NCBI GenBank assembly: GCA_963669155.1 | Contig: OZ022597.1 | Coordinates: forward strand, 4,242,029 to 4,306,028 | DNA length: 64,000 bases | Direction of reading: 5' to 3' | Origin: Arbacia lixula | Taxonomy: Eukaryota; Echinodermata; Echinoidea; Arbacioida; Arbaciidae | Part shown: in pieces, positions 1 through 64,000 of the stretch | Layout of the letters: each line of letters opens with the position of its first letter | Position numbering within the stretch: the stretch's first letter is position 1 | Program-made: the position numbers and the translations under genes | The notes under the pieces: model-generated | Database searches by the model: none | Told to the model about the DNA's origin: nothing | The model's input: the letters and a program-made list of their open reading frames with translations, nothing else

Positions 1-3000
1 GCATCTGAAGATGATTTACTCCAGACTGTAATTGAAGATAGCAGCTTCTGATATCACTCCCCTAAATCTAGCCATTCGATACAATCCAGTTTTCCTACTG
101 TAATGCCAAGAGTGAAATAATCTCAACCTCTCTTCTATTAAGAGATTTACATGAACATGACATCTGGCTAAATCAAAATATTCTACCAAATGCTAGCTAC
201 AGTAACATGCATGCATACTCAAACAGGGCATGAGAAACCCACATGCCCGCTAGCCTTGGTTCTAGGCTGTGTAGTCTGTTTCTTTTGGATGCACAGCTGC
301 AACCAGATCTAAGTCTGGAAAGACAGACTATCCCTGCTTCCATCTGCCTTCTTCCCACCCTCTCCTACATGTAGTGACAGGAAGGAGGACAGAGGAGGAA
401 TGACAGAGGGAACGAGAGATAGTAGTTGTGTCCAGACGTCCAGACTATCTGGACCAGAAGGAAACAGACCTCACAGGTACGAACCGATGCTACATATACA
501 TGCCCAATTGCCCAGGGCAGCCAAAATGCGCTGTAGATCAGGCAAAGTATCCAAAGCGGAGGGGGAGAAGGGGGAGGAAGGGGGAGGGGAGGGAGGAGGG
601 GGAGGGAGGAGGGGGAGGGAGGAGGGGGGAGGGAGGAGGGGGAGGGAGGAGGGGGAGGGAGGAGGGGGGGGGGAGGAGGGGGAGGGAGGAGGGGGAGGGA
701 GGAGGGGGAGGGAGGAGGGGGAGGGAGGAGGGGGAGGGAGGAGGGGGAGGGAGGATGGGGAGGGGGAGGGAGGAGGGGGAGGGGGAGGGAGGAGGGGGAG
801 GGGGAGGGGGGAGGGAGGAGGGGGAGGGGAAGGGGGGAGGGGGAGGGGGAGGGGGAGGGGGAGGGAGGAGGGGGGAAGGGGGGAAGAGGGGGAGAGGTAG
901 GGGATATTCAGTGATGTGTGGACAAATGTTGGTACCAGAATTATCTAGATTGAAATTAACAGAAACATCAAGAATCCTCACAACATCACAGATTTCCTCC
1001 CACTCACAGACTATTTCCTGCATTGACAATGTTGAAGACTCATTGTTTCTTTAAAATGTCAGTCAGCTGAAAATGGTATTTGGGTATATTCAAGCCTTTT
1101 GCAAATCTAGTCACCCAAGAAGGCACAAAGGGGGGGGGGGGGATCTTTGAGCACCCTGTCTAAAAGCCAAAGGAGCATGCACTGTATCATTGGGAGGGGG
1201 GCGGGGTCGATGGGGGGCTTAGGGCCACTTAGAAATGCCCACAAGAGAGCCCCATGTCTCTCACCGTTGAAAAGAAGCTTCTTCAAATGAGGATAAAATC
1301 CCCCTCATAAATGTTTAGATATAAAACCAGGTGTACTGCAGCTACATTTAAAATGAGTCTACACTTCTGGTACTGTAGGAGAATGAGAGCAAATTTCACT
1401 ATTGGCATTAACCTTGAACACCTTTTCAACATTCTTGCAAGAGTAACGCATGCAGGTCCCAAAGAGAAAGTCTTTGTTTGGCTAGAAACGGTTACGAGTG
1501 AATAATTTACCTTCTTTTGTGTGACCTACCGATAAATAATAGCCGGCAGAAGAAATACGAAGGAGTGAATTAAAGCATAAAACATTTGACTATAGAGTTC
1601 TTAGGGAGGAACTTAATATATATGTTAATGAAGGTATAAAACAGACATCATCAATACCACATGGGACTACAGAGTGGCAACAGGTAGAGCATTAAGTGTA
1701 GCTCCACAAATTCCCACTTGGCATAACTTCTTCATGCTCTTTTGTCTGCATAAAATAAATGTTTAAATACTTTAAAGATCAAGTACAACAAATTACCATT
1801 CAGCATGGTTTCATTCTTTGAGCTGCTTTCATCAGATATCATATCAATATTTCTTGACAAAAGAATAATACCCTCTCTACAAAAGACCCTCACAACTCCA
1901 TAAAATAAATCAATTAATAATTTAACATCATAGTACCAACAAGCGTAATGGATGTGATGTGCCAAACAAATGCAGCTATACATTTGTCAATGAAACAAAA
2001 ACCAAATCAATCAGTTGTATAATATGTCTGTACTGTAGATGAATATAAAGCTTTGATGTTTTGAATGAAAACTCAACATAAACCATGAAACAAAATGTGA
2101 CTGAAAAATGGATGAAGCACTGGTGTATGGAATGACGGCCTAGGGACCGTTCATATGTCTCTCTAAGTCATGCGATTACCTTGAAAGTATCACTTAGGGA
2201 TTTCCATAACAATTGCTGCAATCAAATAGAGAACATTCTTTACAATTTAATACCAAGTTTGCACATGTATTACTTTTGTTTTACTGTGATAACATCACAT
2301 TTCCCTGGGCATTTTTCTAGCCTTCACAAGAGCACAGATGTATTGAAAAGGTACAAAAAAGCTAAAACAATACAAAACAAATATCCAAGATCCTTCACCT
2401 GTGGACAAAACTTCAGCATGAGCACTACACAGATATGAATATGTGGGATAGAACACATATTTTCAATTCTGCACTCAACAATACTTCCTGTCACTGCCGT
2501 TATTTGTGGCGAGAGAAGCAACTTGGACTGAGCTATACATCCTGCGGTGCTCCGCAGATTAACACCAGATTAACACCAGGAAAAGCCAAATCTGCTGTAA
2601 TCCGTCGCGACGCGGGGATCAGCTGTTCTAGTTTGGGCGTGAGCTAGTGAAATAATGAGAGCCATGTGGAATACTTCCCTACTGTACAAGTAGAATTATG
2701 CGGATGTCGTCCAATTTTTGGCCACAGCAAAGTGGAAGAGCTTCATGCACTAATGAGTCTGATAAACAACAGTTTGAGACTGCAGGGCTTTCGCAATACT
2801 GTGAACAGAGCCTCAGTACGAAACACTGAATGATCGATTCCACACACTATCAACAAATTGACTCAAATGTATTCCTGCTCTTAATGCAGGTTTTAAACAA
2901 TGTACATGTAGGAGCAATATGATCGTGACTTACGCCCTTACACCCAATACATTACTGTGCAGGCACAGTAAGGGTGTAAGGGCGTAAGTCACTTATCAAT

Positions 3001-3610
3001 AGCAAACCAAAATCAGGAATGAGTTGCCAAAGAGCATTTTTCCCCCTGACTTGAGTAAACTTGTTTGGATTCTTCTCTGAAGTTTTGGTTGAGAGAAAGG
3101 GGGAATCTTCACTGAGGTAAACATTCCTGCATGCAGATGGTGATAGGCTGCCCAGCACTAAGGAAGAGGCTCCCTTGTGTACTGAACATGATTTGGCTCA
3201 CAAAGTTCATTGCACACCTGTATCTACAATTCTACTGATTTAAACTCAGATATTGTGTTTTTAATGTACTAAACATTAAAATGAATAAAATGAATCCAAA
3301 CATGGACAAAGGGTTTATTTGCTGTGGTTACAACAGAATGTGTTTTTGTGTATCTATTGTGTGTAAAATCACACTGAATTTGATTTTATTATTAACAGGT
3401 TACCAAAGCTACCTACCTTAGGTGGACAATGTTATCATGTCATGTGTTTTTAAATGATATTAATATGGACTTGAATTTGAAAATAATTTTGGATTTTTTT
3501 TTAAAGTTGACCACAATTAGTGCCCAAGAGGCCAATGTATTATTCAATGTGATTAAGTGAAATCAACGAGTACTGTAATATAAACAATGATGGTTGGCAT
3601 GGTTACATAC
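1..3610. other. DENND5 intron 4 (part), no gene seen
   Basis: This stretch lies after the donor of DENND5 exon 4 (minus-strand gene), so it should be the start of the next intron. I looked on the minus strand for the conserved continuation of the DENN region and did not find it; the next exon is probably outside the window. It holds a GGA-rich minisatellite (557-898), a poly-G run near 1131-1142 and otherwise AT-rich unique-looking sequence. Confidence 0.5.
557..898. repeat. GGGAGGA-type purine minisatellite
   Basis: About 340 bp of near-pure purine built from units like GGGAGGAGGGGGA. It is open in several frames on both strands only because of its composition. The G-run spacing would allow G-quadruplex or triplex folding (inference). 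Confidence 0.9.
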
Positions 3611-3804
3611 CTGTGTAGGCAATTCCATTTCTGACTCGGGGTGGAGGTTGGCCTCGCTGAGATGCAGGCCCATGATGAAAGGGAGCGGGGCGTCGAGGAA
3701 GTACAGCATGGAGGCTGGCAGAATGGGGACGTAGGCATAAGGCCACTGGAAGGGGAAGATCAGAGCTGTGATACACTCTGCTACCTGCATCAACCGCTGG
3801 TAAT
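3611..3804 (-). CDS. DENND5: DENND5 exon 4
   Basis: Encodes residues 337-401, from DYQRLMQ through VPILPASMLYFLDAPLPF and IMGLH to MELPTQ, in the cDENN core. The acceptor is TCTCCCAG|ATTACC and the donor CAG|GTATGT. It enters at phase 1, matching exon 3, and leaves at phase 0. Its 5' edge seeds the tandem array at 3741-4845. Confidence 0.95.
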
Positions 3805-4845
3805 CTGGGAGATAGAGAGAAGGAAAGTTAATCATGATACAACTTATGATTTGATTCAAGTATACAGCCACTGGAAGGGAAAGATAAGGGCTGTGATGCA
3901 CACTGCCACCTGCATCAACCGCTGGTAATCTGGCAGATGGAGAGAAGGAAAGTTCATCGTGATGCAACGTATGATTTGATTCAAGTATACAGCCACTGGA
4001 AGGGGAAGATCAGAGCTGTGATACACTCTGCTACCTGCATCAACTACTGGTAATGTATGAGATGGAGAGAAGGAAAGTTCATCGTGATGCAACGTATGAT
4101 TTGATTCAAGTATACAGCCACTGGAAAGGGAAGATCAGAGCTGTGATACACTCTGCTACCTGCATCAACCGCTGGTGATCTGTGAGATGGAGAGAAGGAA
4201 AGTTAATCAAGATGCAACATGATTTGATTCAAGTATACAGCCACGGGAAGGGGAAGATGAAGGCTGTGATACACTCTGCTACCTGCATCAACTACTGGTA
4301 ATGTATGAGATGGAGAGAAGGAAAGTTCATCGTGATGCAACGTATGATTTGATTCAAGTATACAGCCACTGGAAGGGGAAGATCAGAGCTGTGATACACT
4401 CTGCTACCTGCATCAACTACTGGTAATGTATTAGATGGAGAGAAGGAAAGTTCATCGTGATGCAATGTATGATTTGATTCAAGTATACAGCCACTGGTAG
4501 AGATAAGAGCTGTGATACACTCTGCTACCTGCATCAACCACTGGTAATCTGGGAGATGGAGAGAAGGAAAGTTAATCATGATACAACGTATGATTTGATT
4601 CAAGTATACAGCCACTGGTAGGGAAGATAAGAGCTGTGATGCACTCTGCTACCTGCATCAACCGCTGGTAGTCTGGGAGATAGAGAGAAGGAAAGTTCAT
4701 CAAGATGCAACATATGATTTGATGCAAGTATACAGCCATTGGTAGAAGGAGATAAGGTCTGTGATGCAATCTGCTACCTGCATCAACCGCTGGTAGTCCG
4801 GGAGATGGTGAGAAGGAAATTCCATCATAATGCAAGTTTATCCGG
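3741..4845 (-). repeat. Exon-edge array A: copies of DENND5 exon-4 acceptor
   Basis: Nine units of about 125 bp: the true exon edge plus eight copies. Minus-strand copies begin near 3861, 3986, 4111, 4234, 4359, 4484, 4605 and 4729. Each carries intron-3 sequence, the acceptor region and about 63 exon bases (21 residues, DYQRLMQ through FPFQW). After FPFQW each copy runs into intron sequence and, where I read it, reaches a TGA within a few codons. Decoy acceptors keep AG at exon starts 3929, 4179, 4548 and 4672. The AG is lost in the other four. Confidence 0.92.
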
Positions 4846-5396
4846 AGGAATCAACTGTCAGATAGAGACAGGATGGAGAATATCAATGACAAGATCAATT
4901 CACACTGTGATTAAAAATTTACTTGATTGTGGCGTTAGGAGCTGGTAAGGAAAAAGATTAAATGATAAAACAGAAACCAGCACCACCTTCTACATCACAT
5001 TAACCTGGTATCATTAAAGATACAGGGAGGACGAGTCTATAAAGAGCGGTAGTACCAGCACTTTTAAAGGATTATGTCCTTATGTTGTGCCTTAAATAGC
5101 TCCTGGTAGTGTACTTCCTAAATATATCTTAAGTAGCTCCTTATCTCTATGGCTTGCATTTACAACAGTGGTAGCATACTACACGTAGACTAACTTTATG
5201 GGGCGGAAAATAAATCAACTGATGCTGTCACAAAATCATTGATTTTCATCACAGAATCATAAGAGTGGGTGATTTCAATTATTTGCTGTTACATTGTTAT
5301 GTTGACAAACTCAAAAGACCATAGTGAGGGCAAAATCAATGACATTGAATCAATAATAATTGTTCATGTTGTTTTATTTACATGGGTGATACAGGG

Positions 5397-5720
5397 GGGT
5401 GTTTCACCAAGCTGTTCTAAAGCTACTGTAAGAACGACTTTACTCATGACTGGATAACTGTTCTTGTGCTACATGAGATACCCCAATTGTTCCTGTTTTA
5501 ACAAAGTGGGAATTTATAACAATCCTCATCAAATTTTAAAAATTATTAACTTTGTATTCAGACGCTTGTTAGTTAGCAATAATTTTGATTTACAAAGATA
5601 ATATTTTAACATAACCTGATGGCCAGAATCAAACTAATGGAGCATGTGAATTAGCTCAAGAAGAGTCGTCCATGAAGTCCATGAAATCGTTCTTAGCTTA
5701 AGAACAGCTTGGTGAAACTA
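5397..5720. mobile_element. Palindromic MITE-like element
   Basis: The left end TTTCACCAAGCTGTTCT is matched by an inverted right end, AGAACAGCTTGGTGAAA, about 320 bp away. There is no coding capacity. It lies in DENND5 intron 3. Confidence 0.7.
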
Positions 5721-6426
5721 GGTTTAGTACACTGTTTGAATTAAAAGCTCTGTTCTGAATACAGGCCTCAATTTTTGCATATATGTACATGTACATGTAA
5801 ACATTCTTACAGGTCGTCATGGTAATGATTCAGAACCATTCTGCCAACATCACAGAGTTTGTTTTTTGTGTTATTTAAACGATTTCATCCGTTTGAGTTC
5901 TTTCTGGATTTCTGAAATCAAAGAAGCCTGGAACAGAATGGCACTCTGTTCATTACAGGGTCCCGCAGACTTTACCACTCCCTTTAACATGTGGGAATGG
6001 TGTCGAAGCATGTTTGTCAAGTCAATGACAACTGTCCGTGTACATAGACAGGAAGATGTGAGGACATCAGTAAGCAGTGGCTGGTGTGGGTTTCATTGTC
6101 CTTCCGGAGGGACGAAAACAACAACTCAACTCAAATACCCTTCACTGCCTGACCTGCTTTGGGCGAGGAGAAAACATGCATCTTAGATGAACCTACAGCA
6201 CAGTTTGCAGAAAAAAAACTCCAGTAAGCCAGTCAGTCATTGAGTGAGGCTGAATGCATGGCCAGACTTTGCAAAGGAGTATTAGATTAGACCTTTAGAT
6301 TTACACCAAGTTTTAAGCAAACTGTGTGACGTATAAGCACATAAGTGAATTTGATTTAGAGCATACACTTTAAAAAATCCACATTCCACATAGGTTGCTA
6401 AATTCACACTAGTTTCTGTAGTTAAA

Positions 6427-6794
6427 GGGCATATACATGTACTGTACTGGGAAGGCAAAAAAACCTTCAAAAGGCAATTGTTGACAATCTTCTTGCCAAT
6501 GGTCTTAAATTCTTGTATTGTCTATTTTAGAAGCTTGCTGAAAGTTATTTGCCTTCAAATGATCCACATATGGAGTAATTAATGATTAATGATTAAATCC
6601 TCAAAATGTTCGGGCCGAACAATTAGGGGTTTGTAATTTAATCACTCATTACTCAAAATGTAGATCATTTGAGGGCAAATACCTTTCAGCAAGTTTCTAA
6701 AATAGACAATACAAGGATTTAAGACCATTGGCAAGAAGATTGCTAACAATTACATTTTGAAGGCTTTTTTGCCTTCCCAGTACAGTATATGCCC
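6427..6794. mobile_element. Palindromic MITE, GGGNATA family, copy 1
   Basis: A 368 bp near-perfect inverted repeat. The ends are GGGCATATAC and its complement, and the centre pairs around TTCGGGCCGAA. Flanks read TTAAA on both sides, so insertion at a TTAA/TTTAA-like site is likely. Further copies are at 14445, 24513, 51909 and 63752. Confidence 0.85.
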
Positions 6795-7196
6795 TTAAAG
6801 ACCATGTTTAGATCATGGTTTAATCAAATTAAATTAAACAAACCAGCAACTAGCGTGAACCCAGATTACGGGCATGTTCATTATTAGACCTTTCTGAAGT
6901 GTTCTGTATACATTTTTGCTTTGAATGCGTCACAAAATTTTCTTTAACTGTGGTCTTTATCTAGAACTCCTTTGTGAATTTACTTGTTGAATGAAAGTGC
7001 CCTTGACTGATTCTTTGCCTAAAGACTACACAATAGTCAGCCTGGTCCATTCACTGAGGGGGTGGGGGTGTATTCAGTAAAACAATTACATAGGGGATCA
7101 GGGGGGTCTACCATTCACAAAAAAGCCCCTGAAGATAACAAACTATCAAACAGGGGCTTGGAGTGATTTATCCCCCACAATGCAAAGGAGAATTAC

Positions 7197-7998
7197 CTCT
7201 GGAAACGAGGAGGACCTGCTTCTCCAGCAGAACGCAGGTCAGGAGGTCAATCACGTTCTCCGTGCCGAGCAGATCAAAGATCTCCCGTATTGCGTACTCG
7301 CAGAGCGGGAGCTCGGTGCGGGACGGCCGCTGGCAGGCGATGTTGCGTGTGACTCCGGTGAACACCATACTGCGGCCCATAGGGGGCAGGGGCACTTCGT
7401 AGAGGATATTAAAGATGTAGCTCTCCATCGGGAGCGACGGCGAGTTCGTGGATCGCACCACCTCGTAGAGCTGCTCCAGGAATTTCCGCGCGGCCCGCAC
7501 AAACTGCACGGGCATGATGAGGCAGATGCACTTAGAGACATAGAGTGTGTCCTTGAGCATATCAAAGTGTGGGTTCTTGGCGTCCGTGTGTGTGCGTGGC
7601 AGCGTGTATGCCTTGGTGCCGAGGCAGGCTTGGTGTACTGGGCTGCGGCGGCGCGTGCGAGGCGACGCCAGCCCCTGGATGGCCGGGCTGGACTGACGGC
7701 GCTGGAAGCGTGGTGACCCGATGGTCCGGTACCCGCTATTACTTGGGTGCATCTCATCATAGATGCTGCCGGTGCTTCCCTGAGCTAGACTGGCCTTCCG
7801 CAGCCGCCGGTCTTCCCCGTACTTATGCTGGAGGGTCTGGACCTCAGCGCAGATCCGCTGGCTCGTCACCTGCTCGTAGAACGTCAGCGATGCGCCGTAC
7901 GTCCGAGAGTTGTCCTCGCGCGTCATGACGAAGGGGTGGAACTTGGCCTGCCGGTTGCCCTTCTGCGTCCGGAAGGAGAGCCCCTTGGGCATGCACAG
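7197..7998 (-). CDS. DENND5: DENND5 exon 3
   Basis: Encodes residues 70-336 plus one base. It starts LCMPKGLSF after the acceptor CTGACAG, and ends VLLVSR with the donor GAG|GTAATT (phase 1). It carries the uDENN stretch (FHPFVMTREDNSRTYG), a basic Ser/Arg-rich linker of roughly 90 residues, then the cDENN start DTLYVSKCICLI, SLPMESYIFNILYEVPLPP and IFDLLGTENV. This one long exon is GC-richer than its surroundings. The minus-strand reading frame is supported by family similarity; the plus-strand open frames over it are shadows. Confidence 0.96.
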
Positions 7999-8119
7999 CT
8001 GTCAGATTGGAGAAGAAACAGAATCAACATGATTAGTTATAATAATATTAATTAATACAAAGTAATTAGTACAAAGTACTCCCCAAAATGCTCGATCATT
8101 GCCATGGCTTTAATCAAGC

Positions 8120-8322
8120 AGCCATATTCAGCGCTAGAAGCCAATTAAAGATGGTAATTAGTTCAGGATTAAATCTTGTCTGGTACCTATTTACTGCAAC
8201 TGGACTGAGAGAAACATGAGCAAAACACCTTGTCTAAGGGTGTATGCACCAGACAGGGCTTGAACCCAGGATCTCTCTGCAACAGTCCAGAGCTCTCACC
8301 ACTTTACCACAATGCCCTTGTA
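8120..8322 (-). mobile_element. tRNA-derived SINE
   Basis: On the minus strand the head reads as a tRNA-like promoter: an A-box-like TGGTAAAGTGG at 8299-8309 and a B-box-like GGTTCAAGCCC at 8256-8266, spaced as in Pol III genes. After it comes a tail with GACAAGGTGTTTTGCTCATG and a GGTACC motif, of the kind found in SINE tails. The acceptor stem is not intact, so it is not a functional tRNA gene. It lies in DENND5 intron 2. Confidence 0.75.
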
Positions 8323-8329
8323 TTTACTT

Positions 8330-10250
8330 CTGACAGGAGGCAGGAATGACAACCTTTAACCTTCTCAGTACAATAGGGGCATGAAATGTACACTGCGGCA
8401 ATAAACTATTTACTTGCTTGATACCAAGAGACCTTATGTCTGCATATGAAGTTCCCTGTACAGTGTATGGAACACAAACCCACTGTCTCTTACACACTTG
8501 CCCTAGCTACCTTCAACTTCTTCCACTGTGCCCCCCCCCCCCCCTTCCCGTGTGATGTTCAATGAACTACGAAGCATCTGCCATTCAAACTCTGTACAAG
8601 GGGTAGCTGACCCTGTAAAGGACTTGCACTGCAACTTTGATAAACATGGGTAGACAAAACACCAATCATCACCTGAAACTAAAACATGTGTCAAGAATAT
8701 AAGTTCCTTAATGAGCATGGAACAGTCAAACATGTACAGTTGGGATTATTCCCTATTCTTCAATTCAATTGTAATGTTGCTTTGGGAAAATATGAAAATT
8801 ATTGACACAACTTAATCAGAAAATATCTCAACAAATGTGTTATATCCTCATCCTGCTGTTTGTGCTATTTTTTGTAGTCATACCGACTTAAATATAACTA
8901 TTGGGTGAAATTCTTCCTCTTCTTAAGGATGAGAGCAGGAAAGAGGAAGTTGCAGGTCTAGAATCAAGACAAATCTTCCCTTTCATGCTTCTGTTCGGCT
9001 GCACCCCCCCCCCCCCCACCTCCCCCTCCCCTTCCCCTTTTCCTTAGTCTCATTTCCAGGATGTTGACATTTCTAATCAAGTCCCTACAACAAACAACAA
9101 ACAAGTCTCACTGCAGCAGACTACTAGACTAGGGACTCGTTTATCAAGTATGGATGGATTGAGGAAAAAAAGAACATTAGTCTAGACTCTAGAGAGTAGA
9201 CTCAGTACTGCACTGAAACGTACAAACCATGTGACACAGTTTTAAATGAGAAATATAAAATGGCATGAAAGTAAGCCATTTCTACTCCCATCTTCCCTCC
9301 TCCTCTCTTGCCCCCCTCCCCACACACACACACACACCTTGCTCATAAGACCAACACTTCCCAGCCAACCCAGCCTGCAATCCTTCCACCTGCACACAGC
9401 AGCACACAGTCATCACCAAGCCGCTCCTCCCTCCTCTCTTATTTTGAAACAAGACGCTTGGCACGCTTTCTGGCCACCTAGGCCCCAATCTTGAGCAAAA
9501 CGCCTGACCTCTCGCGGTGTCACTGCCCCTGATGGGGTGTCAGATATCACCCTCAACCAACCTCAAGGTGTGCGGGAAGGCCTGACTTTCAGACTTTAGA
9601 GTCATATTCTTCTCCCCATGTTTATAGCCAGCTCGAGTGTTGTGGCTCAGATAAATTGTTAACCAATCTAGGTGACTCAGACCTATAAATCACTCTTGCT
9701 GGTTAAGTCATTTTGAAGGTGAGGGATGGGTGAAAGGGGAAAACGCAGGTAAGGAAATACTGCAAGTTTAAAGGGACAGAGAAGGGGAAGGGGATACATC
9801 CACAAAGACATAAGCCCCGTTCATATACTATAATCGTGATAGTACCACTATTATTCCTGATGCATGTCCTTAAGGAAGTATCTTGCGAGCCTCTAAAAAC
9901 ACCATTCATATACATACAAAAACGTAATATTGTGGTGTTGGACAGCTGGACTCTCTCCCGCACCCTTAGCTAAAGCAAACACGTGATGGTGACATATTCC
10001 ACTAAGACATACGAGCGCTGCGATTACCATAACACATGCAAGGCCAAGAGCACCACTTACAGCTTAAGATTCACTCAACGCAATACTGCAGTATAGCCGC
10101 AAAATAAGCAGCAAAAATGAGAAAGCAAATTCCACATTAGTTGAGTGATTCCCATTCATATACCCATGCATCGGTACTGCTTCGGCAATATTGCCGCAAG
10201 TGTTGCGCTTATTTTGCAGATACATGTAGGTGGTGTATACGTATGAACAG
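8330..10250. other. DENND5 intron 2, no gene seen
   Basis: No supported exon. It contains poly-C runs near 8530 and 9004, a short CA repeat near 9320-9338, and AT-rich sequence. The part from about 9815 to 10220 repeats the phrase TTCATATAC several times and resembles the repeat ending near 21530. Confidence 0.5.
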
Positions 10251-10255
10251 AGTGG

Positions 10256-10400
10256 GGTTACATAAAGAGAAAGAGAGAGAAAGAGCATGGGGGGGGGGGG
10301 AGAGAAAAAAAAAGAGAGAAAAGAGAAAGAGACAGAGGGGTGAGGAATAGAGGGAGGGTGGAAATGGAGATAAATGCATAAATAGAGAGAGAGAAAGAGC

Positions 10401-10432
<32 letters not shown>

Positions 10433-10495
10433 GAGAAAGAGAGAGAGAGGGGAAGAGAGGGAGAGAGAGGAGAGGGGGAAGGGGGAGAGGGAATC
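10256..10495. repeat. GA-rich simple repeat
   Basis: About 240 bp of GAGA/AAAGAGAG purine sequence interrupted by a poly-G run. Open frames here are compositional. Confidence 0.9.
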
Positions 10496-10782
10496 GATGT
10501 GAGAAAACTAAGAGATACATTGCTAAAAGGGGGTACATGTACACTGTAAATGTGAGCACATTTGTTTAGTCCTAGAGAATGAACAATGATAAGTTACTTT
10601 AGGCTGAAAGGCAGACTACACATAGGTATACGCAAGCAGGTGCGGAAATAGCGTATAACGAGGCCACCACAGCCTCGATCAATCTTTCATACGCTGTTTA
10701 ATGAATAATATACATGCAGTATATGTATATCCCTTGCGGGGTGAACTTCTCTTACAGAGTAGGTAGATGTACAATGTACAGT

Positions 10783-11090
10783 ATATGAATGAATGAATGA
10801 TTGAATGAATGAAAATATGCACGTATGTGTGTACACTGTAGGTAGGTATGTATGTATGTATGTATGTATGTATGTATGTATGTATGTATGAATATAAGAA
10901 TGTAAGAATGAATGAATGAATGAATGAATGAATGAATGAATGGATGGATGGATGGATGAAGGGATGGATGAATCGATGGATGGATGGATGGTACGATGGA
11001 TGGATGGATGGATGGATGGATGAATGAATGAATGCATGAATGAATGAATGAATGAATGAATGAATGAATGAATGAATGAGTGAATACCGG
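10783..11090. repeat. Tetranucleotide repeat block (TGAA/TGTA/TGGA)n
   Basis: Three related tetranucleotide blocks in series: TGAA, TGTA (from about 10850), then TGAA and TGGA alternating to about 11090. The order suggests stepwise conversion of one repeat into another by point change and slippage (inference). Confidence 0.92.
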
Positions 11091-11635
11091 TTGGTGAATG
11101 AATACGTACGTATACATGTATAAATGTATGCATACGTGTACGGAAAGTTTGGGTGCGTTGTCTAAATGAGGCCATCTGTCTTTTTTACGATAGTATTTAT
11201 GGGCCAAGAAGTTTAACTCACATAGCTGTCTGACTTCACCTCAAAGTACGGTAGGTTTTATTCCCTACTGAAAAATATAAATACTACAACATATCATGTT
11301 GTTCATGCACAAATAAGCCGACAATGTGTGTACATACGTACATGTTCATCAATACTGTACCATGTACAAGTACATGTAGGTATGTGAAGCAATGTGGTAT
11401 CACTGTCCACATTCACTCACAAAGTTCGACATCACTCAGACCCCATTAACACCAGAGCCCCTCCCACCCCTAAGCTCCTAGCTGCCCAGCACACAGCCTG
11501 TGTTATGATATCTGACACCAGTGATGAATGAGAGAGTGCTGCCTAGGCTTTGCCTTCCCATCTACAGCTTAGCTCCTGCCACTACTCACCTGGGTTATTT
11601 CGGGACATGGGTGGACTAGGGAAGGCAACTTTTAG

Positions 11636-12130
11636 GGAGAGGGGGAAGGTGAGGGGAGGAGCAGTGGGAGGGGAGGGGTGGTGGGAGAGAGGAGAAAGGG
11701 GAAGGGGTGGAGAATGGAGAGGGGGTAGGAGGGAAGGGGAGGGGAGGGAGGGGTGGTAGGAGAGGGGTGGTGGAGGACGGGTGGTAGGAAAATGGAGAGG
11801 GGGGAAGGGGAGGGATAATGGGAGAGAGGAGAGTGTGGAGGGGGAGGGGAGTGGAGAACGGGGAGGAGTGAAGGGGAGTGGTGGTAGGAGAGGGGTGGTA
11901 GGAGAGGGGTCGTAGGAGAGAGGAGAGTGGGAAGGGGTGGGGGAGAGGAGGGTGTGGAGGGGGAGTGGGGAGGGGGAGTAGATAATGGGGTGGAGGGAGA
12001 GGGGAAGTGGAGGGAAGGGTGGGAAGAGAGGGGTGGTGGTTGAGTGGTGGTGGTGGGGGGGTGGTAGTAGGGGAGGGGTGATGTGGGGAGCAGGTGAGAG
12101 AGTGGAGCATGGAGAGAGCAGGGAAGGGAG
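11636..12130. repeat. G-rich purine repeat, block 1
   Basis: Degenerate GGGGAGGGG/GTGGTAGGAGAGGGG units in which AGGAGAGGGGTGGT recurs. No coding signal. Confidence 0.85.
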
Positions 12131-12133
12131 AGA

Positions 12134-12350
12134 GTACTGTATACGCCAACAAATTTTGCGAGTCTAAATTTTTGTGAATCAGAACTTCTCTACAATTTTG
12201 CTAGTGGTTAAATTCGCGATCGTGGAGTACCAGTACTAGTAGTACTTGTGCTCAAGCACGTTGTGTTCATCATTTCGCGTGTTGTTAAATTCGCGAATAG
12301 TCCAGACTCAAGAAATATGCGAAAATAAAAAAAGTGAAATATATGGTGTG
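12134..12350. mobile_element. Diverged element with CGCGAATTTAAC-type motifs
   Basis: Contains GTTAAATTCGCGA twice and GCGAAAATAA, words shared with the element at 39914-40313. It splits the two G-rich blocks, as if it had inserted into one longer repeat. Confidence 0.5.
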
Positions 12351-12354
12351 TACA

Positions 12355-12615
12355 GTAGAAGGAGTGGAGAGGGAAGGGGGGTAGTGTTGGAGGGGAGTGG
12401 AGAACATTGGGGAGAAACCAGAGAAGAGATAGAAGAGATAGAGGGAGAGAGTAGGGAGGAAGGGGGGGGGGGCAGAGGATAATGGGAGATTGGGGGAGGA
12501 GGGGAAGAGGAAAGTGATGGTAATGGAGGGAGAGGAGATAGGAGTGGAGAAGATGGGGTGGGGGGGGGGGTAGAATGTGGGTAGTGGTGGTGGGAGGGGG
12601 GAGGGGGGAGGTTGT
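12355..12615. repeat. G-rich purine repeat, block 2
   Basis: Continuation of the same GGGGAGGGG-like composition after the interrupting element, with poly-G runs near 12463 and 12555. Confidence 0.85.
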
Positions 12616-14440
12616 ATGGAGTCAGCATGCATGGCTGACATGCCCAGGAAAACACATCATGTATTTTTGCATTCCGCGCATACCAAGTTCCGCCTCTTGA
12701 TTAACTAACTACACTGCAGTGTACAGTGTACATGTCAGCTAGCCTTTGTTCTAGGCTGCAGGGCCATTCTTTCTACTATAAGTAATATACCCTACAATAA
12801 CAAATAAGTCTGGACCTCAAGGCTATTGCTTAATATCTCCTTCTCAGCTACACTGATGGGAGACAGAGATGTGCTTAGCATGTGTGTCCAGACCTACATG
12901 TAGTTGTGATAGTGGTAAGGGATGGGAAAGAAAAAATGTTACTCAATATCGTAACACCAAGGCTACTAGTAGCATTCATATGAGGAATCAGCTCATGCTG
13001 TATGGTATCACGTGTGTAATGACATACCCATTAAGGTAGTTCATTACATTGGCACATTTTACTCTTTCTTGACTAGTCACGCTACATACTTTCTGGGTGG
13101 AAAAAAGCCAGCCCCTCAGAACATGGGCTCTATAAATAAAGGGGTGACAAAAAGTAAAAACTATCCTTGTGCAGATTTGAAACACCCCGGTTTCTTAGCA
13201 ACCATGGTCTAGATAAATATACCATATTGCCAGAGTAATCATCATTATCCATACACATAAGTAGGAAGGGACTAATATTGTGCATAATACACCAGTACTG
13301 TGCATTTTTGAACCTTCCAATGCACTTGTGATATAGACAGAAAGATTTGACAGTCTGCTGATGGAAGCAAACATCCCAAATGCCAACTGTCCTCTTCCGT
13401 CATTCTCACTGCACAGAAATCCCCCACACGACTGGCGTAGCACGCATTGGCAGAAATCTTCGCTCAGCACAAAATGCAAGATTTTGATAAACTTTCCAGT
13501 AATCTGGCAGAAGCCCCCCCCCCCCCCCCTCTCCCCCAAATAACCTTTTTCTGAGTCAAGAATTTGAAGTTACTTTTATGATGTTTATGTAGTAGTCTGC
13601 GGTACATACAGGTGTACACTGTACATGCGGATATGATTTTAAAGGTATAAATTTGTTTTTATTTGGCAAATTTCCTACTAAAATCAAATTTGGCATTACA
13701 TGTACATTAAAACTCCATAGGTTCATGTAATGCCAAAATTCTTGCTGTAATGTGATATTAAACATTACTCTTTAGACTAAAATACATGTGCTACATCAAG
13801 GAGTTCTTGCAAACATAAAGTTATTTTACAAGTACTGCTGGAATACTGTGCTAAGTCCAAGAAGAGTATTTTTAGGTGTGAATTGCCCGGATTTGATCGC
13901 CGTATCAAGAGGAAATTTCATCAGTTTAGCAAGACACTTGGCCATCCATCCTCATCACCATGGAAGCAGCCGGCCACACTTTCCACCCTATCGTCCAATT
14001 TCCTCCCAGGATGCCACACCATCTCGGACTAGCATCAATAAAAGCTCTTAAATTGGTGCCTTCTTTTCTTGTGACATGTTGGGATCACAGGGTCTGTTTT
14101 CAATAATCCTTTCTCACACCACACCAAATCTAGGCTGGCTACCAGGCTGTGGGACATTTATGATCCCAACTGAAAATAAAGGGTCTAGTACTTAAAGACT
14201 AGTCAATGTATCATTCTCCTCTTTTCTCAGTCTGTCACCCACAAGGTATTGAGAGTGGTTAGTCTACTGTAACCAGACCTGATTATTTAATATTGTATTT
14301 TGGATTAAAAATGCCCAACAGACTAAAAAACCAGGCTACAACAAATCTAACATTAGATTTGTCTCATTTTTTTCCTCTTACATGCAGGGTCTAGTACTGG
14401 ATGTTTGGGGGAAGTTTAGCTTCCAGGTCGTTGAACATTT
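12616..14440. other. DENND5 intron 2, no gene seen
   Basis: AT-rich intronic sequence with a poly-C run near 13507-13528. The short open frames show no recognisable domain. Confidence 0.5.
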
Positions 14441-14444
14441 TAAA

Positions 14445-14817
14445 GGGAATATACTGTACTGGGAAGACAAAAATGCCTTCAAAATGTGATCGTGAGCAAT
14501 CTTCTTGCCAATGGTCTTACATGTAACTTCATGTATTGTCCATTTTAGAAACTTATTGAACGTTATTTGCCCTCATGTGATCCACATTAGGAGTAATAAG
14601 TGATTAAATCACAAATCCTCAAATTGTTCGGCCCGAACATTTGAGGATTTGTGATTAAATCACTAATTACTCCAAACGTGAATAATTTGAGAGCACATAA
14701 CATTCAACAAGTTTCTAAATTGGACAATACATGAATTTAAGATCATTGGCAAGAAGATACATGTAGCTCACGATCACATTTTGAAGGCATTTTTTTCCTC
14801 CAAGTACAGTAATTTCC
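14445..14817. mobile_element. Palindromic MITE, GGGNATA family, copy 2
   Basis: About 373 bp, with the same arms and the same GTTCGGCCCGAAC centre as the copy at 6427. The left flank is TTTTAAA and the right flank TTTTAAA. It sits 200 bp downstream (in the transcript) of DENND5 exon 2. Confidence 0.85.
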
Positions 14818-15018
14818 TTTTAAATCTAAAGGAGCTCAAGTATCCATTTGGGCAAGCTGAATTTACACATCAGAGGGTATCAATTAAGCAATAACCCATT
14901 GGTTACTGCAGTTCCGTGGAAAATGTTGACAACCTTACTGGGCCAGGGTTCACTAAGTCAAAAAAATGTAACAGTGCAACGGGTTAACACTTTCATGCAG
15001 TATGATGACTGTCCTTAC

Positions 15019-15128
15019 CATGTTGACGCCATCATTGTCAAAAGGGTTCCATTCTACGTTGGAAGGGTAGTGGTGCAGAACCTGACTTTTGTAGCTCCGC
15101 TGAAGGGGGTGGATGTGACAGCTTTCTC
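15019..15128 (-). CDS. DENND5: DENND5 exon 2
   Basis: A 110 nt exon. The acceptor is GTGTACAG|GAGAAAGC and the donor AACATG|GTAAGG. Two bases complete the Gly codon begun in exon 1; the exon then reads ESCHIHPLQRSYKSQ and VLHHYPSNVEWNPFDNDGVNM, matching the family's LRRTFKSKVLARYP and NVEWNPF block. It is shorter than the vertebrate counterpart before PLQRS. It lies right next to a GA repeat that forms its polypyrimidine tract on the minus strand. Confidence 0.94.
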
Positions 15129-15146
15129 CTGTACACCAAAGTAGGG

Positions 15147-15248
15147 ATGGGGAGAGAGAGAGGAGAGAGAGTAAAGAAGGAGAGAGAAATAAAGGGGGAG
15201 GGAGAGAGAGGGGGAGAGAGAGAAAGAAAGAGAGGGGGGATGGAGAGA

Positions 15249-15294
<46 letters not shown>

Positions 15295-15330
15295 AAAGAA
15301 AACAGTGGGGAGGGAGAGAGAGAGAGACTT
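15147..15330. repeat. GA simple repeat beside exon 2
   Basis: About 180 bp of GAGAGA sequence. On the minus strand it is a CT tract just upstream of the exon-2 acceptor, so it may act as an extended polypyrimidine tract (inference). Confidence 0.9.
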
Positions 15331-17351
15331 TGTGAATTTGCAATCTAATTATCTTATTCAGGATGAAGGCCTGTTTAGAGCAAAAACTGATCACTATTTA
15401 GCTTTTATATTAGCAACACTTTTTTAAGCAGTTCTTTATCCTACAAGACATTGTCAATTAACAAAACGTCAAAACATACAATTTAGAGCAAACATTGTTC
15501 GAATTTGAAGAGCCAAAGCATGATTAAATCCTTTTCACAGCATTACCATTTAGTGAAGGTTTAATGATCATTTGACCAATATTTTGCTTTGAAAAATCAT
15601 TTGATGGTAATATTTTGTGTATCACTAAACAACAAAATGAATTCATTTCATGCAAAAAATGTATGCTTTTACAAGTGATGCATCTTTTATCATTTTACAT
15701 ACTTGATATCAGATGTATAGCCCCCAAGCCATATATATTTGTGGTGCTTTGACCCATACACAAGTACGAGAGTAATCTTATGGGTATTAACCTGCCGATC
15801 ACACATATGTACTTACATGTAATATCAATAGACAACAATATTCAGTTTATATATATACACTGTAACAAGTTACTACTTTACTAGAAATGAATGGACATAC
15901 TCAGAGCGGTTAAGTCCTAGGAATGCGTGGGAGACCACATGAATGAAAAAAGGGCCCCTTTGAAAAATGAATGCAAAACAAGTTCAGGGAGTTCATTTAA
16001 TGACACCAGGCTTGTAAAGTAACCCCCCCCCCCTCCCCACACCCACCCCCCCCCCCCCCTCCCCACCACCCTTTTCCAGAAAGAAAAAAAGTTTCCTCTG
16101 AGACAGTGGGAAAAGAGGTGACACAGAAATTAACGTCAAGTTGAGAGGCAGACAGACAGACGGACTAAGAGACAGACAGAGATAGAGACTTTGAAGAGGA
16201 GCATGACTGCAACATGATCTGCCATGATAATGACTCCCTGCATTGATTATGGCCTGGGAAGAAAACAGCCTGCTTTCCATACACAGTTATGACAGTACAC
16301 ACACCAGGCATGAATCATAGACACTCATGTACATCATGAGGCTCATGCTGGCAAGCCTGTGTACACTGCATGGGACTGCCTTCACTTTATACACAGTAGT
16401 TACAGTAGGTGGGCCATGATGTAGAATTGATGTGCTATGTACAGTTTAAGTCATTTGAAAGTACAAACCATTGTCAGTGAGTCTGATGTACATGTATAAG
16501 AGACTACAGTCTCCATCTAATGTCTACAATAATAAACATTCTGTAAATCTATCATGTATACTATAGTTTGCAAACACACAGTAGTTATGTGGGCCATGAT
16601 GCACTACTTTATGTACAGTTTAACTAATGTAAAAGCACAAACCATTGTCATTGCGTCTACATGTACATGATAAACAATGCACATATGGAGACTACAGTGT
16701 ACCTGTAGTTCACACGTTTTCCCTTCGATATCACATCTGTGTACATAAATATTCTCATTTTTTTTTTATTAACTTTTCTAAAAAAAAAAACGTACTCAGT
16801 TTAATGTACGTGTACCAGTGTATACAGGTGCAAATACCATCACACTTTTTATCACTTGCTTGGAGAGCCAAAAACAAAGCACTGAATGCATAAGAAGTAC
16901 AAGGTACATGTACATGTAGCAGTGATGTTATTCATACTTGTAATATTGGCATAGAAAGTTTGTGGATAAGATGAGGAGGCTGTGTGTGTAAAGCGGGGAG
17001 GTGAGCTTGATGAACCAGCGGTAAGGCACTGGCACGCTGTAAGCCCAGCTAAATTGGAAATTCAGCCTGGATCACCGCTGCCCCATATGCAGATCAAAAA
17101 TCGTGATGAAATATTGCATTCAACTCTTACTCTCAGCACGGGCACGGCACGCAGAACGCAACACACACACTCGCTCTGCCGTTTCAGGGGGGGGGGGGGA
17201 GAGAAGTATGAGCAGGATTAGCCTCACGTTCAGGCTGTCAGATATTTCTACTGATGTACAGTATAATCCAGGTATGGTAAGGAATACAAACAGGTCTGGC
17301 TGAAGAAGACTAATTGGTCTGTCGTTTCTCTCTTGGACAGGACCAACCAGA
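15331..17351. other. DENND5 intron 1, no gene seen
   Basis: No supported exon. Holds a poly-C-rich run at about 16021-16070 and unique-looking AT-rich sequence. Confidence 0.5.
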
Positions 17352-17513
17352 GCCCCGTTGCATAAAACTTACCATTAATGGTAACTCTGTCATCAATGGT
17401 ACGTGTAACTACCATGGTAACATCGCACAAGAGCCAATCAAATTCAAGGTTTCCATAGAAGTTGCCATTGATAGCAAACGTTACCATTAATGGTAAGTTT
17501 TATGCAACAGGGC
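17352..17513. mobile_element. Short palindromic MITE (GTTGCATAAAACTTACC)
   Basis: 162 bp with inverted ends GTTGCATAAAACTTACC ... GGTAAGTTTTATGCAAC, and repeated TTACCATTAATGGTAA inside. Noncoding. Confidence 0.82.
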
Positions 17514-18280
17514 CCAGGAGAAATAGGCAATTACTAGTAGTCTTTCAAAACTACTGATTGAAATACCTCTGATAGCTTGGATTAAAAATATTCAACACTC
17601 TTGACTCCACGCTAGAGGTAGACATAATCTGTGTTGTACTGCACGTATGTACATGTAGCATTTCCTTGCCATGCTACGGCTGGCAGACCCTCGTTATGGG
17701 AGGATAAATTTCCAGGGTATCAGCGCTGCAGAGCTGACAGCTGTACAAGCCATTTGAGTTCTCCCACGGAGGATGATTTTTAATTTCATGAGAAGGGCCC
17801 TCATTGGGCTAAGAAAGTGAAACCGACATGTCCTGGTATGGTGGAAAGCTTACAATATGGGTCATGGCTCCTGCAGATTGTTTTAATTTCTACAGTACTG
17901 CTGGCTGCATGCAACTCTATAGGAAGCTCCACCAGTACAATCATAGACTTGTTTCCAGGCTGTTGGGTATTTCTAAACCAAACTGTTCAACAAAGGGGTC
18001 TGGCTGCAGTAGACTAATCATTCTTGATTTCTTCTCCAGCTCCCCAAACAGGGATGGATTGAGAAATGAGCAGGATGATTGAAAAGGATGATTGAATTAC
18101 TAGTCTTAGATTACTAGACTCTATTTGTTAGTTCGGATCAGAAATGTCCGAGAGCCTGAAAACCAGGCTAGTACACAGCATTACACTGCAGAATGCCAAT
18201 ATAGCTCCACAATTACGATACATGAGGTGTAATGGTCTACTGACTGGCGATTGCATATTTTATCTTTTTATTATTTTATG

Positions 18281-18405
18281 CTTTAGCCTAAAAAGCATCG
18301 TGTTTCATGCTGAACTGGACAAAATATACCGTGGTTCAAAACTGCGGCTCCTTCCCTTTCTTCCCTTTCCCTTTACCCGTGCCAATTCCTTTGAGCTGTA
18401 GTGTG
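18281..18405. mobile_element. Half copy of TA-flanked foldback MITE (CACTACAG family)
   Basis: Carries the centre (TTTAGCCTAAAAAGCATCGT) and one arm ending TTTGAGCTGTAGTG, but lacks the other arm. Full copies are at 27725, 29979, 45387 and 48754. Confidence 0.8.
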
Positions 18406-18569
18406 TATGTACAGCATAACTTCTTTACAATGTCCCATATTAAATGTCCCATATTCCCAACAGTGGTTCAACACAACAAAACAAGGACCAACTTTATGAG
18501 ATATGCCCAATGAAACAACATAAAACATTATTATTGATTCAATATCACTGATTTTGTCCTCGGATCTTG

Positions 18570-18680
18570 TTTACATAATAATTACAGCAAGCAATTGAAA
18601 TCACCCACTGTTATGATTCCGTGATGAAAATAATGATTTTGTGACAGCATCTGATAATTTATTTTGCACCCCATAAAAAT
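18570..18680. repeat. Dispersed repeat, also near 5210-5300 and 26280-26410
   Basis: The phrase AATCACCCACTGTTATGATT with a following TGATTTTGTGACAGCAT block occurs here. It recurs in the same orientation near 26280-26410 and inverted near 5210-5300. Ends are not clear. Confidence 0.65.
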
Positions 18681-19657
18681 GATTTACATTTAGTACATCT
18701 AAGTTTTACCATTGTGAATATGGGCAAATATGTCTGATTTTTCTCAAACTTTTCTTAATCCACTTCTCTGATATTTCTCCTTGAATGAACTCCAATGATT
18801 ACCAGGGTTGCCTTAAACAGTGTATGCTTGTTACTTGACCTTTTATCCATGGTCCCATCTAAAGCATGGAGCACACACACATTATCAAGAAATCAATGTT
18901 ACAATGCGAAAGACAAGCAATAGTTCTCTACTCATTGGTGCGAGTAAAGAGAAAGATAATCAATAGCAATTTCTATGTTGCACATTAACAAAGACACAGC
19001 GCTCAACACAAGTTCCATCTGAGGAGTAGTCTACAAAAACAGACCTCTGAAGTTTTTATGTGTGTTGCAGTACCCAAACAAATTGAATTCCAACTTCTTT
19101 TGAATTGTATGCAGTATTTTCTTCCATTTTCGGTGGTATTCACACTCCCTCAAAATCACCTACATGTATTATTTCAGAGAAAATCAGTAATTTCAACATC
19201 TTTTGACATATATCCGAAGTTAGTGGCTTCTGTATCTGATGTTACGATAAAATTTAAATTTGTGTAACTCTATCTTTTTCTATAGATTACCCGATATTAT
19301 TGAAGGAAACTTCAGCAGCCAGTACCTCTATCCGTTAAATGACAGATACGTTTAAATAAGAGTCATCAATTCTTTGAGAAATAAAACAGGATTGAGTTGA
19401 CAAATCAATTGTGAATAAGTGCGAAATCACAATCACAATTGGATCTTTTTTGGGCAATTGCAACCCTATTTTTTGAGAGAACTTATTTTTTGGCACCCAA
19501 ACTAGAGCCCCATCTTGACTGCAATGTCTGGATGACCAGAGACTAACGATGATGTAGGAAGATGAAGGAGGACGGGCGAGATGCTTGGTAATCAAGGCGT
19601 AAATGCCAGTGACCGGTCAAGGACGGGACACTGGAGTGTGCTGGACGCCTGCGCTCC

Positions 19658-20263
19658 TTGAGAGAGGGCTGGGGGGAGGGAGAAAGAAGGAGACAGAGAG
19701 AGAGAGAAAGAGGGAGGAGACAGAGACAGAGGGGATGGGAGAGAGGAAAGAGAGAGGGAAGGAGAGAGAGGGAAGGAGATAGAGGGAAGGAGATAGAGGG
19801 AAGGAGAGAGAGGGAAGGAGAGGGAGGGAATGAGAGAGAGGGAAGGAAAGGGAGGGAAGGAAAGGGAGGGAAGGAGAGAGTGGGAAGGAGAGAGATGAAG
19901 AAGAGAGGGGGAAGGAGAGAGAGGGAGTGCGAAAGAGACAGATAGGATGGGAGAAAGGGAAGGGGAGACAGAGGGGAGACAGAGGGAAGGAAGGAGAGAG
20001 GGGGATGGAGAAAGAGACAGATAGGATGGAAGAGAGAGGAAGGAGAGAGTGGAAGGAGAGAGAGGGAAGGAGAGATGGGAGGGAGCACAAGAATAATGGG
20101 AGAGAGAGGGAGAAGAGTGTAAGGAGAAAGAGAGAGAGGGAAGAAGAGAGAATGGGAGGGAGAAAGAGACAAATGGGATGGGAGAGAGGGAGAGGAGAAA
20201 GAGGGAAGGAGATATTGAGGAGGAGGGGGAGTGAGAAAAAGAAAAAGACAGAGAGAGACAGAT

Positions 20264-20300
<37 letters not shown>
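19658..20300. repeat. GGAGA/GGGAAGGAGAGA purine minisatellite
   Basis: About 640 bp of units such as GGGAAGGAGAGAGA ending in a (GA)n run. The long Ser/Leu/Pro-rich minus-strand frames are artefacts of composition. Confidence 0.92.
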
Positions 20301-20301
<1 letters not shown>

Positions 20302-20969
20302 GGAGACATACATCCATCAACCTATCTGGTAGTATTTCAACACCATTTCTCCTTCAGTTTCTAAAACCCTGTTCTCTGTTCTCTTCCATGAGGCCCTGCA
20401 CACCTTTTCCAAACATGAATGGGGTCTGATACCAGCTTTTTTCTGCGTGTGAACAGGGTGCTGAGCGGCCTAATTCAGGCAAATCTGTATCTGCTTGCTC
20501 CTGCAGCGCCTTGATGTCATTACTGTAGGCACACATACATGTACATACACAGTACATGTACAGTGCAGATGACTCAGAAGCCATATCATCATTAAAAGGT
20601 TACAGGAAATCTAAATGTGTGTCTGCAAAGAAGTCAGGAGTGAGCACTACATGCTGGCCTTCACATACACTGTACTAGCTCACTGTACATACTTTACATG
20701 TACATTAGGATGCTAAAATAACTGTACTCTGCCACAGATACAATGATTTCAACGTGTACATGTATGCTTCCTTTTGTATGGACGTACTTAACGGCTTGTA
20801 AATGCAATGAATAGAATAACTAGAGTAACATCACTGAAAGATTACAGGAAATCTGAATGTGTGTGGGAATAGATAGAGGTGTAAGCAATACCAGCTGTAT
20901 AAACTTTCCTTTGAATATGTTCATCTCGGGGTATATTCATGAAACCTTTCTAGGCTACAAGTACATGCA

Positions 20970-21530
20970 TGTAGGGTTGTGTTCATGCGACACTTTTTTG
21001 CCCTAGAATCATGATTAGAGTCATGATTCAAAACACGTTTCTGCAGAATCACGATTGCGTAAAGACGAAAATTGAATAAAAACGTGATTCAAAACACAAA
21101 CAGGAAACACAGAAATGGGGGGGTTTGGAAACGAGTTTCTGCAGAATCACATTCAAAAAAGGTTGCTTGAGCGCAACCATTTGAATCATGATTCTATGAC
21201 GTCATTGTGTCAGCCTATTTCCATTGCTAGTCATCAAGCAGCCCATGTAGACTTCAGAAAACACAAGCGTAAAAGCTGACCTATGCTTCCTGGGTCACAC
21301 TGCTCACTGCGATGCGCACTGGATCGGCCCATTTCCGAATCATGAATCATGATTCTGGCGATGGTCGTATGAACATAACCTAGATGTACAATGTAAATGT
21401 ACAGTTCGTAGTTGTTGAAAATACAGAACCCTTTGTGAGCCAGATAAACCCTGTTCATATACACTGCCTCTCCGCAAAAACGGCACAACATTTGCGGCAA
21501 TATTGCTGATGCATTGGCCCATTTGTGATT
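20970..21530. mobile_element. Dispersed element with repeated AATCATGATTC
   Basis: Contains several AATCATGATTC/TCTGCAGAATCACG words in both orientations. An inverted relative lies at 50330-50995 in CDC37 intron 5. Both carry GACGTCAT, a GGCCGATCC/GGATCGGCC word, and a CACTG-GATGCGCACT-type stretch. No coding frame. Confidence 0.7.
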
Positions 21531-22283
21531 AATGAATGACTAACTAACAACTCACAGTATCATCATAATATCATTATGGTTCAAAGGAAATTTTTATTTG
21601 GAATCTATTTGAAATTTGTATTTATGTTGTACATGGTAAATAAAAGAAAATGAAAGAATCACGATTCTCACAACGAGAAGTTGGAATACCATAACAGAGA
21701 CCCAGATATGGAAATGACATGAGGCGAACAACATGAGAAACTCATACACCATACACCGAACAATGCGTCCCTCAACTACTTCTGTGTCATCTAGAGACAG
21801 CTTGTGTGTCAGCCAGAGACTGCTTGTGTGTATCTCAAATGCAAAAATAGAATATCTGCAGACACAGGGTTAAGGGAGAGCCTTGAAAACTGGGCCACAG
21901 TCCACGTGCAGACACTCCAGGAAGAAATCTCAGAGAAAACGAGTCGCCACTCCACCGCCCCGACCGACCATGTCTACTCTGTTTACGATTTGGCGTCAGT
22001 TGTGGTCAATATCAGTGGGTCTCTGTGGCGATGCCCTGCAGTCTCCACGGCGATTTGGGGCAGTGCGGCTAGTCTCACCTTTCAAGGCCCCGCTATTTGT
22101 CTTTTTGCTTAGGAGGATGCGATTCCACGATCTGATGCCTTCTTTATCCCTTTATAGATGTTTTTTCTCTCATTGTTGATTCTGTGATGGAGGAGAGCTT
22201 TCTCCCTCTTGACACTTGTTTTGAATTCCTTCACTTTTTGCATTAAAAGCAGGCCACTGGTTTACCCCTTTGTATCCCAGACA

Positions 22284-22925
22284 AAATGCAGATAAAAGGG
22301 TGGCCTATTTACAAAAGTCATGAAACTCAGCAAGAATCAGCAGTATACCCTAATGATAACGTGTGTGAAATCTTAGTCATAGCCTCAAGAACCTTTTCAG
22401 GAAAAATGAAAGACTCTTGATGTGTACGTTTGAAACCTAGCAGCCGTAGTCTACAAATGCAGATAAAAGGGTGGCCTATTTACAAAAGTCATGAAACTCA
22501 GCAAGAATCAGCAGTATACCCTAATGATAACGTGTGTGAAATCTTAGTCATAGCCTCAAGAACCTTTTCAGGAAAAATGAAAGACTCTTGATGTGTACGT
22601 TTGAAACCTAGCAGCCGTAGTCTACAAGGTATTGCCCGTCAGTGCACCATGGGCCACACACTGCGGGCATGCTCCCATTAAACGCATCCACTGTGGCGCG
22701 GACCACAGCACACAGTAGTCTCTAGTCTCGAGGCTATAGGATTCGGCCGACCAGCCAAAAACCTCCTCACAATCTAGCGAACACTATAATTTCACATACA
22801 GTCAGTTTTCGGTTCAATTATTAGGAGGGTAGTTTTAGGAGGGAAGTTCTGAAACAGTATCTTCTTCCATTTTCTGTGGTTTTTACCTAAAACAATTGAC
22901 CTGCAAAAGGGACACCCTGTCTGTC
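22284..22925. mobile_element. Dispersed repeat with a perfect 171 bp tandem duplication
   Basis: Bases 22284-22454 and 22455-22625 appear identical by eye (GATAAAAGGGTGGCCTATTT to CAGCCGTAGTCTACAA). The rest, through AGGGACACCCTGTCTG near 22910, matches pieces at 30640-30870 and 48105-48575, with shorter pieces near 24905-25050 and 63500-63600. Noncoding. Confidence 0.75.
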
Positions 22926-24512
22926 ACACGTGGCACACAGAGTTAAACATACGTGGCAACCCTAAATCAAATGGCACAACCTTTGCACAGGTATTATGTA
23001 ATGTCAGATAAGAAATTTTGAATCAAGAAAACTACAACTGTAGAGTTTATGTTTGTCATATTCCTACGGCGTTACAGGCTTCCTCCGGCTTCATGCCTTC
23101 ATCTGGAAACTGGTGAAACAGAAAAAAAGTTCAAAATATTTACATTTAAAGCCCATCCTAAACTTTCCCTAGGAATCATCGCAGGATTGATGATGAAATG
23201 AACTCATGGTGTAAATGTTTGTTCTTACTTAACAAAATAATTTTCAAAAACTTGTGATTCTTTCTTTATCCCATGACATGAATTTACACTTGCCTAAGAA
23301 ACCGCAAGATTTGAATGACAGTGAATCTCTGGAGCTGTGTTGGTAAGGAGGGTCAGCATGTTCCATGCTCACAAGGTTATTCCAAAGTGTGTTGGGCATG
23401 CATGAGCCAGTTACCAAAAATCTTTTTATATATTTCGAAACATGTTAGAAAATTCACACTCCGGAGTGGGATGGTTCAACACATCTTATGGGCTCTGTTT
23501 GGGAGTAGTTGCCTAGCAACTTCATTTCTGCTGGCGATTTCGGAAACGTCATAATTTTTTGCTGTCAGTGTAAATGTCCCTGATATTTGTCTAGGTAGTG
23601 ACCTTTCCTGGTATGGAGAGAGAGCTCTAGAGATCTGTTTGAACAATCCACCATTCCCGCGTTTCTCTGCAAACTCCCCAATCAAGCCGCTTTGGGCAGC
23701 CGCATTTATTACATCTTTATTCAAGAAAAATGAAGCTGACATATGACGGGTACAAGTGTGTGGGGTCAAACCCAGGTATGACATTCAGGAAATTAATTAG
23801 AGCTCTCCAAACACTCCATCAGACGTTCTCATGAAGGAAAGTGAGCTGGTTGGACAGAGGCACGTACCTCCCCTGATTGGACTGGACATTGTTTGATCGC
23901 TAGTTTCTCCACATGACTCTTATCAGACCATACTGATATGCCATACATGTATTTAGTCAGTTATTGGTGGACATCGACAGACCAAAAAAAAATAAAAACT
24001 GAATATACACAATACAAGCATGCCCAGTGTTGTGTTTCTTATACTTATATTCATATACAAAGTTTAGTGTTTTTTCTAAGTAATGTAAGAAATGTTTGCA
24101 CACGGAACAGTGAATACATGTACATGTACATATACATGTACAAGCTTAAGACCTGTGCATACATGGTTAATTAGGGTACAATCATTTCAAGTAAGGGTAG
24201 CCCTTTTGCAGATCAAAAAAGGAAAATTTTGTAAAATACACACAGAAAGAGGGAAGAAAATATTCTATAAGAACTTTCCTCCCAATAATACTTGTTTAAA
24301 ATATGCTTGACAAATATTGGATTAATAATCATGATCTTTTACACACTATCCTGACCCACATACATGTTAACGTGATAAGTCAAGGAAACTGTTTCAATAT
24401 ATGATCGATGAACAGGCGAAGTCCTACATGTACATGTACATGTACAATCAACGTTGGATTAAAGTAAGTAAGTAAGGTAAGTAATACTGTAGCTCTGGAA
24501 ACAGACTTTAAA

Positions 24513-24751
24513 GGGAATATACTAAACTGGAAAGACAAAAGTCTTCAAAAGGGCGATCGTGAGTAATCTTCTTACCAATGGTCTTAAATTCATGTATTGT
24601 CAATTTTAGAAACTTGCTAAAATATATCTGCCCTCAAATAATCCACATTTGGAGTAATTAGTGATTAAATCACAAATCCTCAAAATGCTCATGATCACCC
24701 TTTTGAAGTATTTTTGTCTTCCCAGTACAGTACATACATGTACATGTTGCC
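24513..24751. mobile_element. Palindromic MITE, GGGNATA family, copy 3 (centre lost)
   Basis: The left arm is complete to CCTCAAAATG, then jumps to the end of the right arm (TGATCACCCTTTTGAAG...). The second arm's inner part is deleted. Flanks are TTTAAA on both sides. Confidence 0.8.
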
Positions 24752-27724
24752 TTTAAAAGCGGTATTTCAAGGTTCTTGTCTCCAGCTGAGAGCCCAGAAG
24801 CTCCTTTTCGCATCAGAATGCATGCATTCAGTGCAAGCAATGCCAGACACATTGCACACTGATGGGAGCAATAAGATTATGAATGTAGCCTAATATGGTT
24901 TGGGCGTCTGAAACGTAAACAAGGGTATTTTTTTTACTTTTCCTGAGAAGGTTTGTGAAGCTATGACGTATGTTATCATTAGGGAACATGCTGATTCTTG
25001 CCAAGTTTCATGACTTTGCAAATGGGCTACCCTGGTTTTTTAAGGGATGTATCACAGTATGTGTAGATCACATGAATAACATTCAAGTGGAAATCAAATT
25101 AGTAAAGTATTGTAGATGAAAGAAATTGTGCATACATACGAACATCCAGTATACTGTACCTACATGTACAGTGCAGTATGATGGTTTACATGTAAGAGCA
25201 TGTGAATGGGACGATGGGCAAGAGTTGCAATCTTCAGTAGATCTAATAACCAGAAACAGACCAGATGGGCGGAAGCTTATACTCGAATTGAAATCTCCAG
25301 TTCCAGTTAAAATCACAGTTCTTAAACAAATGCCTGCGATCAAGACTATCAAATTTGAGTGAGCATGTACTCATGTGTCTTTGGCACGCTATGCCCGCTA
25401 CATGACCCCCAGAATGAAATGAACATATCCCCAAACAAAAAAGGACATGAACATGTTAAGTGTTCCTCATGGACACATTAGTCAGTACAAAACTTGTTTA
25501 TTTCAATAGGACTACATGTACATGTACATGTACGCATACATACAGTATGTACATGTACTGTATGGACAGTACTTAGAATCGAGCAAGAAGGGCATATGTG
25601 AAAGGTGAACCCGATAAGAACTACACGGACATGTAGAAGGTCGCTAATGGTGTCAAGTTAAGAACTGATTTAGTAAGAACAATTTAGTGTAATTAATGAA
25701 CACTGAAGTAATGAAAATTTAGGGAAATTACACCCTATCAATATCATGTGTGCATGAAATGTGTACTACATGTAAGTCAATAGGGTTTGCTTGGCTTGGT
25801 ACTGAGAGGATTAATACTTACTCAACCAATGGATTGCCCATGAAAGACAAGGGCATTCAGAAGGGCATGCTACTGCCATTCACACAACAAACAAATCCAG
25901 AGATAGCTGTCAGGTGACAATTACACCTACACCAGATTTGTTTGCAGAGCGTGGAGATTTGCTCGTTCATCTTGTGACTGTTTTTCTCTCCCATTCTATT
26001 GTTGAGCTCTTTGCCCTATGAGCAATCCTATGTCAACTGACAAGCTGGATAGGGGAGAACAAAGGTTAATTGTTTTACTTCTATCCACAGACTAGCTCAC
26101 ATCTGTACATGTAAATGTACATGCCCTAGTTTGTAGCCATATGCACATACTGTACATTGTACATGTATAAAAGCCCTGCGTTCACAACAGTCGTTTAGCT
26201 TAATATGTGTACTAAACCCGCACTCACTTCATTGGACGCCAAATACAAACAAAATGAAACATTATTATATTGATTCAACATAATTGATTTTGTCCACATA
26301 ATGATTACAGCAAATAATTGAGATCACCCACTGTTGTGATTCTGTGATGAAACTCAAAAATGCTGTGACAGCATTAGATGAGTTATATAGCTCCCCATAT
26401 TCTACATTGAGTACACTGTTTTAGTCAAACCGACACTGTGAACACAGGCCAATATAAGCTGAAGTATGGAGCATGGCAAAACAACATCAGGGTTCAGGGA
26501 AATTTAGCTCTGGCAATACAAAAAAAACAATCCTGACAAAAAAAATATAAGGGTATAATGCAAAATATAATTTAGTTTTTTTTTGTTTTTGTGACATACA
26601 ATACCAGGCTTGGAAAGTACTGCATATATATTTCCACTGTAACTTATTGGGGGAGGTCCCCTCACTGTGTACGTACACTGCACATGGACAGTGTATGTCA
26701 TGGAGACTTGACAGCATCCTTTTATCCTTGTCCAAGTTGGAAATAATAGATTATGAAGTGTCCAAAATGAGTTGTGGTTTCAGCGTAGCCTATAGTGAAT
26801 ACTTAACCTACCCAAGTTGCTAAGGACGTGTAGTATAATGTACATGTATGGTTTTAGTACATTAAATGCAATGTTCAAGTGCACCGGTCTAATAGTAGTC
26901 CTTTCACAACAAACTAGACTGAATAATGAATGTAAGCAAACATGAAGGAAAGTGTGCATACATTGTAGTAGAAGTGATAGCTACAATATGAATGCCAAAC
27001 CAAGTTTGCACTGCATTAGCTGCAATGGATGTATTGTAGCTGTGACATGTATTAAACATGTACAAAGAATAGTACGGTACACTCATCTTGAATGTTGAAT
27101 AGCTGATGTCTAAAGTGCTATGCATGTAATACTATCTACATACATGTATAGGCCACTGAACTCAAGTGTCCTTCTGTCGACATCATCGGATGATGCGGCT
27201 CACAAATAGAAAGAGGGGGGAAAATGGGCAGTTGGTCACATGACTCACGCGTACGCCTTAACGAGTGAGTGCGCAAAAAGGGCGACTCATCATCCGTACC
27301 CGCCTGCTTGCCTCCTGTTCCTGTACGCCTGCCATCTATCCCCTACACTGTATGGACAGGCACCGTGCCGTTGTGGGATCCGAGATGAATATGACACCCA
27401 CCCATGTCATACTGCACTTACTGCATACATGTACATGCACATGTACACACATTGCACATCCAGTACAAGTGCATTTTTTGTACAATGATACACCAATGAC
27501 CATGACTACATGTATAAACAGGTACAGGTACATGTAACATGTACATTGTACATTGTTATGTTCACTGTCCTACTACATGTACATAGAAGGCCTACCGTAC
27601 TAGAGCATACATACTGTACACTCCATATCCCATGAATGAACTTCATACGCTGTGCACACATACTGTACACTGTATGTTTGGCCAATGTTTGCCACATGCA
27701 TTTTTTTCTTTACATGTACATGTA

Positions 27725-27967
27725 CACTACAGCTCAAAGGAATTGGCATAGGGAAAGGGAAAGGGAAGAACGGGAAGGAGCCAAAGTTTTCAACCGTGGT
27801 ATATTTTGTCCAGTTCAACACGAAACCTGATGATTTAGCCTAAAAAGCATCATGTTTCATGATGAACTGGACAAAATGTACATGTACATGTACCACGGTT
27901 TAAAACTGCGGGTCCTTCCCTTTCTTCCCTTTCCCTTTACCTATGCCAATTCATTTGAGCTAGAGTG
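27725..27967. mobile_element. TA-flanked foldback MITE (CACTACAG family), copy
   Basis: Begins CACTACAGCTCAAAGGAATT and ends with an imperfect complement (AATTCATTTGAGCTAGAGTG). The arms pair over about 100 bp. TA lies on both sides, as expected for Tc1/mariner-type target choice (established for that superfamily). No transposase. Confidence 0.85.
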
Positions 27968-28066
27968 TACATTGTACATGGACATCTACATGTATGCACA
28001 TTTTTTGTACATATTTATGTCTCATTCAAGATTCTCTCAAAACTGCGTGTTTTTTGTATAGTGTAC

Positions 28067-28482
28067 CAGTGCCGTCACCAGCTTTTTTCAAGGGGGGTGC
28101 GTTTTGGGGGAAAAGACACAAACATTACCAATTCTGATGTGAGGCAGTGCTCGCCCATCTAAGAGACCTATAGCGCCCCCCCCCCCCCTTGGCGACGTCC
28201 CCCCCCCCCCCCCCCCAAAAAAAAAAAAAAAAAAAAGTTCCCTTCTAAAAAAAAATAAAAAAATTGTGGTCTGGAGGGTGGTGCGTTCTCACCCTCCGCA
28301 CTCTCCCTGGTGACGGCCATGTATTTCGCCTAGATCTTTTTCAAAAGAGCCCTCAAGTATCCCTACCACCCCCCCCCCCTCCGGTTTTGTTTTGTTTTGT
28401 TTTGCTTTGTTTTTTAATTTTTTGTTGTTTTTTTTGTTGTTTTTTCCGCACCCCCCCCCCCCCCCCCCTGGCGACGGCCCTG
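28067..28482. mobile_element. C/G-homopolymer element with TIRs and TGTAC duplication
   Basis: Left end CAGTGCCGTCACCAG; right end is the complement of CAGGGCCGTCGCCAG (13 of 15 match). TGTAC flanks both sides (28062-28066 and 28483-28487). Inside are two further near-copies of the right end (near 28188 and 28307) next to poly-C, which suggests nesting. No coding frame; superfamily uncertain. Confidence 0.65.
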
Positions 28483-29978
28483 TGTACCTACATTACATGT
28501 ACAGTAATAACCAATGTAGAGTCAGCAACTGTTTTTTCAAGAACTGAAAACAAAGCATTGATGAAGAATCCAAATTTCATGGACTTTTTAATTTTCTCTC
28601 AGCTGGTCTCCAGTGTATACAACATGGACTAAAACATGCTATTTGTCATTTTACAATTCACACAAAAGCAACTTTTCTTTCCCTTTTACAAAAAGGCATG
28701 ATATTCAGTATGGTTCCAGCAATTAAAATGACCAAAAATAACAAGTAATATTGTAGTTCATATAGATGTAACCTTTTCAGAAAAAGTGAAAATATACATA
28801 ACCTTGTTTCTTTTGAATTCACTTTTCTTGTTAAGAACACACTACTCATGTAGCCTCGATTGAGTCAATTCTATTTGCAGGATTGAGTCATAAACATGTT
28901 ACACCATGCTAAAAAGGGATATGGGTACAGTGTACCCAGAGTTTGTCTGCCAAAGAATTGTCTTTCCTCTCGATCTTCTGTTTTTATGAATTCACCTTCA
29001 ATGCACTACAATAAAATGTTACCCTCAAAAAAATGTTCAGCATTTACATGTATTCATGACTGCACTCACAGTTTGCTCACAACTTCACCCTTCTGAATAC
29101 TCAGTCACAGTCTCAGTGCAATTGTTAGCCTACAGTCCAGGCTAAGTCTAGACCAGAGCACAAATACATGTAGCTACATGCAGCTCTTTCATGATCTTCA
29201 TAGGCTATCCCGATCAGATTTAAGCTATTTCGCCACATCGGACTAATGAAGACGCACTTTTGGAGAGAGGGAAGAGTGTTTAGCCTACACATCCAGACCC
29301 CAGGCTTGATTATGATTGCAGCAGTACATGGGAAAGAAAATGACTACAAGAGACCATTTTCATTAAGTTTATGTAAGTTTCATTGATGTCATTCAAACGA
29401 TACATTACTAATGGTAACCCTAAAGTTTGTCTGAGGCTTGTCCCAGTAGCAAAAACCAATAGATTCACAGTGTGTTTCATCCATTGAACTGAATTGAAAA
29501 ACACAGGTTAATGTATCATCGCGTTACTACATGTAGGCAGATAGGGGGGAAAGTTGTGATCATCACATGAACAGGTATGTAAGTTGTGACTACAAAACGG
29601 CTTACATGTACATGTATTTATGGCCTACAACATACATGCACATAAGTACATGTACATTTATTGTACATTCAAGATTCGAGATTCAAGATTCAATTTTATT
29701 TACATGTAATAGGCTCTACGATTGCAAGCTAACAAAACGTTGCTGGAAACCTATCAGTGAAATTTGCTTTCTATTATGCATAATTCAATAATCCATCCAC
29801 AAAACAATTTTTTCTTCCAGCTCATCTAGCTTCCAATTCAATGCAGCAACTGCAGAACCAAGACTTTTTGCCAGGGAAGCATGAAATATAGAAGAGGCAT
29901 GAGTAAAAACATAGCTGCAGGAAGAGGGAGCAGGGGAGAGGGGGGGGGGGGGGGGTGTGTCTGGCTGAGAACAATGTA

Positions 29979-30186
29979 CACTACAGCTCAAAGGAATTGG
30001 CATAGGGAAAGGGAAAGGGAAGGAGCCGCAGTTTTAAACTGTAGTACATTTTGTCCGGTTCAGCATGAAACACAGTGCATTAGCCCTAAAAAGCATCATG
30101 TTTCATGTTTAACTGGACAAAATATACCGCAGTTTAAAACTGAGGCTTCTTCCCTTTCCCTATGCCAATTCCTTTGAGCTGTAGTG
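29979..30186. mobile_element. TA-flanked foldback MITE (CACTACAG family), copy
   Basis: Starts CACTACAGCTCAAAGGAATT and ends with its complement, CCTTTGAGCTGTAGTG. TA lies on both sides. The centre has AAAAGCATCATGTTTCATG. Confidence 0.87.
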
Positions 30187-31665
30187 TAGCTTGGGCAGGA
30201 AGAGGGGGTGGGGGGAAAGGCAAGGGGGGGGGGGAGGGGGGTCTGGCTGACAACAATGTACATACAGAATCGCAATATAAAAAATAAAAGGGGGTAGAAA
30301 GGAACAGGGTTTGATACAAATTAGCAGAACTAGTCAGAAAAGATGTAGCCATACTTTTCTTTTGCAATGCTTTGAATCCAGAGTTAGGCAGCGGTCACAC
30401 TGCTACCAATATACCAGCGACATCCTTGAGAGAGCTTCTTGGCTGGGTGATTACCTGATAAAATAACTCAATTCAATTTCTGAATGCTGTCAGACTGGCA
30501 AATAATATGGGTATTTTGCAAACCCCCAAACCTCCCTGGTAATGTTGTGTTCGAAGTGTCTGAGTTTTTGGATTAAAGACATGTAGTCTTCATTCGTAAT
30601 CGTATTGTCCATATAACAGCGCGATTCTGGCATTTCTCCCTTTGAACAGTTTCTGGTCTCTAGGCTACTGTATGTATGTTTCAGACGACCCACCCAAAAC
30701 TTCCTCAAAATCTACTGAACGCTTTGATTTCGCTTAAAGTAAGTTTCCAATGCTATTGTTAGGAGGGAAGTTATAATACACTATATATGCATCTTCTTCC
30801 ATTTCCTGTGTTTTTTACACAAATTTGTTTTTGTTTTTTTACCAACAAAAGGGACACCCTGTCTTCAAAATTCCCAGTGACCAACATTTCTAACTGTATC
30901 CCATATGGGGAAGGGGGGGTGGTTGGAAGGTGGAGGGGGGCAGGGGGGCAGGGTCGAGAGCAAGCATGAAGGGACCATAATAAAAACTGAAACCTACATG
31001 TACACTCCATTATTATCAAAGGGGGGGGGGGGGGGGCAATGGCAGAGATGAGAGAGGAGAAATTGAACAATCATGACCTTAATTTCTTCCTTGATCGGAC
31101 TCCAATGGGAATAGAAATAATGCGAGTGTGTTTTAATCAAGTTCACTTCCATTTTCATTAGCGATCGGCCTGCACCGATGATATGATGACGTCCTCCATT
31201 CCGAGGACGCGTGCACTTTTGGACGAGTCTGAGCGCTGTTTATTGACCCTTCAGAGCAGGTGGGGCAGTGAAATATGTATGTTGTGCTGGGTCTCCACCA
31301 TCACACATATTGCGGGAAATACAAAGAACGTCCATACATGTACAAACTCACGTTTGTTAATGTACTGGACAGTTGAGGCCAGAAGATTACATACACCATT
31401 GAAATTCAAAGATAAGTTGAAACTTGCCAAACATCACAAAAATTACTGTATCTTTTCAAATATTTGTGCTATCATGATGAATTTTCAAATTTTCAAGTTG
31501 CTTTAAAAAGTAGCATGTTGGATAACGAAGCTTTTTGATCTGCAGCTCATCAGGATATCACACAGATATGAACAAATTACAAGAGGAACCAACTATTTAT
31601 ACTAAAAGCTAAGGTTTCAGTATAAATAAATACCGGTATGCACCACATACAGGTACATGTACGTA

Positions 31666-31842
31666 CAGTAAAACCTGTCTATAGTGGCCACCCAAGGGAA
31701 ACAAAAATTGTGAGCTTTATAGACAGGTGGCTACTATAGACGCATTCTTTAACACATGATCTCTCTCTGCAGGAATCATTTTAGTGGCCACTATAGACAG
31801 GTTGGCTGCTATAGACGGTGGCCGCTAAGGCAGGTTTCACTG
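31666..31842. mobile_element. TA-flanked MITE, CAGTAAAACCTGTCTATAG type
   Basis: Left end CAGTAAAACCTGTC; the right end CAGGTTTCACTG is its inverted near-match. TA lies on both sides. The GTGGCCAC(T)ATAGACAGG phrase recurs three times inside. This end type is common in animal mariner/pogo-like nonautonomous elements. Confidence 0.75.
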
Positions 31843-32119
31843 TACACTGTTCATGTATTCCATATGTAGAAGCAAGGTACACCGTTCATGTATTCCATAC
31901 TATGTACATGTAGAAGTTAGCCACTTCCTGCTTATTTACTTCCTCCCTTCCTTAATTCAGACAGGAAGTCTGTCGTTTTCATTACTTGCTTTGGGATTGG
32001 CTCATCCCAGTTCCCCTCCACCATAACTGACAACACACAGAACCATGAAACACAGTTAACCCACAACATAAGAGACAATCACAAAAATACCTGTAGTTTA
32101 CAATCTTAAGATTCAGGCC

Positions 32120-32653
32120 TTAAAGACAGCCCATCCCTTTTTCAGATCACCACAAAACCATCGAAACATTGGCAAAACATATTGTGTAGAGAAGTGTTAG
32201 CAAGCTGTATATTCATAATTTGAAACTGATACGTAGTGTAAAATTCAAATAATGCACGTAAACAACGTCTGATTAATAGTCTTTACCTCAGGCTCTTAGA
32301 AGTTTGTGTTGAAATATCTGCTTTATCGATTAATCTGTTTATTAAATTATAAAACGCATTATGAATAAAATGGTTCTATAGAAGGAATCACCTCCAAAGT
32401 TTGGTAATTACTCATAAAATTAGGATTTCACGCACGCATAATAACCACATAGATACTGTAACGAAGACTAATATTTTTTTCGTAGTACGAAAAAAGTCGG
32501 TTTGAAATTTAACGGCTGAATTTTTTTACATATACAGAAAGCTTCTACATGCTATATTCTTAGAAATGGTCTTGAATCACACTTTCTTCAATTTACGATC
32601 GAGATTGACAATTTCAAATTTTAAGCTTGCAAAAGGGACGGACAATCTTTAAA
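32120..32653. mobile_element. Element with TTTAAAGATTGTCCGTCCC ends, copy 1
   Basis: About 530 bp. The ends TTAAAGACAGCCCATCCC and GGGACGGACAATCTTTAA are inverted relatives of each other. An inverted full copy is at 52612-53095 in CDC37 intron 6, and a lone end lies near 55710. Confidence 0.82.
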
Positions 32654-32901
32654 ATCCCTGCTAATCATTTCATGCATTTACACCTCCCCAAGTTACTCTG
32701 TATACCAAAGTTTGCATAGTTGTGAGGCTGTGAGCACTATTGTTTGATAGAATGGAAGCACCTGTAGCTTGCTTGCACACTGCAAATATCCCTGTGAGGC
32801 CGCGACCTTGGAGACAAGGTCATTTTGAGAAAGTACAGGTATATTATGGTTATTTTTTATCAGGGATATTAACAGAACTTTGCTTTCACACAGGATTATA
32901 A

Positions 32902-33089
32902 ATGTACCAGTTATTGTCAGATCCAGATGAAATACATGAATGAGTAGTAAAGAATCCGATCAGAAAACACCATGAAGATGCTCTCATTGGAGAAACTTGT
33001 GTGAAAGTTCCAAAGGGCAGTCCCACAATAGAAGGACTACAGGAGACATTCTAGGATTGGATCGACCTGTGCAGTTTCTAGTGAATTCT

Positions 33090-33120
<31 letters not shown>

Positions 33121-33800
33121 GAGGGGGGGGAAGGGGGGGGGGGTTAGAGAGTGTGTGTACTTATGTGTGTGAGTGCGGTTGTATGAGTGTGTGTGTGGGG
33201 GGGTGCAGTTAGTCAGAGGTATCAGTAGTTTATGACACAACACATTCTCTTCCTACATTTCAAGGACGTTTGGTGTATTATACATGTAAATGTTCACACA
33301 AACTGTCAAGTAAATGTTCATACAACTCAAACTTGTACAGAACAAATGAATATATTTTAATACTGTAAGCAGGTCTACTTCAATCGTCCAGTGCAAAACA
33401 AACACCTACATTTACAATGTACATTGTAAGGTATACAATACAACTCTAGTTGCATAATTTTCTTAGTATTGTTTGTGCCTCCTAGAGTCATGCCGTCATA
33501 TGAGCATGTTGTCAAGACAACTGGTTCTACACAAATTCACTTTACGTGTTCGTTATTGTCTAGTGGGCCAAAGATGGGCACTCCCAATTAGAATCCCCAC
33601 TGTGATCACAGCTCTGTGCTCTACCTGCATACCTGTAGTTTAAAACCAGTCTTGACAATAGTGCCCTACTCTGACAAAAGGAAGCAAGTGACAAATCATT
33701 CAAATCTGGGTTATTGGTATTCTTAGATTGTACCCAGCATTCCCTACATACGGATAAAATCTGGACAAAAAATATCCAATCTAACATGATGTGGTTTTGC
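32902..33800. repeat. Direct duplication, left copy (cut by assembly gap)
   Basis: Runs nearly base for base parallel to 34239-35119, with small indels in the GT/G-run part, and stops at the run of N. See finding on possible false duplication. Confidence 0.88.
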
Positions 33801-34000
33801 NNNNNNNNNNNNNNNNNNNNNNNNNNNNNNNNNNNNNNNNNNNNNNNNNNNNNNNNNNNNNNNNNNNNNNNNNNNNNNNNNNNNNNNNNNNNNNNNNNNN
33901 NNNNNNNNNNNNNNNNNNNNNNNNNNNNNNNNNNNNNNNNNNNNNNNNNNNNNNNNNNNNNNNNNNNNNNNNNNNNNNNNNNNNNNNNNNNNNNNNNNNN
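33801..34000. other. Assembly gap (200 N)
   Basis: Exactly 200 undetermined bases. Frames crossing it are meaningless. Just after it (34001-34060) a poly-C tract and CCTGCGTACGCGCCTG look like a transposon end. Confidence 0.99.
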
Positions 34001-34238
34001 GTAACCAACCCCCCCCCCCCCCCCCCCATTTACAAAAATCCTGCGTACGCGCCTGACACACACACACACACACACAACAAAAAAAAAACGCAAAGAAAAC
34101 CGCAAAATAGCTCCAGAAATTGTAGCCCTGGAAAGTGGAAAAAGAGCCCTGGAAAATGAAAAAGTAGCCCTGGAAAATTTTTCAGTTTCTCCAAAAAGAG
34201 CCCTGGAAAGAAAAAAAGTAATTTTTTGGTTGTGTACA

Positions 34239-35119
34239 ATGTACCAGGTATTGTCAGATCCAGATGAAATACATGAATGAGTAGTAAAGAATCCGATCAG
34301 AAAACACCATGAAGATGCTCTCATTGGAGAAACTTGTGTGAAAGTTCCAAAGGGCAGTCCCACAATAGAAGGACTACAGGAGACATTCTAGGATTGGATC
34401 GACCTGTGCAGTTTCTAGTGAATTCTGTGTGTGTGTGTGTGTGTGTGTGTGGGGGGGGGGGGGGGGTTAGAGAGTGTGTGTACTTATGTGTGTGAGTGTG
34501 GTTGTATGAGTGTGTGTGGGGGGGGGGTGCAGTTAGTCAGAGGTATCAGTAGTTTATGACACAACACATTCTCTTCCTACATTTCAAGGACTTTTTGTGT
34601 ATTATGAATGTTCACACAAGCTGTAACTCACACTTGTGCAGCACAAATGAATATATTTTAATACTGTGAGCAGGTCTACTTCAATCGTCCAGTGCAAAAC
34701 AAACACCTACATTTACAATGTACATTGTAAGGTATACAATACAACTCTAGTTGCATAATTTTCTTAGTATTGTTTGTGCCTCCTAGAGTCATGCCGTCAT
34801 ATGAGCATGTTGTCAAGACAACTGGTTCTACACAAATTCACTTTACATGTTCGTTATTGTCTAGTGGGCCAAAGATGGGCACTCCCAATTAGAGTCCCCA
34901 CTGTGATCACAGCTCTTCGCTCTACCTGCATACCTGTAGTTTAAAACCAGTCTTGACAATAGTGCCCTACTCTGACAAAAGGAAACAAGTGACAAATCAT
35001 TCAAATCTGGGTTATTGGTATTCTTAGATTGTACCCAGCATTCCCTACATACGGCTAAAATCTGGACAAAAATATTCATCTTGCTATCAGATATTCAATC
35101 TAATATGATGTGGTTTTGC
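34239..35119. repeat. Direct duplication, right copy
   Basis: Begins GTACCAGGTATTGTCAGATC, parallel to GTACCAGTTATTGTCAGATC in the left copy. It continues past the point where the left copy meets the gap. A diverged third copy of the end part is at 49013-49200 in CDC37 intron 4, so this part is itself a dispersed repeat. Confidence 0.88.
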
Positions 35120-36868
35120 ACTGATGCCAATGCAAGTGAAAGACACATTTTGTTCATTTACAAGAAGTCTCTGTCAGTTGCTTCCTTTTGTCAGAGTAGG
35201 GCAGAATAATGCTCAAATGATGTCACACTTTTGTACCCTATACCTGTACAATGTATGACAACAAAGAGCTTCTCACTGACCACGTGATAAGTGACTTGTA
35301 CTGTATTTTGAAACTTGAACAATCACCCCTCTAATCCTTAGACCATCCACATGCCATAGCCCTTTGTTCCCCACTCCCAACAAACAGTAACTGTTTGTAA
35401 GCTGAGTACCCATTGTGTGTAAACTGGCCCATCTCATGGCTCAGTAGTGGGGGGGGGGGGGGGGGGGGGGGTTGGGAGAACAATAGGGATTCAGCTGGAC
35501 CTGCAGTGTTGACCCATAGACAATTGTGTTGAATTACACATGTACATGTACATACAACAGCATGGAAACAGGCCCACGAAGAATTGTACTGCACTTTTCA
35601 GTTGACCTACATATTGTACTGTACTTTTTGGTGTTGTTTGTTTTCTTCAGAATGAATCAGTCACTTTACAAAGAACTACACTGTACAATGTGTATTAAAC
35701 AAGGTGTTTGCATCATAAAACACAGTTTGCTTTTATACTGTACATGTACATGTACATGTACATGTACACAAATCCTCTCTTGTCACTAAAATGAGCACAA
35801 CGATGAACAGATAAATACCGTACGTGTATGGTCTGTACACAAAGTTTTGACAATGGTGATTTTACACAGGAGATTGAATTCCTCCCTGGTCTAGTGTGTT
35901 CAACACAATACACACATTACATATGATTCATTAATATGTACAGTAAAATACAGCTCAAAAGAAGGTACAATGTCTTGGTATGAATGTAGATAGAGAAGTA
36001 CAAAAGATAACAAATACAAGTATGTTCATCCATTTTGTAGATTTCCTACTGTATTTGATTACTGTTCTTGTAACTATGAACATGTACAGGTCTAAATTTT
36101 AATTCTTTTGTAATACATGTACACATATATGTGAACAATTCTAAACAACATGGCAGTCCATCATTACTATGACAGCAAAGAACAATCCTTTGGTGTTTTT
36201 TAAGCGTGACTCTACAGACCAATTCTACTGGTACTGCAGAAACCACAGTTCTAAACTTATAGCAGAGAGGTGTAAGGAATGGAGTCAGCACGAAGTGTAA
36301 TTTATTCCTACAGCAGTCGTGTGCATTGATGTCACAATGGAATATTTTACGCGTTTGGCTCTTTGATCGAGGGAGATCCGCCGCCAAACAAGCATGACAA
36401 AATGTAGGATGCATTTTGAGGAATATATATTCTGTATGCGCAGAAGATTTCAGAACCACTACATGAACTGAAGTGCATGTGCAGTAGTATTACATCTTAT
36501 AAAGATACGATTCTGTGAATTTCAGATTATATTGTTGCTTCGTTTTTGTGATAAAATGAGAATACTGTAGAAAACATGCCAGAGAAATGCCTCCATATCA
36601 CACATTTCCAAATCATATTTCCTTAAAAATATCTTGTAAATCGTTTATTGAGTGTTTCATCTTTCATGGAAAGAACCTCAATTTCGTGTGCGGAGGTGTC
36701 CGAAAAAGTTACGGACCAAATTCTTTCTACAATTTTTTCAAAGTTTCCCTTCGCTTACCCCAAAACTAATTCACAGTGTGTGTAAAAAGATCAGCAACTA
36801 CATGTAGCTCCCAGCGAAGGCTGAACGTTTGGCATACTTCTCAAAACAGATTTTCTTTTGTTATTCAG

Positions 36869-37034
36869 AGGAAGGCACTACCTAATTAGAAATACAGCTA
36901 GTTGTTTAAAACACCTGAATGTCTTGGATTTTTATGAGGCGGCGGACCTCATAGATCAAAGGAAGTTTATCCGAGCGCAGTCCATCCATGATAGGTCCAT
37001 GCTTATAGGTAGTTGGCTAAAATTCTATGAACAG
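36869..37034 (+). CDS. Possible orphan exon, unrecognised
   Basis: An open stretch of 55 codons plus one base lies between an acceptor-like TTGTTATTCAG and a donor-like GAACAG|GTACCA. It reads with an ordinary residue mix (CLKHLNVLDFYEAADLIDQR, then FIRAQSIHD). I do not recognise a domain. It is on the strand opposite DENND5 and inside its intron 1. It may be a piece of a retroelement or chance; no partner exons were found. Confidence 0.2.
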
Positions 37035-39913
37035 GTACCATAAAATGAAGGGGGGGGGGGGGGGAGAGAGCGAGACAATGGGACAGAGGTCTTACACTAC
37101 TCCTACCATCATACTTTTTAAAAACCAATTAAGCACACCCAGCAAGCTGCATGTGAGAAGTGCTGGCGCTGGTACATGTATTGTATAAAGTCAATTTACC
37201 ATGGCAACATCTGCTCATCTACAATGAAGACCTACCTACCAACCCAGCTGCTACTGGGGATGAAAACACAGACAAAAGAAGAAGGTTCCGCTTCAGAGCA
37301 AGGGAAGGGGTGTTCTTTTCGAAAAGAGAGGACAGCCACTTTTTCTGCAAAACTTGAGTGCATGCCATGAAGTGTATCAACCTCAAAGTGCTGCAAAACA
37401 TGTTTACATACTGTATAATGCTGAAAATATAAGAAAGAATAGATTTTAAAAGAGAGTTTAACTGTAAATTTCCGTAGTTACTTTCATGTGAAAAATAGCA
37501 AGCATCAATTTGGGATTCATCATTAATACATTGCCACTGTTGAACTAAAACAAAGAATCTTGTTTCACAAGATTCCTTTCTGATGGTTTTGAGAAGCAAA
37601 CTCTCTCGAAGCACAGATCCTTTTTGTCCTCATCAACAAAATAAAATGTTTTTCATAACATACTAACTCCATTCAAGCTGCTGTTCTCTGACCTCACTCA
37701 GTCTGTATGCATGAACAATGTACAATGTACATGTAACACTGTATGGTTTGATCAGCGATGTGGAAATAGCAAAACAACCCATGTCTGATTTAAATGAGTC
37801 ATAAAAACAAGGAGAAATAGAAGAAATGCTTGATAGTGGAATAAACCACGCTCTGTCCCCTGCACGGTGACGTCAACTGTGTACCCAGGTGGGTTTCGCA
37901 ACACAAAAATGATTGTTATTCCATAAAATGGGCTCCGCAACAACACCTGATGGTGGACTCATTAGAAGGGGAGGAGAAATGGACAAGGGACAAAAATCCA
38001 TGTCACCCAACAATTTTTTATTCTTAATGTCTTTTTCATCATGCAATGTACGGAGAACACAGGTAGAAAATGTTAGTTTTCACAAGTAATGACTTACATG
38101 CACACGAGCATGATCTAATACAAGGGCTCTTATACACTGTAAAACTAGATTTCTGGATTTGATTTTTAAGGCCCTTATGTAAAGTAGGGTAGAGATGATG
38201 AAACAGTGGAACTAATATTTGAATGTCTGCGTCCCTGTTCTAGTTTTTAGAAAGTCTCTCCATTTCCATTGGGAAAAAAAAAAAAATATTATTTTTTCAT
38301 ATGGTGTCTGGTTTTAGTTCACAGGTTCTTGTAAAGTTTCTGGTCAACATTGCGTGCGTCAAGGTAATTGTAAACGAGGAAGTTCCTTTTCGAAACCACA
38401 CAGCTCCATATTTTCAAGTTCATAGAGATACTGTAGATCAACGTAACAGATTCACAATTTGTACAAAGTATATATATACGTATCAGGTACAAGTAGAATT
38501 GCCTTTGTCAAGTTCTTGGACAATATCCAAGTATCCAAGTACATGTTTTGGTTGGTATAACAAACTGGTCTTTTCCACATGTAAAGGGTGGATATCTTTC
38601 TCCTGGACAGAGGACCATTATTAAAGAAATTACTTTCATACATCTAGGAATCATGCCAAGTTGCTACATGCACATATGTAACGCTCTTCAGAAAGCAACA
38701 TTTATACAGCATGCATACAACTTATAAGTACTCTTACTGCATTTCCTGTTTTCCTGTGTACAGTTATAGGGAGGGGGGATTGCTATTTGTAGGAACATGT
38801 TCATGGTCAAGGTAATTATCAAGCTTGCTGCCATAAAGCACACACACACTAAACCATCAAGGGAAAAAATTAATTCACTATTTCCAGGGGCCACTTTTTT
38901 TTAGCATATTGGCCGATTAGGCTCCAATTTTGTGTCTACAGGAATATGGGGGGGCTCTTTAAACATTTTCCAGGTCTCTTTCAAGCATTTCGGGGGTGAA
39001 ACCATGGCTAGAGTGGAAAAATGTGCATGGGAGATTCAGTGCAAAGTAGCCCACACAGTCATGACAGTGCCCAAAAGAGCCCCTGTAAAAAATTACTTTC
39101 CCTCCAATCCAATTCAATTTTATTTGGTTAGTTCCTGATCTAATTAGTAACTATTGGGTACACATCATTATCTAAAAATTTATGAGTACGCACTCTGAAG
39201 GAATGTACATGTACAGATATATACAAAATAGAATAACACATTAAAAACAAATTGTAAAAATACTAAAATACGGAAAATTTTGAACATTTTTGCACAGAAT
39301 ATAAAGTGATATTGCACATCTCAAAGGGTACCTAAATAATTCTTGTATTCATTATCGATATCAAGCCCCGTACAAATAGATAAAGGGGTGTCTAAACATT
39401 GATAGCGGAAGCAATGTTTTCAACCAGAAGCCTGCAAAAGTTCACGTGCGAAAATGTACACTTCTCGTCTAACTCAATGATTTTGACACAGAAAGCAACC
39501 TGGAGCTGGACAAGATACGAAATGCCTGTCACAGTTCCTAAAGGATGATACAGTAGCAGCTTGGTAAACAAATTTTTATTTCTATCCAGCCGTTTTCCCT
39601 AACGGCTTACCAACCCAAATTTGTTGATGCTATTGTCGATAGCTTGACGTAGGACCCCACGCCGAAGGCATGAGGTTCCATATGAATGACATGGGGCTAA
39701 TATATGACGAGCAACCTGGATCAACACTTCATTGAAATTACAATCAAGGGATTGACATTGTGACTTATTGTAATCGTCTCAACCTCACGCCTTTGCAGTA
39801 ACAAATCAATCTTACATGTAGACTGACACTAACTTGTTACAGTAATTGAAATTCAATTTAAAACTAAGTTAGACTCTACAAATAAACAATAACTGTACAC
39901 TCTAGTCTCACAT

Positions 39914-40313
39914 TACTGTATAAGCTGTTATTCTCGCGAGGGTTTTATTTTCGCAAATTTCGCGAATGAACGAGCAAACGCGAATTTAACAACGCGCGAA
40001 AATATTCTCATATCAACTTGCAACATTACGAGATTATACTACAGTAGATTGGGGCTCGGTGCATGTGAAAGAAATACTATACACGGCGAAAATAAGTGAG
40101 TAATGGATTTGTTACTGTGAATGGAGCTGTATGTACAAACATCACGAGAACAAGTGAGCTGAGACTGAGTGTTTACAAACAGCATGGTCGTATGATGTCA
40201 GGGAATTTCCCTGGATGAGTGTACGTGAACGCGAATTTAACAACACGCGAATATGTGGCAGAAGCCGCCATTCGCGAAAATATATGTACGCGAAAATAAC
40301 AGCTTATACAGTA
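39914..40313. mobile_element. MITE with TACTGTATAAGCTGTTATT ends
   Basis: 400 bp with inverted ends TACTGTATAAGCTGTTAT and ATAACAGCTTATACAGTA. It is rich in CGCGAA/TTCGCG words. It lies in DENND5 intron 1, about 300 bp from the exon-1 donor. The ends are of a type widespread in animals. Confidence 0.85.
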
Positions 40314-40618
40314 CATCTTCATAATCATAATTCAACATTTCACCACCTGACCACTGGACACTGACATTGACAAACCTCTTTGTGTCTTATCTCAAGGGGC
40401 CTTACTGTTGCTTTAGATCCATTCTATTTAGACAAGGTAAATGCCTTCATTGCAACTGTACCTGAGAGAAATTTTGTTCTGGTCAATTAGAATGAGCTGC
40501 ATGCAACATGCAGGTTGGTATCCTGTACGGGGCATTGGTTATGTGTGCGGCCGAGACTTATGGCGCACGCTATGGGCGTACTAGTACGCATTACTGCAAT
40601 TTGTGTTCAGTTACGTAC

Positions 40619-40715
40619 CTGCCAGCTGATCCAATTCGAGAGGAGCCGTAGGATCGAGTCCACAAACAGCAAAATAATCCACGAAACGGCCTCCCTGTTG
40701 GCCTGAAGAACTCAT
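40619..40715 (-). CDS. DENND5: DENND5 exon 1 (start codon)
   Basis: Starts MSSSGQQGGRFVDYFAVCGL and ends with the first base of a Gly codon at the donor GGCAG|GTACGTAA. FVDYFAVCGLD matches the family N-terminus (FADYFVICGLD in vertebrates). The start context is TCACCATGA. The 5' UTR and transcription start are not defined; a CpG-richer stretch at about 40955-41080 could be the promoter (inference). Confidence 0.93.
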
Positions 40716-41267
40716 GGTGACTTCCCCTGCTTCTCAGTCCCTCACAGCCTGATTTGAATGTGTCTCACCAAACGAAAAAAAGAGATCCAATAATATCAAC
40801 ATCGTTTGATAACCGGGAGAGATGCTCAACTTTCACTTCAAGATTACATACATTTGTACAGTGAGTTATGCCGTATATAATGCACAGCTATAATATACGT
40901 GTAGATGCGGTGGCGACGTGATGGTTGTTATTTTTTTAGTGTGCTGCATGCATTGGTACGAGACGCGCGCGCGACGTACGCGTGATTTCGCCCCGAAAAA
41001 AAAAAGAAAAACAGCAGCATTGCATTCATTGACCTTTGCCGACCTTGCCAAATTGAAGCGCACACGCGCACGCGATGTAAACAAAAGATCCATTTGTGAG
41101 ACATCCCATCTTACCAAGTGCAATTTCGGGGAATTTTACGAAAAGAAATTCCACTACGATTCCGCCAATAAGCCGATGGTTGGGACGCAATACCTAACGG
41201 ATGATTCACTCGTATCGAACATATCTGTTATTTGGCTGAACCGCTCGTGCGACCATCTGCTCAACAG

Positions 41268-41275
41268 TGACGTCA
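41268..41275. promoter_or_regulatory. CRE-like palindrome TGACGTCA
   Basis: A perfect TGACGTCA lies about 550 bp upstream of the DENND5 start, in a CpG-bearing segment. Related GACGTC words also occur inside several mobile elements here, so its role is uncertain. Confidence 0.3.
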
Positions 41276-41468
41276 TTGATTGTCCTGACCTTGGTCATTA
41301 GGCAGTTAGGGACTATCCCGACGTATTTGGGGGTTCATTTGGTTGTTTCATCATAGACGTGTATCCGGGTTTCAAAATTCAATTATGGAAATTAATTTCA
41401 CTTCAAACAAATAGAAATTTACCCGGAGATGACGTTCCGGGATTAAAACTATTTGTTGTTTGCTCTGT

Positions 41469-41481
41469 CCACCCCACCCTC

Positions 41482-41572
<91 letters not shown>

Positions 41573-41661
41573 TCTCTTTCTATGTCACTCTGTCGCTCTC
41601 TCTGTCGTCCCCCCTCTCTCTTTGTCTCTCTCTCTCTCTCTCTGTCGCTCGCTCTCTCCCT

Positions 41662-41703
<42 letters not shown>

Positions 41704-41762
41704 TGCTCTATGTCTATTTCTATCTCCCTTCTCTCCCTTCTCTCCCTTCTTCCAATACCCCA
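41469..41762. repeat. (CT)n microsatellite
   Basis: About 290 bp of TCTCTC with a few GTCGCTC and CCCTCCC interruptions, in the intergenic space. Open on both strands by composition only. Confidence 0.93.
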
Positions 41763-42974
41763 CCCCTAACCTTCATTGTTTTTTGTGATACAAATATTTG
41801 TGGATTATTTCATCATATGCGATGCTTCTGTTGTATGGAATTAAGGTTGACGGATACGTGAAACTGCACAAGAAGTCTTCCAAGTGAAAATCTTATAGCA
41901 TCATATTATTGAAAAGAAGCGAGTTTACAAGGAGGTGAGGCGAGTATAAAATTTAATTTAAAATAAAATTTAGATTTAATTTGACTTTGAAACTTCGTGT
42001 ATCTAGTCTGCCACTCAGATATATGGGGAACTTTATAATCGAAACTCGTCAATGAACAGGTCTGGCTGCGGTAGACTAATCATATTGATTTGTTCGTCTC
42101 TATACTGGCTGGCCGATAAAAAAAACAAGAGAAAATAATAATTTACTAGTCGAACAACCAAGTTTACTTATAGCCGGTTGAACAGTTTGGCTGATATCAA
42201 ACTACCTGGAAGATATGATCATTCATTCCAATATCATTGAATTTTTCTTCTCGTGTTATATGTTCGCCATTTTTTCTTTTCTTTTTTCTTCATGGTTAAG
42301 CAAATTATTGTCTATTGTTCACATAGATGATTTCATATGATGTTCTCAATAATGTTACGGGACATTTTTCTTGTCAAGCTTTCTTGTCAAGCTTAATTTT
42401 GCCCCCCCCCCCCCCCAACCCCCGTGCTACTGTAAGTTCCGATATTTAATTGAAATGTATTTGAAATGCCTATTTATGTTGTATTGTGAACAATACTATA
42501 CATGAAATGAAATCAAATAAAGCGAGCTAAAGAGGGCGTAGTTCTGGCCTGACGGATAGTGTCCCTTTATAGAAAGGGACATTTTTTTTAATGTTGAGTG
42601 TGCAATGAAGTAAAGTTCCTGCGACTAATCGAAAAGCGCACTGGCGGCATGGAACGTTGGAATTGATGATATGCTTATTTTTTAAAAGCTTAAATATATG
42701 ATTTTTGTTATTATTTTACCATGAAATAAACCAGTATTCCCATCCGCCGTATCGCATCTATCCTCCTTAATTAAAAATTGATCTTTACATTTTCTCTTTA
42801 ACAATTTACCCTTATCACTTTTTCACCATAACGCAACCAAAAGTTTTTTTTTTTTTAAGAAACAGTATCGCTGACGTAGCCTACTCTGAGTGTAATCATA
42901 CAAAAATATGCTTTTTTGGGGGGTCATGTCATGACATTTTCTTTGATCATCTTTATGTCCCCCATTTTTCTTTT

Positions 42975-44208
42975 TGTTATTTTTTGTCTTTTTTTTTTTT
43001 TTTTTCTTTCAAATGATCTTTATTCATATTCCAATCACAAAATCATAATAACATCGAATATTGATTTTCTTTTACATATATAAATCAACTTAATTAAACA
43101 AAATCCAGTAACTCATTTGGAAGACTGTACAAAGCTTTACCAGTACAAATTCTATTTACCTCTAACCTCTTTCGTATCTCGGATTTAAATAAATATTTCA
43201 GTCTAGAATTTCTGTAATCGGTACCCTTATAATTTCGTAGTATTATCAACTTATAAATGCTCCAAAAAGCTATTGTCATAAATTCATCTAATTCAACAAA
43301 ATCTGAAGTTTTTATAAGAAGTCCAATATTAATGTCAACACGTAAGTGAAAAACCTTCTCAGTCAGCCAAATAATATAATCCCAAAACTTTCTATTCAAT
43401 TTACAAGTTATTAATGCATGTGTTAAATCTTCATCTACTTGACATGTTGTGCATTTAGCATCTTCACCCAAATTCCATTTACATAAATTCCTCTTTACTG
43501 GCAAAAGATTATATAACACTTTGAAATTAAATTCTCGCAATTTGTTATCCTTTACTCGTGCTAAATTTCGTTCAAAACATGCTTTGTGGAAAAACTTAGC
43601 GAACTATTGGCTAGATGAATTAGGGGGTTTAGATTTATTATTAAATAGTGATTTTACAGTATATAATGTTCAATCTATGTGTAATCAGAACATGCCTTTG
43701 TTTTATGTGGAAATAATTCAAGCTTGGGCATCAATTGACAAGCAGTTACTTAAAAAGAATTTACCGGTGGAAAAGAATATTTTATGGCACAATCAACATG
43801 TTATCTTTAATAAGAAATCACTGTTTTTTAAAGAGTGGTTTGATAGCGGTATTATGCGTTTTGAAGATATTTTGACCGATGGAAGATTCAAATCGGTAGA
43901 GGAAATAACCAGAGTTTTGAAATCTAGAAAGAGTAAAGGAAGAGCGATTTTTGATTATGCAAAATTACGTCAGGCTGTACCAAAAATCTGGTTTACGCAA
44001 ATAGTAATTAATAGGAATGAGAATGTTTTACCCCTGACTGTTCCGAAAATGAAAATAGGAAAATCTATGAGGGGATTAAGTGAGATAACATCAAAATATT
44101 TTTATCATCTGTTGATGTTGCAAGAAGGGGTATATACACGCTGTTGCTTCTTTTGGGAAAATTTGGTAAACATAAATATAACATGGGCAAAATGTTATTT
44201 TTTGTCTT
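42975..44208 (-). mobile_element. Twin-primed, 5'-truncated LINE insertion with 16 bp TSD
   Basis: A non-LTR retrotransposon fragment. The 3' part is on the minus strand (about 43555 down to 42991): a frame with a zf-RVT-like domain (CTTCQ...H...C in KCTTCQVDEDLTHALITCKL), stop at 43094, AATAAA at 43024-43019 and a poly(A) tract at 43005-42991. The preceding element segment is inverted on the plus strand (about 43556-44192): an open frame with PLFYVEIIQAWASI and AVPKIWFTQI, typical of the region just before zf-RVT in L1-type ORF2. The flanks are identical, TGTTATTTTTTGTCTT, at 42975-42990 and 44193-44208. Both coding parts are uninterrupted, so the insertion is probably young. No RT core or endonuclease is present, so it cannot move by itself. 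Confidence 0.92.
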
Positions 44209-44687
44209 GCTATCATATTTAGTGACGTTTTTGTGTAATTATTGCCTACATATATGAAAGGCCTATAAAACTTTGCTAAATTAATTTTTTATAACTTTTT
44301 CATGTCTTCTACATACATGTACATTCAACTGAAACACCTAATATAATCGTTATTGTCCTTAAAATTTGATTGAACTGTCTCTTTGTTTTGTTTGGATGAT
44401 CATGAAGGTAAAAATAAATATTTTTAATTCAATTCCGGGCTGCGTCTTTCGGATTATCCCAATCAACTATCTTTGTTCTTCAAATATTACTAGTACGTAG
44501 GCCCAAACTCATCGTACGAGTAGAAGATTCAGAGAATATTGAAACCATATTATGACACTGCCCAGACGTTGATGTCTAACACATGACACAGGTCGGCCGA
44601 TTTTGCTAGAACATCACTCCCGAGCCCTGGCCTGCACATCGAACAAATAGGTCGACTGCCATCTATCGTCTGCTTCTGTAAAGGGAT

Positions 44688-44700
44688 TTCCCGAACATTC
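44688..44700 (+). promoter_or_regulatory. Perfect heat-shock element
   Basis: TTCCCGAACATTC is an exact TTCnnGAAnnTTC three-unit HSF1 site. It lies 47 bp before the CDC37 start codon. Because the transcription start is unknown it could be in the proximal promoter or the 5' UTR. Confidence 0.6.
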
Positions 44701-44746
44701 ATTGCATGACCGGATCTTCAGGACAAGGAACAATTCTCGTCTAAAA

Positions 44747-44779
44747 ATGGTTGATTACAGCAAATGGGATCACATTGAG
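44747..44779 (+). CDS. CDC37: CDC37 exon 1 (start)
   Basis: Eleven codons, MVDYSKWDHIE, then the donor GAG|GTATGT. Phase 0. This is the invariant CDC37 N-terminus. Confidence 0.96.
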
Positions 44780-45386
44780 GTATGTATTTGCTAAAGTGTA
44801 TATTGATACAAATAAAAGTTATATGTTGATTGGTGTATGAATAAGGCAAACAATCATAAATGCGTTTATTCTTTATTATAAGGGCAGCGATACATATTCA
44901 CGGACCCACCCGTCCAGAGAATTGTGAACGATGTATGGGCTTACTCGATACTCTACGGAGTGTAGCTCGTGTACCGCCCGGGCCTAGCGGGGCCGCAAGC
45001 TGGGCAATGGACTACAGTATTAATGGAATATGGGGAGCCAATACCCCCCCCCCCCCCCCCCCCCCCCACAATTTGAGATCCCCGAGCGAGTGCACAGCAG
45101 GAATTTTGCAGAAAACAAGACTTTCTGGTCGGCCTGTAATTTTGACATTTACAGAATACTGTTAATTTTTGTAGGGCCTAGCTTAAAATTTCAAAAGACG
45201 ATATTGGTGAAACTTTTTTTTTTTGACTCGCAATTGCGTAGCTTGACCGAAACTGTTGTGCCGATGGTGATTCTGTAGTCTCACGTGTGATACGCTTGCC
45301 GTTGTGCTCTAATATGCATTTTTGCCAGTGCGTCGATGAAGGAGACCGTGGTGCATGGTGAGAATGGGCCACTAACCATACATGTA

Positions 45387-45670
45387 CACAACAGCTCCAA
45401 GGAATTGGCATAAGAAATGGGAAAGGGAAGAAAGGGAAGGAGCCGCAGGGGGGCGTAACCCTCTGATGGTTGGCAGGGCAGCCACATGGAAGGCAGCTGG
45501 TGAGGTGGCCACGACTGCAAGTTGGGGTAGTTGGTTCCAACACGATGCTTTAGCCTAAAAACCATCGTGTTTCATGCCGAACTGGACAAAATATACCGCA
45601 GTTCAAAACTGCTGCTCTTTCCCTTTCTTCCCTTTCCCTTTTCCTATGCCAATTCATATAAGCTGTAGTG
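45387..45670. mobile_element. TA-flanked foldback MITE (CACTACAG family), copy with insert
   Basis: Arms start CACAACAGCTCCAAGGAATT and end AAGCTGTAGTG, flanked by TA. A segment of about 100 bp (around 45450-45545) interrupts the left arm. It is in CDC37 intron 1. Confidence 0.8.
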
Positions 45671-45981
45671 TAGTTTAGCAAGTGCAGGTATTTATGTATG
45701 GCGTGCAAGTAAGAAGTGGCTTTAAACCTGATCGTTTATTTGTATTACTAATGGGCTTTGCTGATCGAATACGATGTAGCATCAAATGCGATTTAATTTC
45801 TAATACAGGGTTTAGTATACAGAAATGGAAATATTTGGTGTGGGCTCTGGGTAGTTAACCTGATCATGCAAAAGCTTCATATAGCTATTTGCACATTTAT
45901 GGCTTTTGAAGACGACCCTAGGATGTCAGGCTAAAGAGTAAGCTATTTTTTTCTTCATTCCCTCCCTGTATGAAACGGAAG

Positions 45982-46115
45982 GTGTCTGATGATGAGGATG
46001 ACACCCACCCTAACATTGACACACCAAGCCTGTTCCGCTGGCGCCACCAGGCCCGGGTGGATCGCATGGAGGAGCAGAAGCAGGAGCGGGCGGAAATGGA
46101 GCAAGGAACCACCAA
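45982..46115 (+). CDS. CDC37: CDC37 exon 2
   Basis: 134 nt, phase 0 in and 2 out. Encodes [20 protein letters not shown] and [20 protein letters not shown] to QGTT. The acceptor is ACGGAAG|GTGTCT; the donor ACCAA|GTAATA is weak but forced by phase with exon 3. Confidence 0.95.
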
Positions 46116-46172
46116 GTAATAGAAGGAGAAAGGAGAGATACTCTCTCCTTTTACATGAAACAAAGAAATCTA

Positions 46173-46806
46173 TTTAAAGGGTTACTAAATTAGAATAATT
46201 GGGTCCCACTAATTTATGTAAAATTATCCACTAAAAACAAATTTCACATTTTGTTTGCCTGTAACATAGATTCATTTTGACGAAAAATTTGAAAAAACAC
46301 TCACCTCCAAGTGACGTCAGAGGAGTCAAATGCCATAAAAAGACTCCGCTGTTAAAATTAGATGGTACGGAAGTCAACAATAGACCATTTTCATAATGTA
46401 TTCACAACTTTCCCCCTAACTGCGAAGTAACACATTATTGCATTCACCTGTATCTTGTCATTCAGATTCAGTGGATGGAATCCACTTTGAATCTATTAGT
46501 TGTTGTTACTCGGACAATCCTCGGACAAGCTTTGGGGTTCCTATCGGTAAGGTATTGTTTGAATTGCATGACATACATACATGATGAAAAAAAGTCTATT
46601 AGAAATTATTGTTGACTTCCGTACAATTTAACAGCGGAGTCTTTTATGGCATTTGACTCCTCTGACATCACTTGGACTTGTGCATTTTTTCAAATTTTCG
46701 TCAAAATGAGACTTTATTGCGGCAAACAAATGTGAAGTTCGTTTTTAGTGGATAATTTTACTTAAATTAGTGGGAACTTATTTTTCTAATTTAGTAACCA
46801 TTTAAG
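46173..46806. mobile_element. 630 bp palindromic element in CDC37 intron 2
   Basis: The left arm AGGGTTACTAAATTAGAATA and an inverted right arm pair over about 200 bp, including the shared words GACTCCGCTGTTAAAATT and TTGACTCCTCTGA in complement. TTTAA lies at both ends (46173-46177 and 46800-46805 region). The loop is about 200 bp. Noncoding. Confidence 0.85.
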
Positions 46807-47186
46807 GGTCACAACATATGCAATCTCGATAAATTGGTTGTTTTTATGCTAAGTTTACTTTTTCGTTCATATCTCATGTGAGCTGAGCAAGGAGCCACCA
46901 AGAAATGGCAGGAGAAACTGATTGTTTCTAGGAGTTGAAAGCTTTCAAAACATGTTTTTTTTGGTCCTTTTGTTATGTAACTCACATGAGAGAAATTTGA
47001 TCTTGGTACATGTCTGCAGAGCAATCTATTGTATGGTAATTGGTAACCCTCGTTCATTTCAGTCATGTTACATGTAGCATGACTCGATGAACTTCTGTGA
47101 TGTGTTACTGTCAAGCAAACTGCATTTTGAATTAGGTCTTACTTTGGCTCTATTTTTATGTTGTTTTGGTGATGTTCTTTTCACAG

Positions 47187-47250
47187 GGTCAAGAATGCCA
47201 TTGAAGACACAAGACAGCTCTTGGAGAATTTAAAGACCAAAGGAGATGAG
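47187..47250 (+). CDS. CDC37: CDC37 exon 3
   Basis: 64 nt. One base completes Lys; the exon then reads VKNAIEDTRQLLENLKTKGD plus E. Acceptor TTTTCACAG|GGTC, donor GAG|GTAAAG. Helical, part of the N-terminal coiled coil; sequence is variable in this family. Confidence 0.92.
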
Positions 47251-47328
47251 GTAAAGTGAACAGTAGAGGGAGGCAGATAATGTCACGCCCCGCTCTGACT
47301 ACATTACACTGGGGCTCAAAGCGGTTTA

Positions 47329-47600
47329 AGGGATAGTCCACCGTAACATTCAGTTGGTTTTAATAAAAGCAGAAAGATAAAAGAAACATATGAGTGAAGG
47401 TTTGATGAAAATTTGTCAAAAGATAAGAAAGTTATGATTGTGTAAATTTTTGATTTTGTGACGTCACTTACGAGGTGCTCTCCCATATGTTATGTACTAC
47501 TTTTTCCATAAGTTGCCTTCTTTCTGTTCTTTGAAACAAGTGTAACTTTCTTATCCTTTGACAGATTTTCACCAAAACTTCACTAATATGTTTCTGCATA
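47329..47600. mobile_element. Dispersed MITE-like element
   Basis: Starts TAAGGGATAGTCCACC. The two halves hold inverted relatives of AAAGATAAGAAAGTTATGA, and TGACGTCACTT lies in the middle. A related right half is at about 59700-59862, where it ends GGTGGTCAATCCCTTTAA. It is in CDC37 intron 3. Confidence 0.65.
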
Positions 47601-48104
47601 TGATGCACCACATGTTACCCCGGGGTACCACGTTGTGTAGCGCCATCTCGTGTCCACTCGAGTGCAATGCAGTGCGTGTTAGTAGCACAGAACTATAGTT
47701 CACTGGTACAGTGGTACAACTCGTAGCACTGATCTCTATACTGTACATTCTGGAGCCTGTATTCTCCTCATTCTTGCCATGACAGAAAGTAAAAGATAAT
47801 ACCACTTCATGATGTGATATTCATTTTCATGCAGAAGTTGTAAAACAATGTGGAAGAGAATATTTAACATAACAAACTTAAGATGAGACCAGCACAAAAA
47901 GAAGGATATTGAATGGTGATAAAAATGTCTTCCTTCTGCAGAGGAGAAACATAGGCTAGGTAGATAAATAGGCAAATCAAAGAGTTGGTTGTGTTTTTAT
48001 TTGGCAGTTCAAGGAAGATCAAATTCTGCTATTTTGGTCGAACAGCCACAACAAAGTCCTGATTTTTTTGTGCCACTTTCACGCTGGAAAAACAACACAT
48101 TTAA

Positions 48105-48575
48105 AGAGAGGGTGTCCCATTAGCAAAGGTCATGAAACTTGGCGGGAATCAGCAGTATACCCTTATGATAACATGTCTTAAATCTCATAGTTATAGCCTC
48201 ACCAACCTTTTCAGGAAAAAAATCGGAAAACATTTTATGAAACTTAGCGGCCCTAGTCTACTTTCACAATGTTATTGCCCCTGTCAAAGCGCGATGCGCT
48301 GTGCACTGCGGGCATGCTCCCATTGAACGCATGCACTGTGGTGCGGATCATAGCGCACAGTGGTCTCCTGTCTGTAGGCTACAAAAAACGGGAGGTTTCG
48401 GATGACCCACCCAAAACCTCTTCAAAATCTAGCGATGGATGTATTGCTGCTTAAATGTAGTTGCTAGGTCGTTAATTAAGGAGGGTAGTTTTTAAACAGT
48501 ATTGTCCCCCATTTTCTGTGTTTTTTCACAAAATGTTATTGTTCTGACATGTTAGAGAGCTACCCCGTCTTTAAT
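48105..48575. mobile_element. Relative of the 22284 dispersed repeat
   Basis: Shares AATCAGCAGTATACCC, CCTTTTCAGGAAAAA, GCGGGCATGCTCCCAT and GACCCACCCAAAACCTC with the elements near 22284 and 30640. It lies in CDC37 intron 3. Confidence 0.7.
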
Positions 48576-48623
48576 GCAACTATTCCATTTTCGCCATGAC
48601 GATTTCTCTTCTTATCCGTTCAG

Positions 48624-48719
48624 GAAGGAGCAAAGAAAGCCGCCCAAAAACTCAAGGAATTGGAGGATGACGAGAAGAAATGGAGAGCTAAGGAAGCTGA
48701 AATAGAGAAGAAGGAGAAG
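48624..48719 (+). CDS. CDC37: CDC37 exon 4
   Basis: 96 nt, phase 0 to 0, 32 codons: EGAKKAAQKLKELEDDEKKW and RAKEAEIEKKEK. A highly charged coiled coil. Acceptor TTCAG|GAAGGA, donor AAG|GTAAGG. Confidence 0.95.
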
Positions 48720-48753
48720 GTAAGGGAGGCAGGTGCAGAAAGCTAACAACATA

Positions 48754-48983
48754 CACTACAGCTCAAAGAAATTAGCATAGGGAAAGGGAAAGCGAAGAAA
48801 GGGAAGGAGCCGCAGTTTTAAACCGCAGTATATTTTGTCCAGTTCAGCATGAAACGTGATGCTTTAGCCTAAAAACATCATGTTTCATGTTGAACTGGAC
48901 AAAATATACCGCGGTTCAAAACTGAGGCTCCTTCCCTTTCTTCCCTTTCCCTTTCCCTATGCCAATTCCTTTGAGCTGTAGTG
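48754..48983. mobile_element. TA-flanked foldback MITE (CACTACAG family), copy
   Basis: 230 bp with paired arms CACTACAGCTCAAAG ... CTTTGAGCTGTAGTG, TA on both sides. It starts 35 bp after the exon-4 donor of CDC37. Confidence 0.87.
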
Positions 48984-49335
48984 TAGATAGAGAGAACATA
49001 GATTATTTCTGCCCTACTATGACAAAAGGAAGCAAGTGACAAATAACTCAAATTTGAGTTGTAGGTATTCTTAAATTTTACCCAACACTCCCTACATACA
49101 GACAAAATCTGGAGGAGAAACATTCATCTTACTGGGAGGTATTCAATCTAACATGGTGTGGTGTTGCGCTGATGTCAATGCAAGTGACACATTTTGCTAA
49201 TTTACTACAAAAAAAAAAATCTTTTGTTAGTTTATTTGTCTGCGTGAATCAATGTGTCTGATATTTGTCTTTCATGACCTCGTGCTTGGAAAGTAGCCAA
49301 GACTCATGAATGCGTTCCCAGAATTTCATTTCCTT

Positions 49336-49925
49336 GAACGGACATTGCCCGCCTTGCAACTTACACCTTGGAATGTAATGCACACTGTGGAATATAATGT
49401 GCACTGTGATTTAATGTGCTTGTTTTATCATGATATCATGTTTGAAAAGTAGCCACTACAAATAAATGTGACCCTGGTGTTTGCCTCATTGAACAGACAT
49501 TGACCACCCTTGCAGCTTACACCAGGAATATAATGTGCACCGTGATTTAATGTGCTTGTTTCATAATATCATGTTTCAAAAGTAGCCACTACTGATAAAT
49601 GTGACCCTGGTGTTTGCCTCATTGAACGGACATTGTCCACCTTGCAGCTTACACCGTGGAACATAATGTACACCGTGATTTGATGTGCTTGTTTCATGAT
49701 ATCATATTTGAAAAGTAGCCACTTGTAGCCAAATGTAACCCCAGTGTTTTTCTCATTGAACGGACATTGTCCACCTTGCAGCTTACATCGTGGAATATAA
49801 TGTGCACCGTGATTTAATGTGCTTGTTTCATGATATCATGTTTGAAAAGTAGCCACTACTAATAAATGTAACCCCGGTGTTTGCCTCATTGAACGGACAT
49901 TTTCAACCATGCAGCTTACACCATG
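49336..49925 (+). repeat. Exon-edge array B: copies of CDC37 exon-5 acceptor
   Basis: Five units beginning GAACGGACATT at 49336, 49491, 49624, 49758 and 49891 (spacing 155, 133, 134, 133). The last is the true acceptor. Each unit includes the 3' intron end, CAG, and about 15 exon bases (CTTACACCxTGGAAT), then about 110 bp ending with TTTGCCTCATT. Decoy exon starts with AG intact are 49515, 49648 and 49782; the first copy has CAA. All three intact decoys reach an in-frame stop within 6-12 codons. Confidence 0.92.
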
Positions 49926-50028
49926 GAATGTGGACACACTGAGCAAGCCTGGCTTTGAGAAGACGATGATCAACAAATACGAGAAGACAGATGAGGAGCT
50001 GACGGAGGAGGAGAGAGAGGAGAAGATG
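49915..50028 (+). CDS. CDC37: CDC37 exon 5
   Basis: 114 nt, 38 codons, phase 0 to 0: LTPWNVDTLSKPGFEKTMIN then KYEKTDEELTEEEREEKM. PWNVDTLS is a hallmark of CDC37. Acceptor CCATGCAG|CTTACA, donor ATG|GTGAGT. Confidence 0.97.
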
Positions 50029-50329
50029 GTGAGTAAAAAAGGATAGAATTCTGTATCTATGGGCGCATTAATCAACTATTTAAACCGGTAGTAAGAATTT
50101 GTGCTTCAATACTTGATTCTATCATGCCGCGTTTATAGAGCTGCCAAGTTTCCCTGCTTTCAAAGGAGACTTCCTGAAAATAGACCAAAATTACTGCGTT
50201 TCATCACATCACACAATCTCCCTGATGATTGATAGATTATTGGCATCAGGTTTTATGTATTTGATAGACATCTCCCTGATTTGTGCAAATTTCTGCAAAT
50301 TTCAATGTTGGTATCTTTGCATTGATCAA

Positions 50330-50995
50330 CTCTCAGATATGCGATTCTGGCTTGCCTTTTAAAATGCCAAGGCAGATTACGAAATAAAGCCCTGTTGCGT
50401 TTATCAAATGTTAAGATTACCCTGAATCATGTTTGATAAAGCTGATTATGAGGTAGAAAAAAGCTTACAGATACATGTCATCACTGGGCCGATACAAATG
50501 AATGTGCGCGTTTTGCATAGGGCGCTAAATTCACACCAGTTACTATGGTTTAGACCTCAGTATATTGAAGTAATCTGCTTAAACTGTGGTCGACATCTAA
50601 AACTCCTTTGTGAATCCGGACATTGTTGTAATAGACTGATTTCAGAATGGGCCGATCCAGTGCACATCGCAGTGCGCAGTTTGATCCAGGAAGTGTAGGT
50701 CAACTTTTACACACGCGTTTTCTGACTTCAAAGTGGGCTGCTTGACTCGCACCGGAAGGAGGCTAACACAATGACGTCATAGACTCATGATTCAAAACAT
50801 GGTTGCGTTCAAGCGACCTTTTTCGAACATGATTCTGCAGGAACGCGTTTCCAAATGCCCCTTTTTTTCCACGTTTCCTGTGTTTTGAATGACATTTATA
50901 TTCAATTTTGTCCGAACGCAATCGTGATTCTGCAGAAATGCGTTTTGAATCATGATTCTAGGGCAAAAAATGTTGGATGAACACAACCTGCGATG
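50330..50995. mobile_element. Inverted relative of the 20970-21530 element
   Basis: The same AATCATGATTC, TCTGCAGAAATGCG and GACGTCATAGA words appear in reverse order and orientation. It lies just before the exon-6 acceptor of CDC37. Confidence 0.7.
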
Positions 50996-51023
50996 ATTCT
51001 TTTCTTGACATTCCAATTTCCAG

Positions 51024-51182
51024 GAGAAGTTTGTGAAGAAGAATGAGAAGCTGATCAAGGAGTTTGGGATGTACAAGAAATACCAGGACGCTGAGCGGTT
51101 CCTCATTGATAACCCTAACCTGGTCTGTGAAGAAACAGCCAACTACCTTGCCATCTGGTGTATCAACCTAGAAGTAGAGGAG
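51024..51182 (+). CDS. CDC37: CDC37 exon 6
   Basis: 159 nt, 53 codons, phase 0 to 0. It reads EKFVKKNEKLIKEFGMYKKY, then QDAERFLIDNPNLVCEETAN and YLAIWCINLEVEE. This is the start of the Hsp90-binding middle domain. Acceptor TTTCCAG|GAGAAG, donor GAG|GTAGGT. Confidence 0.97.
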
Positions 51183-51908
51183 GTAGGTGGTCTTTCAACC
51201 AAAGCTTTTTCAGTTTGGCGTTAAAGATCATTTTTCCCATATTTCCCATTGAAATAGCATCACACAAACCAAAACATCATTACCCAGTGATTTTGAAGGA
51301 CCACAGAGAAAGCAAAACTCAACATAGGTATCTAATGATATTTAGTATTGGAGGCAACATACATGCTTACACCCTTTATGCAAACACACACATGCAGACT
51401 TATTCAATACACCTGCACAGAAGATAAGGAGATAACAAAGAGAGAAAGGAAAAGAGAAAGAGAGAGTGAGAGAGAGAGAGAGGTAACACATAAATCGAAA
51501 GAAAATCTTTAAAAAGACTGGAAGAACATAAAGTTTTTAAGCAGGACACAAGCTGTTTAAGGACAGATCTAAATCTGGAGAGAGTCGAGCTTGAAGCAAC
51601 ACTGTTGTTGTAAAAAAATATTGTTCATGTGTGTAGTGTCTCTCTGCCACATGCATTCAGTAACTTCAACAGTTGGGTGACTTAAAACCCGGGTTAATAT
51701 GTTTTTGATCTTTTTATTACACTTATGTTTCTTTAAGTCCATGAATTCTTTAAAAAAAACTGTTTTAAAGATGAAATCAATCTCATTTTCATTGTAGGCA
51801 AGTCAAAATTTCCTCCAAACTTTGCTAAAAAATAGCTCAGCTCTTTTACCCAACTTTTCAAAGCACATACTCACTACGGGTGGGTCAGTTTATTGGATTT
51901 TTTTTTAA

Positions 51909-52265
51909 GGGAATATACTGTACTGGGAAGACAAAAAAGCCTTCAAAGGGTGATCGAGAGCAATCTTCTTGCCAATGGTCTTAAATTTATGTATTGTCCA
52001 TTTTAGAAACTTGCTGAGAGTTATTTGTCCTCAAATGATCCACATTTAGAGTAATCAGTGATTAAATCACAAATCCTCAAAATGTTTGGCCGAAAAATTT
52101 GTTCGGCATGATTTAATCACTGATTACTCCAAATGTGGATCATTTGAGGACAAATAACTTTCAGGAAGTTTCTAAAATGGACAATACATGAATTTAAGAC
52201 CATTGATGAGAAGATTGCTCATGATCACCTTTTGAAGGCTTTTTCCTTCCCAGTACAGTATGCCC
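51909..52265. mobile_element. Palindromic MITE, GGGNATA family, copy 4
   Basis: About 357 bp, full two-arm copy in CDC37 intron 6, flanked by TTTAA. The centre differs slightly (TTTGGCCGAAAAATTTGTTC). Confidence 0.85.
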
Positions 52266-52611
52266 TTTAAAGGGAAGGGGTAGTAATGGTAAATAGCACA
52301 AAGATTGTATTCAATGAAGTGTCTCTGCCGTGACCATGAGCTGTTTCCTTGTTTGATTTTAGTAAACCCAGAAGGGTCTCATCTCAAAATGATGAAATTG
52401 TTGAACAAAATTTGGACCCAGTTTTGCTGGCAGAATAGTTTTGGCATGATTGCTGCCCTTGATGATAACCAATGCTACCACTTACCTTTAAAGCCACCAT
52501 AGACGGCATGGTCGTACGGTCTGTGACTGGAAAATGTGATGTCAGCTTTCTGTACAAATCCAATGACGCGGTCCTGTGATTCAGCCAGTCTCAGAGTGGT
52601 CTGCTCTGGCC

Positions 52612-53095
52612 TTTAAAGATTGTCCGTCCCTTTTGCAAGCTTAAAATTTGAAATCGTCTATCACGATCGTAAATTGAAGAAAGTGTGATTCAAGACCATT
52701 TCAGCCGTTAAATTTCAAACCGACTTTTTTCGTACTACAAAAAAAGTATTAGTCTTTGTTACAGTATCTATGTGGTTATTATGCATGTGTGAAATCCGAA
52801 TTTTATGAGTAATTACCAAACTTTGGAGATGATTCCTTCTATAGAACAATTATTTTCGTAATGTGTTTTATAATTTAATAAACAGATTAATCAATTAAGC
52901 AAATATTTCAACACAAACTACTAAGAGCCTGAGGTTAAGACTATTAATCAGACATTGTTTACGTGCATTATTTGAATTTTACACTATGTATCAGTTTCAA
53001 ATTATGAATATGCATCTTGCTAACACTTCTCTATATGTTTTGCTAATGTTTCAATGGTTTTGTGGTGATCGGAAAAAGGGACGGGCTATCTTTAA
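52612..53095. mobile_element. Element with TTTAAAGATTGTCCGTCCC ends, copy 2 (inverted)
   Basis: Reverse-complement relative of 32120-32653, about 480 bp. It starts TTTAAAGATTGTCCGTCCCT and ends GGGACGGGCTATCTTTAA. It lies 50 bp before CDC37 exon 7. Confidence 0.82.
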
Positions 53096-53144
53096 GACAT
53101 GCTAATATTTGTCCCTTCTATTTTTTTTCTCTTTCACCTCCCAG

Positions 53145-53260
53145 AAAAGTGGGCTGATGGACCAGGTGGCCCATCAGACCATCATCATGCAGTACCTGCT
53201 AGAGCTGGCTAAGAGCATGGATAGGGACCCACGCTCATGCATCAGACCATTCTTTGCCAA
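53145..53260 (+). CDS. CDC37: CDC37 exon 7
   Basis: 116 nt, phase 0 in and 2 out. It reads KSGLMDQVAHQTIIMQYLLE then LAKSMDRDPRSCIRPFFA plus AA. Matches the conserved QVAHQTIVMQFILELAKS block of the Hsp90-binding domain. Acceptor CCTCCCAG|AAAAGT, donor GCCAA|GTGAGT. The 3' 40-45 bases are the seed of the donor array that follows. Confidence 0.97.
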
Positions 53261-54235
53261 GTGAGTACAGGGAAGGAGAGAGGGTGGGGTGGAGTGAGGG
53301 GTAGGAGGAGGGGAGAGGAGGGGGGGGGGAGGAGGTGGTGGGTGGGTTAAATGGACAGGGACCCCCGCTCATGCATCAGACCATTCTTTGCCAAGTGAGT
53401 ACAGGGAAGGAGAGGGGGTGGGGTGGGATGAGGGGGAGGAGGAGGGGAGAGGAGGGGGGGAGGAGGAGGTGGTGGGTGGGTTAAATGGACAGGGACCCCC
53501 GCTCATGCATCAGACCATTCTTTGCCAAGTGAGTACAGTGGTGGAGAGGGGATGGTGTGGGGTGAGGTGAGGGGGGAGGAGGGGAGAGGAGGAGGGGGGG
53601 GAGGAGGTGGTGGGAGGTTGAGGGACAGGGACCCCCGCTCATGCATCAGACCATTCTTTGCCAAGTGAGTACAGGGAAGGAGAGGGGGTGGGGTGGAGTG
53701 AGGGGGAGGAGGAGGGGAGGGGGGGGGGGGGGAGGGAGAGGGTTATGGACAGGGACCCACGCTCATGCATCAGACCATTCTTTGCCAAGTGAGTACAGGG
53801 AAGGAGAGGGGGTGGGGTGGGGTGGGGTGAGGGGGAGGAGGAGGGGAGAGGAGGGGAGGAGGAGGAGGTGGTGAGAGGGTTATGGATAGGGACCCCCGCT
53901 CATGCATCAGACCATTCTTTGCCAAGTGAGTACAGGGGAGGAGAGGGGGTGGGGTGGAGTGAGGTGAGGGGGGAGGAGGGGAGAGGGGGGGGGGGTGTGG
54001 ATTGTGGGAGGTTGAGGGACAGGGACCCCCGCTCATGCATCAGACCATTCTTTGCCAAGTGAGTACAGGGGAGGAGAGGGGGTGGGGTGGAGTGAGGTGA
54101 GGGGGGAGGAGGGGAGAGGGGGGGGGGTGTGGATTGTGGGAGGTTGAGGGACAGGGACCCCCGCTCATGCATCAGACCATTCTTTGCCAAGTGAGTACAG
54201 GGAAGGAGAAGGGGTGGGGGGAGGGGGAGAGGGTG
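53216..54235 (+). repeat. Exon-edge array C: eight copies of CDC37 exon-7 donor
   Basis: Units of about 134 bp carry 40-45 exon bases (ACAGGGACCCCCGCTCATGC to TTTGCCAA), the donor GTGAGTACAG, and a G-rich spacer. Donor GT positions are 53261 (true), 53395, 53529, 53665, 53789, 53926, 54059 and 54191. All eight copies keep TTTGCCAAGTGAGTACAG unchanged, while the spacers vary. If the first donor is skipped, the frame reads AAG TGA and stops at once. Confidence 0.96.
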
Positions 54236-55080
54236 TTCTCCAATCCTAGGATGGATGACATAGGGGCATATCAAGATGCGTATGACGATGATATTTAACA
54301 ATAATCAACTCTTTCTCCAATGCTAGGATGGATAAGGCAGAAAGATATAAAGGGTGTATCAAGATGCGTTTGACAGTGGTAATAACAATGCTTGCTGTAT
54401 GTTTTCTCCAATGCTAGGATGGATAAGGCAGAAAGATATAAAGGGTGTATCAAGATGCGTTTGACAATGGTCATAACAATGCTTGCTGTATGTTTTCTCC
54501 AACGCTAGGATGGATAAGGCAGAAAGACATAAAGGGTGTATCAAGATGCGTTTGACAATGGTAATAACAATGCTTGCTGTATGTTTTCTCCAATGCTAGG
54601 ATGGATAAGGCAGAGAGACATATAGGGTGTATCAAGATGCGTTTGACAATGGTAATAACAATGCTTGCTGTATGTTTTCTCCAATGCTAGGATGGATAAG
54701 GCAGAGAGACATAAAGGGTGTATCAAGATGCGTTTGACAATGGTAATAACAATGATTGCTGTATGTTTTCTCCAATGCTAGGATGGATAAGGCAGAAAGA
54801 CATAAAGGGTGTATCAAGATGCGTTTGACAATGGTCATACAATGCTTGCTGTATGTTTTCTCCAATGCTAGGATGGATAAGGCAGAGAGACATAAAGGGT
54901 GTATCAAGATGCGTTTGACAATGGTAATAACAATGATTGCTGTATGTTTTCTCCAATGATAGGATGGATAAGGCAGAGAGACATATAGGGTGTATCAAGA
55001 TGCGTTTGACAATGGTAATAACAATGATTGCTGTATGTTTTCTCCAATGCTAGGATGGATAAGGCAGAGAGACAGTATCA
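54236..55080 (+). repeat. Exon-edge array D: ten copies of CDC37 exon-8 acceptor
   Basis: Units of 91 bp (first spacing 77, one of 90) carry TTTCTCCAATGCTAG and then exon-like GATGGATAAGGCAGA. Possible exon starts are 54250, 54327, 54418, 54509, 54600, 54691, 54782, 54872, 54963 and 55054 (true). Most decoys differ from the true exon by about 8 extra bases after GAGAGACA (TAAAGGGT or TATAGGGT). Because 91 is 1+3x30, a decoy read in the CDC37 frame stops at the TAG of the next copy's acceptor. Confidence 0.96.
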
Positions 55081-55174
55081 AGATGCGTTTGATGATGAGC
55101 TGAGGTCCTTCAAGGAGCGTGTCAAGGACCGGGCCAAGGCCAGGATAGAGAGAGCTTACAAGGAGGCTGAGGAG
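55054..55174 (+). CDS. CDC37: CDC37 exon 8
   Basis: 121 nt. One base completes Lys; then MDKAERQYQDAFDDELRSFK and ERVKDRAKARIERAYKEAEE. Equivalent to human KTADRQYMEGFNDELEAFKE. Acceptor CAATGCTAG|GATGG, donor GAG|GTACAT. Only this last array copy encodes the conserved QYQDAFDDEL. Confidence 0.96.
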
Positions 55175-55238
55175 GTACATTAACCAACATCTAATACAAT
55201 CTCCATTAACGGTAGCCTGTAAGAAAAGAGAGCGGCTA

Positions 55239-55475
55239 TACAGGGAAACCCGTTATAACAAGCACAGGTATAGCAAGACATTATTACGAGGACATTTCTT
55301 GGGTCCTGATTTTTTCTTCCATAGACCTCTGTGTATTGTGTTTTCATATAACGAGATCGGCTATAGTGAAATTTCTGCTATAGCAAGGCAAATTCCCAAC
55401 CCAAGAATAAAGAAAAAGAAAAGAAATGTACCCGTTACTACGGTCCCGAACCCCTCGTTGTCACGGGTTTGCCTA
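55239..55475. mobile_element. TA-flanked MITE-like element
   Basis: Starts CAGGGAAACCCGTTATAAC after TA. The right end ACGGGTTTGCCTA is an inverted near-match. Internal words TATAGCAAG and TATAACGAG recur. It is in CDC37 intron 8. Confidence 0.55.
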
Positions 55476-55758
55476 GAATGGACAAAGCATAATATTCGGT
55501 TTTGAGAAAATAATCTTTGATAATTGATTGAGCTTTCTTTTTTTTGTATCACGAAAATAGTCAAATCTCAGTGTAAACTAGTTAGATTTTCATCTATTCT
55601 ACGGGAGCTGCATGTATAGTACCTCTGACCTTACAATTTCGCATTTGGTATCCCAAAGATACGTGCTAAATTTGTGCAAACTTTCATGAAGTTTGCAGAT
55701 GTTTGTAAAAGGGACGCGCCATCTTTAAGTTAACCCGCTCATTCCCATAGTAGATACT

Positions 55759-56281
55759 CTGCATTGTAATTGACATGGGACTATCATTGCATGGTATACG
55801 GAGGGGATTAAAGGGTATGGGGTACTGCATTGTAATTGACATGGGACTATCATTGCATGGTATATGGAGGGGATTAAAGGAAAGGGGGTACTGCATTGTA
55901 ATTGACATGGGACTATCATTGCATGGTATAAGGAGGGGATTAAAGGGTATGGGGTACTGCATTGTAATTGACATGGGACTATCATTGCATGGTATATGGA
56001 GGGGATTAAAGGAAAGGGGGTACTGCATTGTAATTGACATGGGACTATCATTGCGTGGTACGAAGGAGATTAAAGGAAAGGGGGTACTGCATTGTAATTG
56101 ACATGGGACTATCATTGCATGGTATATGGAGGGGATTAAAGGAAAGGGGGTACTGCATTGTAATTGACATGGGACTATCATTGCGTGGTACGAAGGAGAT
56201 TAAAGGAAAGGGGGTACTGCATTGTAATTGACATGGGACTATCATTGCATGGTATATGGAGGGGATTAAAGGAAAGGGGGT
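55759..56281. repeat. 64/66 bp satellite-like array in CDC37 intron 8
   Basis: Eight units start CTGCATTGTAATTGACATGG at 55759, 55825, 55891, 55957, 56023, 56087, 56153 and 56217. Unit variants alternate (GTATACGG or GTACGAAGG against GTATATGG), which suggests growth by dimers of about 130 bp. The 66 bp period keeps frames open on both strands, but there is no gene. Confidence 0.93.
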
Positions 56282-56284
56282 TGT

Positions 56285-56600
56285 AGTGGGAAGCCCAAAA
56301 TGATGCGAGGGTACAGCTTAGCCTACACCAACTCAGGGATTAGTCACAGCCCTCCACTCATCCCTCTCCAGCTGTAAGGCCTTCAGCTCTCCTGTATCGC
56401 TGAGACCAACACTCCATTGCAATGTGTCCATGGTCGTGCCTCGTTTCAGACCCTCCTGGCAGATCTGGCTCCCACAGCTTCTGGATGGGGAATGCAATGG
56501 TCTACCAGAGCTATCCTCCTCTCCCTGCTCGTATCTGCGATGTGTGGGAGGGCTTCTTTTAAAAGTTGATGTTCCTGATTTGGTCACTCCAGGAGACATT
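56285..56600 (-). pseudogene. Possible LINE tail fragment
   Basis: A minus-strand frame ends LQLERDEWRAVTNP, which resembles the last residues of LINE reverse-transcriptase proteins. The rest (Ser/Arg-rich) is not diagnostic. Low certainty. Confidence 0.3.
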
Positions 56601-57519
56601 CAGAGAGCTAGAGTTCTGTCCAATTCTTTCTTCTTCTTCTTTTCATGCGATATATTCATATTGGCTCAACAGATTTGCTTCATACATGCATGTATATAAT
56701 TTATAAAAACAGTGAACTGTGTCAAGTTGGGGTCAAATCGGGTAGAGGTCATAGGTCAATGAACTTTGTAAACAATTGCCCAAAATGTCTGTCTTGAAAC
56801 CTTTTAGGCAATATCTTAAGATCGGTTTGACAGATTCGCTTCAACTTGATACTTACATGGAATTTATAATAAGACCAATTTAATGTGTACAAATTGGGTT
56901 TAAATTGGATAAAGGTCAAAGGTCAATGGACTTTGCCCAAAATGCCAAAATTTGAAATTTGCTATGTATCACATTAAATCCAGCCGTCCTCTTCCACCTG
57001 AATATACTACAAAAACAGACCATGAATGGAGGTTAACAAGTGACATGTTTGTAATAAATCCCTGAAAGATCAAAGGTCATGGAACTTAGTCAATAATTGC
57101 CAAAATAGCCCAAAATGTGATCTTTCTCAAAAAATCTAGAAATATATCCATTTTCAACCAAACTTGATTCAGTGTATTATTACAAGGGTCAAAGTCCTTA
57201 GAGGTCGAAGGCCAATAAATCAGTGGTCCAATTTCTACCAAACACACAAGTTTTCTGAGCAAACACTGTAGATGAGTACACGTATCAATTCAAATTCAAA
57301 AATATTTATCAACTGCGTGGCAGTCGAATTGCTCAAGTTTTGACTTTAAAAAGAGTTATCCTGTCTTTAATGAGTTAATAAGGCACATCTCATCACTATT
57401 ACAAATACTATGCATGGCTGTATGGGACAAACAATGCTATCTATGAAGGGTTTTAAGGCTTATAATGCCATTAAGTTCTGGATGTAGATGCCCTCTCTCC
57501 CTCTTCTCCCCTCACCCCC

Positions 57520-57665
57520 CTCTCCTCTGAGCTGTACTCGGCAAAGAATGGTCTGATGCAGGATCGTAGTTCCTTCCCCCCCCACCCCCCACCCCTCTCC
57601 TCTGAGCTGTACTCACTTGGTAAAGAATGGTCTGATGCAGGAGCGAGGGTCCCCATCCCTCTCCC
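57520..57665 (-). repeat. Two antisense copies of the CDC37 exon-7 donor unit
   Basis: The reverse complements of 57526-57575 and 57600-57660 read CATCAGACCATTCTTTGCCG and CATCAGACCATTCTTTACCA. The second continues with AAGTGAGTACAG, the donor itself; the first lacks four bases of it. The flanks are also array-C-like G-rich sequence in complement. They lie in intron 8, 3.3-4.4 kb downstream of array C. Confidence 0.92.
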
Positions 57666-57865
57666 TCCTCCTATCCCTTCCACTCTCTCCCTCCCCCACC
57701 CCACCCCTCTCTTCCCCCTGACACCAGTGTTCCTGAATCCCCTGCGATACTTAAAGAAGTCTTGAGATAAATATTCTGAAGGTTTTGTTGCCCTTAAAAA
57801 CACAAGATGCAACATGACATATTATCTGTTTGTCTTACTATGTTTTCTTTTCTTGAATCCCATAG

Positions 57866-57943
57866 GAGATGGAGCAGGAGAGACAGGCGAGACTAGGACC
57901 AGGTGGGCTAGATCCGGTGGAAGTCTTTGAATCATTACCACCG
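57866..57943 (+). CDS. CDC37: CDC37 exon 9
   Basis: 78 nt, 26 codons, phase 0 to 0: EMEQERQARLGPGGLDPVEV then FESLPP. RLGPGGLDPVEVxESLP is diagnostic. Acceptor ATCCCATAG|GAGATG, donor CCG|GTAGGT. Confidence 0.97.
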
Positions 57944-58282
57944 GTAGGTCATTGTGCTACCCCTTTTTATCTATGCTCACCATTTTTATCTTCTTTGTTC
58001 CCATCTCCACATATGATTTTCTTGTTCTTCTTTGTATTTTTCATATTGTAATATATCTCTGCTTGTTTTATTCTTTCGTTACCTTCTGTGTTGAACACTG
58101 TTTTGTTCACTCTTGAACTCTAAGTGTTTTGCTGAAAAATAAGGAACAGATTGGCAATGATTTCGAGAGAAGTCAGAGAAGTCAGACGAAGTCAGAGGGT
58201 TTTGAGATTCATGATGACAAGTCTGGAATCCTATCATTTTGACATTGTGACATTATCTGGCTATTTTCTCTCAACCCTCCAG

Positions 58283-58552
58283 GAGATGCAAGCATGCTTT
58301 GAGTCCAAGAGCATCGGGCTATTGCAGGAGACGGTTGCCAAGATGAAGCCGGAGGACGCCTCCTACCACATGAAGCGCTGTGTTGAGTCAGGGCTCTGGG
58401 TGCCTGGGGGTGGTGAGGCGGGGAGCTCCCCTGATGGCCTGGAAGGTGCGACCAGCGACGAGGCCGCAGCAGGGGACCAGAAAGACGAGGAGGAGGTTTA
58501 CGAAGAGATCGACGATAACCCTCCGACCACAGATCTGGACCATGTGGATTAG
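58283..58552 (+). CDS. CDC37: CDC37 exon 10 (stop)
   Basis: 270 nt including TAG. Starts EMQACFESKSIGLLQETVAK, then MKPEDASYHMKRCVESGLWV and PGGG. The acidic tail is longer than in human and ends DLDHVD. Acceptor ACCCTCCAG|GAGATG. The upstream in-frame start near 58151 lies in the intron and is not used. Confidence 0.97.
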   Translation, partial: EMQACFESKSIGLLQETVAKMKPEDASYHMKRCVESGLWVPGGGEAGSSPDGLEGATSDEAAAGDQKDEEEVYEEIDDNPPTTDLDHVD

Positions 58553-59699
58553 CCGTTATGTGCCGGCCGTGTGGTACGGACTGGGACGTTGTATGAAACG
58601 TGTTGATGCGGAGACTTATGAAAAAGCCTGTTTGGAGTTGCGACAGGCACATCGGGGCTTGTCCCAATTGACCATGGGTCATTCATGTCACTCCTGGAGT
58701 AAATGAAATGTTATGCAGTAAAATGTGATGTATACCCTGCAAGTGTGAACCAACAGTGAGAGAACCTTGTCCCACGTATGCCCGATGGTGTTGTCATATG
58801 GGTATCAGATAACATGGTTCTACTGCATTCTAGCAGGTTGTAGTTGAGTGGCCTGTCTCACTGTACCTCCCTGTGGCTTACTAAACTGGGATTTTGAATA
58901 CATACAATGTTGTTCATGATATATACGATGGTTTCGAGGATGAAATACAGGAATTGTCCTTTACTCTTTTCTGTTCCAGGGTTTTATTTTGAGACTGGTA
59001 ATATACTCAATTCCCATAAGGCAGGCTTTGGACTGGCACAAGGAATTTTTACTCTTTCTGAGCGTATACAGTGTAGTAGTGTCAAACAGGTAAATTCTCG
59101 CGTGAGCATTTATTTTCATGTTTTGTTTTTTTGCGCAACATAGTGCCAGTGTAAATTCAATATAACATGCTATTTTTGGATGGCTACATGGAGACTCGCA
59201 TGTCTATCGATGTATCCCTTTACCATCAATGAGTGCAGCGTTATATACCATTGACCATCACGTTCATGATAATGCTCTGTGCGGGGCTTAACTGATGATT
59301 TGAATGCAAATGGGGGATTTTTCTGTAGTGAGATATAGTTCTTGTGTACAAAAGTAACTCCCTGCGAATATGTTGTGGGTATGGTGTGCCGCAAAAATGT
59401 ACTTCCTCGAAAATGACTGGTTTTTACATTACAATTCAGGCATTTATGTTAGTTGAGGAATGGGGGTGGGGGTGATTACCTGTTCATCATCCCCCTCTCC
59501 CCCCCCCCTCCCCACACACACACTAACTCTCTCTTAGTAGATGATATATGCCTGTCTAAACGTCTGATGCATTATTTTATGCATTATTTTACCTGTGCAT
59601 TTGATGCATAATTAGAAACATGTTTTTGCACACATCCCCTAAGAACAAATATCCCTTCAACAAAAACAGAAAGAGCAATGTATTAAATCATACAGCACA
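58553..59699 (+). other. CDC37 3' UTR and downstream sequence
   Basis: No gene seen. The first few hundred bases should be 3' UTR. A C-rich run is at about 59491-59520. Confidence 0.5.
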
Positions 59700-59862
59700 C
59701 AACATTTAGGAGACCCCACGCATGTGACGTCGCAAAATTAAAATCTCAAAACTTTCATATCCTCTGATGTCTTTTCGTCAAACCTTCACTAATATGTTTC
59801 TTTTATGTTTCTGCTTTTATTGAAATCAACTTTATTTTAAGGGTGGTCAATCCCTTTAAGTT
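59700..59862. mobile_element. Half copy of the 47329 element family
   Basis: Shares GACGTC, TTTTCGTCAAACCTTCACTA, ATATGTTTCT and the end GGTCAATCCCTTTAA with the 47329-47600 family. Confidence 0.55.
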
Positions 59863-60310
59863 ATATAATCTGATGCCTGATGATATAGTACAATTATTGA
59901 GAGGAAAATCTTTATTCCAGTGTATAATACTTGCCTGTATTTATCAGGATCTACTGGCAACATGGGTTAAAATAACTACTGGTTTATGGAAGGCTAAGTC
60001 TTATCTTGAATTTTTGTTTATTGATATTACAATATCACATGATTACAGTAACATTATTTTTTTTTCAATTTCAATTTTTACTTATGGGTGGAAGCCAACT
60101 TTTCTCAAAAATGAATTAAATTGTGAATTGAAGTAAAGAGTATGTTCATGTAAAGATCATATCCCTTTACCAAATTTGGAAAGTTAGCAATTTGCATTCT
60201 ATCAAACAACGGTGTAAGTCTTAATCTGGGGATTTCTGCAAAAGATTGAGTTAAATCCCCCTCTTTTTTTAACTTTAAAGGTAGATTAAATTTGACTCCC
60301 ATTTCAGTTG
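59863..60310. pseudogene. Coding-looking fragments of unknown origin
   Basis: A plus-strand frame (LYNLMPDDIVQLLRGKSLFQ, to 60136) and an overlapping minus-strand frame (60302-60105, with FAEIPRLRLTPLFDRMQIAN) both have ordinary residue mixes in AT-rich DNA. The head-to-head layout resembles the inverted LINE at 42975, but I cannot name the family. Confidence 0.25.
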
Positions 60311-62400
60311 CCTTGACATTATCATACTGTGAATGAATGTAAGATGCTCCACGTAGAACAATGATTGTTTGGGAGAAATAACAATTGCCAATTCATAATG
60401 GAAATATGAACTTTAAAATAATTTTTGATTTAGTGCCACAATGAAAGTTATTTCCAATTTACACACAAATATTGGTGCATTTAAACTTGAATCGAAGTAT
60501 TTAACATAATGATTGCTAATTTTAGTGAGTTTGGGTGATTTAAGGTAATGTTACAAAGTCAATAATTTGTGATTGATGAAATTGTGAGCATTGATGAAAA
60601 ATTTGTAATGAAACGTGGAGTGCATTGCTCCATTAAAATTGTTCACATTAAGCTGCCTAGAGATGTTTTCAGAAATTTTGCTTAAGCTGCAGGAAAAAAA
60701 TATAACTGACTCCTCTGTATTTGTTATCTAGCGTCAGAGGGATATTCAAAAGTGTTACATGTGACTGGCCCATCATAAGGTTTCATTAAGGGATATACAA
60801 ATAAACATATCTCGTTCCTTCCTTCGAGGCACCAGTGAAACCAATGCTAATTCGGTGCCTTTGGTATTCACTCTCAAAGTCATTTCATTGGTCTAGATTT
60901 CAATTGCACCTCTCAAAGGGGTATATATTGGCATACTATTATCGCAAGCTAGGATGGTGTTCCTGTGCGGAAGAGCCAGCATGGGCAGTATAGCTATGGA
61001 AGCAGAGTAAAAGATCTGTCATAATCTGCCCTTAACTTCCTTCTGGTTTGCAAACAATTTTGTCAAAAACAAAGCTTCTAGAGACAAATGGGCAATTAAA
61101 GAAATTTCTTTTCAAGTTGACAACAGGTAAATGATGGCCCGGCACATGGAACATCAAAGCATTGTCATGATTATGGAATGCTTTTGACATTCATGAGCAT
61201 GCTTTAGAACCCATACATTTGAATGTATTATGTTCGAGTTTCTTCTTCTTTCTAACACCTCCCTGGTATAGTTCTGGAAGTGATGGATACACTCTGCAGT
61301 GAAATCAATTCTTTGTGTGGCCATGTTCTCATTTTGCAAAAGCCAGTTGTCATTTACATTTGATTTAATGTTCATGGCAACACTTACATTTCTGTGAAAA
61401 TCCAATAAGCAGAATCTCTGGCAGGTCTCCTTGATTTGAAACTTGTTTCTCTGTCGAAACGGTACGTGGAAGATCTGGAATCACATGTGGTAGATATTTA
61501 TATCATTTGTTTTCAGAGTAGCATTTAATTGTCAGTTGAATGATAGCCTTTCTTCCTGATGTAGTAAATATGTGTCAAATCTGCAGCCTGTTCCAATAAC
61601 AACTCAAATGATTTGTTTCTACATTCACATGTCTGAGCAAACCTTGTTGAAGATCTATTCCAATGCGATCCAAGCACAAATCTGCCATTTTTTTGTAACA
61701 TTATTGATAAACATCAGAATCCTGTCTTGTAAATCAACAAATAAAGAGTTGTGATTGATCCCAACTTGACATGATTTGACATGATATCAATTGAAAGAGG
61801 AAAGTCGTGGATGTCTAGCAATGCATGCAATAAACCTAATGCTCAAAATGTACTTACACTTATATCAACTTTGATTATGTTTTTGATAGCCATTGCTTCC
61901 AACAAGTAGCACACCTCCCCTACATACATACCATTCTTGACTCGTGTGTGTCACTTAATGTGCCTGGTTTAGTATAGTAAGATTTTCTTGCGTTTGAAGT
62001 AGTTTGGATTGTAGATGCTACATTTGCCCAACTCACTACAAGCGCATCTATTTTACAATTCTGTTTGTGCATTTGTTATGTTCAGTATGAAGTTTAACAA
62101 TTATTTCTTTTATTGTCAAATAAATGACATACACAAGCATTGTTTTTGTTTTTCTCCTATTTTTTATTTACCATTTCTCGATTAAAAATTTGTTTTAATA
62201 AATGCACTCAACTGGGTGGTCTTAGCATAGAAAGGTCACACAATGCTACACCAAACCTGAACAATGATACAAGGAGGATAACAAAATAGGAAAGAAGATA
62301 ATAAACAGATGACGTAGAAGAGAAGAAAGGAGGAATCAGAAGAACAAGAGGAACCAGGAGTGGTATTCGAGAACGATCTTAAATACTAACTTAGTCCTTC
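60311..62400. other. Intergenic, no gene seen
   Basis: AT-rich sequence with AATAAA words near 60800 and 61739, either of which could end the CDC37 transcript. A short minus-strand frame at 61154-61405 is not recognised. Confidence 0.45.
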
Positions 62401-62930
62401 AGTTCTCTTAACAATGTGCCCAAAGTATTGAAGATTTCGTTCCATAATTCCCCTTCTGAGTGATAGGTAAGTCTGTGTTCAGAATCCGTACATTTGTTCT
62501 CCTATCTTGCCAAGACACATGTAAAAGCCTTCTGTAGCTCCACATCTCAAACTCGTCTCTTTTTCTATCATTCTTAGTCATGGCCCAAGACTCGCTTCCA
62601 TATGTAGCACTGGAGAATGCAGTTGCACGAAGAAGTCGAACCTTCAGATCGAGTGACAGGCCTCGGCTTTTCCAGATATGAGACATGCCCTGCATGGATG
62701 ATCGTGCTATTGCCAGTCTTCTCCTTATTTCTGTGGTGTTCTCTCCGTTGTCATTGATTATGGATCCCAAATATCCAATCTTCTTTCCATCTATGATGAA
62801 TTTTTGTTGCTGTCTTTGCCAAATATCATTACATGTATTTTAGTCTTTTTAGGGTTTAATCGAAGATTTTTCTCTTCACTTGCCTTTTTGCTAAAGTCAA
62901 TGAGATCTCTGAAGCTGCACAAGAAACATT
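62400..62930 (-). pseudogene. Decayed LINE reverse transcriptase, C-terminal part
   Basis: Minus-strand pieces in order: EEKNLRLNPKKTKIHVMIFG, then after a frameshift KKIGYLGSIINDNGENTTEI and RRRLAIARSSMQ, SLDLKVRLLRATAFSSATYG, FEMWSYRRLLHVSWQDRRTN, and after another shift RNLQYFGHIVKRTEG. This is the usual end of an endonuclease/RT-type LINE protein (thumb region, YRRxLxISW block, FGHIxR). Two or more frameshifts make it inactive. Confidence 0.85.
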
Positions 62931-63751
62931 AATAATGATTAAAAAAAGAAGTGCAAAACGAATAAAAAAAAGAGGAGCGGGGGTTGGCTGAAATGATCTA
63001 GATAATACTTTAATCATCGTTCAAGTGATTTATTCATATTCCATAATTAAATTGCCTCCTCGGCGTGAACCTGAATGTTGTTTACGTGAATTTGGAAGTA
63101 AGCCTACTTTCAAGTGAGTTGGTACATACGGGAAAAGTATTAACGTTTAAAGGCGGTGTTTACATTTTTGCAAATGCAAAATAACAAGTATATCACAGTA
63201 GATAAGAAAATACTGTTAACGTACTTTGACTTTGAGCGAAATTATATTGATCTTAAGGCTTCTAGTAGGTTTTGAACGGGTCGACCAAAACTTCCCCGGT
63301 TCATGTAACCTAGAGACCAAGACTGCAATCGGCAAACATCGCGGTTCTCCGCTCCGAACTCTCCGTGATTGTCCCAACTAATACATGTGGGCTGTCCGCG
63401 GTAATTCGAGCAGTGCGTACAATGCGTGCTCCGCGCTTCTGGCCGCTGCAATATATTATGAATATAGACTATGGTTGCTACGTTTCAAATGTATAGAAGG
63501 ATAGGTTTTCTGACTGAGATTTCGTACACGTTATCGTTAGGGTATACTGCTGATTTCTGACGAGTTTCATGACTTTTATAAATAGGCTACCCTGGTATAT
63601 ACCGTTTGCAATTTTAGAACAATAAATGATGTAAATATCCTAATTATCCTAACCATAAGAAAATACTGTTTAAGAACATCCCTCGGAATATAAGAACTGT
63701 ATCAAGAATGTTAATGTTTTTTTTTTCTTTTTATTAACCATAACATTTAAA
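62931..63751. other. Intergenic, no gene seen
   Basis: A CpG-bearing stretch at about 63290-63440 stands out from the AT-rich surroundings and could be a promoter or exon of an unseen gene (weak). A piece of the 22284 repeat family lies at about 63500-63600. Confidence 0.4.
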
Positions 63752-64000
63752 GGGCATATACTGTACTGGGAAGTTATTTGCCCTCAAATGATCCACATAT
63801 GGAGAAATCAATGATTATTGATTAAATCCTCAAAATGTTCGGCCCGAACATTTTGAGGATTTGTGATTTAATCACTCATTTCTCCAAATGTAGATCATTT
63901 GAGGGCAAATAACTTTCAGCAAGCTTCTAAAATAGACAATACATGAATTTAAGACCATTGGCAAGAAGATTGCTAACAATTACACTTTGAAGGCTTTTTT
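63752..64000. mobile_element. Palindromic MITE, GGGNATA family, copy 5 (cut by window end)
   Basis: Starts GGGCATATACTGTACTGGGA, then skips about 110 bases of the left arm, and keeps the centre GTTCGGCCCGAAC and the right arm up to the window edge. Confidence 0.85.

Follow-up and report, generated by a model that had tools for sequence, protein, structure and literature searches.

Tandem copies of exon–intron boundaries fill intron 7 of a sea-urchin CDC37 gene, with probable use of the outermost splice sites

How can a single splice junction be chosen in an intron that offers eight donors followed by ten acceptors? This question is raised by the CDC37 gene of the sea urchin Arbacia lixula, in a window of 64,000 nucleotides (the whole stretch of DNA analysed here). 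The coding part of the gene occupies positions 44747–58552 of the + strand, as judged by spliced translation, by Pfam and by its nearest proteins, which are those of sea urchins. According to the spliced translation of the window, 10 coding exons encode 394 residues, and Pfam places the CDC37_N, CDC37_M and CDC37_C domains in the product. The closest CDC37 proteins are from Lytechinus pictus (80%) and Diadema antillarum (82%), and the identity is 56–64% to the listed sea stars and 63% to amphioxus. Intron 7, which is 1,793 nt long, separates exon 7 (53145–53260, + strand), with the outermost donor at its end, from exon 8 (55054–55174, + strand), with the outermost acceptor at its start; both exons were placed by spliced translation and alignment to relatives.

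The 5′ part of the intron is formed by a donor array (53217–54237, + strand) of eight units of about 134 bp, the last of which is shortened. Each unit consists of 45 bp of exon-like sequence, the donor motif GTGAGT (boundary CCAA/GTGAGTACAG) and a G-rich tract, so that the whole array is 52% G and contains 69 runs of at least three G. Tandem Repeats Finder describes it as period 134 with 7.6 copies at 53217–54223. The sequence TTTGCCAAGTGAGTACAG occurs in eight exact copies on the + strand, one per donor of the intron; allowing up to three mismatches adds one match, on the − strand at 57607–57624, where shuffled sequences give an expectation of 0.11. Donor 1 (53261–53262, + strand), the outermost, is the site that is probably used according to the spliced translation, and the seven decoy donors between 53395 and 54192 (+ strand) start at 53395, 53529, 53665, 53789, 53926, 54059 and 54191.

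The donor units abut an acceptor array (54238–55053, + strand), and nothing else recognisable separates the two, in agreement with the earlier note, which had seen almost nothing else in this intron. The acceptor units of about 91 bp comprise a branch-point-like motif, a short pyrimidine tract, TAG and an exon-like start of approximately 39 bp (Tandem Repeats Finder: period 91, 8.4 copies, 54312–55074), and ATAAC is present at most 60 nt upstream in seven of the ten acceptors. The exon-like starts of the nine decoys (54250–54965, + strand) are at 54250, 54327, 54418, 54509, 54600, 54691, 54782, 54872 and 54963, and that of the outermost acceptor is at 55054; the ten acceptors, like the eight donors, lie exactly where the earlier note had put them. 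The first acceptor, 54250, is probably weak because it is preceded by a G-rich tract and lacks a branch-point-like motif. Only 59 nt separate it from the innermost donor. The tandem unit of either array thus includes the edge of an exon, a splice site and part of the intron, with the spare copies on the intron side and the true exon joined to the outer copy. A search for structured RNA found no Rfam family at gathering score within 44000–59500.

We spliced all 80 donor–acceptor pairs of this intron in silico and translated the products. Full-length protein of 394 residues is obtained from one pair only, 53261–55054, as had been claimed from the sequence at the outset. The predicted AAG TGA ends the frame after 239 residues in all 70 pairs with donors 2–8. 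Donor 1 combined with the nine decoy acceptors likewise leads to stops, after 254–297 residues, and six of the nine stop at residue 268 in the TAG of the next unit, the outcome that had been described as usual. In each of the 79 failing pairs the early stop precedes the last junction by over 50 nt. The outermost junction, FFAK/MDKAERQ, aligns without gaps to CDC37 of nine relatives and is therefore the conserved one.

Stops at positions typical for nonsense-mediated decay, in 79 of 80 pairs, would be compatible with a copy-number dial, in which a steady share of transcripts uses decoys, hits a stop and is degraded, so that longer arrays lower CDC37. Early stops, however, are the usual outcome of retained intron sequence, and we regard such a dial as unlikely on the evidence that follows.

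Exon definition is expected where exons are short and introns long. With coding exons of 33–270 nt and introns of 339–2,691 nt, it is therefore the expected mode for CDC37. The true exons 7 and 8 measure 116 and 121 nt, and use of the decoys would need much longer ones, namely 250–1,046 nt for exon 7 with a decoy donor and 212–925 nt for exon 8 with a decoy acceptor; exon definition would consequently lead to the outermost pair. Judging from these sequence features, it is likely that intron 7 carries two boundary-spanning minisatellites (“mirages”, a term used for amphioxus) and that its outermost donor and acceptor are selected by exon definition. The same mRNA would result from nested splicing, in which inner pairs are excised first and donor 1 is joined to acceptor 10 last. 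The geometry would permit this, as all donors precede all acceptors and inner excision spares the outer sites, but the innermost pair is so closely spaced, and its acceptor so poorly equipped for want of a branch-point-like motif, that we give nested splicing little credence.

A search of the 607-Mb assembly located CDC37 exons on two contigs only, the one that holds the window (C22) and a 20.9-kb contig, C280. Outside the arrays the two align over long stretches with approximately 91–98% identity. C280 lacks exon 1; 19 of 384 codons, stop included, differ from the window, 14 of them silently, and the frame is intact. Intron 7 of C280 has 14 donors and 2 acceptors, compared to 8 and 10 in the window. 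The exact 18-mer is found in 13 of its 14 donors, the last being GTAAAT. Again, one of the 28 possible pairs, the outermost, yields the full protein, and 27 stop early, which would also suit a dial, as would the strongly different copy numbers. C280 is likely the other haplotype of CDC37, although it could be a recent duplicate instead. Certain unit subtypes were seen in one of the two versions only, and exon 7 shows a silent C/A variant that recurs among the decoys in both. These observations suggest, at the level of sequence, expansion of the arrays within haplotypes together with exchange between exon and decoys. At the junction of the donor and acceptor arrays in C280 we observed the telomere-like sequence GGGGTTAGGGTTAGGGTTA (L010:2416-2434), which gives the impression of a healed break.

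Similar structures occur elsewhere in the window. Upstream of CDC37 exon 5 there is an acceptor array (49340–49930, + strand) with four decoys, compared to three in C280, and in each version the first decoy has AA for AG. An acceptor array with eight decoys, four of them with intact AG (3742–4835, − strand), belongs to an exon of a neighbouring gene that codes for part of a DENN domain (PF02141). CDC37 intron 8 harbours a pair of diverged donor units in inverted orientation (57515–57658, − strand); no counterpart of their donor part was found in C280. The same intron contains a purely intronic 66-bp array (55759–56281) of 8 copies, whose counterpart in C280 has about 3. Elsewhere in the window, at 22284–22627, a 171-bp segment is duplicated perfectly.

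Is such an arrangement peculiar to CDC37? We sampled 70 exons from three gene families that were not chosen at random (30 myosin head, 20 TCP1 and 20 kinesin), approximating exon ends by match ends; as L064 and L067 are versions of one exon, the sample comprises 69 distinct exons with 138 distinct boundaries. Boundary-spanning copies were found at 11 of the 140 sampled boundaries, 10 by probe and one (L068) on reading. Seven belong to myosin (L043, L053, L056, L060, L061, L068 and L070), one to TCP1 (L083, with 12 acceptor copies once extended) and three to kinesin (L097, L105 and L106). Three of these, L043, L060 and L068, are degenerate or have two to three copies and were accepted on reading; L043 is doubtful for want of a clear true donor. 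Arrays lying wholly in the intron beside an exon (L065, L080, L100, L101 and L102) were left uncounted, and two further TCP1 exons showed no boundary array. Among 30 protein-kinase loci none had an array at the match end; these loci were kept out of the count, since those with the highest scores are for the most part long open frames and apparently intronless. The resulting figure of about 8% of boundaries is an estimate of a genome-scale frequency with a wide error, resting as it does on some 70 exons of three families in a non-random sample.

Contigs C29 and C3 carry versions of one myosin gene, with 91–94% identity over long stretches of L064/L067. In donor array L070 we counted six donors on C29; the C3 version has seven, one of its decoys reading GC rather than GT. 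L068 has two copies on either contig. The surmise that copy number varies is thus borne out between the versions of two genes (8/10 versus 14/2 in CDC37, 6 versus 7 in myosin). The presence of this myosin gene in two versions, on C29 and at 16.58–16.60 Mb of C3, indicates that other unplaced contigs may be haplotigs as well and useful for comparing array lengths. Contig C142 was considered as a possible second haplotype of the TCP1 gene that carries the 12-copy acceptor array, but its sequence there belongs to a different TCP1 gene and the idea was rejected. In the kinesin locus L114/L106 (C21) six of seven acceptor units contain GGTGCTGGTAAGAC, P-loop codons that resemble a donor, and such units could therefore act as small exons.

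These comparisons also bear on whether the arrays might stem from faulty assembly or from haplotypes collapsed into one. Tandem arrays are known to mislead assemblers, but those of CDC37 are present on two contigs with unlike copy numbers and distinct unit subtypes, the myosin array is likewise found on two contigs, and arrays of this kind exist at other loci. We consider an artefact very improbable.

Are exon boundaries preferred targets of such duplications? Counting non-coding bases in arrays of period at least 45 and at least 1.8 copies, the coverage is 6.2% in the myosin loci and 8.4% in the kinesin and TCP1 loci; the window has 7.3%, and the kinase loci have 1.9%. Uniform placement of 24 arrays predicts 8.7 boundary-spanning ones, compared to 8 observed (2.65 expected versus 4 for myosin; 6.1 versus 4 for kinesin and TCP1), and on this account we make no claim of targeting. 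A two-sided probe test was positive at 10 of 140 boundaries, 89 of 557 intron positions and 1 of 70 exon middles. In a one-sided test of the myosin loci the counts were 6/58 for boundaries versus 8/162 (p 0.21), and 6/58 versus 5/162 (p 0.04) once boundary-anchored arrays were removed; this is possibly a mild and uncertain boundary excess, which would hint at some targeting. Exon boundaries, being struck about as often as intron sequence, tolerate arrays and are not clearly targeted. The direction, on the other hand, is non-random: in the cases that were read, spare copies are located towards the intron and the outer copy has the intact exon, as would be expected if selection removes copies inside exons.

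The fate of the decoys provides a further argument about their use. Across the arrays scored, GT is intact in 31 of 32 decoy donors (including four of L105) and AG in 40 of 47 decoy acceptors, three of the four decoys of CDC37 exon 5 in the window being included. Bases of the decoy AG are changed in 7 of 94 cases, compared to 10.6–13.0% in the pyrimidine, intron and exon-like flanks, a comparison that is weak because it involves only seven changed bases and because decoys within an array share ancestry and are not independent. Since the AG changes at about the rate of its surroundings, nothing indicates that the spare sites are either preserved as a dial or eliminated as harmful; at the level of sequence this speaks mildly against conserved regulatory use and equally mildly against strong harm.

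The earlier note had left two readings side by side, robust use of the outermost sites and steady decay with copy number as a dial. The former fits what was found: the junction is gap-free in nine relatives, exons are short and introns long, the frames are intact with both 8/10 and 14/2 sites, and spare sites change about as much as their flanks. The latter gained no positive support, as comparable arrays sit at boundaries of unrelated genes and the spare sites, small as the numbers are, appear neither maintained nor purged. Because the arrays recur at other exon edges, they look more like side products of DNA duplication that the cell tolerates than like a regulator specific to one gene.

We therefore return to two minisatellites and an outermost junction, for which the following mutational route is inferred. 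One tandem duplication would have copied the exon end, the donor and the head of the intron, and a second one the intron tail, the acceptor and the exon start. The duplicates would come to lie inside the intron, with the outer copy still joined to the true exon, and slippage or unequal exchange would then lengthen each array. Provided that the outermost donor and acceptor are paired, presumably through exon definition, the protein would remain unchanged, since the outer copy is intact.

The closest known counterparts are the amphioxus “mirages”, minisatellite-like tandem duplications of exon–intron boundaries that are described, in passages of two reports (PMC3087553, PMC3902484), for Adh3, the globins BflGb6 and BflGb9, troponin C and PGBD5, and that reportedly do not interfere with regular splicing. 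The latter is suggested by RT-PCR and by data on Adh3 (PMC3087553), and the Adh3 mirage shows somatic length instability, as cited in the same paper. The CDC37 arrays share enough features to be regarded as a variant of mirages: units span the boundary at its 5′ or 3′ side, unit lengths are similar (60–175 bp in the sea-urchin arrays, 10–160 bp in amphioxus), and AG/GT is kept in many but not all units. Haplotypes of BflGb6 have 6 and 3 copies; a corresponding difference would hold for CDC37 (8/10 versus 14/2) and for myosin (6 versus 7) if C280 and C29 are other haplotypes, as their sequence comparisons support. The arrays differ in that the host is a sea urchin and not a lancelet, in that arrays occupy both ends of one intron with almost nothing else inside, in their higher copy number (8+10 and 14+2) and in frequency, about 8% of sampled boundaries compared to a handful of amphioxus genes named in those passages. 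Intron gain through tandem duplication of AG/GT proto-splice sites is also discussed in PMC3087553. The CDC37 arrays, too, presumably arose by tandem duplication across splice signals and could be raw material for introns in that sense; unlike in intron gain as presented there, an existing intron is lengthened and no new intron position is seen.

The nearest human case known to us, from its title, is G1P3/IFI6. There a minisatellite reportedly gives multiple splice donors in an interferon-induced transcript, the repeated unit supplying donors at one exon end as in CDC37; only one end of the intron is said to be involved, unlike in CDC37 intron 7. Moreover, that title has the donors provided to the transcript, whereas the inner donors of CDC37 are known from the genome sequence. 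The literature searched yielded boundary arrays of amphioxus; no sea-urchin boundary arrays were apparent in its titles and abstract openings, and its journal coverage was partial.

Work on how the spliceosome selects one of several identical sites usually relies on engineered duplications. CDC37 intron 7 provides such a choice naturally: its donors are identical and its acceptors nearly so, the long series occupy the two ends of a single intron, and they exist in two copy-number versions. Exon definition (outermost), intron definition (innermost) and nested removal each predict a different outcome for it. Should the sampled frequency hold, the sea-urchin genome does not shield its splice boundaries from the growth of minisatellites, and this would bear on how introns lengthen and arise. 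A broader proposal, which we advance tentatively and would not yet call probable, is that boundary arrays in the sea-urchin lineage are a genome-scale feature, affecting about one boundary in thirteen, so that thousands of introns would carry graded series of competing identical sites. They would be tolerated only because the choice is strictly outermost, and both the contest of exon versus intron definition and the raw material for new introns may be readable from standing variation.
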